Of a stretch of 64,000 nucleotides of DNA, positions 1 to 64,000 are shown piece after piece. The notes under the pieces were generated by a model. It did no database searches, was not told the DNA's origin, and saw only the letters and a list, made by a program, of their open reading frames with translations. The first letter of the stretch is position 1. Each line of letters begins with the position of its first letter. The position numbers were made by a program, and so were the translations under genes. Source of the stretch: Sphingopyxis sp. 113P3 (GTDB lineage Bacteria; Pseudomonadota; Alphaproteobacteria; Sphingomonadales; Sphingomonadaceae); NCBI RefSeq assembly GCF_001278035.1, contig NZ_CP009452.1, positions 901,501 to 965,500 on the forward strand, written 5' to 3'.

Positions 1-1200
1 GCCATCAACCGGAAAATCCCCGCCGGGCAGCGGCCTCTTGCCGGTCCAGCGGGGTCCTGAGAGGGCGGGGACGTGCGCTGCAAGCTCGTCGATCGCATGT
101 TCGGCGACATGGCGGTAGCTCGTGATCTTCCCGCCGTAGATGGTGAGGAGCGGCGCGCCCTCGTCGCAGTCAAGATCGATGCGGTAGCCGCGGGTCGCTG
201 CCTCGGGTTTTCCCGACCCGTCCTCGATGAGCGGGCGAACGCCTGAATAGCTCCACACCACGTCGGAAGGGGTGAGCGCTGCGCGAAAATACTGATTTGC
301 GCCGTCGCACAGATAATCGATTTCTTCTGCGCTCGCGTGAATATTGTCGAGGGGACCTTCATGGTCCTGGTCGGTCGTGCCGATCAGGGTGAAGTCGCGC
401 TCATAGGGAATGGCAAAGAAGATGCGCCCGTCGGGAAGCTGGAAGAAATAGGCATAGCCGTGATCGAAGATGCGGCGCACGACGATGTGCGAACCGCGCA
501 CCAGCCGCATCCTGTAATCGGGAGGTGCCGCAGCACGGCGAAGGACATCGAGCACCTCGGGGCCCGCGGCGTTGACGAGACTGCGTCCGGTAAAGCGGTA
601 CGCTTGTCCGCTCTCGCCCGTCGCCTCGACGACCCACAGTCCATCCTCGACGCGCATCATGTCGGCGCGCGTGCGGGTGCGGATGCGCGCGCCCTTGTCG
701 GCAGCATCGCGCGCGTTGAGGAGGACGAGCCGCGCGTCGTCAACCGCAGCGTCCGAATATTCAAAGCCTTTGTCATAGCGGCTCTGGAGCGGCGCGCCGG
801 CCGGATGCTTGCGAAGGTCGAGCGAACGGGTCGCAGGCAGTTTCTTGCGACCCCCGATATGATCGTAGAGAAAGAGCCCGAGCCTGAGGAGCCAGCGGGG
901 CCTCAGGCCCTCGCGATAGGGCAGGACAAAGCGCATCGGCCGGATGATGTGAGGCGCGATGCTCCACAGTCGCTCGCGCTCTTTCAGCGCCTCGCGCACC
1001 AGCGCGAATTCATAATGTTCCAGATATCGAAGGCCCCCGTGGATCAGCTTGGTCGACGCCGATGAGGTGCCGCCTCCAAGATCGCCCGCCTCGAGCAGCA
1101 GCACCCGGGCACCCCGTCCTGCCGCGTCGCGGGCAACCCCCGCGCCATTGACCCCGCCGCCGATCACGATGACGTCATAGGGCGGCACGGGGTCGGTCAT
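1..1200 (-). CDS. glpD: Glycerol-3-phosphate dehydrogenase, FAD-dependent (partial)
   Basis: Oxidises sn-glycerol 3-phosphate to dihydroxyacetone phosphate and passes electrons to the quinone pool at the inner membrane. The minus frame is open from the ATG at 1200 to the window edge (400 codons), so roughly the last fifth of the family's usual ~500 residues is missing. The N-terminus has the FAD dinucleotide-binding motif IGGGVNGAG (about residues 12-20), then the family stretch TSSASTKLIHGGLRYLE and, further on, SYSGVRPL. It is divergent from zwf, with 127 bases between the start codons, where both promoters must lie. Identification rests on recognised family motifs and is firm. Confidence 0.93.
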   Translation of the reverse strand, partial: MTDPVPPYDVIVIGGGVNGAGVARDAAGRGARVLLLEAGDLGGGTSSASTKLIHGGLRYLEHYEFALVREALKERERLWSIAPHIIRPMRFVLPYREGLRPRWLLRLGLFLYDHIGGRKKLPATRSLDLRKHPAGAPLQSRYDKGFEYSDAAVDDARLVLLNARDAADKGARIRTRTRADMMRVEDGLWVVEATGESGQAYRFTGRSLVNAAGPEVLDVLRRAAAPPDYRMRLVRGSHIVVRRIFDHGYAYFFQLPDGRIFFAIPYERDFTLIGTTDQDHEGPLDNIHASAEEIDYLCDGANQYFRAALTPSDVVWSYSGVRPLIEDGSGKPEAATRGYRIDLDCDEGAPLLTIYGGKITSYRHVAEHAIDELAAHVPALSGPRWTGKRPLPGGDFPVDG

Positions 1201-1327
1201 GGCGTTGCTTCCTAGGGCCGTCTGGCCGACAAGGCCAGCTTCTGCAAAGCTATGCGGCCTACGTATGCGCGTTGCAATCAAGCGGTGCATCGGCCAGTTT
1301 TCGGTCGGATATCCAAGGGGAGAGCGC

Positions 1328-2791
1328 GTGAGCGTCAAAGTCGAAACATTGATATTGTTCGGGGCCACGGGCGATCTTGCGCACCGGATGCTGTTCCCCT
1401 CGCTTTACAATCTCCACATGGACGGCTTGCTCGCCGACACGTTGACGATCATCGGGTCGGGAAGGAGCCCCCTCGATCGCGCTGCCTTCCAATTGCAGGT
1501 GCGCGAAGCGCTCGGCGAGCATCTTGCCGAAGACCGGTTCGATGCCGCCATGGCCGAGAGCTTCCTCAAGAGGATTGACTATTGCCCGGTCGATGCGGGC
1601 TCGGGCACGGGATACGAGGATCTTGCCGCCCTGCTCGGCGATCGCATGACCCGCCCGATCGGTGTCTATCTTTCGACCCCGCCCTCGATGTTCGGACCGA
1701 TTGCACAGGGGCTTGCGGCGGCGAATATCGCGTGCGCCGAATGCCGTATCGCGATGGAAAAGCCGATCGGGCACGATCTTGCCTCATCGCGCGAGGTGAA
1801 TGCCCAGGTCGGCGATGCCTTCGCTGAGGATCGGGTGTTCCGTATCGACCATTATCTCGGCAAGGAAACGGTGCAGAACCTGCTCGCGCTGCGCTTTGCC
1901 AACATGTTGTTCGAGCCGCTCTGGAACGCACAGGCGATCGACCATGTCCAGATCACCGTCGCCGAGACCGTGGGGCTTGAGGGGCGTGTCTCCTATTATG
2001 ACGGGGTCGGCGCGCTTCGCGACATGGTGCAAAACCACATGCTGCAGCTTCTTGCGATTATCGCCATGGAGCCGCCCGCGAGCGTATCGGCAACAGCGGT
2101 GCGCGACGAGAAGGTGAAGCTGCTTCGCAGCTTGCGCAAGATGCGCGCCGAGGATGTCAAATCCCTGAGCGTAAAGGGTCAATATACCAGCGGGGCGGTC
2201 GGCGGGCAGGCGGTCGCGGGTTATGCCGACGAACTTGGAAAGCCGTCGAACACGGAAACCTTCGTCGCCTTGAAGGCGTTCATCGACAATTGGCGCTGGA
2301 AGGGCGTGCCCTTTTACCTGCGTACCGGCAAGCGCATGCCACAGCGCCAGTCCGAGGTGCTGATCCAGTTCAAGCCGGTGCCGCACAATATCTTCGCGCG
2401 CGTCGGCGCGCCCAGGCTCGACCCCAATGTGATGATCATCAATCTGCAGCCCGAAGAGAATATCCGCGTCAAGGTCATGGCAAAGCAGCCGGGCCTCGAC
2501 CGCGATGGCGTTCGGCTGAAGGAGGTCAATCTCGACGTCTCGCTCTCGCACAGCTTTGCTGGCGAGCGGCGGCGGATCGCCTACGAGCGGTTGCTGCTTG
2601 ATTTCATCGAAGGCGACCAGACGCTGTTTGTGCGCCGCGACGAGGTCGAGGCGCAGTGGGAGTGGATCGATTCGATCCGCAATGCCTGGGCGGACGTTGA
2701 CCTTGCACCGCAAAATTACACCGCCGGAAGCTGGGGCCCGTCCGCGGCGATCGCGCTGATCGAGCGTGACGGGGCGAGCTGGCATGATTGA
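1328..2791 (+). CDS. zwf: Glucose-6-phosphate 1-dehydrogenase
   Basis: Oxidises glucose 6-phosphate to 6-phosphogluconolactone with NAD(P)+, the entry step of the Entner-Doudoroff route. The product is 487 residues, the normal size. The N-terminal nucleotide fold shows GATGDLAHR (residues 12-20) and the substrate-binding signature RIDHYLGKE lies near residue 172. I chose the GTG at 1328 because a GGGGAG ribosome site precedes it and the protein then begins just before the first beta strand; the frame stays open upstream to 1199, giving an unlikely 43-residue extension. First gene of a zwf-edd-eda set. Confidence 0.96.
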   Translation: MSVKVETLILFGATGDLAHRMLFPSLYNLHMDGLLADTLTIIGSGRSPLDRAAFQLQVREALGEHLAEDRFDAAMAESFLKRIDYCPVDAGSGTGYEDLAALLGDRMTRPIGVYLSTPPSMFGPIAQGLAAANIACAECRIAMEKPIGHDLASSREVNAQVGDAFAEDRVFRIDHYLGKETVQNLLALRFANMLFEPLWNAQAIDHVQITVAETVGLEGRVSYYDGVGALRDMVQNHMLQLLAIIAMEPPASVSATAVRDEKVKLLRSLRKMRAEDVKSLSVKGQYTSGAVGGQAVAGYADELGKPSNTETFVALKAFIDNWRWKGVPFYLRTGKRMPQRQSEVLIQFKPVPHNIFARVGAPRLDPNVMIINLQPEENIRVKVMAKQPGLDRDGVRLKEVNLDVSLSHSFAGERRRIAYERLLLDFIEGDQTLFVRRDEVEAQWEWIDSIRNAWADVDLAPQNYTAGSWGPSAAIALIERDGASWHD

Positions 2792-2980
2792 AGGAGCTTC
2801 CCTCGCGCGCCGGGTGGATCGGATGGATTTTCATCCTTGCCTGGCTGCTGCACGCCCGGAGCCCGGGAGGGATCCTGGCTTGCCGCTCACCCTTCCTCTT
2901 CTCACCCATCTGAGGCGGCGCAGCGCGCTGCTTCGCCTGCACATCCCCTGCCCCATTGAGGCGGGGGGATTGGAATTCTC
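2792..2980. other. Intergenic region between zwf and edd
   Basis: 189 bases with no convincing gene. In many related bacteria 6-phosphogluconolactonase (pgl) sits near zwf; it is not here. No clear terminator was seen, so zwf and edd may be co-transcribed. Confidence 0.5.
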
Positions 2981-4822
2981 ATGACCACGCTTCACCCCGC
3001 CATCGCCCGCGTGACCGAGCGCATCATCCGCCGCAGCGCCGAGCGCCGCGCCGCCTATCTTGCGCTGATGGAACGCCAGCGCGAGGCGGGGACCAATCGC
3101 GGCGTGCTCTCGTGCGGCAATCTCGCGCACGGCTTTGCAGCAGCGGGGGACGACAAGCCGGCGATCCGCGGGGGGAGGGCGATGAATATCGGCATCGTTA
3201 CCGCCTATAACGACATGCTCTCGGCGCATCAGCCCTATGGCCGCTATCCCGAACAGATCAAGCTTGCAGCGCGCGAGAAGGGTGCAACGGCGCAGGTCGC
3301 GGGCGGCGTGCCTGCGATGTGCGACGGCGTGACACAGGGCCAGGCGGGGATGGACCTGTCGCTCTTCAGCCGCGACACGATCGCGCACGGGACCGCGATT
3401 GCGCTCAGCCATGCAATGTTCGAAGGCGCGCTCCTTCTTGGCATTTGCGACAAGATTGTTCCGGGCCTTCTCATCGGGGCGCTGCGCTTTGGTCATCTGC
3501 CGACGATCCTCGTGCCCGCGGGGCCGATGCCCTCGGGGCTTGCGAACAAGGAAAAGCAGCGGGTTCGCCAGCTCTACGCGCAAGGCAAGGCGAGCCGCGA
3601 CGAGCTTCTCGCTGCCGAGGCCGCCTCCTACCATAGTGCCGGCACCTGCACCTTTTACGGAACGGCAAACAGCAACCAGATGATGATGGAGCTCATGGGA
3701 CTCCACGTCCCGGGAAGCGCATTCGTCAATCCCGGCACGAAGCTGCGCCAGGAACTGACCCGCGCTGCAACGCACCGGCTGACCGAGATCGGGTGGGATG
3801 GCGATGACTATCGTCCGCTTGCGCGCTGCGTCGATGAAAAGGCGATCGTCAACGCAGCGATCGGTCTCCTCGCGACGGGCGGCTCAACAAACCATGCCAT
3901 TCATCTGCCTGCGATCGCGCGCGCAGCCGGGATCCTGATCGACTGGCAGGACTTTGATGAACTCAGCCACGCCGTGCCGCTGCTCGCGCGCGTCTATCCC
4001 AATGGCGCGGGCGACGTGAACGATTTTCGCGCCGCAGGCGGGATCGGCTTTGTCGTGCGCGAACTTCTGAACGCGGGACTGCTCCACGGCGATATCCTCA
4101 CCGTGAGCGGCTCGATCGAAGCCTATGCGAGCGAACCGCTGATCGAGGGCGATGAACTGCGCTGGGAGACCGCGCCCGCCGTATCCCGCGACGAGGCGAT
4201 GCTGCGCCCGGTGACCGAGCCCTTCTCCGCCGACGGGGGAATGCGGCTGCTTGCCGGCAATCTGGGCCGCGCGATCATCAAGACGAGCGCGGTGGCCGAG
4301 GACCGCTGGACGATCGAGGCGCCCGCGCGCATCTTTGATGACCAGAATCAGGTGATCGAGGCCTTCAAGGCAGGCGAACTCGATCGCGATGTGGTCGTCG
4401 TCGTCCGCTTCCAGGGGCCGCGCGCCAATGGCATGCCCGAACTCCACAAGCTGACCCCGCCGCTCGGCGTCCTTCAAGACAAGGGTTACCGCGTTGCGCT
4501 CCTCACCGACGGGCGCATGTCGGGCGCGAGCGGGAAGGTGCCCGCGGCGATCCATCTTTCGCCCGAGGCGCTGCCGGGCGTCGACGGCGCGAGCGGTCCG
4601 CTCGCCTATTTGCGCGACGGCGACATGGTGCGCGTGTGTGCAAGAAGAGGCGAGGTCACCGCGCTGGTCGACGAGGCCGAGTGGGCGGCGCGGGCTCCCG
4701 CCGCGCCCCCGCCGCCTGCGCTCGGTGTCGGACGCGAGCTCTTCGCCTTGTTTCGTATCCACGCGGACGAGGCAGAAAGAGGGGGCTCTGCGATATTGGC
4801 GGCGATGGACAGCGTCACCTGA
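2981..4822 (+). CDS. edd: 6-phosphogluconate dehydratase
   Basis: Dehydrates 6-phosphogluconate to 2-keto-3-deoxy-6-phosphogluconate (KDPG), the defining step of the Entner-Doudoroff pathway. The 613-residue length matches the family (about 600). IlvD/Edd signatures include [16 protein letters not shown] in the first third, the GTANSNQ segment, and [18 protein letters not shown] in the middle; the conserved cysteines are expected to hold an iron-sulfur cluster. The ATG at 2981 fits homologue N-termini (a run rich in Arg and Glu). It lies downstream of zwf and 104 bases upstream of eda, consistent with one operon for glucose oxidation to pyruvate and glyceraldehyde 3-phosphate. Confidence 0.96.
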
Positions 4823-4926
4823 CTGTCCCTTATCCCCAAAAGGCGCCGGGATGGCGCTGGATTGGCAAAGCGAACAAACCCCGATCCCGGCTTTCGCCGG
4901 GTATCCAAGGAAAGAGAAGTTTGAAC

Positions 4927-5547
4927 ATGGCACAATCAGGCATCGAGCAGATCATGGCGCTGGCGCCGGTCATTCCGGTCATCGTCATCGACCGGGTGGA
5001 GGATGCCGTGCCGATGGCCGAGGCGCTCGTTGCGGGCGGCCTTCCCGTGCTCGAGGTGACGCTTCGCACCGCAGCCGCGCTCGATGCGCTTCAGGCGATG
5101 AAGAAGGTCGCAGGCGCCATCGTCGGCGCCGGGACCGTGCTGGATCCGCAGATGCTGAGCGGCGCGATCGAGGCGGGAGCCGAATTCATCGTCTCGCCGG
5201 GTCTCACGGACACGCTCGGCAAGGCCGCGGTGGCAAGCGGCATTCCCTTCCTTCCTGGGACGGCCAATGCGAGTGACATCATGCGCGGCCTCGACCTTGG
5301 CCTCTCCCACTTCAAATTTTTCCCCGCTTCAACGAGCGGCGGTATTGCAGCCTTGAAGGCGCTCGCGGGTCCCTTCGGCCAGGCGCGCTTCTGCCCGACC
5401 GGCGGTATCACGGCGGCGAGCGCCCCCGGATGGCTCGCGCTCGATGCGGTGCTTTGTGTCGGCGGGAGCTGGGTCGTTCCGCCCGGTCCGCTCGATCCCG
5501 CGAAAATCGAGGCGCTGGCGCGCGAGGCCGCAGCGTTGCCGCGTTAA
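4927..5547 (+). CDS. eda: KDPG aldolase (2-keto-3-deoxy-6-phosphogluconate aldolase)
   Basis: Splits KDPG into pyruvate and glyceraldehyde 3-phosphate by a Schiff-base mechanism. The product is 206 residues, typical for the trimeric class I enzyme. Family features: LEVTLRT with the catalytic Glu (about residue 43), IVGAGTVL, FIVSPGL, and HFKFFPAS with the Schiff-base lysine (about residue 133). The ATG at 4927 follows a purine-rich AAGGAAAGAGAAG ribosome site. The frame is open further upstream but overlaps edd. glk and pgl, often found in this operon in sphingomonads, are absent from the window. Confidence 0.95.
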   Translation: MAQSGIEQIMALAPVIPVIVIDRVEDAVPMAEALVAGGLPVLEVTLRTAAALDALQAMKKVAGAIVGAGTVLDPQMLSGAIEAGAEFIVSPGLTDTLGKAAVASGIPFLPGTANASDIMRGLDLGLSHFKFFPASTSGGIAALKALAGPFGQARFCPTGGITAASAPGWLALDAVLCVGGSWVVPPGPLDPAKIEALAREAAALPR

Positions 5548-5638
5548 GGCATTGCGCGCGTCCCCTGCGCATCCGAGACGAGAAAATGGGGTTTCTATAA
5601 GCGCATCTGCTGTTAGCCTTCCTTCCGGGGAGGACGAT

Positions 5639-6439
5639 ATGATGGCACGCCCACTCAATGAGGATGATCCGCTCGACGATTTCGAGCAGCGCAATATCGC
5701 GCTGCTCGGCCGCAAGCACCGCGTCTACACGATGGGGAGCGGCCCTGCGATCATCGTGATGACCGAGATGCCCGGCATCAGTCCGCATGTCGCGCGTTTC
5801 GCGCGCTGGGTCCGCGACGCGGGATTTGCCGTCTATATGCCGCATATCTTCGGGAAGGATGGCGCGGTACCGCGCATGCCGGGCGCGCTGTTCACGATGA
5901 TCGGCGGATGCATGAGCCGGCAGTTTCGCGCCTTTCAGGCCAATGAAAGTTCGCCTGCGACGCGCTGGCTGCGCGAACTTGCAGCGCTCGCGCACGCCGA
6001 ATGCGGCGGTAGGGGCGTGGGGGCGATCGGCATGTGCTTTACGGGGAATTTCGCGCTCTCGATGATGCTCGAGCCCGCGGTCGTTGCGCCGGTGCTCGCG
6101 CAGCCCTCGCTGCCGCTCAATGATCCGGCAGGCATGCACATCGCGCCCGATGAACTCGCGGCCGTCAAGGCGCGGATGGAGGCGGAGGATCTCACCGTCC
6201 TCGCCTACCGCTTTGAAGGCGATAAATTCTGCAAGGCCGCGCGCTTTGCAGCCTATGAGGCCGCGCTGGGTGACCGTTTCGTCGGCCGCGTCCTTCCCGA
6301 CAGCGCCGCCAACCCTGACAGCCCGATGAAGAATCCGCACAGCGTCGTCACGCTCCATCTCATCGACGAGGCAGGGCAGCCCACGGTCGCGGCGCGGGAT
6401 GAAATCCTCGATTTCTTCCGTATGCGGTTGAGCGAATGA
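5639..6439 (+). CDS. Dienelactone hydrolase family protein
   Basis: An alpha/beta hydrolase of the dienelactone hydrolase group, probably cytoplasmic. The 266-residue product has the nucleophile elbow GMCFTGNFALSM with cysteine in place of serine, as in true dienelactone hydrolases; the acid and histidine (PHSVVTLHLIDEAG) lie toward the C-terminus. Natural substrate cannot be read from sequence. Two adjacent ATG codons (5639 and 5642) follow a GGGGAGGA ribosome site. It lies 91 bases after eda and 48 bases before rph, so it may be transcribed alone. Confidence 0.8.
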   Translation: MMARPLNEDDPLDDFEQRNIALLGRKHRVYTMGSGPAIIVMTEMPGISPHVARFARWVRDAGFAVYMPHIFGKDGAVPRMPGALFTMIGGCMSRQFRAFQANESSPATRWLRELAALAHAECGGRGVGAIGMCFTGNFALSMMLEPAVVAPVLAQPSLPLNDPAGMHIAPDELAAVKARMEAEDLTVLAYRFEGDKFCKAARFAAYEAALGDRFVGRVLPDSAANPDSPMKNPHSVVTLHLIDEAGQPTVAARDEILDFFRMRLSE

Positions 6440-6487
6440 GCGCGCGGGCCTAAGGGCGGCGGCAATCTTCAACCGAAAGGATTTTTC

Positions 6488-7204
6488 ATGCGCCCTTCCG
6501 GCCGCGCGCCCGATCAGATGCGCTCCATCACCATCGAGCCCGATTTCACCATCCATGCCGAGGGCAGCGTCCTCGTCTCCTTCGGCAACACCAAGGTGCT
6601 GGTGACCGCCAGCGTCGAGGAGAAGGTGCCACCCTTCCTGCGCGGCAAGGGGCAGGGCTGGGTTACGGCCGAATATGGCATGCTCCCGCGGGCGACGCAC
6701 ACCCGCGGCAGCCGGGAGGCGGCGAAGGGCAAGCAGTCGGGGCGCACCCAGGAGATCCAGCGGCTCATTGGCCGCAGCCTGCGCGCCGTCGTCGACATGG
6801 CGAAGCTCGGCGAGCGCCAGATCGTCATCGACTGCGACGTGATCCAGGCCGACGGCGGCACGCGCACGGCGTCGATTTCGGGTGCGTGGGTCGCGCTTCG
6901 CCTCGCGGTCGACAAGCTGATCGCGGCCGGCGCGCTTGCCGAGGATCCGATCGAGGACAAGGTCGCGGCGATCTCGTGCGGCATATACAACGGCACGCCG
7001 GTGCTCGACCTCGACTATGACGAGGATTCGAATGCCGAAGCCGATGGCAATTTCGTGCTGACCGGCAAGGGCCAGATCGTCGAGGTCCAGGCAAGCGCCG
7101 AAGGCGCGACCTATGATGAGGAAGGCCTGCTCCGTCTGCTCCGCCTGGCGCGCATCGGCTGCGCCGACATCTTCGCAGCGCAGGCGAAGGCGGTGGAGCG
7201 CTGA
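6488..7204 (+). CDS. rph: Ribonuclease PH
   Basis: Phosphorolytic 3'-5' exoribonuclease that trims the 3' end of tRNA precursors and other structured RNAs. 238 residues, the family norm. Signatures: [12 protein letters not shown] at the N-terminus, [17 protein letters not shown], the phosphate-binding region GRSLRAVVD, and [16 protein letters not shown] with the metal-binding aspartates. ATG at 6488 begins exactly as in homologues. The stop is separated from rdgB by one base, so the two are translationally coupled. Confidence 0.97.
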
Positions 7205-7205
7205 G

Positions 7206-7835
7206 ATGACGCGCAGGCTCGCTCCCGGGAGGCTCGTGATCGCAAGTCACAATGCGGGCAAGGTGCGCGAGATCCGTGCGCTTCTTGAGCCCTTCGGGAT
7301 CGAGCCGGTGTCGGCGAGCGATCTTGGCCTTCCAGAGCCTGAGGAAACGGGGACGACCTTCCGCGAGAATGCGCTTTTGAAAGCGCATGCGAGCGCAGCC
7401 GCGTCGGGCCTTCCAGCGCTCGCCGACGACAGCGGCCTCGAGGTGACCGCGCTTGGCGGGCGGCCCGGGGTCTACACCGCCGACTGGGCCGAGCGGCAAT
7501 GGTTCGAGGGTGAAAAAGGGCGCGACTGGTATCTGGCGATGGGCAAGGTCGAGGGGCTCCTCGCCGAGCAGGGGGCGGACGTCGACCGGAGCGCGCGCTT
7601 CGTCTGCACCTTGGCGCTCGCCTGGCCCGACGGCCATGCCGATGTTTATGAAGGCTGGGCGAACGGCCAGCTGACCTGGCCTCCGCGAGGCGAGCTTGGC
7701 TTTGGCTATGACCCTGTCTTCGTCCCCGATGGCATGGCCTTGACGTTTGCGGAGATGGACCCGGCTGAAAAGCATCGCATCAGCCACCGGGCCGATGCAT
7801 TTGCAAAGCTGGTTACGGGTGCCTTCGGCGCATAG
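7206..7835 (+). CDS. rdgB: dITP/XTP pyrophosphatase (non-canonical purine NTPase)
   Basis: Hydrolyses dITP, dITP-like and XTP nucleotides to monophosphates, keeping deaminated purines out of nucleic acids. 209 residues. Seen motifs of the HAM1/RdgB family: [10 protein letters not shown] (about residues 14-23), LADDSGLEV, and [10 protein letters not shown] with the conserved tail HRISHRADA. The ATG at 7206 is directly behind the rph stop. An rph-rdgB-hemW order is common in alphaproteobacteria; here a DUF2239 gene is inserted between rdgB and hemW. Confidence 0.96.
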
Positions 7836-7838
7836 TTA

Positions 7839-7880
7839 TACCCGGGTAATATTGACGGGAATTTTACCCGGGTGTAATGG
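7839..7880 (+). promoter_or_regulatory. Promoter with twin ACCCGGGT operators, upstream of DUF2239 gene
   Basis: Two near-identical palindromes, TACCCGGGTA (7839-7848, perfect) and TACCCGGGTG (7865-7874), lie 26 bp apart centre to centre. A candidate -35 TTGACG (7852-7857) and -10 TAATGG (7875-7880) have a 17-bp spacer, so one palindrome is just upstream of the -35 and the other fills the spacer. The start codon at 7887 is only 6 bases past the -10, which would make the transcript leaderless. Binding protein unknown. Confidence 0.5.
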
Positions 7881-7886
7881 AGCGGC

Positions 7887-8399
7887 ATGACACAGGAACA
7901 TGATAGCGTCACCGCCTTTCTCGGTGACACCCGGCTTACCTCGGGACGCCGCGAGGAGGTGACGCGCCTCCTTGAGGAGCGTTATCCCGGCGATCTTGGC
8001 ACCATCCTGGTTTTCGAAGATGCGACCGGGCGATTGACTGATCTGGACTATTGGGACGCCGCCAGGGCGGCGCCGCCATCGGCGGGACGCCCGCGGCTCG
8101 GCGTCAAGGCGCGCGAGGTCACCTTGCTGCCTCGCCACTGGGACTGGCTCGCCGCGCAGCCCGGCGGCGCCTCGGCGGCGCTGAGGCGACTGGTCGAAGC
8201 TGCGTGCAAGGAGGCCCCGGACGCGAAGCAGCGCCGCGACGCCGCCTATCATTTCATGAGCCATGTCTGCGGCGACCGGCCAGGCTATGAGGCGGCCTTG
8301 CGCGCGCTTTACCGGGGCGACATTGCGGCGCTTAAGACCGCTATCGCCGGGTGGCCCGCCGATATCCGCACGCATATCGCGCATCTTCTCGCGCCCTGA
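7887..8399 (+). CDS. DUF2239 family protein
   Basis: 170-residue cytoplasmic protein of unknown function. The N-terminal half carries the DUF2239 pattern: LTSGRREEV, GDLGTILVFEDATGR and a following DLDYWD; the middle carries RPRLGVKAREVTLLPRHWDWL and a helix SAALRRLVEAA that resembles a short DNA-binding or dimerisation segment. No membrane part. The upstream twin palindromes suggest tight control, possibly by its own product, which is inference. It sits between rdgB and hemW with 51 and 61 bases of spacing. Confidence 0.75.
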   Translation: MTQEHDSVTAFLGDTRLTSGRREEVTRLLEERYPGDLGTILVFEDATGRLTDLDYWDAARAAPPSAGRPRLGVKAREVTLLPRHWDWLAAQPGGASAALRRLVEAACKEAPDAKQRRDAAYHFMSHVCGDRPGYEAALRALYRGDIAALKTAIAGWPADIRTHIAHLLAP

Positions 8400-8460
8400 T
8401 GCCTTGCGCGGGGCATTTCAGCCTTTGGCGCGAGCTCACAAAGCGAGTAGGGCGCGGGCG

Positions 8461-9606
8461 ATGGCCGAACCGCTCGCCCTTTATGTCCATTGGCCCTTTT
8501 GCGTGAGCAAATGCCCCTATTGCGACTTCAACAGCCATGTGCGCGATCATGTCGACCAGGACGTCTGGCGCGCCGCCCTGCTTGCAGATCTGCGGCATGA
8601 AGCGGCGCTGCTTGGAGAGCGGCGCGTCTCCTCCATCTTCTTCGGAGGCGGGACGCCGAGCCTGATGCCGCCTTCGACCGTCGCCGCCGTAATCGCCGAG
8701 GCCGAGGCGCTTTGGGGGCTCGCGGATGAGTGCGAGATCACGCTCGAGGCGAACCCCAATTCGGTCGAAATTGCTGCCTTTTCCGATCTCGCCGCCGCAG
8801 GCGTCAACCGCGTGTCGATAGGCGTTCAAAGCTTTGACCCCCAGGTTCTTGCCTTTCTTGGGCGCGCGCATAGCGGTGAGGAAGCGCGGCGGGCGATCGC
8901 GGCCGCGCAAGCCTCCTTTGCCCGCACAAGCTTCGACCTCATCTATGCGCGTCCCGGGCAGTCGATTTCAGATTGGCAGGCCGAGCTTGGCGAAGCGCTT
9001 GCCTTTGGCACCGGGCATCTCTCGCTTTATCAGCTCACGATCGAGCCCGGCACGCGGTTCTGGGCGCTCGCGGCAAAAGGCGAGCTCGTCCTTCCCGACG
9101 GGGACACCGCCGCCGATCTCTTCGACGTGACGCAGGCGCTGACGCGTGCTGCGGGCCTGCCGCGCTACGAAGTTTCGAACCATGCAAGGCCCGGCGAGGA
9201 GAGCCGGCACAATCTCACTTATTGGCGCTACGGCGACTATGCCGGTATCGGCCCCGGCGCGCATGGGCGGCGGCTCGCCCAGGCGAGCGAGCGGCACAAG
9301 AAGCCCGAGAATTTTATCGCGGCGGTCGAGCGGAGCGGACACGGGCTGAAGGCCGAGAATGATCTGCCGCCGCACGAACGCGCGACCGAGGCGATGCTGA
9401 TGGGCCTCAGGCTGACCGAAGGCGTTGACCTCGCGCGCGTCGAGATCCGCTCCGGACTGGCGCGCGAGGCGTTTTTCGATGCGGGGGCGGCAGAGCGGCT
9501 TGCGGCGCAGGGGCTGGTGCGGCAGGCGGGTGACCGGCTGATTGTCACCGACGAGGGGATACTTCTCCTCGACTCGATCCTTTCCGAGGTGGTTCGAACC
9601 GGCTAG
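8461..9606 (+). CDS. hemW: HemW, heme chaperone (radical SAM, coproporphyrinogen oxidase-like)
   Basis: Radical-SAM protein related to HemN; family members bind and hand over heme rather than oxidise coproporphyrinogen. 381 residues. The iron-sulfur motif is CVSKCPYC (Cys 14, 18 and 21), followed by FFGGGTPSLMPP and the NPNSV, GVNRVSIGVQSF and YQLTIEPGT segments of the family. ATG at 8461 starts the protein immediately before the first beta strand. Often annotated as an oxygen-independent coproporphyrinogen III oxidase, but the short N-terminus fits HemW. Confidence 0.92.
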   Translation: MAEPLALYVHWPFCVSKCPYCDFNSHVRDHVDQDVWRAALLADLRHEAALLGERRVSSIFFGGGTPSLMPPSTVAAVIAEAEALWGLADECEITLEANPNSVEIAAFSDLAAAGVNRVSIGVQSFDPQVLAFLGRAHSGEEARRAIAAAQASFARTSFDLIYARPGQSISDWQAELGEALAFGTGHLSLYQLTIEPGTRFWALAAKGELVLPDGDTAADLFDVTQALTRAAGLPRYEVSNHARPGEESRHNLTYWRYGDYAGIGPGAHGRRLAQASERHKKPENFIAAVERSGHGLKAENDLPPHERATEAMLMGLRLTEGVDLARVEIRSGLAREAFFDAGAAERLAAQGLVRQAGDRLIVTDEGILLLDSILSEVVRTG

Positions 9607-9739
9607 TCTGTCCGAAAGACCGCGTCCTCTTCGCTTGGCAACCCTTGGGCCAGGCTTCGCCGAGGGAAGGCGGTTCATCCTTTTTCAAGGGCTGGGGATA
9701 GGAGAGGGCCTTGAAAGCACAGCCTGAACGGAATGTGGC

Positions 9740-10630
9740 TTGGCTGATCGACTGATCCGCGATTGGGACGCGCATCTCGCGCATGAGAAGCGCCGCTCGG
9801 ACCACACCCGCCGCGCCTATATAGCGACGGCAGAGCGTTTTTGTGCCTTCCTGTCGCAGCATCGCGGCGGCGAGGTCGACAAGGCCATGCTCTCCGCGGT
9901 GAACCCAAATGACCTTCGCGCCTATCTCGCTGACCGCCGCGCGGGAGGGCTTGGCAATGCGTCGGCGGCGCGCGAGCTGTCGGCGCTGCGGAGCTTTCTG
10001 CGCTATGTGGGCGGGTCAAACGCGCACGTGCCCGCGATGCGCGGGCCGCGCGTCAAGAAGGGCCTGCCGCGCCCTGTCGCCCCTGCCGAGGCGATGGGTC
10101 TTGCGCAGGATGTCGAGGATAATGCGCGCGAGGGCTGGGTGGGCGCGCGCGATTTTGCGCTGCTGCTTCTGCTCTACGGCGCCGGCCTGCGCATCGGGGA
10201 GGCACTGTCGCTGACGGGCGCAGCGCTGCCGCTGGGCGATACGCTGCGCGTCACCGGCAAACGCGGCAAAACCCGCATCGTCCCCATCCTGCCAGCGGTC
10301 GCGAAAGCAGCGGCGCGCTATGCCGCGGCCTGCCCCTGGCCGATCGACAAGGAAACGCCGCTTTTTCTAGGCGCGCGCGGCGGCCCGCTTCAACCGGGCG
10401 TCGTCCGCGCGAGCGTGCGTGCAGCGCGGCGCGCGTTGGGCCTTCCCGAGCGGACGACGCCGCATGCGCTGCGCCACAGCTTTGCAACGCACCTCCTCGC
10501 AGGCGGCGCGGACCTGCGCAGCCTGCAGGAACTGCTCGGCCATGCCAGCCTCGCCTCGACGCAGATCTATACCGCGGTTGACGCGGCGCATTTGCTCGAT
10601 GTCTACCGCTCGGCGCATCCGCGGGCGTGA
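9740..10630 (+). CDS. xerC: Tyrosine recombinase XerC
   Basis: Site-specific recombinase that with XerD resolves chromosome dimers at dif. 296 residues, the usual Xer size. The N-terminal SAM-like core-binding domain (residues 1-95) is followed by the catalytic domain with GAGLRIGEAL (Arg), TGKRGKTR (Lys), HALRHSFATHLL (His, Arg) and LGHASLASTQIY (His, nucleophile Tyr). The start appears to be TTG at 9740: an in-frame TGA lies at 9725 and no ATG or GTG lies between. Its housekeeping context, far from the prophage, argues against a phage integrase. Confidence 0.9.
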   Translation: MADRLIRDWDAHLAHEKRRSDHTRRAYIATAERFCAFLSQHRGGEVDKAMLSAVNPNDLRAYLADRRAGGLGNASAARELSALRSFLRYVGGSNAHVPAMRGPRVKKGLPRPVAPAEAMGLAQDVEDNAREGWVGARDFALLLLLYGAGLRIGEALSLTGAALPLGDTLRVTGKRGKTRIVPILPAVAKAAARYAAACPWPIDKETPLFLGARGGPLQPGVVRASVRAARRALGLPERTTPHALRHSFATHLLAGGADLRSLQELLGHASLASTQIYTAVDAAHLLDVYRSAHPRA

Positions 10631-11013
10631 GGCGATCGCCTGGGGGTGACGGGAAAGGCGGCTCGCTCTCTCGGTGCTGGATGCGTCTTTCACCGTCTCC
10701 GGAGCCGGAGATTCAAGGCCAATTGTTATGTTCGTGAGACGGGCGATCCGTTCCGGATCTCTTGTCCGCGAAAGGATCGGCAGGACCGGGTCTATCCATC
10801 AAGGGCATTGCCGATGGAAATCGAGCCCGACGTTTACGACGAATATTGGAAGACCATTCGACGCCGTGATCGCGCGGGATGACCCGCATAAATAGGGGGC
10901 GGGAGGATGCCAACATGCTGTCCGGCCAAAAAAATTGCGGGTTGCCTGGGGCTTTGGGCCGATGAACAATTTCCCCGACGATTGGCGCGCTCGCGTCGCA
11001 ATCGGGGGACGAA
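10631..11013. other. Gap between xerC and a secreted-protein gene
   Basis: 383 bases. Only short open frames with no family resemblance or good ribosome sites. A 16-bp inverted repeat TCTCCGGAGCCGGAGA lies at 10696-10711 without a following T run, so it is not a standard terminator. Nothing else supported. Confidence 0.5.
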
Positions 11014-11883
11014 ATGACAATCTGGAAACTGGTGGTGGCGGCGGCCATGCTGATGCCGGGAGCTGCATGGGCCCAGAGTAAATGCCATGCGCCCGAATGG
11101 CGCACGGTGAATGATAGCGTCGCAGGCGCGGTCTATGACATGCCAGCGCCGCCGACGCGGTCGCATTTCATTGCTTCGGGAATCGGTTTTCCAAGCGCGC
11201 AGACGCGCGAGATGATACGCAGTGGACCGCAGGTTTCGGGGCGTTGCAGCAGCTTCAGCGTGCATGTGGTCAGAGTTGGTGACAATTATATCTCCAACCC
11301 AAAGGGATTTTTCGACACCGAACAGACCAATGCGATCAAAGGCCTGACCGAGGGCAAGATCGTGTCGAGTCGGTCGCTGACCATTGGCGGCTATCCGGCG
11401 CGCGAATATCAGTTCACTTTCCTCACCGATTACACTCGCCGCCCCGCCCGGCACAGGGTGCTCCTGGTCGTGCGCGGTAGCCAGCTGTTGAACTTCACCT
11501 GGGTGTGGGGCGATGCTGGGCCGCCGCCCGAGGATTCCAATCGGTCCTTTGCCTCGATTCGCCTCATCCCCGCGGACGACGCGATCCATATGGCGAGCTT
11601 TGCGCTGCTCCAGGAGTCGATCGAGAACTACTGGATTTATCCGTCATCCGATGGCGACAATGGTGGCATCTATTTCACCTCTGCGCTCCGCTCGCGCCTC
11701 GATGCCCGGCGCGCCGAGGATACCAGGGTGATCGCCGCCTTCGGCTTCCCGCGCGAGCTCAGATTTCTCCGCCGCGACGGAGCCGCGAAGGTGATCCGGA
11801 GCGAGCATGACAATGCGGTGGTCGACTGGACGATCACCGACAACGGCAAGACAATATCGGCAATCAGTTGGCAGAAGCGCTAG
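11014..11883 (+). CDS. Secreted protein of unknown function
   Basis: 289 residues. A signal peptide is clear: positive start MTIWK, hydrophobic core, and cleavage site after AAWAQ (about residue 20), so the protein should be periplasmic or exported. The mature part contains two cysteines near the N-terminus (C24 and about C75) and alternating beta-like stretches such as ARHRVLLVVRGSQLL. I do not recognise a family; the GGYPAREYQF segment resembles small extracytoplasmic stress proteins only loosely. Convergent with the DedA gene. Confidence 0.65.
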   Translation: MTIWKLVVAAAMLMPGAAWAQSKCHAPEWRTVNDSVAGAVYDMPAPPTRSHFIASGIGFPSAQTREMIRSGPQVSGRCSSFSVHVVRVGDNYISNPKGFFDTEQTNAIKGLTEGKIVSSRSLTIGGYPAREYQFTFLTDYTRRPARHRVLLVVRGSQLLNFTWVWGDAGPPPEDSNRSFASIRLIPADDAIHMASFALLQESIENYWIYPSSDGDNGGIYFTSALRSRLDARRAEDTRVIAAFGFPRELRFLRRDGAAKVIRSEHDNAVVDWTITDNGKTISAISWQKR

Positions 11884-11952
11884 GCGCACGCGTTACGATC
11901 CCGTCGCCTTCCTGGGCATCCCGCCTGGGAAGGCAAGGCGGCATGAGGCCGC

Positions 11953-12561
11953 TCACTCGCCTTTTGCCTTGGGTTTCCACGTCACGACCCGGTAAATGTA
12001 GAGGAGGACGAGCGAGCCGATGGCAACCAGCGCGACGGGGCCGACGAAGGCGTCGAGATTTGCAAAACGGCCGCCGAACCAGCTACCCGCGCCCGCGAGC
12101 GCCGTGATCCAGATTGCCGAGCCTGCGGCAGTCCAGGCAAGGAACTTTGCCTGGTTCATCCGCACCATCCCGGCGGGCAGCGACACCATTGTTCGCGCGA
12201 CCGGCATGAAGCGCGCGGCAAAGACGATGCCGGGGCCATATTTCAGGAAACCGCCGTGCAGCCGCTCGACCTCCGACCAGTCGAGCGTCAGCCAGCGTCC
12301 GTGGCGATCGATGAAGGGCCTGAGCCGTTCATAGCCAATCCAGCGCCCAACTGCGTACCAGACCCAATTGCCCGCGGTCGTCCCGGCAACCGCGACCGCG
12401 ATCAGCGTCCAGAAATCAAACCGCCCCTTGGCGACCGCGATGCCGCCAAGCCCCATGATCACTTCAGACGGGATCGGCGGGAACACATTTTCGAGCAGCA
12501 TCAGGACGAAGATGCCAGCGTAGCCCCAGCTCTGGATCAGATCGAGAATGAAAGCGGTCAT
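11953..12561 (-). CDS. DedA family membrane protein
   Basis: 202-residue inner-membrane protein of the DedA/VTT superfamily, whose members act in lipid carrier recycling and membrane homeostasis. Seen: ENVFPPIPSEVIM near residues 24-36 (the acidic re-entrant loop), the second re-entrant motif RFMPVARTMVSLPAGM around residue 115-130 with the conserved arginines, and several hydrophobic helices. Positive C-terminus KPKAKGE. It is transcribed toward the secreted-protein gene; gshB ends 24 bases upstream of its start, so the two could form one transcript. Specific substrate not inferable. Confidence 0.88.
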   Translation of the reverse strand: MTAFILDLIQSWGYAGIFVLMLLENVFPPIPSEVIMGLGGIAVAKGRFDFWTLIAVAVAGTTAGNWVWYAVGRWIGYERLRPFIDRHGRWLTLDWSEVERLHGGFLKYGPGIVFAARFMPVARTMVSLPAGMVRMNQAKFLAWTAAGSAIWITALAGAGSWFGGRFANLDAFVGPVALVAIGSLVLLYIYRVVTWKPKAKGE

Positions 12562-12585
12562 GCCGTACTCTACGCCGGAGGCGCG

Positions 12586-13536
12586 TCAACCGATCCGCCG
12601 CGCGATCGCATCCCAGATCATTCCCGCCGTGTCGGTGCCGTTGAACCGGTCGATCGCGACGATGCCGGTCGGCGAGGTAACGTTGATCTCGGTGAGCCAT
12701 TCGCCGCCGATGACGTCGATGCCGACGAAGATCAGTCCGCGTTCGCGAAGCTTCGGACCGAGCGCGGCGCATATTTCCTGCTCGCGCGGGCTGAGCGAGG
12801 CGGCTTCGGCATAGCCGCCGACCGCGAGGTTCGAGCGAAACTCGCCCTCGCCGGGCTTTCGGTTGATCGCACCCGCAACCTCGCCGTCGATCAGGACGAT
12901 GCGCTTGTCGCCTTCGCTGACGCTCGGGAGGAATTGCTGCACCATGAAGGGTTCGGGCCACACCTGCCCGAACAGTTCGACGAGCGCGCCGAGGTTTGTG
13001 CCGGCCTCATCGATGCGAAACACCGCCTTGCCGCCGTTGCCGTGGAGCGGCTTGATCACCAGCGCGCCGTAGCGCCGGTGAAAATCCTTCACTGCCTCAA
13101 GATCGCGCGTGACCATTGTCGGGGGCATGAACTCGGCGAAATCGAGCACGAAGACCTTCTCGGGCGCGTTGCGCACCGAGACGGGATCATTGACGACCAG
13201 GGTCTCGTGCGCGATCCGCTCGAGCAACCAGGTCCCGGTCAGATAGCCAAGGTCGAAAGGCGGATCCTGGCGCATCAGCACGACGTCGACGTCGCGGCCG
13301 AGGTCGAGGGTCTGGGGCTCGCCAAAGCGGTAATGCGCGCCCACCTCGCGCCGCACGTCGAGCACCGGATGCGCGCGCGCGGTCAGCCGCCCCGCCTCCC
13401 ACGTCAGCGAGCGGACATCATAGTGGTAGAGGCTGTACCCGCGTTCCCTGGCGCTCAGCATCAGCGCAAAGCTGCTGTCGCCCGCGATGTTGATGCCATC
13501 CATCGGGTCCATTTGCACCGCGGCGCGCAGGGTCAT
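12586..13536 (-). CDS. gshB: Glutathione synthetase
   Basis: ATP-grasp ligase that joins glycine to gamma-glutamylcysteine. 316 residues, matching the prokaryotic family. Motifs: VLMRQDPPFD near residue 85, ATP-binding KPLHGNGGKAVFRI near 161, and the metal and substrate loop LTEINVTSPTGI near 285. Start ATG at 13536 has a GAGGAG ribosome site; a longer open frame from 13602 has none. Upstream, 97 bases separate it from rsmI on the same strand. Confidence 0.96.
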   Translation of the reverse strand: MTLRAAVQMDPMDGINIAGDSSFALMLSARERGYSLYHYDVRSLTWEAGRLTARAHPVLDVRREVGAHYRFGEPQTLDLGRDVDVVLMRQDPPFDLGYLTGTWLLERIAHETLVVNDPVSVRNAPEKVFVLDFAEFMPPTMVTRDLEAVKDFHRRYGALVIKPLHGNGGKAVFRIDEAGTNLGALVELFGQVWPEPFMVQQFLPSVSEGDKRIVLIDGEVAGAINRKPGEGEFRSNLAVGGYAEAASLSPREQEICAALGPKLRERGLIFVGIDVIGGEWLTEINVTSPTGIVAIDRFNGTDTAGMIWDAIARRIG

Positions 13537-13633
13537 CGGGGTCTCCTCGGGTTGCCAGACGTGGTCCAGATGGCGCGGCATGCGCGCCGGCGCAAGGAGC
13601 ATTGCGCTGTCGCGGCGCCGCGCAAGCGCGAAA

Positions 13634-14494
13634 TCAGAGGTCTTCCTTCAGCGCGAGCGCGCGCGCGTAGACGGCGTGCCGGTCGCGACCGAAGCGCTTT
13701 GCGATCTCTTTCGCCGCTCTCGACACCGGCTGCGCTGCAAGCGCGCTTCGCAGCGCTGCATCAACGACCGCGTCGTCGGCTTCTTCGGCGGCGCCCTCGG
13801 TGGGAGGCGCAACGATTATCACGATCTCGCCCTTCGGGGGCGCCGCGGCGTAGCGCGCGGCAAGCTCGGTGAGGGGGCCGGTCACGCATTCCTCGTAAAG
13901 CTTCGTGATTTCGCGCGCGACCGCTGCCTCGCGGTTCCCGAGCCCTTCGGCGAGCGCGGCGAGCGATGCGCCAAGGCGCGGCCCGCTTTCGTAGAAGATG
14001 AGGCTGGCCCGCAGATCGGCGAATTCGGCGATGGTGTCGGCGCGCGCCTTTGCCTTGGAGGGGAGGAACCCTGCGAACAGGAAGCGGTCGCTCGGTAGCC
14101 CCGAGAGAGTGATCGCTGCGATCGCAGCGCAGGGACCGGGAAGGGTGGTAACGAGCCGTCCTGCGGCGCGCGCATCGCGGACCAGCTTGTATCCAGGATC
14201 CGAGATCAGCGGCGTTCCTGCGTCCGACACCAAGGCCACGACCTTGTCGGCCATTTGCGCAACCAGATCGGCGCGGGTGCGTTCGTCGCTGTGATCATGA
14301 TAGGGGGTCATCGGAACACGCAAACCCAGGTGCGAAAGCAGCTTCGCGGTCACCCGCGTATCCTCGGCCGCGATCAGGTCGGCGCGCGCCAGCACCGCAG
14401 CGGCGCGCGCGCTGATATCGCCAAGGTTGCCGATGGGGGTCGCCACGATATAGAGACCGGGCAAGGGAGAATTTGAGATGGTCGAATCCGGCAT
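13634..14494 (-). CDS. rsmI: 16S rRNA 2'-O-ribose C1402 methyltransferase
   Basis: SAM-dependent methyltransferase of the tetrapyrrole-methylase fold that modifies C1402 in the ribosomal P site. 286 residues. Signatures: YIVATPIGNLGDIS at the N-terminus, AEDTRVTAKLLSH, VSDAGTPLISDPG and FAGFLPSK. Start chosen at 14494 (MPDSTISNS), just before the first beta strand. Its 5' end is head to head with the LppC-type gene: their candidate start codons are within about 12 bases of each other, so each promoter must lie in the other gene's coding region. Confidence 0.95.
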   Translation of the reverse strand: MPDSTISNSPLPGLYIVATPIGNLGDISARAAAVLARADLIAAEDTRVTAKLLSHLGLRVPMTPYHDHSDERTRADLVAQMADKVVALVSDAGTPLISDPGYKLVRDARAAGRLVTTLPGPCAAIAAITLSGLPSDRFLFAGFLPSKAKARADTIAEFADLRASLIFYESGPRLGASLAALAEGLGNREAAVAREITKLYEECVTGPLTELAARYAAAPPKGEIVIIVAPPTEGAAEEADDAVVDAALRSALAAQPVSRAAKEIAKRFGRDRHAVYARALALKEDL

Positions 14495-14504
14495 GACGCC
14501 GAAA

Positions 14505-15683
14505 ATGGCAGAAACTGCCGCGCTGCGCCAAGACAATGCGTCGCCGCGGCGGCATTTGCTGCGCGCAATGAGCGTAATGGCGCTCGGCGGATTGCTTGCG
14601 GCGTGTCAGGTCGTGCCGAAAACAGCGGGTCCGCCGCCGCCGCCCGAAACGCCCGAGACGATCGAGCCCGGCCTGCCGACCGATACCGATCGTCACCGCG
14701 TCGCGCTGCTCGTGCCCGAGACGGGCGCAAACGCCGACGTCGGCACCGCGATCGCCAATGCGACGACAATGGCGCTGCTCGACGCGCGCGCCGAGAAGGT
14801 TCGCATCACCACCTATGATACCGCGCTCGGGGCGGCTGCTGCGGCGCGCCAGGCGATCGCCGACGGCAACAAGCTTATTTTGGGGCCGCTGCTCAGCGAG
14901 GATGTCGGATCGGTCGCACCGATCGCACGTGCGGCGAAGGTGCCCGTGCTCAGCTTCTCCAACGACACGAGCGTGGCGGGCAACGGCGTCTTCATCATGG
15001 GCTTTGTCCCCGGCCAGTCGGTCGAACGCGTCGTCTCCTTCGCGCGGGGCAAGGGGCATGTACGCTTTGGCGCGCTGGTCCCCAAGAATGTCTACGGCGA
15101 GCGCTCGGCGGCCGCCTTCCGTTCGGCGGTGAAGGCGACCGGCGGCACGCTCGTTGCGGTCGAATCCTATGACCATAGCGCCGCGGCGATGACGGGTGCG
15201 GCGCGCCGGCTTGCCAATGCGGGCGACATGGATGCCGTGCTGATCGCCGATGCCGGCGGGAATGCGGTGCGCGCGGTGCCGGTGATCAAGAGCAATGGCG
15301 AACGCCAGATCCTGGGGACCGAGCGCTGGAACACCGATGCGTCCCTCGGGGCGAGCGCCGCGATGCGCGGCGCCTGGTTTGCGAGCGTCTCAGACGGTCT
15401 TTATGGCCAGATGGCAACGCAGTACCGCAAGCGCTACGGTAAAGCGCCCTATCGCCTCTCGAGCCTTGGCTATGATGCGGTGCTGCTCACCGTACGAATC
15501 GCCCGCGACTGGAAGCCGGGTACGAATTTTCCGGTAAATCGCTTGCTCGCGCCCGACGGCTTTGGCGGGATCGATGGCATTTTCCGCTTCGATAATCGCG
15601 GGATAGCGATGCGCGCGCTCGAGGTCAGCGAGGTCGGAGCGGGCGGATTCCGCGTCATCGACCCCGCTCCGACCAAATGGTAA
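14505..15683 (+). CDS. Penicillin-binding protein activator, LppC/LpoA-like lipoprotein
   Basis: Predicted lipoprotein with a periplasmic-binding-protein fold, as in LpoA, which stimulates peptidoglycan synthases. N-terminus: RRHLLRAMSVMALGGLLAAC, with the lipobox LAAC. A Pro-rich linker follows, then a two-lobe Leu/Ile/Val-binding-like domain (RVALLVPETGANADVG, LILGPLLSEDVGSVAP, VPVLSFSNDTSVAG). About 392 residues from the ATG at 14505; in-frame ATGs at 14478 and 14493 would overlap the rsmI start. An rsmI/LppC head-to-head pair is a widespread arrangement in proteobacteria. Confidence 0.85.
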   Translation: MAETAALRQDNASPRRHLLRAMSVMALGGLLAACQVVPKTAGPPPPPETPETIEPGLPTDTDRHRVALLVPETGANADVGTAIANATTMALLDARAEKVRITTYDTALGAAAAARQAIADGNKLILGPLLSEDVGSVAPIARAAKVPVLSFSNDTSVAGNGVFIMGFVPGQSVERVVSFARGKGHVRFGALVPKNVYGERSAAAFRSAVKATGGTLVAVESYDHSAAAMTGAARRLANAGDMDAVLIADAGGNAVRAVPVIKSNGERQILGTERWNTDASLGASAAMRGAWFASVSDGLYGQMATQYRKRYGKAPYRLSSLGYDAVLLTVRIARDWKPGTNFPVNRLLAPDGFGGIDGIFRFDNRGIAMRALEVSEVGAGGFRVIDPAPTKW

Positions 15684-15841
15684 TCCGCGCCCAGGCGTGA
15701 CTTCGTCGCCACAGTCGGGCGAAAACTGCGGTCGCTTTGCCACAGGCAGCCTTTACGAGGCGCCTGCGTTCACTATATGAGCGCGTGACGCGCTGCGTGA
15801 CGATGCCGCGCGCCGCGCCCATGTTTTCAGGAGATACAGCT

Positions 15842-16390
15842 ATACGCCCGCCCATGACCCGCCGCCCGCTGGCGCCGATGCCGCCGAAGAACGGCCCGCG
15901 ATATAATGAATTCATCGCCTCCCCCAAGGTCCGCGTGATCGACGAGGAAGGCGAAAATCTGGGCGTAATGCTGACTGCCGAAGCGATCGAACAGGCGGCC
16001 GAAGTCGGCCTCGATCTGGTCGAAGTCTCCCCGAACGCCGATCCGCCGGTGTGCAAATTCCTCGATGTGGGCAAGTATAAGTACGAGGCCCAGAAAAAGG
16101 CGAATGCCGCGCGCAAGAGCCAGAAGACGCAGGAGATCAAGGAGATCAAGATGCGTCCGAACATCGACGACCATGACTTCGACGTGAAGATGAAGAAGGT
16201 TTTCGACTTCCTCGAGGAAGGCGACAAGGTCAAGATGACGATGCGCTTTCGCGGCCGCGAGATGAGCCACACCCAGCTTGGCCTCAACGTCCTCCAACGC
16301 GTGGCGGAAATGACCGCCGAGGTCGCGAAGGTCGAGGCACACCCGCGCACCGAAGGCCGCCAGATGCTGATGGTGCTGGCGCCGAAATAA
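15842..16390 (+). CDS. infC: Translation initiation factor IF-3
   Basis: Binds the 30S subunit, prevents premature 50S joining and checks start codon and initiator tRNA. The N domain shows [22 protein letters not shown] and [15 protein letters not shown]; a Lys-rich linker and the C domain with [12 protein letters not shown] and [10 protein letters not shown] follow. An AGGAG site at 15829-15833 is 8 bases from an ATA codon at 15842 but 20 from the first suitable ATG (15854), so I take ATA as the start, giving 182 residues. Non-AUG starts in infC (AUU in Escherichia coli) allow autoregulation by IF-3. rpmI and rplT, usual partners, are not downstream. Confidence 0.95.
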
Positions 16391-16399
16391 TAGCAGGGC

Positions 16400-17095
16400 T
16401 CAGCCCACCCAAAATTCAAGGGCGGTCGTTCCAGCGGGACGGCCGCCCGCTTCATATCTGCGCTCGGTCATTTTGACGCTGCCATCGGCGGCAAGCGCGA
16501 CGAGAGTCGAGCAGCGGGTGCCATAGACGCCGCCTTCGAGGAACAGCGCTGGATCGTCCGTCGCGGTGAGCGTGTCGAGGAGACGATCGGGGGCCATGCC
16601 GGAGCTCACGAAGGCGCCGAGCGCCGCGCGAAGCCGCTCGGCCCGCGGGCAGGGCTGTTCGATGGGCTCATTGGCGAGCGCATGGACGCCCGGCTCGAGC
16701 GACAGGATCTGCGCGCGCGGCCGGTTGGTAAGGAGACGCGCCTTCCCGTCGACGGCAAACAGGTTGAAGGCATTGAAGCGCTCGAGATCGGCTGCCGCGG
16801 GCTCGGCGAAGCGGCCATCGCCGCGCAGCATGTCGACCACCAGAGCGCCGCGTGATTCCTTCGCCGGATCGGGCATCGCGCCGCGCACGTTGGTGACGAC
16901 GACGACGCGGCCGCTTGGTCGATGCGCGCCCAGCCACGTCCCGCCCGCCTTGAGATCGCGTCCCCCAACGATTCCGCTGCCATCGTCCCAGGCTGCAAGC
17001 GCAGCGCTCGGTCGCGCATGAAATTCATCGCGATTGCCGACGAGGATCAGGGGCCAGTCCGGATGAACCCGCCAGGCGAGGGCAACGACGCACAT
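16400..17095 (-). CDS. NRDE family protein (TANGO2-like)
   Basis: 231 residues. The N-terminus MCVVALAWR puts a cysteine at position 2, as in the NRDE family, and the diagnostic LVGNRDEFHARPS follows, then GGRDLKAGGTWLG and VTNVRG. The cysteine resembles an N-terminal nucleophile; the eukaryotic relative TANGO2 has been linked to heme or lipid handling, but the bacterial role is not settled. Convergent with infC, only 9 bases apart. Confidence 0.85.
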   Translation of the reverse strand: MCVVALAWRVHPDWPLILVGNRDEFHARPSAALAAWDDGSGIVGGRDLKAGGTWLGAHRPSGRVVVVTNVRGAMPDPAKESRGALVVDMLRGDGRFAEPAAADLERFNAFNLFAVDGKARLLTNRPRAQILSLEPGVHALANEPIEQPCPRAERLRAALGAFVSSGMAPDRLLDTLTATDDPALFLEGGVYGTRCSTLVALAADGSVKMTERRYEAGGRPAGTTALEFWVG

Positions 17096-17221
17096 GGCGC
17101 GCCTATCGCGCGGCCGCCCCGGCTTGCCAAGGGGGAAGCGCGTCATGCCGACACAATCAAGTTCCGCGTCCCGGTAAAGCATGGTAGATTGGGCGCGCTC
17201 AAAAAAGGGGAGGGGCTTGCC

Positions 17222-17668
17222 ATGAACGGGACGGTCAGAACGCCTTGGCATTTGTGGGTTGTCGGGATGCTTTCGCTCCTGTGGAACGGCTTTGGCGTCA
17301 CCGACTATATGATGACCAACCTCAAGAATATGTGGTGGCTGCGCGACTTCGCCCAGCTGACCCCCGAACAGATCGCCTATTTCGACTCGACGCCCAGCTG
17401 GGCGACGGCGGCCTGGGCGTTCGGCGTATGGGGCGCCTTTGCAGGGTCGCTGCTGCTGGTGCTGCGTAGCCGCCATGCGGTGACGGCCTTCATCGTGTCG
17501 CTCGCGGGCCTTGCTTTCAGCACCCTCTATCAGTTCGCTCTGTCACCCGTTGACCTTACCGAATTGTTCGGCCCCGGCCCGATGCTTACCACGCTGGTGA
17601 TCTGGCTGATCGAGATCGCGCTCCTTTATTATGCGCGGCGCCAGACGGGGAAAGGCGTGCTGCGCTGA
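17222..17668 (+). CDS. Small four-helix membrane protein
   Basis: 148 residues with four predicted membrane segments (WHLWVVGMLSLLWNGFGV, WATAAWAFGVWGAFAGSLLL, a third starting at FIVSLAGLAF, and LTTLVIWLIEIALLYYA). Similar sphingomonad proteins are often annotated as sugar transporters, but nothing in the sequence establishes transport. The conserved NGFGVTDYMMT and MWWLRDFA segments are family-like. Start ATG at 17222 follows a GGGGAGGGG stretch. Divergent from the NRDE gene and convergent with uvrB. Confidence 0.75.
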   Translation: MNGTVRTPWHLWVVGMLSLLWNGFGVTDYMMTNLKNMWWLRDFAQLTPEQIAYFDSTPSWATAAWAFGVWGAFAGSLLLVLRSRHAVTAFIVSLAGLAFSTLYQFALSPVDLTELFGPGPMLTTLVIWLIEIALLYYARRQTGKGVLR

Positions 17669-17690
17669 GCGAAGGGTGGCGGGGGCCACT

Positions 17691-19877
17691 CTAGCGCCCC
17701 CATTTGGTCCTGCTCTGCTTTCCAAAGCGCCCCTTTCGGGTGCCCGGCTTGCCCTCGTTCGAGCGCCCGACCATCGGCGCGACTTGCTGGTCGGGGGGCA
17801 GTCCGAGCTCATCGGCCTCGAGCCGGCGAATTTCATCGCGCAGGCGCCCTGCTTCTTCAAACTCGAGGTTTGCAGCAGCATCGCGCATCTTCTTTTCGAG
17901 CTCGGCGATGTAGGCGCGCAGATTGTGGCCGACCATATGATCGGGCCGGTCGTCGCCAAGCTCGATGGTGACGCCGTCCTTTGATGCGACATGCGCGATG
18001 ATGTCGCCAATCTGCTTCTTCACGCTTTCGGGCGTGATGCCATGCTCTTCATTATAGGCGAGCTGCTTGGCGCGGCGGCGGTCGGTCTCGCGCATCGCGC
18101 GCTCCATGCTGCCCGTGATCCGGTCGGCATAGAGAATGACGCGGCCATCGACGTTGCGCGCGGCGCGGCCGATCGTCTGGACGAGGCTGGTTTCGCTCCG
18201 CAGGAAGCCTTCCTTGTCGGCATCGAGGATCGCAACGAGTCCGCATTCGGGGATGTCGAGCCCTTCGCGCAGGAGATTGATGCCCACGAGCACATCGAAC
18301 ACGCCAAGGCGCAGGTCGCGGATGATCTCGATGCGTTCGAGCGTCTCGACATCCGAGTGCATGTAGCGGACCTTGAGGCCCGCCTCGTGCAGAAACTCGG
18401 TCAGATCCTCGGCCATTCGCTTTGTCAGCGTCGTGACCAGCGTTCGGTAACCCGCCGCTGCCGTCTTCTTCGCCTCAGCGATCAGATCGTCGACCTGCTC
18501 TTCAACCGGTTTGATCTCGACCGGCGGGTCAATGAGGCCGGTGGGGCGGATCACTTGCTCGGCAAAGACGCCCTGCGTGCGTTCCATCTCCCAGGTTCCT
18601 GGCGTCGCCGAGACGCTGACGGTCTGCGGACGCATCAGATCCCATTCGGCAAAGCGCAACGGGCGGTTGTCGATGCAGGAGGGCAGGCGGAAGCCATATT
18701 CGGCAAGCGTGATCTTGCGGCGATGGTCGCCTTTCGACATCGCGCCGATCTGCGGGATCGTCTGGTGACTCTCGTCGACGAAGAGCAGCGCATTGTCGGG
18801 CAGATATTCAAACAATGTCGGTGGCGGCTCGCCGGGGAGGCGGCCGGTGAGAAAGCGGCTGTAATTCTCGATGCCGGCGCAGCTTCCAGTCGCGGCGATC
18901 ATTTCAAGGTCGAAATTGGTGCGCTGTTCAAGGCGCTGGGCTTCAAGCAGGCGTCCCTCGGCTTCGAGTTCCTTGAGGCGCTCGGCGAGTTCGTGCCGGA
19001 TCGCCTCGGTAGCCTGCTTGAGCGTCGGCCCCGGGGTAACATAGTGACTGTTCGCATAGACCCGGACATGATTGAGGCTGGCGATCTTTTTCCCGGTCAA
19101 AGGATCGAACTCGGTAATCTCCTCGATCTCGTCGCCGAAAAAGCTGACGCGCCACGCCATATCCTCATAGTGCGAGGGGAATATTTCGAGGCTGTCGCCG
19201 CGCACGCGGAAATTGCCGCGCGCGAACGCCTGGTCGTTGCGCTTGTACTGGAGCGCGACGAGCTTGCGGATGATCTCGCGGCTGTCGACGACCTGCCCCT
19301 TCTTCAAATCGAAGATCATCGCCGAATAGGTTTCAACCGACCCGATGCCATAAAGGCAGGAAACCGACGCGACGATGATCACGTCGTCGCGTTCGAGGAG
19401 CGCGCGCGTCGCCGAGTGACGCATGCGGTCGATGGCCTCGTTTACGCTGCTTTCCTTCTCGATGTACGTGTCCGAGCGCGGCACATAGGCCTCGGGCTGA
19501 TAATAGTCGTAATAGCTGACGAAATATTCGACCGCATTGTTCGGAAAGAAGCTTTTGAACTCGCCATAAAGCTGCGCGGCGAGGATCTTGTTCGGAGCAA
19601 GAATCAGCGCGGGTCGTTGCAATTCCTCGATCACCTTTGCCATGGTGAAGGTCTTGCCCGACCCCGTGACGCCGAGCAGCACCTGATCGCGCTCACCCGC
19701 GCGCGCGGTGCCGACGAGTTCGCGGATTGCGGTCGGCTGGTCGCCCGCGGGCTCATAGTCGCTGACGAGCTCGAAGCGCTTGCCGCCCTCGACCTTGTCC
19801 GGGCGCGCGGGGCGGTGCGGGACATAGCCCTCGGCTGTATCGATTTCGTCGAGCGAGGTGCGAATCTGGATGGCCAT
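17691..19877 (-). CDS. uvrB: UvrABC excinuclease subunit B
   Basis: Damage-verifying helicase-like subunit of nucleotide excision repair. 728 residues, slightly longer than the ~670 of Escherichia coli. Walker [14 protein letters not shown] near residue 65, the beta-hairpin region [12 protein letters not shown], the DEAD-like [12 protein letters not shown], helicase motifs [19 protein letters not shown] and QTIGRAARN, and a C-terminal UVR (UvrC-binding) domain around residues 650-690. Start at 19877 ([18 protein letters not shown]); an open upstream extension lacks support. A basic tail after the UVR domain adds about 40 residues. Confidence 0.97.
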
Positions 19878-19975
19878 CAAGGCCAATATGGGGCCGCGGG
19901 GCGTCCGCCGCAATCGGTGCGCAACCAACCGGGGTCAAGCGTGTTTTCCCTTCGCCGAAGTGGAGGAGGAAACCC

Positions 19976-20521
19976 ATGAGAAAGTGCGTGACGATGGCGG
20001 CGCTTGGCGCTGCCCTGGCGTTGGCTGGATGCGGCAAATCGGATGACGCCGCCAAGCCTGGCGAGGCCGCGGTCGGCGCGAAGGCCGAAGGCAGCGCGGC
20101 TGCCCCCCTAGCCAAGCGTGAGCCGGGCAACTGGAAAACCGACGTGAAACTCGTCAAGTTCGACATGCCCGGCGCACCGGGCGCGGTGAAGGATCAGATG
20201 GCCAAGCAATTTGCCTCGGCTGGCAGCACCGAGACATGCTTGACGCAGGAAGAGGCGGATCAGGAAAATCTGGCGAACGTGATGTCCGAGCGGTTCGGCG
20301 AGGCTTGCACCTGGTCGAAGAATGTATTGCGCGGTTCGACGATCGACGTTGCGGGCACTTGCACCGCCAATGGCCAGAAGGTCGATCTCGCGATGGCGGG
20401 AACGGTCGGGGCCCAAAAGACGGACGTGACGATCACGACAAAGACGGCGGCGCCCACGGGCGGCCCGGTCGAAATGCAGATGCAGGTCACCAACACGCGC
20501 ATCGGCCCCTGCAAGGCCTGA
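19976..20521 (+). CDS. DUF3617 family lipoprotein
   Basis: 181 residues. Signal with lipobox LAGC (Cys about residue 19), then an Ala-rich linker and a DUF3617 domain: a beta-rich fold with GNWKTDVKLVKFDMPG, a conserved cysteine CLTQEEAD, then EACTW and CTANGQ, and a final GPCKA. Four conserved cysteines suggest two disulfides in the periplasm. Function unknown. An in-frame GAGGAGGAAACC ribosome site precedes the ATG at 19976. A good intrinsic terminator follows at 20547. Confidence 0.8.
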   Translation: MRKCVTMAALGAALALAGCGKSDDAAKPGEAAVGAKAEGSAAAPLAKREPGNWKTDVKLVKFDMPGAPGAVKDQMAKQFASAGSTETCLTQEEADQENLANVMSERFGEACTWSKNVLRGSTIDVAGTCTANGQKVDLAMAGTVGAQKTDVTITTKTAAPTGGPVEMQMQVTNTRIGPCKA

Positions 20522-20546
20522 ACGGCCGCAGTCGGCCCAGCAAGAA

Positions 20547-20578
20547 GGCGCGCGGCCTCGAGGGCCGCGTGCCTTTTT
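20547..20578 (+). terminator. Intrinsic terminator after the DUF3617 gene
   Basis: Stem GGCGCGCGGCC (20547-20557), loop TCGA plus one base, stem GGCCGCGTGCC (20563-20573) with one G-T pair, then TTTTT. Standard rho-independent form. Confidence 0.8.
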
Positions 20579-21088
20579 CAGTGGGCAGGATTTCCTTGGG
20601 CCATGCTGGTCGCAGCGCGATGGGCCTGCAGGAACGACGAGGGCAAGGGGAAGGGAGGCGGACTTGCCGATCGGGAGTAGGTGGGGCTACTGCCCGATCG
20701 GCGAAGTCTCAGTGTATGAAGCCGGCAGACCATGCGAATGATGCCAGGGACCAGCTCGCACCATTCAATCCATCGACCTCAAAGCGTCTACCTGAGACCA
20801 GGTCTCAGACCAGACCGCGGCGCTGTGGGGGGCACCGCGTCGAGGAAGGATTGACATCTTAGAGGAGGATGCGGCAGTTACATGGGGTCACGAAGCGGCA
20901 TGTAGCCATTTGATAATCAATTATTAACCTCGTGGGACGCTTTTTTCGGGCTGGAAATGTGGGAACTATTCCGGTTCGAACGCGTTTGGGTTCGCTTGTT
21001 ACCGTTACACGGTCATCCACTGCTGGGCAAAACGCCGGTTTAGGGTATCAACTGTGTTCCGGGTCGTCGGGGGCATATAAAGGCTAGC
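20579..21088. other. Long intergenic region with palindromes
   Basis: About 510 bases without a supported gene. It holds the 17-bp perfect palindrome CTGAGACC-A-GGTCTCAG (20792-20808), followed by a partial copy AGACCAG, and the 11-bp palindrome TTGATAATCAA near 20910 in an AT-rich patch. These could be operator sites for the downstream regulator-like gene. No tRNA or riboswitch recognised. Confidence 0.4.
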
Positions 21089-22816
21089 ATGGATCGCACC
21101 AGGGATAGCGAGACCTCGGATACCGGCGGCGCCGACCGGATTATCGCCAATGAGCTGGAACAGCTTCTCGCGTCGCCCCTGTTCGTGCGTTCCCCCGTCC
21201 TTTCGCGCCTGCTTCAATATCTTGCCGATCATCAGCTGCAAGGTGGGCGCAGCGCCCCCAAGGCCTATGCCATCGCAACCGAAGCGCTTGGCCGCAGCGC
21301 CGATTTCGACCCGGCGGTCGACAGCTATCCGCGCGTCATGGTCGGGCGGCTGCGGACCCTGCTCGACCGTTACTATGCGGACACGCCCTGGATTCATCGC
21401 CTTCGCGTGCCGCAGGGAAGCTACGAGCTCGTCGTGCAGCATCGAGCCTCGCCGCCATCGCGTACCGAAGGCGTTCCAGCGCCTGGCAAGGAGGTGGCAA
21501 GCGAGCCATCAGCGCCGTTCGTCGCTGATAGCAGCCGCCGGGGGGCGCTTTGGTGGTCGGCACTTGCCGCTCTTGCCTTATTGATCTTGCTGTTGGCCGC
21601 CTGGTGGGCCTTTGCGGGGAATGCGCTCGGAAAAAAGCTGGCGCCGGTGCCGCTCCTTGAAGTGAGCGCGCCCGTGGCCGGCGATAGCGCCGAATCGCGT
21701 GCGATGGCGCGGGCGCTCGACGGGAAGCTGCGCGACGGATTGCGCCGGTTCGAACTCGTCGATCTGCTGAGCGCGCGCGAGCCGGGTGCCCGGTCGGCAA
21801 GAAGGGATGCTGATTACCGGCTTGATGCCTCGATCGTGCGAACCCCCGAGGGGCCCGTCGATGTCACCCTCGTCCTTAACCGCGTCGCCGACCAGCGCGC
21901 GATATGGTCGGTTCAGATCCGCGCTGCTCCCGATCAGTTGCCCGAGTTCGACGCGATCGCCCCCTCGATTGCCCAGCTTGCAGGGGACTATGGGGTTATC
22001 GTGCGCGACCAGATCCAACGCGAGCCCGAGAATTTCGCCAAGGGCTTTCCCTGTCTCGCGCAATTCAACCGCATTCGCCAGATGCGCGATCCCGCGAGCG
22101 TCCAGCAGGTCAGCGGATGCCTGCGCGCGTCGCTCGACGCCTCGCCGCGCGATCCTGTTTTGCTGAACGCCCTATCGCTCCTGCGCTTTGGGGATTGGCA
22201 GCCGCAGCGCGCGGGCGCGGCCGGCAAGGCGGCGCTGGACGAAGCTCGGCGGCTCGCCGAGCGCGCTTACCGGAGCGCGCCCGCGTCGAGCGCGGGCCTC
22301 TTCGCCATGGCCCGGGCGCATTTTTATGCGGGCAATTGTGCCGCCGGAATGCCGATGGGCGACGCGGCTGTGGAACTCAATCCCTATGACCCCGATCTCG
22401 CGGGCTTCCTGGGGCTCTTCAAGGCCTCGTGCGGCGATCCTGAAGGCGGCGAGCCGCTGCTGCGCCGTTCGCTTGAACTCGACTCGACTTACGCAGGTGT
22501 CCCCGCGGTCACGCTCGCTTTCATGCTGTCGCAGCGCGGCGAACTCGATGAAGCGCTCGCAATCCTTGACCGCATGCCCTCACCGAGCAATCTCGAGCCG
22601 CAATATCTGATGGTCCGGGCGATCGTCGTCGCGGCCAAGGGGGATGTCGAGGGGGGGCGCCGGCTCTGGCGCAAGCTCCTCGACTATACGGGCCAGCCGG
22701 CGAATGCCCCGCCCGAGCAGGTGCTGCGCCAGTTCATGATTACGCCTGCGGTCATCGCGCGCGCATCGGCCGCGCTGCGCAAATCGGCTATTGTTCCCGC
22801 GCGCAGCGGTGGGTAA
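21089..22816 (+). CDS. Membrane-anchored TPR protein with regulator-like N-terminal domain
   Basis: 575 residues in three parts. Residues about 15-110 form a cytoplasmic winged-helix-like module (SPVLSRLLQYLADHQLQG, PKAYAIATEALGR, SYPRVMVGRLRTLLDRYY, then VPQGSYELVV), seen in a group of atypical CadC-like one-component proteins. A single membrane helix follows (about 154-177, LAALALLILLLAAWWAF). The remainder is a periplasmic part with tetratricopeptide-like helices (about 350-560). Suggests a transmembrane sensor, with DNA binding on the inside; that role is inference. No neighbouring target gene is obvious. Confidence 0.6.
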   Translation: MDRTRDSETSDTGGADRIIANELEQLLASPLFVRSPVLSRLLQYLADHQLQGGRSAPKAYAIATEALGRSADFDPAVDSYPRVMVGRLRTLLDRYYADTPWIHRLRVPQGSYELVVQHRASPPSRTEGVPAPGKEVASEPSAPFVADSSRRGALWWSALAALALLILLLAAWWAFAGNALGKKLAPVPLLEVSAPVAGDSAESRAMARALDGKLRDGLRRFELVDLLSAREPGARSARRDADYRLDASIVRTPEGPVDVTLVLNRVADQRAIWSVQIRAAPDQLPEFDAIAPSIAQLAGDYGVIVRDQIQREPENFAKGFPCLAQFNRIRQMRDPASVQQVSGCLRASLDASPRDPVLLNALSLLRFGDWQPQRAGAAGKAALDEARRLAERAYRSAPASSAGLFAMARAHFYAGNCAAGMPMGDAAVELNPYDPDLAGFLGLFKASCGDPEGGEPLLRRSLELDSTYAGVPAVTLAFMLSQRGELDEALAILDRMPSPSNLEPQYLMVRAIVVAAKGDVEGGRRLWRKLLDYTGQPANAPPEQVLRQFMITPAVIARASAALRKSAIVPARSGG

Positions 22817-22972
22817 ATTTGGCCCGGAAATCCGGGGCGATCGTCCCGGGATCGTTGCCGCACGAGTATTTTTCGGTGCGCTTGCCGCGCGCCAGCCCTC
22901 TTGCCAGCCCCCTCGCTGGGCTCTAGGGCAAAATCCAACATTCACGCCATAGTCAGAAAAAAGGAACTGTGC

Positions 22973-23209
22973 ATGAGCGATTCGGCCGAAAAGGTTAAGA
23001 AGATCGTCGTCGAACATCTGGGCGTCGAAGCCGACAAGGTGACCGAGGAGGCGAGCTTCATCGACGATCTGGGCGCCGACAGCCTCGACATCGTCGAACT
23101 GGTGATGGCGTTCGAAGAAGAATTCGGCGTCGAGATTCCCGACGATGCCGCCGAGAAGATCGCCACCGTCAAGGACGCGATCGACTATATCGAGGCGAAC
23201 AAGGGCTAA
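22973..23209 (+). CDS. acpP: Acyl carrier protein
   Basis: Carries growing acyl chains in fatty acid synthesis on a phosphopantetheine arm attached to Ser37 in [10 protein letters not shown]. 78 residues, acidic, all helical, exactly the family size. Start at the ATG at 22973 ([10 protein letters not shown]), preceded by AAAAAAGGAAC. First gene of an acpP-fabF-mltG group; a hairpin with a T run between acpP and fabF probably lowers fabF expression relative to the abundant carrier protein. Confidence 0.98.
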
Positions 23210-23263
23210 AGCGGTCCAGTCCGGCGCGGCCGGACGCGGCGGCGACGCCGCCCACGCGTTTCC

Positions 23264-23312
23264 GGCTTCCCGGTCCCAAGCGCTCGCGCGCCGTGGCTGG
23301 GAAGCCTTTTTT
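23264..23312 (+). terminator. Terminator or attenuator between acpP and fabF
   Basis: GGCTTCCC (23264-23271) pairs with GGGAAGCC (23299-23306) across a GC-rich loop, followed by TTTTTTA. Fits a partial rho-independent terminator that would allow excess acpP transcript over fabF. Confidence 0.7.
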
Positions 23313-23378
23313 ATGGATACGCGTCTGCGAATCTGATGTGGACCCTTGCGGGGGCAGGGGCCGACGAAAGGAAAGACT

Positions 23379-24641
23379 ATGCGCCGGGTTGTGGTGACGG
23401 GACTGGGTTTGGTGACGCCGCTGGGCGGAGACGTCGAAACCAGCTGGGCCAATCTGCTCGCCGGAAAGTCGGGCGCGGGGCAGATCACCCGCTTCGACGC
23501 TTCGGACCAGAAATGCACGATCGCGTGCGAGGTGAAGCCAGCCGACCATGAATTCGGCTTCGATCCGGGAAAGCGCGTCGACCACAAGATACAGCGACAG
23601 GTAGACCCCTTCATCATCTATGGTATCGACGCGGCGGGGCAGGCGCTCGAGGATGCCGGCCTTACCGACATGAGCGAAGAGGACCGGCTGAATGCGGGCT
23701 GCTCGATCGGTTCGGGAATTGGCGGTCTGCCGGGGATCGAAAGCGAAAGCCTGCTGCTCGCCGAAAAGGGCCCGGGCCGCGTCTCGCCCCACTTTGTCCA
23801 TGGCCGCCTCATCAACCTGATTTCGGGCCAGGTCAGCATCAAATACGGGTTGATGGGACCCAATCATGCGGTTGTCACCGCCTGCTCGACGGGCGCGCAT
23901 TCGATCGGCGATGCCGCGCGCATGATCAAGGACGGCGACGCCGACATCATGCTCGCGGGCGGGGCCGAATCGACGATCTGTCCGATCGGCATTGCGGGCT
24001 TCGCGCAGGCGCGCGCGCTCAACATGAGCAGCAATGACGCTCCCGAAAAGGCGAGCCGACCTTATGACAAGGGGCGCGATGGTTTCGTGATGGGCGAGGG
24101 CGCAGGCGTGGTCGTGCTCGAGGAATATGAGCATGCCAAGGCGCGCGGCGCGAAAATCTATGCCGAGGTCGTCGGTTACGGTCTTTCAGGCGATGCCCAC
24201 CACGTCACGGCGCCGCATCCTGAAGGTTTTGGCGCCTATCGATCGATGGAAATGGCACTCCGCAAGGCGGGCATGACCCCCGCCGACATCGATTATATCA
24301 ACGCCCATGGCACATCGACGATGGCCGACACGATCGAGCTCGGCGCCGTCAAGCGGCTGTTCGGCGACGCGATCAGCGGCGTCTCGATGAGTTCGACGAA
24401 GTCGGCGATCGGGCACCTCCTCGGCGGCGCAGGCGCTGTGGAGACGATTTTCTGCATCCTTGCCATCCGTGACCAGATCGTTCCGCCCACCCTCAACCTC
24501 GATGATCCTGATGAGGGTACCGAGGGCGTCGATCTCGTGCCGCACAAGGCCAAGGCGCGCGCCGTCCGCGCGGCGCTCAACAACAGCTTCGGCTTCGGCG
24601 GCACCAACGCGAGCCTGGTGGTGAAGGCGTTCGAGGAATAA
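23379..24641 (+). CDS. fabF: 3-oxoacyl-[acyl-carrier-protein] synthase II
   Basis: Condenses malonyl-ACP with acyl-ACP to elongate fatty acids. 420 residues, family norm. Catalytic Cys169 in TACSTGAHSIG, and the two histidines in NAHGTSTMADT and KSAIGHLLGGAG form the Cys-His-His triad. The C-terminus NNSFGFGGTNASLVV is typical. The ATG at 23379 (MRRVVVTGLG) follows a GAAAGGAAAG site; upstream residues are not homologous. It ends 3 bases before mltG. Confidence 0.97.
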   Translation: MRRVVVTGLGLVTPLGGDVETSWANLLAGKSGAGQITRFDASDQKCTIACEVKPADHEFGFDPGKRVDHKIQRQVDPFIIYGIDAAGQALEDAGLTDMSEEDRLNAGCSIGSGIGGLPGIESESLLLAEKGPGRVSPHFVHGRLINLISGQVSIKYGLMGPNHAVVTACSTGAHSIGDAARMIKDGDADIMLAGGAESTICPIGIAGFAQARALNMSSNDAPEKASRPYDKGRDGFVMGEGAGVVVLEEYEHAKARGAKIYAEVVGYGLSGDAHHVTAPHPEGFGAYRSMEMALRKAGMTPADIDYINAHGTSTMADTIELGAVKRLFGDAISGVSMSSTKSAIGHLLGGAGAVETIFCILAIRDQIVPPTLNLDDPDEGTEGVDLVPHKAKARAVRAALNNSFGFGGTNASLVVKAFEE

Positions 24642-24644
24642 GCC

Positions 24645-25574
24645 ATGCGCTGGCTGCTCGCAGCCTTGCTGGCTTTTCTGCTCACCGCCTGCTCGGGCGG
24701 GGCACCGCGCGATACCGTCGTCGTCATCCCGCCCGGGGCAAGCATCGCCAAGGCCGGGCAGATCCTCGAGGAGGCGGGGGCGGCTCCGGCCTCGGGCTTC
24801 GTCAATCACGCGCGCTTCTTTGGCGGCGATGCGCCGATCAAGCCCGGCGAATATGAAGTGAAAAAGGGGATGAGCCCGGGCGACATCCTCAAACTGCTCC
24901 AGTCAGGCAAGACCGTCCAACGCTTCGTTACCGTTCCAGAGGGCATGCCGTCGATCATGGTGTGGGAACGGTTGATGGCCGAAAAGCGCCTGAAGGGCGA
25001 GGTCGCGGTCCCGGCGGAGGGCAGCGTGCTTCCCGACACCTATGCCTATACCAGGGGCGAGACACGCGCGGCTGTCTTGAAGCGGATGCAAGCGGCAATG
25101 GACAAGACTTTCGCCGAACTCTGGGCGAAGCGCAGCCCGCGGACCGCGGCGAAGGATCGCAATCAGGCGATCACGCTCGCTTCGATCGTCGAGAAGGAAA
25201 CGGGCGTTCCCGCCGAGCGTCGCACGGTCGCGGGCGTTTATACCAACCGCCTCGCGGTCGGGATGCGGCTCCAGGCGGATCCGACGATCATCTACCCGAT
25301 CACGAAGGGCAAGCCGCTCGGCCGCCGCATCCTGCGTTCCGAAATCCTCGCAGTGAACGATTATAATACCTACGCTATGACCGGCCTTCCCAAGGGCCCG
25401 ATCGCGAACCCCGGCAAGGCGTCGATTGCTGCCGTGCTCGATCCGGAGCCCAACGATTATCTCTATTTTGTTGCCAAAGGCGACGGCGGTCACATCTTCG
25501 CCCGCACGCTTGCGGAGCATAATGAGAATGTGCGCAAATGGTATGAGCTTCGCCGTCAGCGCGGAGAAATGTGA
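24645..25574 (+). CDS. mltG: Endolytic murein transglycosylase MltG
   Basis: Membrane-bound lytic transglycosylase that cuts nascent glycan strands and sets their length. 309 residues. N-terminus MRWLLAALLAFLLTACSGG carries a lipobox-like LTAC, so it may be lipid-anchored rather than held by a single helix as in Escherichia coli. A LysM-like segment (about 30-85) precedes the YceG domain with the catalytic Glu in LASIVEKETGVPAERR, then VYTNRL, MRLQADPTIIYPI and NTYAMTGLPKGPIANPG. Three bases after fabF, hence co-translated. Confidence 0.94.
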   Translation: MRWLLAALLAFLLTACSGGAPRDTVVVIPPGASIAKAGQILEEAGAAPASGFVNHARFFGGDAPIKPGEYEVKKGMSPGDILKLLQSGKTVQRFVTVPEGMPSIMVWERLMAEKRLKGEVAVPAEGSVLPDTYAYTRGETRAAVLKRMQAAMDKTFAELWAKRSPRTAAKDRNQAITLASIVEKETGVPAERRTVAGVYTNRLAVGMRLQADPTIIYPITKGKPLGRRILRSEILAVNDYNTYAMTGLPKGPIANPGKASIAAVLDPEPNDYLYFVAKGDGGHIFARTLAEHNENVRKWYELRRQRGEM

Positions 25575-25622
25575 GCGAGATCCCTGTCTGGGATGAGACG
25601 ACGTAAAGAAAAGGGAGAGAAT

Positions 25623-26372
25623 ATGACAGCTAAACTCTTCCTCCACGGCGTGCCGGACAGCCCAGCGGTCTGGCGCCCGCTGCTCTCTCAGCTCGAACTT
25701 GGCGATGCGCCTATTGCGGCACCAGCACTGCCCGGTTTCACTGCCCCGCTTCCTCCCGGCTTTGCTGCCACCAAGGAGGCCTATGCCGATTGGGCCGTCC
25801 GCGAAGCAGAGGCGCTGTTCGCAAAATATGGTCCCATCGATATCGTTGGTCACGACTGGGGCGCGCTCATTGCGCAGCGCGTGGCGATGGTCCGCCCGGA
25901 CCTCATCCGGAGCTGGGCGGTTTCCAACGCGGTGATCGATCCCGACTATCGTGGCCATCGCCTCGCGCGGATATGGAACACGCCGGTCCTCGGCGAAATC
26001 TTCATGGCGTTGAGCAAGCCCGCAGCGCTCGCCAAGGGTCTTGCAGATCAGGGTCTGCCTCCAGACATCGCTGCGGAGGAGGCCGCTCAATGGGCAAGCA
26101 AGGACAAGCGCCGCGCAATTCTCCGCCTCTATCGCTCGGCGAAAGGATTGAGCTTTGAAAAAGACTGGGCGCGCGACATCGGCCGGCTGCCGGCAAGCGG
26201 CACGCTGCTCTGGGGTGCGAACGATCCCTATGTCGCGCTCGCCGTCGCCGAACGCTTTGCTGCGCGGACAGGAACGCCGCTTACGGTCATCGGCGGGGCA
26301 GGGCATTGGGCTATCGCCGAGCGGCCGGGGGAAGTCGCGGCCGCGCTCGCTCACTTCTGGAAGAGCTTGTAG
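25623..26372 (+). CDS. Alpha/beta hydrolase (aspartate nucleophile; dehalogenase or epoxide-hydrolase type)
   Basis: 249 residues. HGVPDSPAVWRPLL forms the oxyanion region, VGHDWGA (Asp78) is a nucleophile elbow with aspartate rather than serine, LLWGANDPYVA provides an acid and GGAGHWAIAE the histidine. Aspartate nucleophiles mark haloalkane dehalogenases and epoxide hydrolases, so hydrolysis of a C-halogen bond or an epoxide is likely; which one cannot be decided here. Start ATG at 25623 follows AAGGGAGAGAAT. A short helical cap lies around residues 120-180. Confidence 0.75.
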   Translation: MTAKLFLHGVPDSPAVWRPLLSQLELGDAPIAAPALPGFTAPLPPGFAATKEAYADWAVREAEALFAKYGPIDIVGHDWGALIAQRVAMVRPDLIRSWAVSNAVIDPDYRGHRLARIWNTPVLGEIFMALSKPAALAKGLADQGLPPDIAAEEAAQWASKDKRRAILRLYRSAKGLSFEKDWARDIGRLPASGTLLWGANDPYVALAVAERFAARTGTPLTVIGGAGHWAIAERPGEVAAALAHFWKSL

Positions 26373-26629
26373 CGAAGGGGTTTCATCACGTGATAGGCGC
26401 GGCCGATCATTGTGACCCAATAAATCGATTGGATCGCTTGGAAATGATCGGCGAAAGGCAGGGGCAACGAGACAGGGCGCCCCATGGACGATGGCCATCC
26501 CCCCCCTCCCGCCGCCCTCCATCCCGTCTCGTGAACAGCGACCCGGGCCTCCCCTCCCGTCCGGGTCTCTGGAGCCGCGCCCGTCATCGTCACTGCGACG
26601 ATGGGCGCGGCAGACCAGCGCTTCTTCAA
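26351..26629 (-). CDS. Doubtful small gene
   Basis: A 92-residue frame whose last 34 residues (starting FADHFQAIQSIYWVTM) look protein-like, while the first part is low-complexity. It overlaps the end of the hydrolase gene by 22 bases and the start of the RNA ligase gene. A shorter version starting at an internal Met is possible. No family recognised; may be non-coding. Confidence 0.2.
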   Translation of the reverse strand: MKKRWSAAPIVAVTMTGAAPETRTGGEARVAVHETGWRAAGGGGWPSSMGRPVSLPLPFADHFQAIQSIYWVTMIGRAYHVMKPLRYKLFQK

Positions 26630-27092
26630 CGCTTTACGCGCCGCGCATTACCCGCCGGACCGCAATCATGTCCCGGCACACATCACGCTTTTCCACCAGC
26701 TGCCTCCCTCGAGTCTCGGTGAGCTCAAGGCACTGGTGCGGCGCATAGTCGCCGACACGCCGCCGCCCGCTGCGACACTGGCGAAAGCCTATTCGCTTGA
26801 AACGGGCGTCGCCTTCCGCATCGACAGCCCCGACCTGCTCGCCATCCGCGAGCGCATTGCCAGCCATTTCGAGGGTCTCCTGACCGCGCAGGATCGCGGC
26901 ACGCCGCGACTTCACATCACCGTCCAGAACAAGGTAGCGCCCCAAACGGCCCGGGCGCTGCTCGCCGATCTCGCCCTCAGCACTCGTCCGCGAGCCATGG
27001 CTATCGCTGGGCTCGCCGCGCGTCTCTATCGCGGCGGAGCGTGGGAGACCGCCTTTTCGCGGAATTTTCGCGGGCGGCGCGGAGCGTATTGA
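26601..27092 (+). CDS. 2'-5' RNA ligase / 2H phosphoesterase family protein
   Basis: 163 residues with the two HxT motifs of the 2H superfamily: HITLFH (His27) and HITVQN near residue 102. Members act on 2',5'- or cyclic phosphodiesters of RNA or nucleotides; cellular role in bacteria mostly unknown. Oddity: in-frame sequence upstream of the ATG at 26601 reads APVIVTAT, which looks like the missing first beta strand of the fold, yet no ATG, GTG or TTG start lies between it and an in-frame TGA at 26532. The gene may use an unusual start or be slightly 5'-damaged. Confidence 0.7.
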   Translation: MGAADQRFFNALRAAHYPPDRNHVPAHITLFHQLPPSSLGELKALVRRIVADTPPPAATLAKAYSLETGVAFRIDSPDLLAIRERIASHFEGLLTAQDRGTPRLHITVQNKVAPQTARALLADLALSTRPRAMAIAGLAARLYRGGAWETAFSRNFRGRRGAY

Positions 27093-27148
27093 CCGAGGCA
27101 ACCGCCATGCTTATAGGCGCGGCTCGCCCGCAAGCGGCGGCCTTTCGG

Positions 27149-27225
27149 GGCGGAGTAGCTCAGCCGGTTAGAGCAGCGGAATCATAATCCGCGTGTCGGG
27201 GGTTCGAGTCCCTCCTCCGCTACCA
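27149..27225 (+). tRNA. tRNA-Met (CAT), elongator type
   Basis: 77-base cloverleaf. Acceptor GGCGGAG pairs with CTCCGCT (G1-T72 wobble), D-arm GCTC/GAGC, anticodon stem GCGGA/TCCGC around loop ATCATAA with anticodon CAT, T-arm GGGGG/CCCTC-like with TTCGAGT, discriminator A and encoded CCA. Not an initiator: the anticodon stem lacks the three G-C pairs. A CAT anticodon could also mean tRNA-Ile2, but the body matches alphaproteobacterial elongator Met. It abuts the prophage and is its likely attachment gene. Confidence 0.92.
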
Positions 27226-27240
27226 GTAATCAAGCACTTA
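27200..27240 (+). other. Candidate left attachment site (attL)
   Basis: Host-type genes stop at the tRNA and phage-type genes begin about 120 bases after it. Integrases commonly recombine within the T-arm and 3' end of tRNA genes, leaving an intact copy on one side. The matching copy (attR) would be beyond the window, so the core cannot be defined here. Inference only. Confidence 0.4.
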
Positions 27241-27258
27241 GCGATGATCCGAAAACAC

Positions 27259-27282
27259 GGTTTACACCCCACGCTGTAAACC
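27259..27282. repeat. Inverted repeat just inside the prophage
   Basis: GGTTTACA (27259-27266) and TGTAAACC (27275-27282) form perfect 8-bp arms around 8 bases. It lies 34 bases past the tRNA, where integrase arm or excisionase sites, or an operator for the rightward genes, could sit. Confidence 0.45.
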
Positions 27283-27346
27283 AACGCGACATTGTTGCGT
27301 CTGTTCGCCGGCTGTTCTGCGCCCCAGCTATGCTCGGAGGTGCGTG

Positions 27347-27517
27347 ATGGGCGACACCGACCTGTGCCCTGTCTGCGGGGCGCAAACCGAACGATCTGCC
27401 GTCGATATAGGTGTTGGCACTCAATACGGCCCCGCTCAATGCTTTGAGTGCGGATGGTCGGAAACCGACGAATGCGCCGATTTTCTGGATTACATCGAGA
27501 ACGGAGCCCCATTCTAA
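27347..27517 (+). CDS. Small zinc-ribbon protein
   Basis: 56 residues, short enough to be missed by length filters. Two cysteine pairs, CPVCG near the N-terminus and CFECGWSE in the middle, form a zinc ribbon; this type (Lar or restriction-alleviation-like) is common in phage early regions. Good ribosome site GGAGG at 27336-27340 before the ATG at 27347. Its TAA overlaps the next ATG (TAATG), so the two are coupled. Role unknown. Confidence 0.75.
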   Translation: MGDTDLCPVCGAQTERSAVDIGVGTQYGPAQCFECGWSETDECADFLDYIENGAPF

Positions 27518-27678
27518 TGAGCCTCCACGACGAAACCGCCGAACGCTTCGAGCGCGAAGGGCGGAGGGCCTACCGCGACGGGAAGGCGGGCAACCCATAT
27601 CGCGCCGGAACAATGGCCCACGATCGCTGGGCAAAGGGGTTTATGGACGCGCTCCATGAAGCGGGAGAGGCGTCATGA
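27517..27678 (+). CDS. RMF/CrpP-like small protein
   Basis: 53 residues. The spacing EGRRAYRDGKAGNPY then RWAKGFMDAL follows the ribosome modulation factor pattern (G..A...G...NPY, then W..G...A). RMF dimerises idle ribosomes in stationary phase; phage members of this fold have unknown roles. Coupled by TAATG to the zinc-ribbon gene and by ATGA to the next gene. A second protein of this pattern occurs at 47826. Confidence 0.65.
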   Translation: MSLHDETAERFEREGRRAYRDGKAGNPYRAGTMAHDRWAKGFMDALHEAGEAS

Positions 27679-27890
27679 CCACCCCAAACCTATCTACCCC
27701 GCGCGGGGAGGCGGAAACTGTGCGAGCGATTGTCTCATGGCTTCGGGATAAGGGAAGCGCCGATCTCCATGCGTCCAAAAGCTGCGCTTCATCCACGTCG
27801 GAAAGCCTACACCTGTTACGAGGCGGCACGCTCTACGAACTGGCCGAAGCTATCGAGCGCGGCGAACACCTGAAAGGAGAGCAGCAATGA
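27675..27890 (+). CDS. Phage protein of unknown function
   Basis: 71 residues, starting ATGA-overlapped with the previous gene and ending ATGA-overlapped with the next. Amphipathic helices (EAETVRAIVSWLRDKG and YELAEAIERGEHL) and no recognised motif. Belongs to the rightward accessory operon 27347-28844. Confidence 0.65.
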   Translation: MTTPNLSTPRGEAETVRAIVSWLRDKGSADLHASKSCASSTSESLHLLRGGTLYELAEAIERGEHLKGEQQ

Positions 27891-28642
27891 CCGACAAGGC
27901 AACTGACGTGACCGTGACGCAGGCGGATGAGAAGCGCGCAGACGATTGGGCGACGATGCTCGGCCGAATGGGCGGAGTTATTCTTGACCAGTCACAGCGC
28001 CGCGGACTAGCGGCACAATTCGCCGCCCACCGCATCGAAAGCACCCGCACCGTCCCGTCAGGCGACGACAAGCATCCCGAGATTGGTCCGGGCCTCCCGC
28101 CGCTTTCGTCAGGCGAGGGCCGCAGCAATGGGGCGGGGGAGGTCGATCCGTCGAAAATGTCGGTCGAAATGGCTGACCTGTTCGGGCTGGTCTGCAAGCT
28201 CAATCGCCTAAAGACCGAACGCGACGACCTGATGCGAACCGATGGCGGCTTTTCCGTCATCGAACGCGCGGCCGACATGATGGACGAGATTGTAGACGCC
28301 GTGCCCGAGTTGCAATCCGCTTTCGGTAAGGTCTGCGAACGGGAGCGCCAGTTGCTTGCCGCCCTCTCCGCTCCCCAAGTCGAGGTGGAGCGGCTGAGGG
28401 AGGCGCTGGTCGCCGAGCGTGAGGAAAACCTCTGGAACGCCTACAACACAGGGCATGTCAGGGATGGGAAGTGGGACCATCTCTGCATGAGCGATGGCGA
28501 ATGGCTCGCGAGAGAATGTGGCTTCAATGTAAGCGATTGCCGCTTTGACGATGAAGCTATCAGGGCGGCTATCCCAAAGGCTGCGCGCAAAGCCCTCGCT
28601 CACAAAGACGTGAACGCCAACATAGGAGGGACCGATGCATGA
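27887..28642 (+). CDS. Phage protein of unknown function, helical
   Basis: 251 residues. N-terminal part (about 1-55) resembles a short segment of phage proteins predicted to be helical; a Pro/Gly-rich linker follows and a long coiled-coil-prone helix (about 150-190, CERERQLLAALSAPQVEVER). The C-terminal NAYNTGHVRDGKW ... FDDEAIRAAI looks like a small conserved phage module. No enzyme signature. Coupled at both ends to neighbours. Confidence 0.65.
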   Translation: MTDKATDVTVTQADEKRADDWATMLGRMGGVILDQSQRRGLAAQFAAHRIESTRTVPSGDDKHPEIGPGLPPLSSGEGRSNGAGEVDPSKMSVEMADLFGLVCKLNRLKTERDDLMRTDGGFSVIERAADMMDEIVDAVPELQSAFGKVCERERQLLAALSAPQVEVERLREALVAEREENLWNAYNTGHVRDGKWDHLCMSDGEWLARECGFNVSDCRFDDEAIRAAIPKAARKALAHKDVNANIGGTDA

Positions 28643-28844
28643 TGCTGAGACAATCGCAGGGCGCCTCACAGATGCGCAGAGGCGGGCGATCACTCATGTC
28701 GGCGCGGGCAACGGCTGGGGACTATTCGCAGGGATGCGCTGGGACCGGCGAACGCGCTACCGTCTGTTCGACCTCGGCCTTGTCGCGGCGTCGCGTTTAA
28801 CCGACAAGGGGCGCGCAGTCCTTGCGATCCTGAACGGGGAGTGA
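28635..28844 (+). CDS. Small winged-helix-like protein
   Basis: 69 residues: DAQRRAITHVGAGNGW, a middle RYRLFDLGLV, and LTDKGRAVLAIL at the end. The L.DLGLV...LT.KG pattern is that of small winged-helix phage proteins, which are common in accessory cassettes. Overlaps the previous gene by 8 bases. Target unknown. Confidence 0.65.
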   Translation: MHDAETIAGRLTDAQRRAITHVGAGNGWGLFAGMRWDRRTRYRLFDLGLVAASRLTDKGRAVLAILNGE

Positions 28845-28996
28845 TGCACCGCTACGCGATATGGCGGCGAGCCGACCGGGAACCCCCTGTCCTAACTCGC
28901 CGCCTCTTCCAGTGGACGGCTCTATCTAGCAGGCTCGCATACCGCGCGCCACGACGCGTTGAAGGCGGCGGACGTTTTTGGGCGTGGAACCTTTAA
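28844..28996 (+). CDS. Possible small basic protein
   Basis: 50-residue frame whose ATG overlaps the previous stop (TGATG). Very Arg-rich and without recognised motif. The coupling is the main support; it may be chance. Confidence 0.3.
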   Translation: MHRYAIWRRADREPPVLTRRLFQWTALSSRLAYRAPRRVEGGGRFWAWNL

Positions 28997-29008
28997 CCCT
29001 CTGTTCAG

Positions 29009-29041
29009 TTGACACCCCATATAACCTATCATAATGATAGG
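29009..29041 (+). promoter_or_regulatory. Promoter-operator of the toxin-antitoxin-like pair
   Basis: Perfect 17-bp palindrome CCTATCAT-A-ATGATAGG (29025-29041). A TTGACA box at 29009-29014 and CATAAT (29030-29035) or TAATGA (29032-29037) as -10 place the palindrome over the -10 and start point. Typical of autoregulated toxin-antitoxin operons. The first ATG (29045) follows the palindrome by only three bases. Confidence 0.65.
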
Positions 29042-29044
29042 CAG

Positions 29045-29347
29045 ATGACAGAGCCGACGCCGTTTAAGATGTCCGTTCCCTCGGCCAGCAGAATGCTGAA
29101 GGAGCTTGCTGCCGACAGCGACAGAATAGTTGTCGTGGCACATGGGCAGAAGCGGGGCCGGCAGCGTGGAATCACGCGCCGCCAGATGGAGCTTTGCGTC
29201 CAGAAGGGAGTGATTATCGAAGGGCCATTTCTCAATCAACATGGGAATTGGCAAGTGACGATCCAGCGGCGCGCCGCTGGTGAAGAAGTAACCTGTGTGG
29301 TGGCAATCGACTGGCCGAACCGGCTGATCATTATCACCGCTTTTTGA
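29045..29347 (+). CDS. DUF4258-type putative toxin
   Basis: 100 residues, basic. The fold-like pattern RIVVVAHGQKRGRQRGITRR, a Gln/Cys helix, NWQVTIQRRAAGEEVTCVVAI and the ending NRLIIITAF match DUF4258, a group related to RelE/MqsR-type RNA interferases. Encoded before an HTH partner, as in toxin-first modules. The ATG at 29045 has no ribosome site and begins almost at the predicted transcription start, so a leaderless mRNA is likely; ATG 29069 is an alternative start. Toxicity itself is inferred. Confidence 0.65.
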   Translation: MTEPTPFKMSVPSASRMLKELAADSDRIVVVAHGQKRGRQRGITRRQMELCVQKGVIIEGPFLNQHGNWQVTIQRRAAGEEVTCVVAIDWPNRLIIITAF

Positions 29348-29363
29348 AGCTAGGAGCAAGGAG

Positions 29364-29807
29364 ATGTCATACCACTACAAGGAAAGTGGTCTCGACAATA
29401 TCGTTTTGGAAAATGGATACACCATCCATAAGACCCCTTATGGAGAGGGCGTGTCCATTCAGGACACGGAGGGACTGCATAAGGCAATCGCAGCATTCAT
29501 CGTGGATATGGCTTGCCCGATCAACGGCGCGGAACTTCGGTTCCTGCGTCTGGAAATGGAACTCACCCAAAAGCGTCTGGCGGAAATTCTCGGCTCGGAT
29601 GAGCAGAATGTCCGACGCTGGGAGAAGGCGCGCGACAAGTCCATTACGGGGCCGGTGGATCGGCTCCTGCGCGCGCTATACAAAGACTATGCGCTCGGAG
29701 ACGGAACCTTGCGCGCAATGGTTGATCGACTGGCGGAACTCGATTGCGTCGAGAGATCGCCCATTGTGCTGCGCGAGACTGACGACCATTGGTCGCTCGC
29801 GGCCTGA
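29364..29807 (+). CDS. HTH-type antitoxin / transcriptional regulator
   Basis: 147 residues. The N-terminal part (YHYKESGLDNIVLENGYT) and the XRE-like helix-turn-helix (ELRFLRLEMELTQKRLAEIL then DEQNVRRWEK, about residues 55-85) match the MqsA/YgiT-like regulators but without the zinc-binding cysteines. Good AGGAG site before ATG 29364, so this gene is expected to be better translated than the toxin, as needed for an antitoxin. Likely binds the 17-bp palindrome at 29025. Confidence 0.7.
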   Translation: MSYHYKESGLDNIVLENGYTIHKTPYGEGVSIQDTEGLHKAIAAFIVDMACPINGAELRFLRLEMELTQKRLAEILGSDEQNVRRWEKARDKSITGPVDRLLRALYKDYALGDGTLRAMVDRLAELDCVERSPIVLRETDDHWSLAA

Positions 29808-29826
29808 GACACGGTAAAAAGGGGAA

Positions 29827-29848
29827 GGGGCGGGCTTCGGCTCGCCCC
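29827..29848. terminator. Bidirectional terminator
   Basis: GGGGCGGGC-TTCG-GCTCGCCCC (29827-29848) forms a stable tetraloop hairpin between convergent transcripts. On the minus strand a TTTTT run follows a few bases later; on the plus strand TATTTCGTT follows. It closes the toxin-antitoxin operon and the long leftward late operon. Confidence 0.65.
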
Positions 29849-30105
29849 TATTTCGTTGCTTCGCACAGCCGTCGTAGCGCGGCGTTCTGTTCGGCCAAAT
29901 CCTTCACCGTCTCATCCGTGTCGAACTGGTTGCCGGGGTCGTCAACGCCCGCCGCTGGCGCCGGATTGAACCGCACAACCTTCATGGTCAGGCAGGTATC
30001 GGACGCAGTTCGTGGGGGTTCGGGCTGACCGCACGCACTCAACATACATAGCGCAAGAGCGAGGATCGTTGACGGCATCGCGCGCGTCATTCGCAGCTTT
30101 GACAT
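29848..30105 (-). CDS. Rz1-like outer-membrane spanin lipoprotein
   Basis: 85 residues with a signal and lipobox LSAC (Cys25), followed by a Pro-rich mature part and a helical C-terminus TVKDLAEQNAALRRLCEATK. It starts inside the Rz-like gene in another frame and overlaps it for 164 bases, the classic nested Rz/Rz1 layout. With Rz it would fuse inner and outer membranes at the last step of lysis. Confidence 0.75.
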   Translation of the reverse strand: MSKLRMTRAMPSTILALALCMLSACGQPEPPRTASDTCLTMKVVRFNPAPAAGVDDPGNQFDTDETVKDLAEQNAALRRLCEATK

Positions 30106-30316
30106 TCTCGATCACCTTTCCTTGGGTTTCGATCCGCTCGGCAGTGACACCGGCCTTCACGCCCGCGTCATGGGCGTCGTCTACTGTGTCGGTGAACCAC
30201 CAGATTGCCCCGCCGATGACCGCCGCGACGATCAGCAGCACGAACGCCCACGACGCGAGCTTGGCGAAGCGTTCGCCCACGATACGGGTGGCAAGGGGGA
30301 GCAGGAGGCCGATCAT
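29942..30316 (-). CDS. Rz-like inner-membrane spanin
   Basis: 124 residues. One membrane helix (about 21-41, WAFVLLIVAAVIGGAIWWF), then a periplasmic alpha-helical stretch (VDDAHDAGVKAGVTAERIETQGKV...) and a Cys-containing tail. Overlaps the holin-like gene by 4 bases and contains the start of Rz1. Position and architecture support the spanin call; sequence similarity to lambda Rz is not visible. Confidence 0.7.
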   Translation of the reverse strand: MIGLLLPLATRIVGERFAKLASWAFVLLIVAAVIGGAIWWFTDTVDDAHDAGVKAGVTAERIETQGKVIENVKAANDARDAVNDPRSCAMYVECVRSARTPTNCVRYLPDHEGCAVQSGASGGR

Positions 30317-30525
30317 CCTTCGCCTCCTTCCGCCGAAGCCTTCCCGAAATAGTACCCAACCACGAGTCCGGCGAGCGTGTTGACCCCGCCGATAAGCTGG
30401 ATGATGCTGTCGCGGTTGTCGGTAGGGATCGCGACAAAGGTCATCACGATCACAGCCCCGCCGAACAATGCGAGGACAAGCAGCGCGATCAGAAAGCGCT
30501 GGATGTTGCGGTTGAGCCAGGTCAT
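30313..30525 (-). CDS. Holin-like small membrane protein
   Basis: 70 residues, two membrane segments (FLIALLVLALFGGAVIVMTF and IQLIGGVNTLAGLVVGYYFG) and charged ends. Placed between endolysin and Rz with 4-base overlaps on both sides, the expected place for a holin or pinholin. Small size also allows an alternative role as antiholin. Confidence 0.65.
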   Translation of the reverse strand: MTWLNRNIQRFLIALLVLALFGGAVIVMTFVAIPTDNRDSIIQLIGGVNTLAGLVVGYYFGKASAEGGEG

Positions 30526-31205
30526 CGCATCGCCTCCGCCAGTTTGCGGTGATAGCCGCCCTTTTCGTAGGCCGTGCCGTTGTAACCCTTCGCGAATGCC
30601 CGGCAGTCGTCCGGGTTCGTCGACAGTGCGCGGAAAGCCTTGGTCAGCCCGTTCGTCTCTATGAAGCGGGCCAGTGCCTCATAATGCGCCTTCTCGGATC
30701 GCGACAGCGCCCAGACAAATTCGACAGCGTTGCCGTAGCCCAGCGATTTGGCGTGCGCGCCCATGATCTGGAACTTGCCCCAGCTCGCGCTCTCGAATGC
30801 GGCGAGAGGCGAGCGCATTGCTGCATCGGCAACCTTTTCCCAGCTGTCATTGATGCCGTCGCCGTCCGCGTCGATCGTGTAGCCGCCCGGCGTCGGGTTC
30901 GACAGGAGCGGGATAATGACCTGCATTCGGCGCCAGAAATAGTGCCGCTCATAGAGGCATTTCAGGCGGCCTTGATTGTCCCAGCCGCCGCCGGCGCTTT
31001 CGACCTTCGCCACTGCGGCAAGCTGGCGGGGACTGCCACCGAGACGGGCGGCGATCTGGGCAATCTCGGCGGGCGTGACGGCGGGCGCACTCCGGTTAAT
31101 GAAGGTGTCGAGGATCGCCTTGCGGGTCGACGGGCCTCGAAGACCATCGACGACGAGGTTGGCGCCGCGGACGTTGAGCCACATCTGCAGGTCCCGAAGG
31201 TTCAT
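30522..31205 (-). CDS. Endolysin, N-acetylmuramidase domain
   Basis: 227 residues. N-terminal peptidoglycan-binding-like segment (LQMWLNVRGANLVVDGLRG, about 7-40) and a C-terminal N-acetylmuramidase domain (PF11860/DUF3380 type) with the catalytic Glu in AVAKVESAGGGW (about residue 70), followed by LYERHYFWRR and SWGKFQIMG. No signal peptide, so export depends on a holin. Cuts the MurNAc-GlcNAc bond at host lysis. Confidence 0.85.
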   Translation of the reverse strand: MNLRDLQMWLNVRGANLVVDGLRGPSTRKAILDTFINRSAPAVTPAEIAQIAARLGGSPRQLAAVAKVESAGGGWDNQGRLKCLYERHYFWRRMQVIIPLLSNPTPGGYTIDADGDGINDSWEKVADAAMRSPLAAFESASWGKFQIMGAHAKSLGYGNAVEFVWALSRSEKAHYEALARFIETNGLTKAFRALSTNPDDCRAFAKGYNGTAYEKGGYHRKLAEAMR

Positions 31206-31513
31206 CGCCGTTTCTCCAATGCAAGGTCGAGCTTGGTTTCAATGCGGGCCAGCCGGTCGTTCACGCTCGTTGCCGTGCGATCCGCGGCGTCGGCGCGCTG
31301 CTCGAGCTTGTCGAGGCGAGTGTTGGCCGTTGCTACGTCGCTGCGCAGCATTCCCGCCGAAAAGACGAGGCCTCCGAGTCCCAGTCCGATTCCGAGCCAC
31401 GATGCCCATGATGCCTTTTGCTTCCCACGCGACGCCTCGAGAGACGCGATGGTCTGCTCGATGATGAGCCGCACCTGCGCGGCGTTGCCGTCGAGAATAG
31501 GCGCGTCAGGCAT
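31202..31513 (-). CDS. Membrane protein with coiled coil, lysis-associated
   Basis: 103 residues: an N-terminal cytoplasmic helix, one membrane segment (SWLGIGLGLGGLVFSAGML), then a coiled coil (VATANTRLDKLEQRADAADR) ending KLDLALEKRR. This layout resembles XhlA-type and other accessory lysis proteins. Start chosen at 31513 (MPDAPILDG), because the frame upstream is basic and not homologous-looking. Overlaps the endolysin gene by 4 bases. Confidence 0.6.
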   Translation of the reverse strand: MPDAPILDGNAAQVRLIIEQTIASLEASRGKQKASWASWLGIGLGLGGLVFSAGMLRSDVATANTRLDKLEQRADAADRTATSVNDRLARIETKLDLALEKRR

Positions 31514-31550
31514 CACCGGCCTCCTTTGGAGTGGAGTTCCGATTGGGCGG

Positions 31551-33038
31551 TCACCGGCCAGCCCCATTCCATTCGATATCAACGCTTAACGCGTAGCCGG
31601 TTCCAACCCCTCCAGCGTAAGCCGCTTGGAATTCAAGATCGCTCCCGTTCAGAGCAATGTCAGCCGTGAAAGCCGGGTCTAGGGTATTCTCGATGTCTGT
31701 AACCGTGAGGGTTGACCCATCCCAAGTAAACCGCGCTTCCCGCAATCCGCGCGATCCGGTATTCGACGCGGCAGTTACTGTCATCCTTCCGCAAACACTC
31801 ACTCGCCCTGTCGTGCTATTCCAAAGCTTCTTTGTAGCGGGGAGCGTGCCCAAAACGTCGGGATCAGAGCCCGCCAAATCTGAAAAGACACCGCCGAAGC
31901 GCTGTGCCCCCTTCCGGGCAAAGGGGGTATCGTAAAGCGTGTTGAACGACACCCCTGCGAACTGCATTCGTGTGCGGCTCGTCTTGCTGAGCGTGTTCGA
32001 GGTCGTTAGATCGGAATACACATGTTCAGTGTTTCCGGTCGTCATTTTCGTCCTAAGGGCACCGCCGGTACGAGTTTGCAGGATATAGCCTGCCTGCATT
32101 TCCGCTGCGAGATACGGGAATTTTAGGGTCGGACTCGTCCCATTCTTGACAATTATCGCATAGAGAAAATTCGGAGCGCCGGACGCCGTTGAGGCATAGG
32201 CCCAATAGAACTCGTCGGTGAGCCCGCTATAACCGAGTAGGGTGCGGTTACCTCTGGGGTCTGGATCGTCGATTGAGCGCGCAAACGTGATATCGGTGTT
32301 TCCAGTCGGTGTGCCGCAGCAAGAAATGATGCTGTGACTATCTCGCCGAAACTCAAAAGGCATCGCGACTATGTTCACGTCGCCACTGTTCTCCGCATCT
32401 GAAAGGCGCAGGAGAGTTGTCCCGGTCTTGGCATTGCGGAACCAGAGGTAACGGTCGTTCGAGACGATATCTGTCCTGAATTTCCCGCCGAGCGAGTGAG
32501 AAACGTTATAGTCGGTGCCGTTCACTTTAAGAATGACTTCGCCATAAGGCGTCGAAAACGAATCCATCCAGACATCGTCATCATTAACAATGTACGTTCC
32601 GGGCGGGATTACATATCGCCGATTACCCTTCGAGCGCGCATCAGCAAACGCAGAAGTAGAATCCGCCGCTCCGGTAGGATCGGCGCCGAACTGCGTTACA
32701 GTAATGCGGTTGCGAAGTTCGGCTTCCACAGTTCCATCAACAGCGTCTGGGTCATCCTGCCTGAATCCCACCATTTCAGCGCCGGTTGAGGATGCAAGCA
32801 CCGCTTGCGACACGCCCAGCGCATCAATCGCCTGTGCCACCCGCTGCGGCGTCATGGCTTTATTGTTCACTGCCCCGGCTTCGGCCTCCGACTGAGACGC
32901 AATCGGGAAACCAGACGCGACAAGCTGGGCAGGGGTGCTTTTAAAGACACCCGAGCCATCATCGACAATAACCGCCGAGTTCGGATTGACCTCGCCGTCA
33001 GGAACGCTGGTCAGGTCGCGGGGGAGAACATTGGCCAT
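31551..33038 (-). CDS. Tailspike or receptor-binding protein
   Basis: 495 residues. A head-binding segment (about 1-100) ends with VTQFGADPTGAADSTSAFADA, the entry motif of right-handed beta-helix (pectate-lyase-like) tailspikes. The rest is beta-rich with repeated Thr/Gly/Asn strands and no visible catalytic triad, so enzymatic activity on host glycans is possible but not shown. Lies at the 3' end of the tail genes before lysis, as usual for host-range proteins. An HNH gene on the other strand separates it from the collar gene. Confidence 0.7.
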   Translation of the reverse strand: MANVLPRDLTSVPDGEVNPNSAVIVDDGSGVFKSTPAQLVASGFPIASQSEAEAGAVNNKAMTPQRVAQAIDALGVSQAVLASSTGAEMVGFRQDDPDAVDGTVEAELRNRITVTQFGADPTGAADSTSAFADARSKGNRRYVIPPGTYIVNDDDVWMDSFSTPYGEVILKVNGTDYNVSHSLGGKFRTDIVSNDRYLWFRNAKTGTTLLRLSDAENSGDVNIVAMPFEFRRDSHSIISCCGTPTGNTDITFARSIDDPDPRGNRTLLGYSGLTDEFYWAYASTASGAPNFLYAIIVKNGTSPTLKFPYLAAEMQAGYILQTRTGGALRTKMTTGNTEHVYSDLTTSNTLSKTSRTRMQFAGVSFNTLYDTPFARKGAQRFGGVFSDLAGSDPDVLGTLPATKKLWNSTTGRVSVCGRMTVTAASNTGSRGLREARFTWDGSTLTVTDIENTLDPAFTADIALNGSDLEFQAAYAGGVGTGYALSVDIEWNGAGR

Positions 33039-33091
33039 TAGCTGCTGCTCGCTTCATTGACGACTTTACCACTTTTTGATAAAGCGTTGTT

Positions 33092-33601
33092 GTGGAAGAA
33101 ATTTGGAAGCCGGTTCATCGGGCTGACCTTGCCCATGTTTTCGAAGTGAGCACTTGGGGCCGCGCCAGACGAGTGGACGGCAAAGCGCGCACTGATTTTT
33201 TCGTCCCGTTCGGCGGCAAGGGGGGGTACAAGCAGTTCTTTTTTCGCGCTGAGGGAAAGACGTGGCTGCCCCTCGTTCATCGCCTCGTCGCGATGGCGTT
33301 CCTTGAGAATCCCAACAATCTTCCGGAGGTGCACCACAAAGACGCAAACAAAGAAAACAACCGGTTGGATAATTTGCAGTGGGTAACGAGATCCGATAAC
33401 CAGCTTTTGACGATACGAGATTGCCCCAATCGGATTGGCGAGGGGCACTATCTGTCCCGCCTCAATGAACAAGCGGTTCGGGAAATACGCGGGCGTCGAG
33501 GACGTGGGGAATCCTTGTCCGAGATTGCCAAGGATTATGGCGTGTCCATCAACACGATTTCTGCTGTGGCTCAGCGCAAGACATGGAAGCATGTTGAATA
33601 G
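33092..33601 (+). CDS. HNH homing endonuclease (NUMOD4-HNH)
   Basis: 169 residues. NUMOD4-type start (EEIWKPVHRADLAHVFEVST WGRARR), then the HNH core LVHRLVAMAFL and VHHKDANKENNRLDNLQW, then a NUMOD-type helix-turn-helix (LNEQAVREIRG then GESLSEIAKDYGVS). Encoded against the surrounding tail genes, inside the 568-base gap between collar and tailspike genes. The local base composition is lower in GC. A free-standing homing gene; it cuts DNA of phages lacking the insertion and so spreads. Confidence 0.85.
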   Translation: MEEIWKPVHRADLAHVFEVSTWGRARRVDGKARTDFFVPFGGKGGYKQFFFRAEGKTWLPLVHRLVAMAFLENPNNLPEVHHKDANKENNRLDNLQWVTRSDNQLLTIRDCPNRIGEGHYLSRLNEQAVREIRGRRGRGESLSEIAKDYGVSINTISAVAQRKTWKHVE

Positions 33602-33606
33602 CGGCT

Positions 33607-34416
33607 TCATGAGCTTGAACTCTTGATAATTTTGTTAAGGATGATGGTGGGCTGGACGTTCGCGTGAGCCTCGCCGCCACCTGCATTTTCGGCAGAAACC
33701 TCAATCGTGTGCGAGTGGGCGCCCGAACTTCCGGTTGCGCTGGTCGCCGAACTCGGCACGGTATTAAGGCCGTTCCCCACAAGGTTTGTCCCGCCGCCAA
33801 GGTTTAGGCTGTGGCTGTGCGCCCCCGCCGAATTGGTCGAGCCGGAAACCTCGTGCGTATGAACGGGCATCTGCGCTTCGGTGAGCGTAACCGTCTGCGA
33901 GCCACCGGCAGCCCCGAGCGTTCTGCTGTTGGGGCTGGTCAGGCGGTCGGCATAACCGCCTGAATCCACGTCCAGACCGGCGACCACGCGCCCGCGAAGA
34001 TCGGGCAGGTTGAATACCGAAGCCGACGACGCGCCGAAAGTCGTGCCAAGGACCGCGAAAAGGTCGGGATAAGCCGCGCGGCTCAACGATTGGCCCGCGC
34101 AGATAAGCCATCCGGTTGGAGGTGAGGCAGCGGCCCAGTCCATCATTGAGCCCACTGGAACGCCGCTCAGTCCGGTGATTTGTCCGACCGTGGCGGCGTC
34201 TGTCGGCTGCGTTCCCGGCGCAAGGTTGCGTGCCTTGAAGCCGCCCATGTCGAGATTCGAGCGCATTCCGCCCCGCCCGTCGCGCGAAAGGCTATCCGAA
34301 AGCGCCTGTGCGATATCAGTGAGCGGCGGGTTGTGCTGCGACGGCACAATATCCTCGCCGACGCTGACCAGAGAGCCGCTGGGAAGGCTGTATGCACCGT
34401 CCGATGCGCGTGGCAT
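33607..34416 (-). CDS. Tail collar domain protein (tail fibre)
   Basis: 269 residues. Central phage tail-collar domain: GWLICAGQSLSRAAYPDLF, then VFNLPDLRGRVVAGLD and the Gly/His-rich THEVSGSTNSAGAHSHSL repeats that end with a predicted metal-binding beta structure. Start ATG 34416 has a GGAGG site. Probable adhesin or fibre tip near the receptor-binding protein. The His-x-His repeats are typical of T4 short-tail-fibre-like needles that bind metal ions. Confidence 0.8.
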   Translation of the reverse strand: MPRASDGAYSLPSGSLVSVGEDIVPSQHNPPLTDIAQALSDSLSRDGRGGMRSNLDMGGFKARNLAPGTQPTDAATVGQITGLSGVPVGSMMDWAAASPPTGWLICAGQSLSRAAYPDLFAVLGTTFGASSASVFNLPDLRGRVVAGLDVDSGGYADRLTSPNSRTLGAAGGSQTVTLTEAQMPVHTHEVSGSTNSAGAHSHSLNLGGGTNLVGNGLNTVPSSATSATGSSGAHSHTIEVSAENAGGGEAHANVQPTIILNKIIKSSSS

Positions 34417-34419
34417 TGG

Positions 34420-34563
34420 CTATGCCTCCTTTTTCGTGTAATGGGCGGGGATGGCATTTGGAGCATTTGAAATGGCGGCCATTGCCGCAGGCGCTATGTT
34501 CAAGCGCCCGATCAACGCCGCCACCGTCTGGTTGCTGAAACGGATCTGGGGGTTATTGCGCAT
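34420..34563 (-). CDS. Small phage structural-region protein
   Basis: 47 residues, too short for most length filters. Its ATG overlaps the end of the large ejection-type gene (TTAATG), and its stop lies just before the collar gene's start, whose GGAGG site sits in this gene's last codons. Central hydrophobic stretch LNIAPAAMAAISNAPNAI. Tight coupling on both sides argues that it is real. Confidence 0.6.
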   Translation of the reverse strand: MRNNPQIRFSNQTVAALIGRLNIAPAAMAAISNAPNAIPAHYTKKEA

Positions 34564-37474
34564 TAACCGCCCCCGTGATGGCCAAGGCAGCGCCCACGTT
34601 CCCGAAGCGGGTTCTCAGATCATCGACGTAACGCCGGTAAGCGGTCGCATCCGCGAGTAGCTGAGCGGCCTCATCGACCGGGCGCTCTGTGGCCAGGAGC
34701 CGGGCAATCTCGCTTGACGCTTCCTCACGAGCCCCGCGGAATCCCAAGCCGTTCCGGTTTCGCAGAAAGCGCTGCATCACGCTAAGGCCGGCAGATGTCG
34801 GAGACCCCGTGAGGCCCGTTTCAAGGATGGCGTTCGTCATTTCGCCGCCGATCTGGTCGGAAAGCTGCTCATCCAGAGCTTGACGCGGCTGCGTCGGCGA
34901 ACCCCCGAGGAATGCGTTCCGGGTTGCGCTCATCGCCTGCTCGACATCATAGGCCTGCTGGAAACGATCCGCCGCGTCTTGGCCGAAAACCAGCGATGCC
35001 CGCTCATAATCGAGTGGATCGCCCCAGATGCGCTGGTAGGGGTCGGACGATGTGCGCGCAGACTGAACCGCGTCACCCATTGCGGTTCGCTGGCCAAGTC
35101 GGAATTGATCCAACTGAGGATCCGACATCCCTTCAAGCCGCTGCCGGACCTGCCGGGGATGCTTGCCAACCATCTGCTGACCTGAGAGCAGAGCGGCGTT
35201 TTCCGATGCCGGGCCGGCAAACGCCGCTCGGGCTTGTGGATAGGTATCAGGGTATAGGCGGTCGAGTTCCGCGACGTAACGCCTGCGCAGGCCCTCTATG
35301 GCCGAACCTTCCGTGTCGAGCGCCAAGCGGCCCGTAGTGGTATCCCGATACCCGTCCAGCACATCGTCAAATCCGCGCTTGACGTAGTCGAGCGTTTGGG
35401 GGGAGGGCGAGCTGGTTAGCACCACTTCCCCAAGGTCGTTCAGGTCGAAACCAAGGGTGTTGGGGTCGACCTGATCGTTAGCCGCAATCGTCTGCGCTCG
35501 CCGCAACGCTTCGCGGCCTGCCGGGGTCTGCAGCATCGCTTGAATTTCCGGCGACGTGCGGGCGGGCTGTTCGCGGAATGCCATGTAAAGTGGATCGGAC
35601 TGCGCTCTTGCCTGCGCCATGAGCGCCTGACTGGCTTGGATCGGATCGTCGAGCGGGCCGAATGACGCCTCGATCTGGTTCTGTGCTCGCCCAGCCTGAC
35701 CGCGTGCCCGGTCGGTAAGCAGTCGGCCTATCTCTTCCTGAGTGCCCATATCGGCGCGGCGATACGCAGCTCCGCCTATTGTTCTCAGTTGGGGCGAAAC
35801 ATCCGCCAAGGTGACAGGCATGTCCAGCGAACGCCCCTGAGCGAGCATGGCGGCCACAGAGTCAACGTCTTCGGGAAGGTTGCTCGCGACGACCCTCTCG
35901 CCGACCGTCAACCGTGGCGTCGACGAACCGGTATAAGGAACGGGAGATTCCCCGCGGACGCCCAGCCATGCATTCCGTGCGCCGGTCCCAGCGTTAGCCA
36001 AAAGGTCTGCCACCGTGCGGCCAGCGCGCGTGTTGGCGGCTTCTCGGACAACGGGCGCAAGGAGGTATCGGCCACCAAGATTGCCAACCAGCGCGGAAGT
36101 CCCGCCTAGAACTGCGTCCTCCCAGCCATCTCCCTCACTATATCCTCGGCCTGCGCCATAGAGGATGTCAGCCCCCACGCCCCCGCCGCGCGTCAAGGCG
36201 CTGAGCCCGAGCCTGCCGCCTAGACTGGTAACGCCGCCTATGGAATTGGCTGTGCCTGCCACATCGCCAAGGAACGACGATAGAGGACGTTGCTCCTGAA
36301 GGCCCTGCAAAATAAGATCAGTGTCTCCGCCAGCCAGATTGTCGAGGTTCCCGAATGTGGCCGCGTTCGCGTAATTGATCACGCCCGCACCAATTGGGCT
36401 ATCGGCCAGCCAGCCAATCGCTTTATCGAGGCCAGTGGCCGGCTCCCATACCTTCTCCAGATCGACACTGGGGCTAAAGTCTGGATGTTCGCGGAGATAT
36501 TTGATGTTCTCCGAGATGCCCGTGGCGCTGTCTCCGAGGCCAGGACGAACGCCATTCAGATAGCTTCTAATTTCCGCTTCCGAACGCCCCTCACGGATCA
36601 TTCGGTTTACATTGGCATTTGCGCCGGCAAGTGCGGGGTCGTTGATTATCCGCCCGTCTCCGCGCACTTCGGTGTCATCGCGGGGCGGGGGCGCTGAATC
36701 TTTCCGGGGCGCGGTGACTTGCTCAACCGTTTCCCCCCTGTAGAGCCGATCAACCTGTTCTGGAGACAGGCCTTTTGGCAGCGGCGTGACACGACCGCCA
36801 GCATCGGGCACTCCCCCGAGATACGAAATAGCCTTGGTTCGAGCCTCACGTGCGAGGTCGCGAACGCTCTGAATTTTGCGCTCGACCTCTTCGTTCGTGT
36901 CCCAACTATCTGGGATATAAGGCCCGTAGTTGATGACCAATTCGCCGGCAGTGTTGCCTTCGCCGCCAGTGAACCCGAGCGCCTGCTTGAGTTGGCCGCG
37001 CATGCGACCGCCGATAAGGCCGAATGCGCGGTTCTCGCCAGTCGGCAGGAAGTCTTTCACCCCGGCGATGCCGCTGGTGCGCCCTACCGTGCGGCGATAT
37101 TCCCTCTCGATCTCGTCTGCTACCCTTTCAAGGACGGGGGCCGCATTGTAAGCGTCCAGTGCCTTGTTGCGTGTCTCATCGCCAACGCGCCCGCGCTCGG
37201 CGGCTGTGATCGCATCCGCGAGCTTTTCGGTTGTTACCGCGTTTTCAAGGTTCGTGCCGGTCAGGTTCGCTGCGGCCGTGGGGGCGGCGTAGGGAAGGGT
37301 GGCCGCACCGGTCTGAGCATCGACAACAGCCTTGTCCGCTTCCGCGTCCTTTTTTCGCTGAGTCCGCGCGCTGGGCGGGATATACGTTCCCTGACCGCCA
37401 GCAGGGCCGATGTCCTGCACTCGACCGTCCGGCAACTCGCGGTAGCGGCGCCCGTTCATTTCAAACTCGGCCAT
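34553..37474 (-). CDS. Large internal virion / DNA ejection protein
   Basis: 973 residues, mostly helical and rich in Ala, Arg, Gln and Glu. The middle (about 390-480) has a glycine-rich, weakly hydrophobic stretch ANSIGGVTSLGGRLGLSAL that could insert into membranes. Gene position, right after a transglycosylase gene and before tail fibres, matches the internal core proteins of T7-like phages (gp15/gp16), which form the ejection channel. No recognised domain, so the function is inferred from position and size. The ATG overlaps the upstream stop by one base. Confidence 0.55.
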   Translation of the reverse strand: MAEFEMNGRRYRELPDGRVQDIGPAGGQGTYIPPSARTQRKKDAEADKAVVDAQTGAATLPYAAPTAAANLTGTNLENAVTTEKLADAITAAERGRVGDETRNKALDAYNAAPVLERVADEIEREYRRTVGRTSGIAGVKDFLPTGENRAFGLIGGRMRGQLKQALGFTGGEGNTAGELVINYGPYIPDSWDTNEEVERKIQSVRDLAREARTKAISYLGGVPDAGGRVTPLPKGLSPEQVDRLYRGETVEQVTAPRKDSAPPPRDDTEVRGDGRIINDPALAGANANVNRMIREGRSEAEIRSYLNGVRPGLGDSATGISENIKYLREHPDFSPSVDLEKVWEPATGLDKAIGWLADSPIGAGVINYANAATFGNLDNLAGGDTDLILQGLQEQRPLSSFLGDVAGTANSIGGVTSLGGRLGLSALTRGGGVGADILYGAGRGYSEGDGWEDAVLGGTSALVGNLGGRYLLAPVVREAANTRAGRTVADLLANAGTGARNAWLGVRGESPVPYTGSSTPRLTVGERVVASNLPEDVDSVAAMLAQGRSLDMPVTLADVSPQLRTIGGAAYRRADMGTQEEIGRLLTDRARGQAGRAQNQIEASFGPLDDPIQASQALMAQARAQSDPLYMAFREQPARTSPEIQAMLQTPAGREALRRAQTIAANDQVDPNTLGFDLNDLGEVVLTSSPSPQTLDYVKRGFDDVLDGYRDTTTGRLALDTEGSAIEGLRRRYVAELDRLYPDTYPQARAAFAGPASENAALLSGQQMVGKHPRQVRQRLEGMSDPQLDQFRLGQRTAMGDAVQSARTSSDPYQRIWGDPLDYERASLVFGQDAADRFQQAYDVEQAMSATRNAFLGGSPTQPRQALDEQLSDQIGGEMTNAILETGLTGSPTSAGLSVMQRFLRNRNGLGFRGAREEASSEIARLLATERPVDEAAQLLADATAYRRYVDDLRTRFGNVGAALAITGAVNAQ

Positions 37475-37851
37475 CAGCGACCTCCGAGGCGCGACATAAG
37501 GCCGCTCACATATCGTTTCGTCTCGGCGGGCATGGCGTCAAACCAGCGTTCGCCGTAGCGCTTGACGGCTTCATCAACGCGGCCAGGACCAGCGTTGTAG
37601 GCGGCCCACATTTTCGCCAGATCTCCGCCGTAGCGCTTCTGCATCGTTGCCCGGTACTCGCGGCCCAGCCGGTTCATGTCCGCCGCATTGCTCGGATCGG
37701 CGGGGCGGAGGCCGAAGCCGGGATCGCGAGCCGTCGAGGGCATGACCTGCATCGCGAAGCGCGCGCCAGCGGGCGAGGTGATCGGCCGACCGTTCGCAAA
37801 GTCCCGGCCACCGCTTTCGGCTTGCGCGGTCAAGGCGTTGAGCGTCGTCAC
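37474..37851 (-). CDS. SLT-type lytic transglycosylase (virion-associated)
   Basis: 125 residues. Catalytic Glu12 in AQAESGG, then FAMQVMPSTARDPGFG, a loop with LGREYR and AAYNAGPGRVDEAVKRYG, the full set of soluble lytic transglycosylase motifs. Start is a GTG at 37851, two bases after the previous stop; a longer frame to 37962 would overlap that gene. In T7 this domain is the N-terminus of gp16; here it is a separate gene directly before the large ejection protein. It would open a hole in the murein for DNA entry. Confidence 0.82.
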   Translation of the reverse strand: MTTLNALTAQAESGGRDFANGRPITSPAGARFAMQVMPSTARDPGFGLRPADPSNAADMNRLGREYRATMQKRYGGDLAKMWAAYNAGPGRVDEAVKRYGERWFDAMPAETKRYVSGLMSRLGGR

Positions 37852-37852
37852 G

Positions 37853-38605
37853 TCAAAAGTTGCCCGACGCGCTAGGCGTCGGACCTCCCTGCTTGCGAGG
37901 GTCGGGGATGATATCGCCCTCCTTGGTCGTTGCCCCGGACGCTCCACCGCCAAGGATGGCATTCAACCCCGACTGGCGTCCGGCATAGGTCCCGAAGTCG
38001 GGGTTGCCGATGATGTTGACGTAGGGGTCTTCCTTATTGGCGGCGACACCTTGGAGGAACTGCAACTGACGCGCGGGGTCGTTGGGGAACGCGACCTTGG
38101 CGAGCCGCTCTTCCGGCGTCGGTTCGGCGTATTTCGCCTGTATCTGCTGCTTGTGCTCGAAATTCGCCATGTCGAGCTGCATCTGCGCAACAGCCTTCGC
38201 ACTGTCCGGGATGTAGGGATCGGCAACGATGGCCGATAGCTGGGCAATGTTCGCCCCCGGCGGAGGAGCACCGGGGGCGCCCGATGCGGAAGGGACACCG
38301 CCGGGATTCAGGAGGGATTGGATAATCTGTTGGCCGTAATCGGCGTTCGCCTGAGCGGCCTTGTCGGCTTCGTGCGACCGATACCCACCGATCAGGTTCT
38401 CAGCGACCCGCGCCAGACCCTGTGTCCAGTGCTGGACGGGCGAATAATCCACGTCCATCTGGCGCGTGGCGATCTGTCGCTCGCGGGCTATATCTTCCGG
38501 CGTCATTCGGCGGCCGCCCGCGCCCCACTGAAACGGGGCTTGCGGCTGCTGGGGCTGCATCAGTTGGGACGCTATCACCGATGCGGGGGTCATGGCGCCG
38601 ATCAT
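37853..38605 (-). CDS. Phage structural protein of unknown function
   Basis: 250 residues, rich in Gln, Ala and Pro, with no recognisable domain. Helical stretches (QHWTQGLARVAENLIGGYRS, HEADKAAQANADYGQQIIQS) surround a Pro/Gly linker. Located between the S74-domain protein and the transglycosylase, so an internal virion or ejection protein comparable to T7 gp14/gp15 is a reasonable guess. Overlaps its upstream neighbour by 4 bases. Confidence 0.6.
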   Translation of the reverse strand: MIGAMTPASVIASQLMQPQQPQAPFQWGAGGRRMTPEDIARERQIATRQMDVDYSPVQHWTQGLARVAENLIGGYRSHEADKAAQANADYGQQIIQSLLNPGGVPSASGAPGAPPPGANIAQLSAIVADPYIPDSAKAVAQMQLDMANFEHKQQIQAKYAEPTPEERLAKVAFPNDPARQLQFLQGVAANKEDPYVNIIGNPDFGTYAGRQSGLNAILGGGASGATTKEGDIIPDPRKQGGPTPSASGNF

Positions 38606-39585
38606 TGGACCGCGATCCCGTAGTTAACCATCTTGAAGCCGCCGTGCCCTTCGGTAACCGCCTCTGGATGAATTGCCTCCACGTCCTGCGCCATGAGTCC
38701 GATCTGGACGGGGCCTCCCGAGCGATATTTGAATGCATAGACGGGGAGCCCGTTATCGAGCGTGCCGACGCGTCTGATCTCGGTTTTGAGGCGGCGATCA
38801 GACCACTTTGAGAGCGCTCCGCCGCCAAGCGCCCCAGCCAAGCCGAAGAGGCCGCCCATGAGGCCCCCACTCGAATTAAGCTGGTTCTGATAGTTCTGCT
38901 GGACCATGCCCGCGTAATCGACGCCTCCGACCTGCGTCTGCGGCGTCGGCCCGGACATGCTCGCCGGGTTCGACACCTGCGAGCCCGAGAGCAATGCGGT
39001 TATCTCGTTGATCGGCTGGTTGCGCGTCGCCAGCGCCTCCGCGAACGCCTGTCCGCGCCCCGTCAGGGCAAGCTGGTTAAGCTGGTCGGTGTTGGCGTTG
39101 GTGAGGCGGGTCATTTCCGCATCCCACCCGGCACTCCCCGGCCTCAAACCAGCATTGATAAGGCGCGCCCGCAAAGCCTTTTCATTCTGCCCCTGCTGCT
39201 CAAGGATACGCGGCGAGGCAAGGTCATAAGCCCACTGCTCGGCGTCCTGGTTGTCGAACTCGAAGGGCTTTGAAAGATAGTCCTGCAGCATCGCCGACTG
39301 ATCGGCGGCCAGCTGCGAAAGGTTGATTTCCGCTTGCTGCGACTGGTCGTAAATCTGCTGTTGCTCGGGGCTGAAACTCGTCGTCTGCGTGTAGCGCGGG
39401 ATGGTGACGACCTTGCCGTCAGAGCCGATAAAAGACTGCGTGCCGTTCGGCGAATAGGTGACACTGCCCCAAGGGCCGGTCGTATCGACCATATTGAGCA
39501 TTTGCTGGGTAAGCGCAGTATCCCGGTTATAACCGGCCTGCGCTTGTGCAGTTGCTACGGGATCTGGGGCCTTGGGGGTCCTCAA
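38602..39585 (-). CDS. Phage protein with C-terminal S74 intramolecular-chaperone domain
   Basis: 327 residues. The C-terminal 70 residues begin with WSDRRLKTEIRRVG and contain VQIGLMAQDVEAIHPEAV, the mark of the peptidase S74 family, where the Ser of S-D-x-R-L-K cleaves itself after trimer folding. The domain is shorter than usual (about 70 instead of 110-130 residues), so it may bind rather than cleave. The rest is helical and Gln/Ala-rich, which suggests an internal virion protein rather than a fibre. Confidence 0.75.
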   Translation of the reverse strand: MRTPKAPDPVATAQAQAGYNRDTALTQQMLNMVDTTGPWGSVTYSPNGTQSFIGSDGKVVTIPRYTQTTSFSPEQQQIYDQSQQAEINLSQLAADQSAMLQDYLSKPFEFDNQDAEQWAYDLASPRILEQQGQNEKALRARLINAGLRPGSAGWDAEMTRLTNANTDQLNQLALTGRGQAFAEALATRNQPINEITALLSGSQVSNPASMSGPTPQTQVGGVDYAGMVQQNYQNQLNSSGGLMGGLFGLAGALGGGALSKWSDRRLKTEIRRVGTLDNGLPVYAFKYRSGGPVQIGLMAQDVEAIHPEAVTEGHGGFKMVNYGIAVQ

Positions 39586-39632
39586 TTCGTGAACTCCTTG
39601 ACATATGCTCCTGACCTTATAATGCGTTCGAT

Positions 39633-40253
39633 ATGGAACATTTCACTGCCGCTGCTATCGCGAGATTTTGGTCCAACGTGAAAGTTGGAAAAGACCACCA
39701 GTGCTGGGAATGGACGCGAGGCAAGCAAGGTGCTGGTTATGGAGCCGCCTATGTCGATGATGGTTCGGGGAAACGGATTCAGATGCTGGCGCACCGCGTC
39801 GCGTGCACAATCGCTCACGGGTCGCCGCCAGAGGGAAAGGCATCCGCGCTCCATAGCTGCGACAATCCACCTTGCTGCAATCCGGCGCACCTTCGCTGGG
39901 GCAGCCACAAAGAAAACACGGCAGATGCCATTGAAAGAGATAGAGCCAGCCCGCCCCCGAAAAACACATCCTATCGCCGCCGCGACACGCAGCCCAAGGG
40001 CGCAGACGTATGGAACCAGTCGCTTACGGAAGATAAGGTGAGAGAGATTTGGCGACTTCACCTTGCGGGCGGGATGACTACGTCGCAGATCGCGGAGGCC
40101 GTTGACGCCACGCGGCACGCTGTCACTGACGTTGCGCGCGGGCGAAGCTGGCGGCACCTTCCGGACGCCCCGAGCGTCGAATCCCTGAAAGCTGGTGGAG
40201 TGAGGCGGGGCTACAACCAATTCTCGGACCTACTCGAAACGTGCGCGAAGTAG
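39633..40253 (+). CDS. HNH homing endonuclease
   Basis: 206 residues. Core: CWEWTRGKQGAGYGA, then AHRVACTIAHGSPPEG, and the metal-binding HSCDNPPCCNPAHLRWGS of the HNH_3 type; a C-terminal helix-turn-helix (MTTSQIAEAVDATRHAVTDV) binds DNA. Opposite strand to the tail genes, between the S74 gene and the GNAT-like gene, without disrupting either. Selfish element. Confidence 0.85.
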   Translation: MEHFTAAAIARFWSNVKVGKDHQCWEWTRGKQGAGYGAAYVDDGSGKRIQMLAHRVACTIAHGSPPEGKASALHSCDNPPCCNPAHLRWGSHKENTADAIERDRASPPPKNTSYRRRDTQPKGADVWNQSLTEDKVREIWRLHLAGGMTTSQIAEAVDATRHAVTDVARGRSWRHLPDAPSVESLKAGGVRRGYNQFSDLLETCAK

Positions 40254-40302
40254 GTCCAGCCGCACCAGATGACGGGATTTATGCCAGAATCCCGCTTATT
40301 GG

Positions 40303-40680
40303 TCAATACCGCCAATCTCTGGCGAGGATTCCGACGATTGTTGCGTCTTGCCCCGGCCCATATTGGTCGCGCAGAACTCCCTCAACCTGGCCGCCGAGAC
40401 GCTTTGCATAAGAGACGACCTCTGGTTGCCCGGTCGTGATAGTCATCCGCGCGCAGTCGAGCTGCCGATAGACATAGTGCCCCACCGCGCGCAGGAAGCC
40501 CCGCGTCCAACCTTTCCCGGCCACCGTGACGTGGACCGCCGAGCCCTCGAAGCAATGAAAGATGACGCCTCCGACAAGCTCTCCATCACGTTCTATGCCG
40601 AGCGTCGTATAGGGCGGGCAAAGGGTGATGCCGAGCCGCTCGGAAACGAAGCGGGCAACGCCTTCGCCGTCAACGATCAT
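40303..40680 (-). CDS. GNAT-fold protein, T7 gp13-like
   Basis: 125 residues. The pattern GIERDGELVGGVIFHCFEGS, VAGKGWTRGFLRAVGHYVY, a beta strand ARMTITTG and AKRLGGQVEGVLRD follows the acetyltransferase (GNAT) fold. Phages of the T7 group have a gp13-like virion protein of this type in the same place between the tail tube and internal core genes; any enzymatic role is unclear. The ATG at 40680 overlaps the stop of the upstream HNH gene (ATGA). Confidence 0.7.
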   Translation of the reverse strand: MIVDGEGVARFVSERLGITLCPPYTTLGIERDGELVGGVIFHCFEGSAVHVTVAGKGWTRGFLRAVGHYVYRQLDCARMTITTGQPEVVSYAKRLGGQVEGVLRDQYGPGQDATIVGILARDWRY

Positions 40681-41291
40681 GAGAACCTCGCAAACTCTCC
40701 GAACGCATCTGTGGCCGCCCGGCAGTATGCTTCGTGAGCGCCCTGCTCGGTTTCGAAACTGCCCAAATGGACTTTGCGGCCCTCGATATAAATTCCCGAT
40801 ACCCAAGTGTTCCGGTCGGCATCCCAGCACGCTCCCTTGAGGGCGCCAGCCGTGCCTCGCCTTTTCCGTCGATTTTGCGCATTTTGCTTTAGCGTTGCTA
40901 TCCGAAGGTTGGCTTTGCGATTGTCTAGCCCGTTTCCGTTTTTATGGTCTACTATGGCGCCAACTGGCGCGTTCAAGATCATCCGATGCATCAAGATGAG
41001 ACCATCCGCATTGGTGGTCCTCTTTGCATAGCAAATGCCGGTGTTCCCGATGACTACCGACCAGCAATTACCCTCCACCAGATGAACGTCCTCGGCGTCG
41101 ATTATAGCGCGATACCCCCTAGTAAGCGGGACGATTGCGCTGTCGCCTTCTATTATCACTTCCCGCTTAGGGCGCGCGACATGCAGCGGGTCGCCGTATG
41201 TTCGCAACTTCCAATAATGAGATTCACAAAGTCCGCGGCAGTACAGCCTCTTGCCGCATTCCCTGATTGTGCATAGTCGTGCATTAGCCAT
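40677..41291 (-). CDS. HNH homing endonuclease with AP2 domain
   Basis: 204 residues. N-terminal zinc-finger-like region (CTIRECGKRLYCRGLCESHYW), an HNH centre MHRMILNAPVGAIVDHKNGN then LDNRKANLRIA, and a C-terminal AP2-like DNA-binding domain GACWDADRNTWVSGI then FETEQGAHEAYC. Start chosen at 41291 (GGAG about 9 bases upstream). Unlike two of the other three, it is co-directional with the late genes and translationally coupled to the GNAT gene. Confidence 0.85.
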   Translation of the reverse strand: MANARLCTIRECGKRLYCRGLCESHYWKLRTYGDPLHVARPKREVIIEGDSAIVPLTRGYRAIIDAEDVHLVEGNCWSVVIGNTGICYAKRTTNADGLILMHRMILNAPVGAIVDHKNGNGLDNRKANLRIATLKQNAQNRRKRRGTAGALKGACWDADRNTWVSGIYIEGRKVHLGSFETEQGAHEAYCRAATDAFGEFARFS

Positions 41292-41380
41292 GTCGAACGC
41301 TCCATGTTCGGGGTGGTCAGGGCTGATGTGAGGTTGCACCCTTACGTCAGCCCGCTCTTTTTGGCAGAATCCCGCCCATT

Positions 41381-43324
41381 TTACAATAACTCCGTCACTT
41401 CATAGGTCAGTTCGGCGCTGATAATCTCATCGTCGAGCGGCTGGGCCGACCCGCTTGTCACCTGATAGGCCAGCGATCCGTAATAGCCGGTTCCCCCGAG
41501 CGACTTCCATCCGTCATTGATGAAGCGGGGGAGGCTCTCGACCCACTGCGATTGCCCCCAGATACCTTGCCCCCAAACGCTGCCGCCCATCAGCTCCGTC
41601 GCGTTGGGGGCTGCCGGGAGGGTCTCGCTATAGTCACCCTGCCACGATATGCGCGGGGCCACCATTGCCGAGGCCCGCGTGACATAGCGGCCAACCTTCG
41701 GGATTTTCCGGGCGCCCGGGGCCCCAAAGTCATCGAACAGCGGGATGACAGCGCCAGTGTAGGGCACGCCATCGTCAGACCCGGTTTCGTTGGCGATAAA
41801 GACCCCGCCGCCCGGCTCCCCGAACAGCAAGCGCCCCTCGAAAACCTCCATGCAGCGGACATCCCAGCCGGTAAAGCGACTCCATGCGCCGGTTTCGGTA
41901 TTGGCCACGAAAAGCACAGGAGGAAGCCCAGCCCCCCCAGTCGGAGGAGAAAATGCAGCGATCTTCTGCTCGGGCCATACTTCGCCGTGCCAAGCCTCCA
42001 GCCCGCGCTGCTCGACCGCGTTCCCCCATGCGTCGGCCACCGGGTAGGATATGCTGGCGGCTGTCAAGGCTGTCAGGTCCAGTTCTATCGCTTTGGACAG
42101 GGGGACAAGCCCGACCGATGTTGCAATCGCAATGTCGCCCGCGCCGCGGATGAAGGCATTTTTCCCAAGAGGCCTCCCAACGCGATAGAGACCTACCTGC
42201 CCCCATGTCGTCGTGTCTTCCGGGGAGAGCCCTTGGAAGATAGCAACCTCGCCCTCGGTCGAGACGAAGGCATTCTGCTCGGAGAGGCCCCCATCTCCAC
42301 CCGAAGACAGCGACCAGCGCTGACCAAACAGGAGCGATCCGCCCAACCCGAAAATGCCGGACATCGGGAACTTGGTAGCAGCCCCGCCAACCGAATCCAC
42401 CTCAAGATACCAGGCGTCGAGCGTGTCTTTCTGGACGAAATAGAGGCGATTCTTGTAAACCCAGACGAACGACATATCAGCAGAGGTTATACCGGTGCCG
42501 AATTCAATCCCCGGCAAATAATCAGCCTCAGCACCGTTCGCGGTGGCTTCTCCGTCATCGCCATCGGTCAGGGTCTCATCGTCCACAAAAGGGCCGTTCT
42601 CCACCCCGTAGATGTACAGGATACCTTCACCTGAGCCCGTTTCCTCGATCTGCCAGACGATCCCCGTCGCGCCGGACGTGCCCCCGGTTACGGTCTCGCC
42701 GATTGTAAAGGGTTCAACCTCATCGTCATAGGCGAGTATTTGAATGCCGCCCGCCACATAGGGGTAGAAGACCGCCCCATCATAGATAAAGCCGGTGTCT
42801 TTCCCGTTCACCCCAACCAGAAATATCGCGCCCGACGCGGCGAACTGGACAACCGACCAGTCCCCTCCGGTAAAGGCTCCCATGACGCTGAGGAACTGCG
42901 TCGAAGACCAGCCGAATACATTGCCGTTGCCATCTTCGATAAGATCCCCGTCCTCGGTCGAAATCTCGGCGTCGGTGGCGAATTCAACATCGGTGATGTC
43001 GTAGATCGTGGTCTCGGTCGCCCCAAAGAGCTTCCGGTTCTGCCCGTCCTTGTAGGAAAAGAGCGCCGTCGCGTCCTCCGACCCGTTCCCGAGTGTGCAA
43101 TGCCTGCGCTTGCCCCGGCGTAGGATAACGCTGGTCGCGCGCGGAATGAAGTTATCGAGAACCGCTGCCCCTTGCGGAGCCTTCCCGTCAGGGCCGTTCG
43201 GGACGGCCAGCGCGCGATTGCTGATCCATCCCGCAGTAGGGGCGGGGAGTTTCTTTATCTGCGATTTGCGCTGCTTGGGGCGTTGCAGGGTGCGGCCATA
43301 CATTAGCCCAGCTCCCACGGCCAC
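41381..43324 (-). CDS. Tail tubular protein B / hub-like protein
   Basis: 647 residues, beta-rich: LDNFIPRATSVILRRGKR, an Asp/Gly-rich middle with repeated GDD and DDE runs, and FVWVYKNRLYFVQKDT, FTGWDVRCMEVFEGRLLFG blade-like repeats. This fits the tail-nozzle proteins of short-tailed phages (T7 gp12; P22 gp10 is a comparable stabiliser). Encoded immediately after the adaptor gene, as in T7 (gp11-gp12). The specific homology is inferred from order and fold character. Confidence 0.65.
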   Translation of the reverse strand: MAVGAGLMYGRTLQRPKQRKSQIKKLPAPTAGWISNRALAVPNGPDGKAPQGAAVLDNFIPRATSVILRRGKRRHCTLGNGSEDATALFSYKDGQNRKLFGATETTIYDITDVEFATDAEISTEDGDLIEDGNGNVFGWSSTQFLSVMGAFTGGDWSVVQFAASGAIFLVGVNGKDTGFIYDGAVFYPYVAGGIQILAYDDEVEPFTIGETVTGGTSGATGIVWQIEETGSGEGILYIYGVENGPFVDDETLTDGDDGEATANGAEADYLPGIEFGTGITSADMSFVWVYKNRLYFVQKDTLDAWYLEVDSVGGAATKFPMSGIFGLGGSLLFGQRWSLSSGGDGGLSEQNAFVSTEGEVAIFQGLSPEDTTTWGQVGLYRVGRPLGKNAFIRGAGDIAIATSVGLVPLSKAIELDLTALTAASISYPVADAWGNAVEQRGLEAWHGEVWPEQKIAAFSPPTGGAGLPPVLFVANTETGAWSRFTGWDVRCMEVFEGRLLFGEPGGGVFIANETGSDDGVPYTGAVIPLFDDFGAPGARKIPKVGRYVTRASAMVAPRISWQGDYSETLPAAPNATELMGGSVWGQGIWGQSQWVESLPRFINDGWKSLGGTGYYGSLAYQVTSGSAQPLDDEIISAELTYEVTELL

Positions 43325-44001
43325 GCGAGATGCGTCCCCCTCATCGGCAGGCGGCGACCCGAGCGATAAATGCGCGACCCCTTGTCCTTGGCCGCAGCAT
43401 CGGAGAGGGCGAGGGTAAACGCCTCCTGATCGCCGGTATAATTGAGCTTCTTCTGCTCGCGCCAGCGCCAGACAAGCCCGAGGGTCAGCAATCGCTCTTC
43501 CAGCTTGAACGTGTCGGTGTCGCTGTCAAAGGCGGCTTTTGCCCCCAGGGTTCCAGAATCCACCGCATAATTGCGAGATATATAGGGATAGGTCGCGGTC
43601 GATCCATCCGCCGGCGCGGGGGCGAAATGGATCTGGTCCTGATAAATGATCCACCCGCCCGGAAAGCCGGTAAAACCGCGCTCCTTCTGGTAGGTGAAAT
43701 CATTGATGTCGGTGATCCGGCAATAGCCCCACAGCCAGCTATTCACGTCCATCATGTCGGAGCGCAGGAGCTGGCGCGCATAATCGTCCGGCAGGTCGAA
43801 GTCCGCCGTCTCGCCGTCCCCGCTGATCGTCGCGATCTTCGTCAGGCCCTGCCAATCGGCGAAATCAACTATATCGCGCGCGACCTCGTTCAACAGGTCG
43901 CAAAGCTCGATCTCGGTCTGTCCCGACGATCCGAAAAAGACCGCCGGTTTCTCACCGACAAGGCGGATGGACGCCGATTGGAGGGCGGAAAGGACGCTCA
44001 C
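43303..44001 (-). CDS. Head-tail adaptor (tail tubular protein A-like)
   Basis: 232 residues. Helical N-terminus (QTEIELCDLLNEVARDIVDFADW) with a phage adaptor-like pattern, then SGDGETADFDLPDDYARQLL, RDMMD... WGYCRITDI and the long C-terminal helix LTLGLVWRWREQKKL. Resembles proteins annotated as phage adaptor in podovirus-like prophages. Overlaps its upstream gene by 4 bases and its downstream gene by 22 bases. Confidence 0.7.
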   Translation of the reverse strand: MSVLSALQSASIRLVGEKPAVFFGSSGQTEIELCDLLNEVARDIVDFADWQGLTKIATISGDGETADFDLPDDYARQLLRSDMMDVNSWLWGYCRITDINDFTYQKERGFTGFPGGWIIYQDQIHFAPAPADGSTATYPYISRNYAVDSGTLGAKAAFDSDTDTFKLEERLLTLGLVWRWREQKKLNYTGDQEAFTLALSDAAAKDKGSRIYRSGRRLPMRGTHLAWPWELG

Positions 44002-44735
44002 GCCGCCTCAAGTTCCGACAGAAGCCGCTCCAAGGTATCGCGGGTTGGCGTGCCCCGAGGAGCGGCGCCGGTCTTTTCCTTGATCTTCGCCTTGATGTCA
44101 TCGTCCGACATTTCCGCGTAGGACTTGTCCGCGGCCTTTTGTGCGGCAGCGATCTCGTCGGGCGTCGGCTCCTTCACGGGCGGGGTAGAGGCCCCTGCCG
44201 CCTTGAGGGCTGCGATCTCAGCCTTGAGCGCTTCGATCTCATCCATCGCCGCCGAAGTGCTGTTACGAGTTGCGAGGAACTTCCTCGCCGCCTCACGAAG
44301 CTTGTTTGCGTGCATGCCCAGCGCTTTGACAGCCTCGGGGCTCTGCATCTTGTCGAGCGCCTCAATCGAATAGACCTTGACCGCGCGGCAGAGCGACAGC
44401 TGCTCGGGCGTCACGCCATATTGGCGGAGCATCTCAAGCGGCGTGCCCATCGCCTCCTGCGGGTTACCTTCCTTGAACGCCTGGTACTGGTCGGCCCAGC
44501 GTTCGGCATAGGTGATGACGCGGTTGCCGTTCGTGGGATCGCGCTGCCACATTGCATGCGCGGGAAAGACCGGCGAATAATTCTTCGACCCGGCGAAGCG
44601 GACCTCCACCATCTCCTTGACCTCCATGACCGGGTAACCGGCCTTTTCGGACTTGGGGACGTTCTCGATCTCCATGATCTTGAACACCGGGGTGACCGTG
44701 ATTTCGCGGTCGTCGATAATAGCCATGCGCGTCAT
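43998..44735 (-). CDS. Phage head-region protein of unknown function
   Basis: 245 residues. N-terminal half folded-looking (VTPVFKIMEIENVP, VMEVKEMVEVRFAG, MWQRDPTNGNRVITYAERWADQY), then a helical segment and a Pro-rich, charged C-terminus ending in a SAP-like or Rho-N-like segment (YAEMSDDDIKAKIKEKTG then TPTRDTLERLLSEL). Excellent GGAGGAAAATC ribosome site before ATG 44735. Its place between capsid and adaptor genes suggests a head-assembly protein. Confidence 0.6.
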   Translation of the reverse strand: MTRMAIIDDREITVTPVFKIMEIENVPKSEKAGYPVMEVKEMVEVRFAGSKNYSPVFPAHAMWQRDPTNGNRVITYAERWADQYQAFKEGNPQEAMGTPLEMLRQYGVTPEQLSLCRAVKVYSIEALDKMQSPEAVKALGMHANKLREAARKFLATRNSTSAAMDEIEALKAEIAALKAAGASTPPVKEPTPDEIAAAQKAADKSYAEMSDDDIKAKIKEKTGAAPRGTPTRDTLERLLSELEAA

Positions 44736-44793
44736 TGATTTTCCTCCAGAAGTGCAAGAAAAAAGGGGCGAGTTTCCCCGCCCCTTTCAGTCA

Positions 44794-45156
44794 TCAGGGC
44801 GCGGTTCCCTTGGCGGCCCAGAAGCGGTCACCCGCCGCGATCGTGCCGCTGTAGAAGCCGGAATGCGGGGCATAGAAGCCACCCGCCCCGGCAGCGGCGG
44901 TGATGTCGTCGGGACCGGTCACGGTAAGCGAAATCTGCGTGCCAGGCGAAGCCGCGACCGTGATAGTGTCCGAGGCTTCGACCCAGACATATTCGCGGCC
45001 ATTGTCGCCGAAGGATACATCGCCGAGCTGCGGACTGCCGACCTGACCAGCGCCAGCAGCGCCGCGGCCAGCACCCTCGTACCAAACCTTGTTGGCCTTC
45101 ACGACCTGATGGAGGTTGGGACCGAGGCTCGGATTCGTGCGAAAAGGGGAAGTCAT
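44794..45156 (-). CDS. Putative capsid decoration protein
   Basis: 120 residues, Gly/Ala-rich, beta-type (REYVWVEASDTITVAASPG, QISLTVTGPDDITAA). Directly follows the major capsid gene with its own ribosome site, the usual place for head decoration or cementing proteins. No sequence family recognised. Confidence 0.55.
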   Translation of the reverse strand: MTSPFRTNPSLGPNLHQVVKANKVWYEGAGRGAAGAGQVGSPQLGDVSFGDNGREYVWVEASDTITVAASPGTQISLTVTGPDDITAAAGAGGFYAPHSGFYSGTIAAGDRFWAAKGTAP

Positions 45157-45168
45157 TTCCTTGCCTCC

Positions 45169-46185
45169 TTATTCTTCATTGGTGAGGATGCGGTAGGAGA
45201 ACAGCGGGTTCTCAAGAACCAGCTGGCCCGACCAAACGATGCCCTGCGCGATGGCGTCCTGATTGATAGGACGCATCCCGTTGCCCGGGTGGAAGGGCAC
45301 GAAGGCCTGACCCGGAAACTCGTAAAGGGCGAGACCCTGCGTATCGATGCCGATGATCGTATCCGCGGGCATGACGTTGCCGATACCGCCCGCTGCCACG
45401 ATGTCCACCGGACCAGCCGGGGTCATGTAGGTGAGGCCAGCAAAGCCGAGACGCGCGAGACGCTCCGAGGCGAGGCGCTGGTGCGCCACGAACGAAGCCG
45501 AAATCGGCGCATAAGCGTTGGCGTCGGCGATCAGCAGGTCGGCATAGCGACCGTTACGCGAACGGGCGAGGGCGATATGCTCGATAATCGGGCGCGCGGT
45601 CGTGCTGTCCCACGTCGTGTAGGGCGACACATCGCCGTTGGTGATGTCGAACGTGCTGGTTCGCCAGTTGGCGACATCGACACGGCTTACACCACCATAG
45701 ATGCCGGTGTTCGGAGTGACCGGAATGGCACCGCCGAGACCGATCATCTGGCGGCCACCGGAACCGGTGCCGTCGCCGACGAGCGAGGTTTCGAACTCCT
45801 CTTTGACCGACTTTTCAGCAGCTTCCATGTAGAACGCCATGAGATCGACCACTTCTTCCTCGCCCGAGGTGTAAAGCAGTTCGGTCCCATTCAGCGAGAA
45901 CATGCCGACTACGCGCGACCAGTTGAAAACCGCCGAATTGAGAAGCTCTTTCGGGGTGATCTCGATCTTGTCGTAGCCGGTGAACCACTGCGCCTGCAGC
46001 TTGTCGAACTCGACAGGCACACGAAGCTCGGGGCCTCCCGCGCGCTTGACCTTGATGCGGCCCTGATCGCGCAGAATGCGGGTGAGGGGGGTTGCGTTGT
46101 AAACGATGTCCTGGATCGCCTTGGATCGGCGAGCCGTGGCAGCGGTGAGTAGCTGCCCATAATTGCGATCTGGATTGATCGGCAT
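45169..46185 (-). CDS. Major capsid protein
   Basis: 338 residues. RNYGQLLTAATARRSKAIQDIVYNATPLTRIL at the N-terminus (residue run shown only in part) and the sections VPVEFDKLQAQWFTGYDKI, FNWSRVVGMFSLNGTELL, GGVSRVDVANWR and LLIADANAYAPISASF are of the HK97-fold capsid type seen in Alphaproteobacteria prophages (annotated as phage major capsid protein). Gene order scaffold-MCP-decoration supports it. No cleavage site was evident. Confidence 0.85.
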   Translation of the reverse strand: MPINPDRNYGQLLTAATARRSKAIQDIVYNATPLTRILRDQGRIKVKRAGGPELRVPVEFDKLQAQWFTGYDKIEITPKELLNSAVFNWSRVVGMFSLNGTELLYTSGEEEVVDLMAFYMEAAEKSVKEEFETSLVGDGTGSGGRQMIGLGGAIPVTPNTGIYGGVSRVDVANWRTSTFDITNGDVSPYTTWDSTTARPIIEHIALARSRNGRYADLLIADANAYAPISASFVAHQRLASERLARLGFAGLTYMTPAGPVDIVAAGGIGNVMPADTIIGIDTQGLALYEFPGQAFVPFHPGNGMRPINQDAIAQGIVWSGQLVLENPLFSYRILTNEE

Positions 46186-46195
46186 GACTAAGCTC

Positions 46196-47356
46196 CTAGG
46201 CTCTCATGCGCCTGAGCTCTTTTCGGATGGAGTCCTCGATACTTTCACCACTTGCGGCTACCGAATCGACATCCTCCGACACTGAGCCGGGCGATGATTT
46301 GATGGATTTGGCGGAGCCGCCGAAGTCATTGTCAGCGCGGCGATCAGTAGCAGGCTCGTCGGTGGTCGCTGGTCCGGCATTGGAGGCGGGATTGATCCGC
46401 TCAGCCATGTCGTAAGCCGCAGCGAGCCGTTCGGACGGGCTCAGGCTGTGCGGGATCTTACCAGAAGCGAGAAAAAACGCAATATCTGGTTCGAGTTCCT
46501 TATATCTGGGATGTTTCGCGGCGAAGGGCTCGATAATCTCGCGCATAGCCGCCTCGGCCTTCATCTTCGCGACTTCCTGTTTCAGGGCTTCGACCTCGCT
46601 GTTGCCCTGCATCTGCTGCTGCTGGACAGCGCCTTGCTGGACGATCCTTTGATAGCCGTCCTGCCCCTGCTTCGCGATGAAGCTGGCGACATCGATCATG
46701 CTCAGCGGCTGCCCATCGGCCTTGCGCGGGCCTACCTCCGCGAGAATGGCATTCAGTGCAGCAATCGGGTTCTGCTGCATCATGTTCTCGATCTGGTTGA
46801 GCTTGATGAGGCTTTCTTTCAGGTCGCGCCCATTGCTCCTGGCCAGCTCGTCGAACTCGCGCAGGTCGTCATATCGCTTGTAGGATTCGGTCGCCTGCTC
46901 AGCCTCGGCGAGAACGCGGTTGATTTCCGCTTTTACCTCGTTGGGAGTGTTTCGCCAAAGCTCCTTGGCGCGTGGCAGAAAGCTGGCCGGGGCATCGGGG
47001 TGGCGGGACTTGCCTTCCTTTGTTTCGGCCTCGCCCTTTTCGCCATCGCCCTTTTCGCCATTGGCCGGCTTCTCATCGGCTTTATCGGCCTCGCCCTTGT
47101 CATCCTCTTTCTCTTTCGCCTCGGTCTTCTTGTCGGCGGGCTCGGGCTTTTCCTCTTTCGCCGCAGCGTCGTCCTTTTCAGGCTCCTTGGCTGCGTCCGT
47201 CTTGTCCGCATCCTTGGGCTCGTCCATTTCCTTCAAGGCCGCATCGATGTCGTCGCGCGTGCTCGGGATCGTCGTCGGCTCGGCAATCTTGGGCGTACCA
47301 GCCCCGCCAGCGCTCGGGGTGGGCTCAGTGTCGATCGTGGTCGAAAGCTCGGTCAT
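46196..47356 (-). CDS. Capsid scaffolding protein
   Basis: 386 residues, highly charged. Residues about 35-120 are almost pure Lys, Glu, Asp and Ala (EPEKDDAAAKEEKPEPADKK and similar), followed by a helical coiled-coil region and, near the C-terminus, ADRRADNDFGGSAKSIKSSPG. Such an acidic, helical protein directly before the major capsid gene is a scaffold. The Lys/Glu tract codes also for long shadow frames on the other strand, a by-product of composition. Confidence 0.75.
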   Translation of the reverse strand: MTELSTTIDTEPTPSAGGAGTPKIAEPTTIPSTRDDIDAALKEMDEPKDADKTDAAKEPEKDDAAAKEEKPEPADKKTEAKEKEDDKGEADKADEKPANGEKGDGEKGEAETKEGKSRHPDAPASFLPRAKELWRNTPNEVKAEINRVLAEAEQATESYKRYDDLREFDELARSNGRDLKESLIKLNQIENMMQQNPIAALNAILAEVGPRKADGQPLSMIDVASFIAKQGQDGYQRIVQQGAVQQQQMQGNSEVEALKQEVAKMKAEAAMREIIEPFAAKHPRYKELEPDIAFFLASGKIPHSLSPSERLAAAYDMAERINPASNAGPATTDEPATDRRADNDFGGSAKSIKSSPGSVSEDVDSVAASGESIEDSIRKELRRMRA

Positions 47357-47357
47357 G

Positions 47358-47762
47358 TCAGTCCTCCAAAATCACAGGTTGGGGGACGTTCCCGTTCCGC
47401 ACGTCCGCCATTGCTGCGCGAATGTCATCCCGGCGCTGCTTCGGGTCGAAATCGTAGGTTTTGCTCGGCAATTCCTCATTGTGTCCGAGCTCGAAATATC
47501 GTTCGCCCTTCGCGTTCCCTTCGGGGGTCAGGCTGTGGCGATAGGAGGCGAGGCTGTCGTGCAGCTTCCCGTCCGCGCCCATGCGGGGATCTATGCAGTC
47601 CGACACCACCAACGGGGCCGATACCATCCGGGAAGCACCCGCCCCGCACGCGCAGGATTGAACATCGTCAAACTGCGCGAGCGGGACGAAGCGCTCGAAG
47701 CGGTGGCCCTCGCCGCACCGGAAATCATACAAGGGGATAAGCACCTCCCGCCGCGTCGACAT
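47358..47762 (-). CDS. FmdB-like zinc-ribbon phage protein
   Basis: 134 residues. IPLYDFRCGEGHRFERFVPLAQF then CACGAGASRMVS forms the Cys-Gly-x-Gly-His / Cys-x-Cys ribbon of FmdB-type regulators. Found between scaffold and an RMF-like gene; a role in head assembly or host takeover is unknown. Start ATG 47762; an internal GTG in front of IPLYDF is possible. Confidence 0.6.
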   Translation of the reverse strand: MSTRREVLIPLYDFRCGEGHRFERFVPLAQFDDVQSCACGAGASRMVSAPLVVSDCIDPRMGADGKLHDSLASYRHSLTPEGNAKGERYFELGHNEELPSKTYDFDPKQRRDDIRAAMADVRNGNVPQPVILED

Positions 47763-47825
47763 GCTTCCAAAGCTGCCGATTGCGAATCTTGCTTATGATT
47801 TGAGGTCGAAGCTGCACGGCCATGA

Positions 47826-48077
47826 CTAGAATGCGACTCCCTTCTGGAAGTCCCAGCCAGCACTCCAGGCGTCCCGGAGAGCGCCCTTTCCGTGCGGGGC
47901 GCTCCGGCGCTCGATCCCCGAAAGCTGCGCGCGGCGGCCCTGCTCGTAAGCTGCGCGCTCTGCATCGGTGAGCGGCTTTGTTTCCGGCTCACGGGGCTTT
48001 GCAGAGGGCTTCGCAGCCGGTTTCGACTGGACCTTCTTTGTGGGCTTTGCGGGCTTTGCCGCCTTCTTCGCCGTCAT
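47826..48077 (-). CDS. RMF/CrpP-like protein with basic tail
   Basis: 83 residues. N-terminal half is a Lys/Pro/Ala-rich basic tail (KPAKPTKKVQSKPAAKPSAK), C-terminal half shows the ribosome modulation factor pattern: EQGRRAQLSGIERRSAPHG then LRDAWSAGWDFQ. Second member of this type in the prophage, after 27517. It lies among head genes and so is expected to be expressed late. Possible ribosome binding is inference. Confidence 0.6.
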   Translation of the reverse strand: MTAKKAAKPAKPTKKVQSKPAAKPSAKPREPETKPLTDAERAAYEQGRRAQLSGIERRSAPHGKGALRDAWSAGWDFQKGVAF

Positions 48078-48283
48078 GCCGCCGGGATCGCCGCGCCGAT
48101 AGCGTCAGCGAATTCCTGCAGGTTGCCGCCAGCGAACTCGAAATTCGCCTCATCGACAGCCGCGACGGTAACCGCCGTTGCCGGCACAGTCACGCCAGCC
48201 ACCGCGGCATTAATCTGGCTGACCAGTTCCGCGGCCAGTTCGGGCACCATGCCCAGCTCAATCAATCGTCGTGCATCTGCCAT
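48074..48283 (-). CDS. Small phage protein of unknown function
   Basis: 69 residues from the ATG at 48283 (MADARRLIELGMVPELAAEL), a Val/Ala-rich acidic middle and NLQEFADAIGAAIPAA at the end. Overlaps the RMF-like gene by 4 bases. Resembles short head-fibre or capsid accessory proteins, without firm support. Confidence 0.55.
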   Translation of the reverse strand: MADARRLIELGMVPELAAELVSQINAAVAGVTVPATAVTVAAVDEANFEFAGGNLQEFADAIGAAIPAA

Positions 48284-48293
48284 TTTCAGTCTC

Positions 48294-48494
48294 CTATGCG
48301 GTAGTGATTTCGGTGATCTCGCCATCGGTGACCGTGAAGGTCACATCCTTGGCGACGCCATCGACGAGCATGTTGATCGTCTGCTCGTTGCTGACGGCTA
48401 CCGCTGAGCCGCCGACAAGGGTGACCGGCGTGCCCATCCCTGTCGGGGTGACAGGCGTGCCGTTGTTCGTGATCGTGACGGGAATCCCGCTCAT
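48294..48494 (-). CDS. Small beta-rich phage protein of unknown function
   Basis: 66 residues, all beta-like: SGIPVTITNNGTPVTPTG and KDVTFTVTDGEITEITTA. Overlaps the portal gene's stop by 4 bases. May be a virion surface or fibre fragment; nothing firm. Confidence 0.55.
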   Translation of the reverse strand: MSGIPVTITNNGTPVTPTGMGTPVTLVGGSAVAVSNEQTINMLVDGVAKDVTFTVTDGEITEITTA

Positions 48495-50824
48495 TGCTGC
48501 GCTCCCTGCTGCTCGGTGAATTGCTGTTGACGATCCGCCCGGCTCTCTCCGCGCTCGCGGAAATCGCGCTCGGTGGCGGCTTGTTCGGCGGCCATGACAT
48601 TATCGACCTGACGCTGCTGCGACTGCTCGGCCGCCTGATATTCCGACAGGTCCTGTTTCCGCTCGTCGAGCCCGATGGACGCGAGTATCTTTGCGGTTTC
48701 GGCGGTGAGCTTGTTGATCTCGGCCTGCTGCTTGTCGCCCTTCTGGGCCATCTCAGCGAGTTGCAGGCGCAGTTTTTCAGCCTCCATCTGCGCCTTCACC
48801 GCATCGGCCTGCGCCTTCGACTGCAGTTCGGTGACCTTGTTCTGCAGCTCGGCCTGCTTAAGCTGCGCGTCCGCCTGCACCTTCGCCATCGCGGCCTGCG
48901 CCTTCGCCATTTCCGCTTCCGCGAGCTTGTTCTGCGCGGCAATCAGTTCCTCGCTCTCGCCCTGTTGTCCGGCAGCATTGGCAGCCATCTGTGGGGCCTG
49001 ATCGATGAACTCCTCGATAGCCCCATCAAACTCACGGCCAGCCCGGTAAGGCGCGAGAACGAATTTCATCATCGCCCCGGCGAGCTTCGCGCCCGCCTCG
49101 CCCATGCTCGCGAGCCCCATGAGCGACTGCGATGCGGTGGCAAACTCGGCCATGAACTCGTTGCGGGATTGCTTTTCCTGCAGTTCGTCGGTGAGGATCG
49201 TGCTGCTGCTCTCGATCTCGAATATGAAGTTGCGCGCACGATCGTCGCGCAAAAGGTCAACAACGTCCTCAATCGCGACCTGCTGCTCCGCCTGCTGGAG
49301 CATCGGCCCATATTTGGCGAGGATTTGCTGCTGGGCCTGCTGGACGGCCTGCTGCGCCTGCGCGGGATCCTGCATCTGCCCCGCCGTCTGCTGGGCTTTC
49401 TTGCCCAACTCCTTGATCTCCGCCTCGGCGGCTTCCTCGATTTTCTTGATGCGCTGCTTGATCTCGGCCCGCGTCGGTATCTCCATCTGCGACATGGCGA
49501 GCATCTGCTTCTGCGGGAATTTCTCGGCGATAATCTCCGCCGCGATCTTCACCGCGTCAGCCGCAACCCGCTGGAGCTCAGAGCTCCTTTCGCGAACGCG
49601 CACCGATCCGTATTGAGATTTAAGCTGCTGGGCGCCGAGCGTCTCGTCGGGGTCGGTCGCGCCGCGCATGATGTCGGCAATGCCGGAAAGCTCGTAGAAA
49701 TTCTGGATCAGTGTCGCCCGCGCTTCGATGAGCCCCTGAATAGCCTGCGCGAGCTCGTTGAGCGGGAGCCATGCCACAAAGCCCTCCGCGCCCTGCTGCA
49801 TCGCTGCCTGTGGGACAGGCACCAAAAGGCTGTCATCCACATCGGAGCGGATAAGCTGCTCGACCGCATCGCCAACATCCCCGCCAGCCGGGATGAGCCC
49901 CTTCATCCGCACCTTGTCGAGCAGCGAATAGATGCGGCGGGTTAGCTCGCTGATCTTGCTGAAATGGACCGCGTAGCGCCTCCAGTCCGGTACAGGGATC
50001 AGGCTGCGGCGTTCTGTCGTCGCATAAGCGGGTTTCGGGCAGGGGAAGAACCCCGCCAGGTCAAGATGGGGCTTGCCGCTGTCGAGAAGAACGTCGACAC
50101 CCTCGGTTACCCAGAAGACCTTGCCCTCGGCCTTGTGCCAGACCTCCCACACCTTGGCCTTGGGCGCGTTGGCGCGCTCGTCGCGGAGATTATCTTCGCG
50201 ATCCCGGCGCTTGGTGAAATTTGCATCCTGATACGCATCGCCGCTCGTCTTGCGGAAGCGCTGGCGCATCTCGCGCTTCGTCATCCACGACGCCGCGGCA
50301 ACCCACCCGACTTCGGACCACTTGCGCGCGGGCTCATGCAGGAAGTCGAGCCGGTCTTTGTGCTCGACGCAAATCTGGTGATCGCCGTCCGTGACTTCGT
50401 GCCGCATCCACAGCGCACCGCGTCCAGCGAACAGAAGATCATCGCGCGCCTGAATCATCACGTCGTTGATGTCGGTGCGCTTGAACACCGATACTGCGCA
50501 GCGTTCGAGCAATTCCGCCGTCGTGCTGTTGACCGGCTTCCCGTCCTTGAACAGCGGCGCAACCACAGGCTGGGGAGGGCGCGCATAAACGGCGGGCTTC
50601 AATACCTCAAACGACGCCCAGAAAAGATCGAGCTCGCTATCGCGCCAGTCGTAGCCGTCGATGAAGGCGCGCAGTGTGTCGCCCTCAAGGCTGTAGATCT
50701 CGTCGATGACCTGGCATGTCGTCTGCCACTCGCGGAAAGTGTCCTCCGCCTTGCTGATCGCGGACAGTATCGCTTTCGACGATTTCGGCTCGTCGGCGGG
50801 AAGCAGGTCGTCGTCTTCGGTCAT
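48491..50824 (-). CDS. Portal protein
   Basis: 777 residues. N-terminal region KAEDTFREWQTTCQVIDEIY, WRDSELDLFWASFEVLKPAVYARPPQPVV and later VRMKGLIPAGGDVGDAVEQ and ELSGIADIMRGATDPDETLGAQQLKSQYG is the pattern of the P22-type/podovirus portals. The C-terminal 220 residues are a Gln/Ala-rich coiled coil (KAQAAMAKVQADAQLKQAEL), as in long-barrel portals. Follows the large terminase gene by a 4-base overlap. Confidence 0.82.
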   Translation of the reverse strand: MTEDDDLLPADEPKSSKAILSAISKAEDTFREWQTTCQVIDEIYSLEGDTLRAFIDGYDWRDSELDLFWASFEVLKPAVYARPPQPVVAPLFKDGKPVNSTTAELLERCAVSVFKRTDINDVMIQARDDLLFAGRGALWMRHEVTDGDHQICVEHKDRLDFLHEPARKWSEVGWVAAASWMTKREMRQRFRKTSGDAYQDANFTKRRDREDNLRDERANAPKAKVWEVWHKAEGKVFWVTEGVDVLLDSGKPHLDLAGFFPCPKPAYATTERRSLIPVPDWRRYAVHFSKISELTRRIYSLLDKVRMKGLIPAGGDVGDAVEQLIRSDVDDSLLVPVPQAAMQQGAEGFVAWLPLNELAQAIQGLIEARATLIQNFYELSGIADIMRGATDPDETLGAQQLKSQYGSVRVRERSSELQRVAADAVKIAAEIIAEKFPQKQMLAMSQMEIPTRAEIKQRIKKIEEAAEAEIKELGKKAQQTAGQMQDPAQAQQAVQQAQQQILAKYGPMLQQAEQQVAIEDVVDLLRDDRARNFIFEIESSSTILTDELQEKQSRNEFMAEFATASQSLMGLASMGEAGAKLAGAMMKFVLAPYRAGREFDGAIEEFIDQAPQMAANAAGQQGESEELIAAQNKLAEAEMAKAQAAMAKVQADAQLKQAELQNKVTELQSKAQADAVKAQMEAEKLRLQLAEMAQKGDKQQAEINKLTAETAKILASIGLDERKQDLSEYQAAEQSQQRQVDNVMAAEQAATERDFRERGESRADRQQQFTEQQGAQQ

Positions 50825-52290
50825 CGCCTCGTCCTCAAGGGGGGCGCAATCACGCCGTCAGATACGACCAGCGGAGCCCTGACAGTCTTCGGGCGGGCCT
50901 CTTTCGGGCGCTCACCCATCATCATGCGGTCGAGCAGCTGGCCGACGAGCCCGAGCGCATCGACCTGATCGTCGTGCACGCCCACAGGGAAGCTCATCAG
51001 TTCGGATTTGAAGTCGGAGAACCATTCGGCATTGCGGGGATAACGAAGCCCCTGCATCGCCATGCGGCCACGGATAGACTGAGCCCGCACTGCCTTGTCG
51101 CCGCGTGTCGGGAATTGCTCGCGGGCCGTATAACTGCCTGTTTCCAGCATCTGCTTGATGAGGAACGGGCCGACGCCGCTCTTGATCTGGCCCGTTTCCT
51201 CGGCCCAGCCGATAGGGTGCCACTTGCGGACCAGCGCGCAGAAGCTATCCACCCAGACATTCGAAGCCGCCTGCGCGCGCCACAGGTCGAGCAGGTAAAT
51301 CTTGCCCTCGCTGTCGACCCCGACGACGACATGAACGGTGTAGTCTCCGCCGTCGGCCGTTACCGCATAGTCTGAGCCGCCATAGATCGCGAGTTGATCG
51401 CGGGGCGGGATATGATCGACGGGGATAAGCCAGTCGGCCTTGAAATAGTCGCCGGTCTCGGGCGTGGGCCGCTGCTGGTAGAGGGCCGACCAGTCACGCG
51501 AGGGGAGCGCGCGCTTGATCCGTTCCAGCGCCTCGAAGGGGTATTGCTCGGGCCACAGCGCTTCGCCGTTGTCATTGATTGCCGGCAGGTTGAGCACCGT
51601 CCAGCCTTCGTGCGCGTGCTCCTCCTGCAGCCAGCCCGAAAGGTCATCCTCGTGCCATCGGGTTTGAATGATGACGATCCGCCCGCCCGGCATGAGGCGC
51701 GTGTATGCGGTCGATGTATACCAATCTTTCGTTTTCTTGCGGATGACCTCGGATTCAGCATCCTCGCGGTTCTTTACCGGGTCGTCGATCAGCAGCAGGT
51801 GCGCGCCGCGGCCAGTGAGAGGGCCACCGACGCCCACCGCGTAAAATGCCCCCCGCTGCGTCGTGACGTGCTCAAAGCCGCCGAGGGTAGCCGAACCCTC
51901 GATATGGAAGCGCTTGGCGCTCTTGCTGTCGTCGGCGAGCCCTACGCCGGGGAAAACAGCCTTGAAACTCGGATCCTCGATCTGGTTCTTGACCTTGCGC
52001 CCGAAATCGTCGGCGAGCTCCTGCGCATAGGTCGCCGTGACGACGTAGTGATCGGGGTTGCGCCCTATATACCACGCCGGGAAAAACTCGCTCGCCAGCA
52101 TAGATTTGCCGTGGCGGGGCGGCATGGTGATCATGAGGCGGGTTATCTCGCCGCGCTCGACGGCCTCGAGGTGGCGCGCAATAAGCCGATGATGGGGCGC
52201 GTCCTGGTAGCTGGGCCATTGATAGGCCGCGTAAGCAATGAGGCGCGAGAAAGCGAAATCCTCGGCGGTGAGGGCATGGGCCGCGCTCAT
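50821..52290 (-). CDS. Terminase large subunit
   Basis: 489 residues. ATPase domain: Walker A PPRHGKS (residues 57-63), adenine-binding QWPSYQDAPHHRL, Walker B LLLIDDP, and the coupling motif IVIIQTRWHEDDL; nuclease domain with acidic residues in GGSDYAV and HDDQVDAL near the C-terminus. Translocates and cuts DNA into the procapsid. Overlaps the small subunit gene by 4 bases. Confidence 0.93.
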   Translation of the reverse strand: MSAAHALTAEDFAFSRLIAYAAYQWPSYQDAPHHRLIARHLEAVERGEITRLMITMPPRHGKSMLASEFFPAWYIGRNPDHYVVTATYAQELADDFGRKVKNQIEDPSFKAVFPGVGLADDSKSAKRFHIEGSATLGGFEHVTTQRGAFYAVGVGGPLTGRGAHLLLIDDPVKNREDAESEVIRKKTKDWYTSTAYTRLMPGGRIVIIQTRWHEDDLSGWLQEEHAHEGWTVLNLPAINDNGEALWPEQYPFEALERIKRALPSRDWSALYQQRPTPETGDYFKADWLIPVDHIPPRDQLAIYGGSDYAVTADGGDYTVHVVVGVDSEGKIYLLDLWRAQAASNVWVDSFCALVRKWHPIGWAEETGQIKSGVGPFLIKQMLETGSYTAREQFPTRGDKAVRAQSIRGRMAMQGLRYPRNAEWFSDFKSELMSFPVGVHDDQVDALGLVGQLLDRMMMGERPKEARPKTVRAPLVVSDGVIAPPLRTRR

Positions 52291-52673
52291 TGGTCGGCCC
52301 TCGTCGCGGCGGCAACGGCGGCGTCGCGTTGCTCCTTCGTGCTGGTCTCGATCCCGCCGCTATGCTCAACCTCGCGCTTGTCCCGCCAATCCTCGGGCCC
52401 CGCGTTCTTGAGCGCAAAGATGGTCGAGGTAACGACGGGCCCGGCGTCGGCGGTGAGCAGGCGGCGCTCGAGGAAAAGCTGCCGTTTTGCCTGTGCGAGC
52501 TTTACAGTGTCCGCAAATTCTGGGTGGCGCTCCATCCACTCATAGACGCGCTGGCGGTGGATATTGAGCTCGGCAGCGCTCGCGGCAAGCGAAAGTCCAC
52601 CCTCCATCAGTCCAAGGATCTTGTCGCCAAGGTCTGGCGTAAAGTCAGTCGGTCGGCCTGCCATAGCGGCCAA
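52287..52673 (-). CDS. Terminase small subunit
   Basis: 128 residues. N-terminal helix-turn-helix (LSLAASAAELNIHRQRVYEWM) that would recognise the packaging start, then a helical oligomerisation part (AKRQLFLERRLLTADAG, VTSTIFALKNAGPEDWRDKR). The latter motif is typical of the Terminase_1/small-subunit families that precede podovirus large subunits. Confidence 0.85.
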   Translation of the reverse strand: MAAMAGRPTDFTPDLGDKILGLMEGGLSLAASAAELNIHRQRVYEWMERHPEFADTVKLAQAKRQLFLERRLLTADAGPVVTSTIFALKNAGPEDWRDKREVEHSGGIETSTKEQRDAAVAAATRADQ

Positions 52674-52715
52674 CCATTTACATCACGATTTTTTGCCCCG
52701 TAACGGGGGATTAAA

Positions 52716-53042
52716 TCAGCTCTGCGCTCTCATATCTGGCAGGCGGAAGAAGCCACGTCGGTAATCAGGGTTATCCCGCTCTACATATTTCTTGCGCGGT
52801 GTGAGGCCTACCCAACGGCGGATGCGTTCAATCATTCCCGCCGGGACCTCATCGCGGATTATGGGGGGACAGTAGCGATTGCCGACAACCTGAAACAGCT
52901 CCGGATATTCACTCGCGCTAACGTGCTGGCCAGCGAGAGGAAGATAGTTATCGCCGAAATCCCCTGCGATGGGAATGACCATACCAACCCGGCCAACGCC
53001 TTCGCGAGCGCAGATTCCATAATTAATTTGAGCGCCACTCAT
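52716..53042 (-). CDS. Short tail-collar-like protein next to terminase
   Basis: 108 residues. PLAGQHVSASEYPELFQVVG and the final FRLPDMRA align with the collar motif of the tail protein at 33607 (CAGQSLSRAAYPDLFAVLG and FNLPDLRGR); between them lies a basic helical insert (IERIRRWVGLTPRKKY). No tail partner is adjacent. A stand-alone collar domain in front of terminase is unusual. Coupled to the upstream HTH gene by ATGA. Confidence 0.6.
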   Translation of the reverse strand: MSGAQINYGICAREGVGRVGMVIPIAGDFGDNYLPLAGQHVSASEYPELFQVVGNRYCPPIIRDEVPAGMIERIRRWVGLTPRKKYVERDNPDYRRGFFRLPDMRAQS

Positions 53043-53224
53043 ATCGCACCAAGCTTTCTCAGGTCCGAGACGATCCTACGCGCCTCTCGATAGTCATACA
53101 AGCCGCAGCGGCGGGCGAGGCGGGCGAGTGATATGGGTTCGCCCGCCTGAGCGGCGCCGATATACTCCTCAAGCACCTGTCGGCGCCTGTGGGTCATCTG
53201 TCCTCGGGGGCGGCCTCTTGCCAT
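53039..53224 (-). CDS. Small HTH phage protein
   Basis: 61 residues, basic: GRPRGQMTHRRRQVLEEYIG then ISLARLARRCGLYDYREARR and IVSDLRKLGAI, a compact winged-helix. Its ATG overlaps the upstream stop (TGATG). Probably a late regulator or terminase accessory; target unknown. Confidence 0.65.
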   Translation of the reverse strand: MARGRPRGQMTHRRRQVLEEYIGAAQAGEPISLARLARRCGLYDYREARRIVSDLRKLGAI

Positions 53225-53478
53225 CAGTCCCTATCCCGGTCTGGCGCCACGCACCGCCAGAGGCGGCTGCTTTTCGGCGTAATGCTCTGGCGGAGGCCGT
53301 TGTCGTCGTAATAGACGTATATAATTTCCCATCCGGCCATCATTTGTTTGGTGATGACAGTCTTGTTCGTGGCCTTTTCCATGCAAAGCACTCGCTTGGG
53401 CTCCGGAGCGCAGGCGGCGATCAGGAACATTGCAGCGAGCATTGTGAGGCTCACCCCCTTTGCCAACGTCCCGATCAC
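53224..53478 (-). CDS. Phage-encoded lipoprotein
   Basis: 84 residues with a signal (LTMLAAMFLIAAC, lipobox IAAC) and a small folded part with cysteines (RVLCMEKATNKTVITKQ, SRLWRCVA). Phage lipoproteins of this kind can alter the surface of the lysogen or act in superinfection exclusion, but the role here is open. Coupled on both sides. Confidence 0.6.
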   Translation of the reverse strand: MIGTLAKGVSLTMLAAMFLIAACAPEPKRVLCMEKATNKTVITKQMMAGWEIIYVYYDDNGLRQSITPKSSRLWRCVAPDRDRD

Positions 53479-53810
53479 AGCCGGGCGAGCCTTTCGACCT
53501 GGTAGCGGATGCGGTAGGCAACATCGTCGATATCGCTCAGGACATTGCGGAGCGCGTCCATCTCGCCATCGGGGCCGACACCAACTTGGCTCAGCTCGTC
53601 ATCCTTCTCAGGCCGCGATCCGAGGATGCGGTCAAGGTGGCGGTTCAGGTTTTCGTGCAGGTCTGCCAGATTCTTGTGCGTCTGATGGGCGCGCTCGATC
53701 GCGTTGCGCAGTTCGGGTGTCGAGGTGCTGTTCCCCAGCATCACGCCAGCGCGATCCAGCCCGCGGTCTATCGCGTCGAACCTCGCCACAGCTTTCGCAA
53801 AATCGTCCAT
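53475..53810 (-). CDS. Phage protein of unknown function, helical
   Basis: 111 residues, all helical: DDFAKAVARFDAIDRGLDRAG, AIERAHQTHKNLADLHENLN, LSDIDDVAYRIRYQVERLAR. Two in-frame ATGs; the second (53810) is 7 bases from AGGAG and is preferred. The leader is nearly the same as that of the gene at 54376. Overlaps the lipoprotein gene by 4 bases. Confidence 0.6.
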   Translation of the reverse strand: MDDFAKAVARFDAIDRGLDRAGVMLGNSTSTPELRNAIERAHQTHKNLADLHENLNRHLDRILGSRPEKDDELSQVGVGPDGEMDALRNVLSDIDDVAYRIRYQVERLARL

Positions 53811-53825
53811 CTTCATTCTCCTTCT

Positions 53826-54059
53826 TCAAATCTCAGGTGGGTTCCGGCGCTCAGCAGGGACGATCACATATCCTGCCTCGGTTATGGCGGTGAGAGCGGC
53901 TTGGGCGTTGGTTCGGGCGGCGTCCTGATAGACCCTGTGCTGACCCGGAAAGTTGTCGAGCGGGTGTTTGCCATCGACCTCTCCGAACCAGTCGGGATCG
54001 ATCGCCCGCGCTATCGCCTCTACCAGCGTGTCGCTCGCTATGGTGCTGGGGGGATTCAT
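53826..54059 (-). CDS. Phage protein of unknown function
   Basis: 77 residues: VEAIARAIDPDWFGEVDGKHPLD, QDAARTNAQAALTAITEAGYVIVP. A short module seen in alphaproteobacterial phages in several small genes. Overlaps the upstream gene by 4 bases. Confidence 0.6.
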   Translation of the reverse strand: MNPPSTIASDTLVEAIARAIDPDWFGEVDGKHPLDNFPGQHRVYQDAARTNAQAALTAITEAGYVIVPAERRNPPEI

Positions 54060-54376
54060 GCGACGGGTTCATAGGTTGCGGCGAAAATCTCCGGCTTGCA
54101 CGGATAGAGCTCGCCCGCGACGCCACGGATGATCCAATCACCGACCGACGCGATATGATGTCCCTCAAGCGTGACGACCATGAGCTGGGGATTGTCGCCC
54201 GCAAGGTCGAGGAACACGGCACCAGCCTCGCTTTCCCGCTTTGCCATCCCTTCGGTCAGCCAATCCGGCGGTGCGAACGAATGGTCGAACATCGGTTGCA
54301 GATGACCTTCGACGGGTTCCCATCCATTGTATTGAACTGCCTCGATAACGACCGGCTTTTTGCGGTATTTTGCCAT
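54056..54376 (-). CDS. Phage protein (PGDYG-like small domain)
   Basis: 106 residues: YRKKPVVIEAVQYNGWEP, PQLMVVTLEGHHIASVGDWIIRGVAGELYPCKPEIFAATYEPV. The ending matches a widespread small phage family in which the phrase VGDWII.G..GE.YPC.P..F..TYE is conserved. Function unknown. Start ATG 54376, 7 bases after AGGAGG; an ATG six bases upstream is too close. Confidence 0.7.
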   Translation of the reverse strand: MAKYRKKPVVIEAVQYNGWEPVEGHLQPMFDHSFAPPDWLTEGMAKRESEAGAVFLDLAGDNPQLMVVTLEGHHIASVGDWIIRGVAGELYPCKPEIFAATYEPVA

Positions 54377-54378
54377 CT

Positions 54379-54564
54379 TCATTCCTCCTCAAATCTCAGG
54401 TTGGTTATGTCGAAAGGCTCACCACGATCTCGCCAGTCCAGTTGATCGGCGGAGTAGGTCCAGCGGCTGATTTGCCCGCATCGAAACCGAACGCGGAGGC
54501 GTCTTGCGGTGCGGGGCTGCCGCCAGCGGGTGATGATCCAGCGCTTTCGGGGGCGGGCCGTCAC
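54379..54564 (-). CDS. Small basic phage protein
   Basis: 61 residues, basic N-terminus (RPRKRWIITRWRQPRTARRLRVRF cut here to its start) and WTYSADQLDWRDRGEPFDI. GTG start with GTGA overlap to the upstream gene. No family. Confidence 0.5.
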   Translation of the reverse strand: MTARPRKRWIITRWRQPRTARRLRVRFRCGQISRWTYSADQLDWRDRGEPFDITNLRFEEE

Positions 54565-55124
54565 CCCTTCACCCTCCCAACGCCAGTCATGGCAGCCCAG
54601 ACCGCATCGGCGTAGGCGGCCAGCGATCCCGAACCTTCGTCTGGCGTCTCGTTGGCGCCAGCGGCCAACATCGCTTCGGTCGGTTCAAGCGGGAATACGT
54701 CGAATCCCGAGGCTCGCAGCGCGTGCAGACATGTCCGTATCGCGTTTCGCTTCTGGGTGCGCTCGTTGGGCTTCAGTTCGTCCCACGAGCGCGATGACGG
54801 GCGGCTGTTCGCGATCCAGTGGGCGCGGGCCATGATTTCTATGGGGTCGGTCACGGGTTGCTCCTTTTCGACGGCAAGGCCCTCAATCAGGTCGGCCAAT
54901 TTCCGCCCATCGGGGTCTTCCGGGTGGTCCTCAATGCGGTCGCGGATGCGGATATGCTTCACGCCGGGGCATTTCCCGATGGCCTGCATCGCTTTGGTCG
55001 CGGCCTCTTGCGTGTCGGCATAGGCGGCGTTCTGCCAGCCTATTGCCTCATGGTTCGGCCAGCCTGTCGTTTGGACAACGAACCTCTGGCCCTTGTCGCC
55101 TATGCGTTCGGGAGGGAGCGTCAT
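54561..55124 (-). CDS. Phage protein of unknown function
   Basis: 187 residues from ATG 55124 (MTLPPERIGDKGQRFVV), which overlaps the upstream membrane-protein gene by ATGA. Contains a short module WPNHEAIGWQNAAYADTQEA, GCPG-like KCPGVKHIRIRDRI and near the C-terminus the PTEAMLAAGANE module common in phage proteins. A longer frame (to 55298) lacks support. Confidence 0.6.
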   Translation of the reverse strand: MTLPPERIGDKGQRFVVQTTGWPNHEAIGWQNAAYADTQEAATKAMQAIGKCPGVKHIRIRDRIEDHPEDPDGRKLADLIEGLAVEKEQPVTDPIEIMARAHWIANSRPSSRSWDELKPNERTQKRNAIRTCLHALRASGFDVFPLEPTEAMLAAGANETPDEGSGSLAAYADAVWAAMTGVGRVKG

Positions 55125-55321
55125 GACAGCGCCCACCCAAGGCCGAAATAGACCATCCAGACGAAGCACGTTCCAAGCAGCGACAGAAGGGCGATCAAAG
55201 CGCCGCCTATGTCGGGGAGATAGCCACCCCGCACAGGCTCGTAGCGGAGCGTCGGCCACCATGCGGCGATCGTCAGGGCCAGCGGTAACAGCCACCATCC
55301 AAATTCAATCGTGAACGTCAT
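55121..55321 (-). CDS. Small membrane protein
   Basis: 66 residues with two membrane segments (WWLLPLALTIAAWWP, ALIALLSLLGTCFVWMVYFG). Translationally coupled at both ends by ATGA. Role unknown; small membrane proteins in this position are sometimes superinfection factors. Confidence 0.65.
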   Translation of the reverse strand: MTFTIEFGWWLLPLALTIAAWWPTLRYEPVRGGYLPDIGGALIALLSLLGTCFVWMVYFGLGWALS

Positions 55322-55602
55322 TCGACATAGCCGGGGTGGCGATCTATTGTGGCGCGCAAAGATGGCGCGCGCGGTGCCGAGCGCCGCGGCTCATCCTCGA
55401 ATGCCTTGCGGCAATCGAGGTAGCGCTGCGTCGAGCCGTCCGGCATCTCGCGCTTGTTGACGAACCAGTGGTTGCCTAGCGCGATGGTGAAGCTCATCCG
55501 GTTGAGCGTCGCCGCATAGTTTTCGAGGAACGACAGGTCGATGGCCCCGCCGCCGTCCCCGCCATTCTGCTGGCGCCGGACCATGATTGCATTGCTAGCC
55601 AT
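55318..55602 (-). CDS. Phage protein of unknown function, after replication gene
   Basis: 94 residues, Met-Asn-Gly-rich beginning (VRRQQNGGDGGGAIDLSFLE), then MSFTIALGNHWFVNKREMPDG and RYLDCRKAFEDEPRRS. Overlaps the replication gene by 8 bases. Position after an O-like gene would suit a helicase loader, but it is too short and has no P-loop, so that role is unlikely. Confidence 0.55.
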   Translation of the reverse strand: MASNAIMVRRQQNGGDGGGAIDLSFLENYAATLNRMSFTIALGNHWFVNKREMPDGSTQRYLDCRKAFEDEPRRSAPRAPSLRATIDRHPGYVE

Positions 55603-56248
55603 ATGCGCCCTCCAGGAGCTTGGTGAATGATTTGGATTGCAGGAAGAAATCGAAGTCTGCCTTCCAGTCGGTCTTCTCGCCCCGGCAGAAGGGCGAGCGC
55701 TCGATGGCGTCCAGCGCCGCGGCGAAGTCGTCTGGAGGATGCTGCGCGATCATCGTTCGGAGACGCTTGCGGCGAGCGTCTGTCAGCCGCACGACCTTGG
55801 CGAGACCAATCCGGCTTGCCGTGTCGTTCCATGCCTCAACGACATGCTCAGGTTTCAAAGCCTCAGAATTTTCGTCGGGGGGCGTATCAGCGTTAGCTGA
55901 TACAGGGGGAATGGAGGTTCTTGATGGTTTGGGTGCAGATTTTGCGGGGGTTTGACGCAATTTCTGCGGGGGTGCAGATTTTGCGGGGGTGCAGATTTTG
56001 CGGGGGTCGAGAATGTATTTCGGGCTGGTCCCGTTTCGACCTTCGATCTCGAAATAACCCTGTTCCTTGAGCCACTTCAGCGCTGTCTGAACCGTGCGTT
56101 CTGACTTGCTCGTCTTGCGCATGATAGTGGCGACAGAAGGCCAGCAGACTCCCTCGTCGTTGGCGTGGTCGCAAAGGCTCATGAGCACCATCTTTTCGGT
56201 GCTCCCGATGTCCAGATCCCACGCAGCTGAAAGGAGGCGGATGCTCAT
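55595..56248 (-). CDS. Replication initiator, lambda O-like (HTH_36 type)
   Basis: 217 residues. N-terminal winged helix (SSTEKMVLMSLCDHAND-type region, then CWPSVATIMRKTSKSERTVQ and ALKWLKEQGYFEIEG), a Pro/Lys-rich linker coded by iteron-like repeats, and a C-terminal segment (FCRGEKTDWKADFDFFLQSKSF) that is typical of phage replication proteins of this type. The origin probably lies inside the gene, as in lambda O. Coupled to the upstream DnaA-like gene (4-base overlap). Confidence 0.75.
   Translation of the reverse strand: MSIRLLSAAWDLDIGSTEKMVLMSLCDHANDEGVCWPSVATIMRKTSKSERTVQTALKWLKEQGYFEIEGRNGTSPKYILDPRKICTPAKSAPPQKLRQTPAKSAPKPSRTSIPPVSANADTPPDENSEALKPEHVVEAWNDTASRIGLAKVVRLTDARRKRLRTMIAQHPPDDFAAALDAIERSPFCRGEKTDWKADFDFFLQSKSFTKLLEGAYG
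55932..56006. repeat. Iteron-like repeats within the replication gene (candidate origin)
   Basis: Three exact copies of GGTGCAGATTTTGCGGGGG at 55932-55950, 55971-55989 and 55988-56006, plus a diverged copy at about 55951-55972. The last two are 17 bp apart, not a multiple of three, so the repeat is kept at the DNA level rather than as a protein repeat. Fits O-type initiator binding sites. Confidence 0.65.
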
Positions 56249-56457
56249 CTAGCCCTCTGCGCGTTGCGAAGGATCGCTTCGATGCACTTGTGATCGCGAG
56301 CCAGGATGCGCCCGATCGCCCTCAGGGATAGACCCTTGCCGCGAAGCTCAACGATGGCCTGGGCGCGGGCGCGACGGATCGGGTGGCGCTGTGAACGCCC
56401 CCGTAGATCCGCGATGCTGAGGCCGTGCGAGCGTGCAACGCTGGTCAGCGTGTCCAT
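56245..56457 (-). CDS. DnaA domain IV-like DNA-binding protein
   Basis: 70 residues. LTSVARSHGLSIADLRGRSQ, RRARAQAIVELRGKGLSLRA IGRIL then RDHKCIEAILRNAQ follow the C-terminal DnaA domain (helix-turn-helix plus the D-H signature loop). It lacks the AAA+ ATPase domain, so it can bind DNA but not melt it. Directly upstream of the O-like gene. It may recruit or compete with host DnaA; inference. Start ATG 56457 overlaps the DUF1064 remnant's stop. Confidence 0.7.
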   Translation of the reverse strand: MDTLTSVARSHGLSIADLRGRSQRHPIRRARAQAIVELRGKGLSLRAIGRILARDHKCIEAILRNAQRAR

Positions 56458-56562
56458 CAGAACCGCTCCTCCACCCACTCGCCCTTGACCCGCTGGATCG
56501 CGACGAACTGGAAAGGATACTGAGACGCCGCGACCTTGATCTTGACGCGCGCGTCGTCGGCA
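56457..56562 (-). pseudogene. Orphan 3' end of a DUF1064 gene
   Basis: The 34 codons before the TGA at 56457-56459 read [20 protein letters not shown] then VAIQRVKGEWVEERF, which aligns with the end of the intact DUF1064 protein at 57108 ([20 protein letters not shown]). No start codon or ribosome site of its own. It lies directly after the HNH gene, so it is a leftover of an older allele whose upstream part was replaced. Confidence 0.7.
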
Positions 56563-57060
56563 TCACTTGGGAGAGCGGTTTGACGCCTGCTCTTTAGGGG
56601 TGGCCCAGCGGCAATTTCCTGGCTCGTAGTCACCGTCGTTGTCGATGCGATCAATCGACAGGCCGGGCCTCCAGCCTTGTCCCATGTCTGCGAGAAACCC
56701 CTCAAACGATGACCATTGCTGGCAAACTTTAATCCCGCGCCCGCCATATCGGTGGAATCGGTTATGGTTCGGATTGCCACATCGCGCGTGCATTTGCGCC
56801 CATGACGTATAGATCGGGCTAACCTTGCCCCCAGATGCATGGCCGTGGGTAGAGACCTTTTCAGCGACCTTTTTGTAGCGCGTGCACCCGCAACTTTGGA
56901 CCGATCCATTCCGTAAATGCGATGTCCGAACACGCTTGGTATTTCCACAGTCGCACCGGCAGCGCCAAAAGACTCTGCCCTGCGCGTCGCGACCGTCTTG
57001 TTCTTGTGCAGTGAGTGTTCCAAACCTCTGTCCAGTCAAATCTAAAGCATTGTAATGCAT
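56563..57060 (-). CDS. HNH homing endonuclease
   Basis: 165 residues. [17 protein letters not shown], the zinc site [20 protein letters not shown] and [25 protein letters not shown] and the HNH-proximal [19 protein letters not shown] then [13 protein letters not shown] are typical for phage HNH proteins. Lower GC than its neighbours. It sits between an intact DUF1064 gene and the orphan 3' end of another, in the same direction. Confidence 0.85.
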
Positions 57061-57107
57061 GGCAATATCTCCATAAGTCCAATAGGACTTTGTTAGACCA
57101 TTACCAC

Positions 57108-57479
57108 TTAATATTCAACCGTCCTCCACCCGCCGCCTTCATTTTTGGGGATCGGGAAGGCGACCAGAAACCTGAACGGCATCACTGCGGATGCCGCCCT
57201 CACCTTGACCTTGGCGTCGTCCATGAAAATCCGGGGATGCCCTTTGACTTCATGGCATTCCAGTTGACCATTGCGGCTCAAGACGGCATAATCCGGCGTG
57301 TAAAAGCAGTTCTTGCCGATGCGGATTTTCCAAGGCTCGAACGCATACCAGAGGACTTCCCCCGCCTGCATCGCTGGCTTGAGAACATCATCTTCATAGG
57401 CGATTTCGGTCTTGTTGCGCTCACCCTGCTTTAGCCGACCGAGGGCGCGCATCCGCATCGAAGGTTTGAGGGCGATCAT
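57108..57479 (-). CDS. DUF1064 protein, PD-(D/E)xK nuclease-like
   Basis: 123 residues. [20 protein letters not shown], then YTPDYAVL and ECHEVKGH give a Glu, Pro-Asp, Glu-x-Lys arrangement of the PD-(D/E)xK nuclease fold; the protein ends [15 protein letters not shown]1064 proteins occur in phage replication-recombination regions in place of RusA-like resolvases, so a structure-specific nuclease is likely. Overlaps the HTH gene upstream by 4 bases. Confidence 0.78.
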
Positions 57480-57706
57480 ACCAACCCCTCCAGCCTGTAG
57501 CCGAGCGCCCGCCCGCGGCCTCCACCGCTTATGGTGACGCCTTTCTTCCTCATGTTGCAGATCATCACCTTGACCGACGTCGGGGTGCTGTCGAGCGCGC
57601 TGGCGATATCCTTGCAGGTCATTCGCTTGTCCCTGCGGATAAGCAGGTCAGCGATTGCCCGCTCGCCGCGCGTGAGGGTGTCTGGATCGCGCCTTGGGAG
57701 TCTCAT
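57476..57706 (-). CDS. Small winged-helix phage regulator
   Basis: 76 residues: LTRGERAIADLLIRRDKRMTC, KDIASALDSTPTSVKVMICN, MRKKGVTISGGGRGRALGYRL form a clear winged-helix with a basic wing. Resembles phage replication or late regulators. Coupled to both neighbours by ATGA. Confidence 0.7.
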   Translation of the reverse strand: MRLPRRDPDTLTRGERAIADLLIRRDKRMTCKDIASALDSTPTSVKVMICNMRKKGVTISGGGRGRALGYRLEGLV

Positions 57707-58485
57707 GCGGCGAGCCTTTCCGCCTCAATGGAAGCGAGAATGGCGCGGCCGATCAGTTCGGGGATTTGAGGGACTACGGCGTTTCCGAGGGCCGCAAGTC
57801 GGTGTGGAACGTCGGGAACCCCATCATGTCTTCCACAAATTCTGGATTGGGGAAGATTGGATCGTCCGGGCCATCGCGCAAAACTTCCCTCAGGTTGGAG
57901 AAGCAGGTCCCGCTGCCCAAGTATCGGCCCTTCGGGGATCCCTTGCTGTCCGCACTCTTTGTTGGGGTAGGCAAGTACCCATACTCTGTCCCGTCGATGC
58001 CAGGCGCCAACGTAGGAAGCTGGTATGCAATGCCATTCCGCATCATACCCGAGCGAGGCCAGGTCTCCGAGAACTCTGCCAAACCATCCGCCACGTTGCT
58101 CAGTTGGGCCACTAAGCAGATTTGCGACGTTCTCCACGATGATGAAGGACGGTCGAATTTCGCCAGCCAATCGACAGATTTCAGACCAAAGGCCGCTTCG
58201 CGTGCCGCCCTCGATACCAGCTCGCAAGCCGGCGATGGAAACGTCTTGGCACGGGAAGCCGCCGGTAACGACATCGACGGCAATTCCATCAACATTGAGT
58301 CGCTGCGCGGTAAGCTCTCTGACGTCTCGATAGCAGGGGACGTCGGGCCAGTGCTTTGCAAGGACACGGCGGGGGAACTCCTCTATTTCACAGAAGGCGA
58401 CGGTCTCGAAACCGCCCGTGCGCTCAAGCCCCAGGCTGAAACCTCCGATGCCGGAAAAGAGATCGAGGACTTTGAGCTTGCTCAC
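57703..58485 (-). CDS. DNA cytosine-5 methyltransferase
   Basis: 260 residues. All key motifs are present in order: LDLFSGIGGFSLGLE (I), GGFPCQDVS with the catalytic Cys (IV), IIVENVANL (VI), HRRDRVW (VIII), and LAALGNAVVPQIPELIGRAI (IX-X). The target recognition region between VIII and IX is short (about 60 residues), so the enzyme is smaller than most. No restriction enzyme adjoins it, so it is an orphan, presumably for protection from host restriction. ATGA-coupled. Confidence 0.92.
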   Translation of the reverse strand: MSKLKVLDLFSGIGGFSLGLERTGGFETVAFCEIEEFPRRVLAKHWPDVPCYRDVRELTAQRLNVDGIAVDVVTGGFPCQDVSIAGLRAGIEGGTRSGLWSEICRLAGEIRPSFIIVENVANLLSGPTEQRGGWFGRVLGDLASLGYDAEWHCIPASYVGAWHRRDRVWVLAYPNKECGQQGIPEGPILGQRDLLLQPEGSFARWPGRSNLPQSRICGRHDGVPDVPHRLAALGNAVVPQIPELIGRAILASIEAERLAA

Positions 58486-58667
58486 CCCGCCCTCCGCTTT
58501 TCCCAGCCCTTGTGGGCGGCCTGAGAGCGTGCTTTCCGCCCCTCCCGACGACGAGCGAGAACCTTGTCCAGATCGGCTTCGGTGAGCACGACAGGACGGC
58601 GGCCAGCGACTGTGAGCGGGGCAGTGCGGGCGAGGGCGAAGCGAATGCGGCGGATGAGGCGGATCAT
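58482..58667 (-). CDS. Small basic phage protein
   Basis: 61 residues from ATG 58667: MIRLIRRIRFALARTAPLTV, LTEADLDKVLARRREGRKAR and QAAHKGWEKRRAG. Arg/Lys-rich and helical, coupled by ATGA to both methyltransferase genes. May bind DNA; unknown. Confidence 0.55.
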   Translation of the reverse strand: MIRLIRRIRFALARTAPLTVAGRRPVVLTEADLDKVLARRREGRKARSQAAHKGWEKRRAG

Positions 58668-59383
58668 GCTGCCTCTCCGTCCAGAAAGAGGTCGCCTTGA
58701 CGCTGAGCGTCCTCGATGCGCTTGCAGGCTATGTCGAAAGCGTCGGGGCATATCTCTATGCCAATGAAATTCCGGCCTTCCCGCATACAAGCGACGCCCG
58801 TGGTGCCAGCCCCCATGAAGGGGTCACACACAGTGTCGCCTTCGCGGCTGTAATCGCTCACTAGAAGCTGCATTAGGCGCGTAGGCTTGCCGCCCATGCG
58901 TTCTTTGTCGTTCCAGCCTTCATTGGCGATATAGCCGCCGCGAAGGGTGCCCCATTTACTCTGCGCTTTAGTGCGCGAAACGACGATCCAGTCTGTCCAT
59001 GAGCAAGGGCCATCACCTGCGAGCCTTACGCTGCGGCCAGAATGGAAATAAGGAAGTGGAGCAAAGGTTGTGCGACCAAGGCGATCAAATTCCCGCCTCA
59101 GCGGAGCGGCAAGTTCCGAGTCTGTCAGCCAAACGATCCAGCCGGGGCAATTATGGAGCAACGCAGCCAGCCTCAGAGCATCCGATTCAGATAGCGCGGA
59201 ATAGCCTAGTTCGCGGGCAGCCGCTCCGTCACGGCGCCGCAGAGACTGCTTGTCGTGGGAGCCATGCGTCCGCTGACTATACGGCGGATCAGTGATAATG
59301 TGATCCGCAGCAATTCCTGGCAGCAGCTCAAGCGCATCCCCGCAATAGAGCGTCGCCCGCCCGATGGTGACAACCTCACTCAC
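58664..59383 (-). CDS. DNA adenine/cytosine-N4 methyltransferase (beta type)
   Basis: 239 residues. Catalytic DPPYSQ (about residues 33-38) precedes the SAM-binding FMGAGTTGVACM (about 195), the order of beta-class N6-adenine or N4-cytosine methyltransferases. TRLMQLLVSDYSREGD and GIEICPDAFDIACKRI are further family segments. Specificity cannot be read. Second orphan methyltransferase of the early operon. Confidence 0.9.
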   Translation of the reverse strand: MSEVVTIGRATLYCGDALELLPGIAADHIITDPPYSQRTHGSHDKQSLRRRDGAAARELGYSALSESDALRLAALLHNCPGWIVWLTDSELAAPLRREFDRLGRTTFAPLPYFHSGRSVRLAGDGPCSWTDWIVVSRTKAQSKWGTLRGGYIANEGWNDKERMGGKPTRLMQLLVSDYSREGDTVCDPFMGAGTTGVACMREGRNFIGIEICPDAFDIACKRIEDAQRQGDLFLDGEAA

Positions 59384-59612
59384 CGATCACCTCCGCGATC
59401 CGTGACGTGCGGACGGTCTTGTTACCGGCGATGATCGACCGAATGGCGCGCAGCTTTTCGATCGCGAGGCTCTGGCTGTCAGCGCAGCGAGCGTAAGCGG
59501 CGAGCGCTTCGTCATCACTCCCGAGGTCCGCCAGCTTCCCAGCGGTAAAGAACGCGCAAACCAGAAACCCTGCGATAGAGCCACCAAGGGCGAAGAGAAT
59601 GTTGGTGATCAT
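59376..59612 (-). CDS. Small membrane-anchored phage protein
   Basis: 78 residues from ATG 59612 (ATGA overlap): one N-terminal membrane helix (ITNILFALGGSIAGFLVCAFF), then a cytoplasmic or periplasmic helical part (YARCADSQSLAIEKLRAIRS). Resembles small anchored proteins in phage early operons; unknown. Confidence 0.6.
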   Translation of the reverse strand: MITNILFALGGSIAGFLVCAFFTAGKLADLGSDDEALAAYARCADSQSLAIEKLRAIRSIIAGNKTVRTSRIAEVIGE

Positions 59613-60091
59613 GCTGCGATCCCCAGCCGTTCGGCGCGGGCGATCAGAGAATTGACCAGTCGCTGCGTCGCCTTGAGGTCCGGCAGCATGTCCGCCAGTT
59701 CGATATGCGTGATTGCCGCACCGCCCTCGCTGTCGTCGTCGGTCGCGATCGAGAGTTTGTGCAGCGAGCCGGTGACCGCGGTAAGCGATACCCGCCCATC
59801 CGATGCATCCTTGGGCACGTTCCGGCCGCCGAAACAGGCCGACCAAGGATCGAGGCATTCGGGGCCGAAGCGCGCGCCGAGCTTGGCGATCGTTTCCTGA
59901 TTGAGGTCGGTGCGCTCGTTGCGGACGTTGCGGATCGTGCCATCGCTGACGCCGAGAAGATCGGCCAGCGCCTCGTCTGTCAGTCCATGCTCGGCCTGCA
60001 CCGACCGCACGATTTGCGCGAGGGCCGACCGAAGATCATTTCGGGTTGGCAGGGACATTGGCAGCAAGCCATTGCGGCGATCATCAGCCAT
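59609..60091 (-). CDS. HTH regulator of the early operon (CII-like position)
   Basis: 160 residues. XRE-type helix-turn-helix (LTDEALADLLGVSDGTIRNVRNERT, shown in part) at about 35-62, and an acidic C-terminus with SLHKLSIATDDDSEGGAAIT and a final leucine-rich helix. Start at ATG 60091, six bases after GGAGG; upstream in-frame ATGs lack this. Its place downstream of cro in the leftward operon is that of lambda cII, but the fold is not proven to match. Confidence 0.7.
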   Translation of the reverse strand: MADDRRNGLLPMSLPTRNDLRSALAQIVRSVQAEHGLTDEALADLLGVSDGTIRNVRNERTDLNQETIAKLGARFGPECLDPWSACFGGRNVPKDASDGRVSLTAVTGSLHKLSIATDDDSEGGAAITHIELADMLPDLKATQRLVNSLIARAERLGIAA

Positions 60092-60311
60092 TATAGCCTC
60101 CATGGAAGAAAGGAACGAGACGGCGGGCGGCGATGGTGCCGAGCCCGAAATCGATGAAAACCACGCGCGGCTCATCGGAGAAATCGTTGCCGATGCGGTT
60201 GCCGCGCTGGGAGCCGACAGGGCTATGACGCCCGGTGGCTGTGTGACTATTGGCCCGGACAGGGGGAATGAACTGTCCGGGCCAGCCGCGCGGGGGGAGC
60301 GCGGAACTCAT
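60084..60311 (-). CDS. Possible small early gene (strand uncertain)
   Basis: 75 residues. ATGA overlap with the upstream membrane-protein gene, GAGGG ribosome site, and an 8-base overlap with the following HTH gene favour a real coupled gene; codon third positions are GC-rich. No family. A frame on the other strand (60102-60410) competes for the same DNA. Confidence 0.4.
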   Translation of the reverse strand: MSSALPPRGWPGQFIPPVRANSHTATGRHSPVGSQRGNRIGNDFSDEPRVVFIDFGLGTIAARRLVPFFHGGYNG

Positions 60312-60410
60312 GAACGGGGACCCTCAACTTCGAGCGCAAATGCGCGCCATGCGGACGCGACGGTCATGCTCAGAAGCAGGACCATCCACAGCACAAAGCC
60401 AGTGCTGTAA
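60102..60410 (+). CDS. Alternative rightward frame opposite the early operon
   Basis: 102 residues; the first 60 look protein-like (EPEIDENHARLIGEIVADAV, AALGADRAMTPGG), the rest not. No ribosome site, and its ATG is 10 bases from the divergent start of the HTH gene, so promoter space is lacking. More likely a shadow, but listed because the composition is plausible. Confidence 0.2.
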   Translation: MEERNETAGGDGAEPEIDENHARLIGEIVADAVAALGADRAMTPGGCVTIGPDRGNELSGPAARGERGTHERGPSTSSANARHADATVMLRSRTIHSTKPVL

Positions 60411-60559
60411 TGACCTGCGCTATTGGCGGGTCGCTGGAGGTCACCTTCCGTTATGATCTCGAAGATGAGAACGACAAGGTACCCGCCCCATTGCGCCATC
60501 GTGGCCAGATGGATGCACGTCCAGAGCCACCCGCCCCGTGGTTCGCCCCCCGAGGTCAT
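60308..60559 (-). CDS. Small membrane protein of the early operon
   Basis: 83 residues with two membrane segments (MAQWGGYLVVLIFEIITEG and FVLWMVLLLSMTVASAWRAF). TAATG overlap with the Cro-like gene. Unknown; could be an early exclusion or regulatory factor. Confidence 0.6.
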   Translation of the reverse strand: MTSGGEPRGGWLWTCIHLATMAQWGGYLVVLIFEIITEGDLQRPANSAGHYSTGFVLWMVLLLSMTVASAWRAFALEVEGPRS

Positions 60560-60777
60560 TATGCGCGCTCTTTTTGGGCTGGCCTGTATTCGGCCATGAA
60601 GCGGCGGATACGGTCCTCGGTATCGCCCCAGAGCCTTCGAGGGCGCGAGCGGCCTTGACCACGCAATTCCTTGATGAGCCTCCAGTCGCCAGCGGCCTCA
60701 CGACCGAAAGTGCTTTCGGCCATGCCATGGGCGGCAATGAAGGTTTCGATCTCTGCCAAGATGGGGTGCTGTTCCAT
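60559..60777 (-). CDS. Cro-like HTH regulator
   Basis: 72 residues. ILAEIETFIAAHGMAESTFG, REAAGDWRLIKELRGQGRSR and DTEDRIRRFMAEY give a compact helix-turn-helix of the kind seen in alphaproteobacterial phage regulators (MAESTFGR.A..D). First gene of the leftward operon, transcribed away from the repressor; the intergenic region holds three copies of the shared operator. Assigned as cro counterpart by position. Confidence 0.7.
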   Translation of the reverse strand: MEQHPILAEIETFIAAHGMAESTFGREAAGDWRLIKELRGQGRSRPRRLWGDTEDRIRRFMAEYRPAQKERA

Positions 60778-60790
60778 GGCCCCACTTTAT

Positions 60791-60859
60791 TGCGTGTAAT
60801 TACCCGCAGGTCAAGCCCACATGCGGGTGATTACACGATATTGCGGGAAAATACCCGCG
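60791..60859. promoter_or_regulatory. Right-hand operator array (three 18-bp sites) between repressor and cro
   Basis: Sites: 60791-60808 TGCGTGTAATTACCCGCA, 60822-60839 TGCGGGTGATTACACGAT, 60842-60859 TGCGGGAAAATACCCGCG. Deduced consensus TGCGGGTAATTACCCGCA, a near-perfect palindrome. On the minus strand TTGACC lies upstream of the first site and AATAAA downstream with 17 bases between, so that site covers the cro promoter; the third site would cover the weak repressor promoter. Confidence 0.75.
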
Positions 60860-60876
60860 AGTTGATAAGTGCGCTC

Positions 60877-61332
60877 ATGGAAGGCGCGCCCAGAATTGAC
60901 ATAGATCGGCTGGTTGCCGACATGGAGGAATGCGTCAGGCGCACGTCAGGACGCCGCTTTTCGCTGAAGGCGACGGGCGGGCGAAACCCGGACTTTTATC
61001 GGAACTGGAAGGGTGGCCAGGACAAGCGGCTGTCCGCAGATGTATTCGCCGGAATTGTCACGGCGTTGGGGCGCGACCCCGGAGATTATATTGTTGGCTG
61101 GAGCCCCACACTAAGGTTGCCTAGTGCAACCGTGCTGACAAATACGTTCGCGACACTATTGGCCACGCTCGGTGTAGATCCCTACGAGGGCGAGCTCGCT
61201 CAAAAGCTTGGGCGGCAGTTTCCAGATGCTCTTCGAGACGTCTTAACTCTTCACGATCGGTTGGCCGACGAGTCGAGCTCGCCTCACGAAGAAGGCGCTC
61301 ATGATCGCGACGAAGAGACTTTAGCACCATGA
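60877..61332 (+). CDS. Phage repressor (CI-like by position)
   Basis: 151 residues from ATG 60877 (MEGAPRIDID). A helix-turn-helix is likely around FSLKATGGRNPDFYRNWKG and LSADVFAGIVTALGRDPGDY (the xxxxGRNPDFxRxxKxG pattern of small repressors). The C-terminal part is helical (ELAQKLGRQFPDALRDVLTL) and has no LexA/S24 self-cleaving domain, so induction by RecA is not expected. Divergent from the Cro-like gene and embedded between operator clusters. Confidence 0.65.
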   Translation: MEGAPRIDIDRLVADMEECVRRTSGRRFSLKATGGRNPDFYRNWKGGQDKRLSADVFAGIVTALGRDPGDYIVGWSPTLRLPSATVLTNTFATLLATLGVDPYEGELAQKLGRQFPDALRDVLTLHDRLADESSSPHEEGAHDRDEETLAP

Positions 61333-62141
61333 CAATCGCCGCGCAGCGCAGGGTGCATCTCTCGCACTGCTCGGGGCACGCTGGTTCAATCAATTCGGTA
61401 TTCAGGTTCATTCCATCCCCCACAGACGTTCTACGTTTGTTCTCTTGGTAATTCTCCAACATTTCAAGAGGGGGGTGACTGTTATCCACAGAGAACGAGC
61501 ATTTGATATGCCGAATTTATTTGGGATCGTGGCGGGCAAAGTCCCTCCACCCGTTAGGGCCACTCCACTAGGGAATGAAACGGGTTGGCCCGCTGGCGCT
61601 CTCTGTCGTGTTTACCGTGTCACCGCTATCGGCGGTCAGTCGTGGCCCCCTCCGTTGGACAATGACAGCTTGTCGGCGTCCTTCCGAGGTCGAAAAATGA
61701 CCGAAAAAAAATCGGCCGTGGCGCTGAGACACGTATATCCGGGTTGGCATCCAGCTAGCCTTCCCGAGGGGCGGGTGATACCCCCACGACACCCGTTTAT
61801 CAGAGAAAACGACCCTCTTTGCGGGACTCGGCCTTTACCGGAACGAACTCGGTGCGCGGCGTACCCAAGGCAGCTTTTACGGCCACGGATAAAGCGCCAA
61901 TTCGCATAACCGTTGCACCCTGGGGCCATTGTACGTATATCGTAACCCATGACGGCCTCCAGCAAATCGGCCGTTCGGGTGGGGGCTGGGTGCAAGACAA
62001 GCCTCCACCCACCCCTCTAGCACGAATCGCGAACAAAGCAAAACCCTCGGGAACGATCCGGGAACATATTGGCAACCGCCTTTCCCGGCGGGGTTTTTCG
62101 TGCCCGAAAGCCCTTTGCGGGTAGTTACACGCAATATTTGC
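61333..62141. other. Long region without confident genes
   Basis: About 800 bases downstream of the repressor gene. Several frames stay open (61445-61909 plus, 61636-61995 minus, 61819-62124 plus) but none has a ribosome site, family or consistent composition; the plus frame after 61819 has the most protein-like text (APIRITVAPWGHCTYIVTHD) yet lacks a start codon. It may hold an untranslated leader, a small RNA, or decayed genes. Confidence 0.4.
62074..62098 (+). terminator. Intrinsic terminator before the rightward early promoter
   Basis: AACCGCC (62074-62080), loop TTTCCC, GGCGG, then GGTTTTT. Moderate hairpin followed by a T run; would stop transcripts from the repressor side before PL. 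Confidence 0.6.
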
Positions 62142-62169
62142 TTGACGCGGGTAAATACCCGCATATACT
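62116..62169 (+). promoter_or_regulatory. Rightward early promoter with two operators
   Basis: Strong sigma70-type promoter: TTGACG (62142-62147), 16-bp spacer, TATACT (62164-62169). Operators of the same family as near cro: 62116-62133 TGCGGGTAGTTACACGCA and 62146-62163 CGCGGGTAAATACCCGCA, the latter filling the spacer exactly. Drives the genes from 62214 on. Confidence 0.8.
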
Positions 62170-62213
62170 GACCTCCATCAGACACCCCACGGGGAATGAT
62201 GGAGGGAAACGAA

Positions 62214-62522
62214 ATGGCTACCGCGCCGACACCCGAACAGAAGGAAGCCTTCGCCACCTACCGCGCCGCTCTGGCAAAGGTGCAGATCCACGACCGGATG
62301 AAGTCTTTCGAGACGATCCGCGCCATCTGCGACCGCGCGCTTGAGTGGGGACCGGAATACGAGGACGAAGCCCGCCTAGCCCTTGCCTACGCTCTCGATG
62401 ACGTTCTGGACGTGGATAAGGCGCAGATCGAGGAGCTGGAGGACGAGTGCCGCGTCAACCATGAATTTGGTTGGGCCTACTGCGAGCGGAAGAGGGCTTT
62501 CGAGCGGGAGTGGGGGCTGTGA
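62214..62522 (+). CDS. Early phage protein of unknown function
   Basis: 102 residues: EQKEAFATYRAALAKVQIHD, RALEWGPEYEDEARLALAYAL, EELEDECRVNHEFGWAYCERK. All-helical, acidic. GGAGGG ribosome site at 62201, ATG 62214; an ATG at 62196 overlaps the site. First gene of the rightward early operon. Confidence 0.65.
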   Translation: MATAPTPEQKEAFATYRAALAKVQIHDRMKSFETIRAICDRALEWGPEYEDEARLALAYALDDVLDVDKAQIEELEDECRVNHEFGWAYCERKRAFEREWGL

Positions 62523-62833
62523 GCGCGCAGCACACTCCGGGGCCTTGGAAAGCGGTGACCGACCCGTTCCACTTTAACACCCTCTCGACCGTTGTCGGTG
62601 GCGGCCATGCAGAAAAGGGGCTCCAGCGCGCGATGATCGTGGAGGTCGGCGGCTATGCTGGCTGGCAAGAGCAAGAGGCCAATGCGCGGCTGATTTCCAC
62701 GTCGCCGGACCTTCTGGCAGCCGTCTTCCAGTATCGCGACGATCTGATCCACCCTCTCAGCGAGGATAGCCGTGAGCGTCGCTTGGCAATGGTCAACGAG
62801 CTGATAGCGAAAGCAACGGGAGGCCAGCAATGA
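62519..62833 (+). CDS. HTPGPW-family phage protein
   Basis: 104 residues beginning with GTG (GTGA overlap). HTPGPWKAV at the start, then an Ala/Gly middle and EANARLISTSPDLLAAVFQY. This family is widespread in phages and of unknown function. A paralogue lies at 63248, two genes downstream. Confidence 0.7.
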   Translation: MSAQHTPGPWKAVTDPFHFNTLSTVVGGGHAEKGLQRAMIVEVGGYAGWQEQEANARLISTSPDLLAAVFQYRDDLIHPLSEDSRERRLAMVNELIAKATGGQQ

Positions 62834-63027
62834 CCCACCGCACCAACCTCGAGGCTTTCAACCGCGCCACCCACTCCGACGCCCTGCGCGAGATGCAGCT
62901 TGTCCCGGCAGGGGCAATGCGGCCCGTCGAGATCATCCGCACCATCCCCAAGCGTGAAATCGCAGGCTGGTTTCTTGTCTTTGGGATGCTGGCTGTGGTG
63001 GCGGCTGGCTGGGGGGTGGTGCTGTGA
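62830..63027 (+). CDS. Small single-helix membrane protein
   Basis: 65 residues; hydrophilic N-terminus, C-terminal membrane helix (WFLVFGMLAVVAAGWGVVL). Coupled on both sides by ATGA and GTGA. Could be an early membrane factor; unknown. Confidence 0.6.
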   Translation: MTHRTNLEAFNRATHSDALREMQLVPAGAMRPVEIIRTIPKREIAGWFLVFGMLAVVAAGWGVVL

Positions 63028-63248
63028 GCGCGCCCGACACCTATCGCGGCTGGACGATCAGCCAAGGCCGCTGGCCCGAACCGGCATGGTCGGCAGTCAG
63101 CCCGAACTATGACGCCTCTTGGGAAGGAGAGGAAGATGGCTGGGTCGACAACGGCGAGAAGGCCGATGCCCCGACGCGCGAGGCGCTGATCGAGGAAATC
63201 GACGCGTGGTTCGATGAGCATCCCTCTCAAATCACTGGAGAGCAATAA
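63024..63248 (+). CDS. Early phage protein of unknown function
   Basis: 74 residues, GTG start. TYRGWTISQGRWPEPAWSAV, NGEKADAPTREALIEEIDAWFDEH. The pattern GW.I......P...W.A and REAL..EID.W is a known small phage module without function. TAATG overlap with the following gene. Confidence 0.65.
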   Translation: MSAPDTYRGWTISQGRWPEPAWSAVSPNYDASWEGEEDGWVDNGEKADAPTREALIEEIDAWFDEHPSQITGEQ

Positions 63249-63604
63249 TGAGCATCTTGCATACCCCGGGGCCTTGGTCATATCGTCCCGATTCATACGA
63301 CGATTGGGGAATCGTGCGTGCGCCGGTCACTGAACAAGGCAGGCTGCTAGGCGGAATAATCTGCCAAGCCCGCGATCCAGAGGCATGCGACGAGGTAACG
63401 CTTGCGGCTCACCGCGAAGCCAAGACCGACCCGTGGGAAGCCAACGCCCGCCTTATCGCCGCCGCGCCTGAATTGCTGGCAGCAGCCAACGAGGCGTTCG
63501 ACTTCCTCGGCGGCATCGATGGCGCTTCGGAAATTCGTTCCACGCTGCTCGCCTCCATCTCGAAAGCCACCCCCAACACCCCTGACATGGAGAAAAGCAA
63601 GTGA
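63248..63604 (+). CDS. HTPGPW-family phage protein (paralogue)
   Basis: 118 residues. LHTPGPWSYRPDSYDDWGI, an Ala-rich centre and EANARLIAAAPELLAAANEA align with the protein at 62519 at both ends, so the two are paralogues with differing middles. Overlaps the ERF gene by the GTGA junction. Confidence 0.7.
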   Translation: MSILHTPGPWSYRPDSYDDWGIVRAPVTEQGRLLGGIICQARDPEACDEVTLAAHREAKTDPWEANARLIAAAPELLAAANEAFDFLGGIDGASEIRSTLLASISKATPNTPDMEKSK

Positions 63605-64000
63605 CCGCTGTCTACAAAGCCATCGCTGCCATCCAGGAAGAATTGTCGAAAGTCGGCATCGCCAAGGATGGTGTGAACGAGCAACAGAAATACCGATTCC
63701 GCGGCATCGACCAGGTTTATTCAGCCCTGTCGCCGCTGCTTGCCAAGCACGGCCTTTGCGTCTTGCCCCGCATGGTCGATTGCTCCCGCTCCGAGCGGGT
63801 ATCGATGAAGCCGGGATACAATGGTGGGCCACCGAAAGAAAGCGTCCTGTTCTATGTGACCGTGACGGCGGAATTCGATTTCGTCGCGGTCGAGGATGGA
63901 TCGACGCACACCGTCCGCACCTATGGCGAAGCGATGGACAGCGGCGACAAGGCGACGAACAAGGCTATGTCCGCTGCCTACAAATACGCGGCGTTCATGG
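63601..64000 (+). CDS. ERF-type single-strand annealing protein (partial)
   Basis: Open from GTG 63601 to the window end (133 codons). KAIAAIQEELSKVGIAKDGV, QQKYRFRGIDQVYSALSPLL, HGLCVLPRMVD and DKATNKAMSAAYKYAAFM match the ERF family of phage recombinases, which anneal complementary strands and help circularise the genome. Lies at the start of the expected recombination module downstream of the rightward early promoter. C-terminus not in view. Confidence 0.88.
   Translation, partial: MTAVYKAIAAIQEELSKVGIAKDGVNEQQKYRFRGIDQVYSALSPLLAKHGLCVLPRMVDCSRSERVSMKPGYNGGPPKESVLFYVTVTAEFDFVAVEDGSTHTVRTYGEAMDSGDKATNKAMSAAYKYAAFM

Follow-up and report, generated by a model that had tools for sequence, protein, structure and literature searches.

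A candidate homing cassette in a Sphingopyxis prophage: a replacement 3′ end for a DUF1064-type gene, coupled to a free-standing HNH gene

The window (the whole 64,000-nt stretch analysed here) includes a prophage, recognizable by its O-like replication gene and its terminase, portal, virion protein and amidase genes. In it, very probably, lies a homing cassette, composed of a replacement 3′ end for a DUF1064-type gene together with a free-standing HNH endonuclease gene. Four elements of this reading are established by sequence comparison: the DUF1064 gene is a hybrid, its old end lies displaced behind the HNH gene, empty alleles exist, and the arrangement recurs elsewhere. From these we infer cutting and homing.

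The prophage locus

An earlier note on this DNA had described an intact DUF1064 gene, an HNH gene and a start-less fragment, in that order on the minus strand, and the sequence bears this out. The DUF1064-type gene (57108-57479) has 123 codons and is intact. It is followed by an A+T-rich spacer of 47 nt (57061..57107; GC 0.404), by the 165-codon gene for the proposed homing enzyme (56563..57060), and by the displaced old DUF1064 3′ end (56457..56564), which overlaps the HNH stop by 2 nt and has no usable start codon. Within the displaced end is a Shine-Dalgarno-like GGAGGAG (56466..56472) for the next gene (56245..56457); the ATG of that gene overlaps the stop codon in which the displaced end terminates, and its product resembles the DnaA C-terminal helix-turn-helix (HTH) domain (PF08299, E 7.5e-6, below cut-off). 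The G+C content is 63% in the displaced end, 60% in the flanks, 55-57% in the DUF1064 and HNH genes, and 40% in the spacer; this composition weakly fits a mosaic origin of the locus. The frame of the displaced end stays open backwards through the HNH gene, giving a 188-codon shadow ORF (56457-57023) that we take to be spurious.

A hairpin in the spacer region encloses the ribosome-binding site and start of the HNH gene (fold z −3.51 for 57030-57130) and may throttle translation of the endonuclease. A similar stem (GGTAATG...CATTACC) was seen by eye in locus L010, where the HNH protein is 80% identical to that of the window and occupies the same position. Just upstream in the prophage are genes for a C5-cytosine and an N4/N6 DNA methyltransferase (57703-58485 and 58664-59383).

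The window HNH protein matches phrog_374, “HNH endonuclease” (E 9.7e-66), which places it in a superfamily known for homing; HNH proteins include non-homing enzymes too. No Pfam family matched it, and a solved-structure search with the HNH alignment gave no match. The gene is present in a single copy in its genome, and a protein search of 385 genomes of the class found matches in four, the window's own included. A group I or II intron around the HNH gene was considered and rejected: a comparison of 55500-58500 with Rfam gave no match at E 1, and so no known intron family at the locus, and the DUF1064 gene is whole.

The DUF1064 protein of the window matches no Pfam family at E 0.1, and its relatives P0017 (24.0 bits) and L010 (23.6) fall just below the 24.7-bit cut-off of PF06356 (DUF1064); the gene is therefore named by kinship. 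DUF1064 is counted among the PD-(D/E)XK nuclease families (PMC1913061). Across 30 relatives, the PD...E-x-K-like residues D63 and K79 are invariant and E77 is nearly so. Most DUF1064 proteins end in E-V-K-G-(FW)-x-D-D-A-R, here called the W type. The window and L010 proteins have three additional residues after E-V-K-G, and a third form has F/Y-M-x-(D/E)-D-A-N. “Non-W” is used below for any C-terminus in which the W pattern was not found, which takes in some distant, unplaced sequences (L438, L006, L446-L449), and “patch” for a non-W C-terminus that precedes an HNH gene.

The hybrid gene and its uninterrupted alleles

The fragment behind the HNH gene is diverged from the intact DUF1064 C-terminus, as the earlier note had it, and is slightly longer than the 34 codons it gave: 35, plus a stop. 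At aligned codons the two agree in 14/35 residues and 52/105 nt, with a local alignment score (56) reached by 0 of 10,000 shuffles. By itself the fragment matches phrog_18669 (E 2.9e-9) and, weakly, phrog_190 (E 0.006), both of which the intact protein matches also. The possibility that it is an independent expressed gene, which the earlier note had named as an objection to its own reading, was rejected for the window because the sole possible start (ATG, GTG, TTG or CTG) is codon 31. The family phrog_18669 (54 positions, function unknown) matches solely the DUF1064 C-terminal part, in the window at 56457-56564 and 57108-57239, and may have been built from displaced gene ends annotated as genes.

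If the fragment is an old gene end, an uninterrupted allele should carry it as its natural C-terminus. One does, at the protein level: P0017, an uninterrupted metagenomic DUF1064 protein, ends in a sequence identical to the fragment in 32/33 aligned residues (BLAST; among the best 120 of 398 relatives). P0098, P0047 and the viral locus L421 (26/33 residues) are further uninterrupted sequences that end like it. When P0017 was used as a query against viral contigs, the window's own phage was the sole match. A DNA search of phages and plasmids for the closest relatives gave short pieces only, the longest covering 177 bases of 1601, and just one of 196 related genomes besides the window's own had a DUF1064 match.

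The intact window gene agrees with P0017 in 16/16 residues over codons 1-16 (57432..57479), which are likely recipient sequence, and then progressively less: 23/32 over residues 17-48, 19/32 over 49-80, and 11/43 over 81-123. Over codons 17-80 (57240..57431), which hold D63, E77 and K79 and are possibly co-converted donor sequence, the nearest relatives are P0002 and P0003; P0002 agrees in 29/32 residues over 17-48 and 26/32 over 49-80, falling to 16/43 over 81-123. For the patch itself (codons 81-123 and stop, 57108..57239, with a three-residue insertion after HEVKG), the nearest of the ten relatives compared is P0006 (25/43). The gene is thus a mosaic, P0017-like at its outer ends only (codons 1-16 and the displaced end), with other sequence in between. 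Gene conversion around a cut would be expected to produce such a mosaic, which as a static trace is compatible with the co-conversion looked for in a homing element. The earlier note's proposal that the HNH element brought a new DUF1064 3′ part is supported on this evidence, with cutting and homing as its presumed means; the HNH-linked tract may reach further back than proposed, to about codon 17, since residues 17-80 match P0002/P0003 better than P0017.

Elsewhere, uninterrupted sites can be aligned as DNA. Locus L092 aligns with the uninterrupted L104 over 327-854/319-852 and again over 1345-1633/882-1170, and therefore has 490 nt where L104 has 29. Similarly, L253 aligns with L240 (Achromobacter marplatensis) over 2139-2401/2495-2757 and 2939-3075/2786-2922, and L010 with L155 over 2018-2232/2507-2721 and 2949-3048/2760-2859. 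Element-free alleles at the same site are thus available in L104, L240 and L155 for DUF1064, in phage KEN_01 for the head gene of phage AP22 discussed below, and, at protein level only, in P0017 for the window. The cultured phage Pam5 also has an uninterrupted DUF1064 gene.

By sequence matches, not trees, the displaced end resembles the recipient lineage: P0017 for the window, L240 for L253, L098/L104 for L092, and L155 for L010. For eight loci we correlated how closely the N-terminal part resembles each of 245 native alleles with how closely the remnant (the displaced end) does, and likewise with how closely an equally long piece of the patch does. The coefficients, remnant then patch, are 0.15 and −0.13 for the window, 0.47 and −0.08 for L010, 0.36 and 0.02 for L255, 0.54 and 0.32 for L253, 0.48 and 0.48 for L336, 0.06 and −0.06 for L092, 0.27 and 0.24 for L256, and 0.02 and 0.09 for L252. 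The remnant correlates clearly better than the patch in three or four of the eight, but not clearly so in L336, L092, L256 or L252; for L336 and L256 the resemblance of the remnant to the recipient lineage is equivocal. Ranked by its N-terminal part, the best remnant match comes 3rd for the window (P0017), 1st for L253 (L240), 2nd for L092 (L098), 12th to 51st for L336, L010, L255 and L256, and 205th of 245 for L252, where likeness of the remnant to the recipient lineage is accordingly not borne out.

Recurrence at DUF1064 loci and in other genes

A scan of 219 loci with a full DUF1064 frame (some contigs repeated), using an end-anchored C-terminal profile over at most 2.5 kb downstream and two HNH profiles, found an HNH gene no more than 800 nt downstream in 13 distinct loci, repeats being counted once. 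Displaced 3′ ends are present in nine of these, namely the window, L010 (=L118), L336, L092 (=L251), L255 (=L420), L253, L256, L252 and L418 (L257 and L260 are identical to L256 over the compared stretch and were counted with it). The L418 remnant, identical to L144, is just 21 nt long and was found by DNA alignment. No remnant was found in the other four, L164, L208, L335 and L428. All nine remnant loci are non-W, and three of the four without a remnant are W type (Fisher p 0.014, from counts made by eye). Among 185 distinct DUF1064-query genes, an HNH gene of the two families lies close downstream in 5/31 non-W and 2/154 W-type genes (p 0.0016, kinship ignored). Neither HNH family is seen close downstream of the other 26 non-W genes (one, L422, has a third type), so a non-W C-terminus alone is no sign of invasion.

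The HNH proteins at DUF1064 belong to two families with a mutual identity of 21-31%; that of L092 matches HNH_3 (E 6.1e-9). The HNH protein carries the remnant as an in-frame extension in L336, L092, L255, L253 and L256, and so do the HNH proteins P0134, P0155 and P0161 (among the best 120 of 7991 matches; protein only); in the window, L010 and L252 remnant and HNH gene are in different frames. A fusion by frameshifting was considered for these, the remnant being in the +1 frame after the HNH stop in the window and L010; in L252 it is in another frame, and therefore nothing is read into this idea.

Two pairs of loci are informative about how the parts move. L010 and L255 are one lineage, in which the old 3′ end is the same and the endonuclease in front of it differs: their N-terminal parts are 81% identical, their downstream DNA 92% and their displaced ends 90% (as DNA), with just 23% for HNH and 56% for the patch. 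In the second such pair, L253 and L336, the N-terminal parts are 85% and the HNH proteins 31% identical, and the patches are similar (79%); patch and enzyme thus do not always travel together, since here the patch type is shared and the HNH family is not.

Other enzymes were noticed next to DUF1064. L422 (171-997), a sister of L418 (DUF1064 N-terminal part identical in 70/71), has a third endonuclease type, NUMOD4 plus HNH_3, where L418 has its HNH gene; a displaced end was looked for by eye in this locus and none was seen. In L222 (2515-2830), a different HNH gene, McrA-like by eye, lies between DUF1064 and a replication gene that in L200 follows DUF1064 directly.

The old end may be kept for what it contains. 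In 109/133 uninterrupted genes with a close next start (167 distinct genes examined), the final DUF1064 codons contain a Shine-Dalgarno-like sequence for the gene that follows, and six of the nine displaced ends keep it (window, L253, L336, L092, L252, L418). In L010 and L255 it is at or just behind the remnant stop; in L256 no next start was found behind the remnant. The 21 nt of L418 amount to a Shine-Dalgarno-like signal, a stop and the next start. Several patches likewise carry a Shine-Dalgarno-like ending before the HNH start. Since the length of the remnant varies from 35 codons down to these 21 nt, the right-hand joint is not fixed.

The layout was also sought at HNH genes in general. 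A first survey for duplications, using raw local alignments in all frames, was swamped by wrong-frame noise in G+C-rich DNA; it was replaced by a test anchored at the sequence ends, with permuted pairs and a mirror comparison for 5′ ends, which lets some of this noise through. The C-terminus of the gene upstream of HNH was compared with peptides ending behind HNH in 235 loci, 214 of them with an upstream frame, the null being permuted pairs. At a score of at least 44 there were 11 cases observed and 0.67 expected; the 5′ mirror gave 1 observed and 0.5 expected. The 11 comprise three DUF1064 loci (L118, L253, L420), five other genes, and three that resemble wrong-frame noise (L011, L259, L032). 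The window is not among them, since the rule calls for an alignment that runs to the ends and that of its remnant with its patch stops short.

In L413 and L414 (about 1915-3340), an HNH gene lies between a NinB gene and a displaced NinB C-terminus; the upstream protein of L413 matches PF05772 (E 1.6e-43), and L414 is NinB by its likeness to L413. The displaced end of L413 is matched by 10 of 50,697 phage records, and the eight matches listed are all annotated NinB. In L363 (1834-3060) the HNH gene comes after a phrog_874 gene (function unknown) and before a displaced copy of that gene's C-terminus (..NPWVWVVEF..). The upstream gene is a small one without a family in survey case L393, and has an endonuclease VII-like start in survey case L300.

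Of 13 HNH loci of cultured phages, the 12 with annotated neighbours (all except L455) were tested for the layout. Acinetobacter phage AP22 (L453, NC_017984), with a score of 45, was the sole case of the layout; the next best scores, 40 (L460) and 33 (L463, whose “upstream” gene is not adjacent), looked like chance. In AP22 (946-2649), a Mu-F-like head gene (PF04233, E 8.6e-10) with a patch ending in CRKCLIIDIPETI is followed by an HNH gene (phrog_374, E 6.1e-71) and then by a displaced 3′ end, the start-less FRCRKKLIIEIPDKPYQNN and a stop. In phage KEN_01 (L470, 56-835) the head gene is uninterrupted, ends in CRCRAKLIIEIPDNPYQNN, and is followed by the same DNA as in AP22; the two align over 946-1629/56-739 (88%) and 2605-2773/791-972 (82%). 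The AP22 stretch is matched by 80 records, eight of them over at least 80% of its length, and five relatives were examined. The arrangement in YNAF is as in AP22. AB1 (L468) has at AP22's HNH position (1089-1526) a different gene, of unknown family and without a PHROGs match; a changed head-gene end precedes it, and YQNN plus a stop survives behind it. AB1 might be read either as a patch with other cargo, or as a case in which the HNH gene was later replaced.

Proposed mechanism, alternatives and known systems

As a mechanism, we suggest that the HNH enzyme would cut immediately behind the conserved catalytic E-V-K-G codons of an uninterrupted allele, and that repair from the donor would then copy the donor's 3′ end along with the HNH gene. 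The target frame would stay whole through the copied 3′ end, and the recipient's own 3′ end would be left behind the HNH gene, where it would keep the ribosome-binding site of the next gene and might provide the right-hand homology arm when the cycle repeats. Since the patch differs just after E-V-K-G, the hybrid would be resistant to the enzyme.

Ordinary phage mosaicism might produce the same picture without homing, if two DUF1064 alleles had been joined by illegitimate recombination and the HNH gene was simply carried along at the junction. The window gene is after all a three-part mosaic, L336 and L253 combine the same patch type with different HNH families, and nuclease genes have been reported at exchange boundaries between phages (PMC10448857). 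It seems nonetheless an unlikely explanation: two HNH families occupy one and the same position in this gene, in the same orientation, the excess on the 3′ side (11 vs 0.67) has no 5′ counterpart (1 vs 0.5), and the presence of HNH goes with an exchanged C-terminus (5/31 vs 2/154). Two C-termini of differing type in tandem might by themselves equally suggest paralogues, that is, two adjacent DUF1064 genes, the second truncated at its 5′ side and the gap filled by the HNH gene. This we regard as very improbable, given that none of the 219 stretches with a full DUF1064 frame has a second one, that the uninterrupted L104, L240 and L155 run through the site, and that in L253, L092 and the window the remnant and the N-terminal part indicate the same uninterrupted alleles.

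The displaced end might, finally, be functional, as a tail of the HNH protein or as the translation start region of the next gene. The in-frame fusions in five loci and three further proteins (L336, L092, L255, L253, L256, P0134, P0155, P0161) would fit the former, set against the out-of-frame remnants of the window, L010 and L252; for the latter speak the ribosome-binding sites in the 3′ coding ends of 109/133 uninterrupted genes and in 6/9 remnants, and the 21 nt of L418, which hold little else. We entertain this reading tentatively, as somewhat less than an even proposition; it accounts for the retention of the old end and not for its origin, and is therefore compatible with a homing cassette, so that its likelihood is not to be added to those of the other readings.

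The homing-cassette reading has a close parallel in the mORFs of fungal mitochondria, in which a foreign C-terminus is joined to an endonuclease ORF in Glomus atp6, atp9, cox2 and nad3 and in Allomyces macrogynus atp6, the native C-terminus of the hybrid being displaced behind the endonuclease ORF, in or out of phase (PMC3630166). In both, the endonuclease ORF lies downstream of a hybrid gene, the C-terminus is borne by the element, and the native end is displaced; the hybrid character of the upstream gene, with core and C-terminus of different lineages, is seen here in the segment identities and the pairwise comparisons. The Glomus cases, as described there, are mitochondrial and encode LAGLIDADG or GIY-YIG enzymes, whereas the phage cases here have HNH; the phage HNH gene, moreover, often overlaps or abuts the patch, and the displaced end can hold the ribosome-binding site of the next gene. 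The window element, in a prophage and not a fungal mitochondrion, is therefore mORF-like in its working, outside the mitochondrial set.

Phage insertions are also known that split genes into two working parts, for example in gene 43 of phage 25 and in nrdA (PMC2988022). The elements described here resemble such T4-type elements in being free-standing phage endonuclease genes in conserved genes, and homing with co-conversion of the flanks is on record for the latter; they differ in leaving one intact hybrid gene and a start-less 3′ end, not two reassembling polypeptides. The mobE insertion in nrdA of Aeh1 is an example of the T4 type. Introns and inteins with homing endonucleases leave the product of their target intact although the element lies within the coding region; here no splicing is needed, the protein being whole upstream of the HNH gene. 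The elements e14 and phage 21 in icd use a comparable rescue, an element-borne replacement 3′ end restoring the attachment gene and displacing the old end; they rely on an integrase and an att site, whereas the cassette here is without an integrase gene.

No phage example of this design was found in the open-licence full-text literature, which most subscription papers lie outside, and it is not mentioned in the accessible portions of PMC10448857, PMC12724721 and PMC5936750. The mORF hybrid anatomy is known from fungal mitochondria; new here is its occurrence in phages, where it involves HNH enzymes and affects several target genes. The design suggests how a free-standing homing endonuclease can establish itself in conserved coding sequence without a self-splicing intron or an intein. 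It also calls for caution with short C-terminal protein families: such families, phrog_18669 for one, may consist not of genes but of displaced gene ends. An endonuclease-driven origin of hybrid genes in phages would become directly testable, both alleles being present in the cultured Acinetobacter phages AP22 and KEN_01.

More broadly, and here we find the case for and against evenly balanced, phages might host a general class of HNH homing genes, each with a target-specific replacement 3′ end that would keep the target whole, recode the cleavage site and so confer immunity, and supply the ribosome-binding site of the endonuclease, the displaced end providing the signal of the next gene and a homology arm. 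If so, repeated rounds would cause the 3′ ends of DUF1064, NinB, the Mu-F-like head protein and others to evolve by endonuclease-driven allele swaps.
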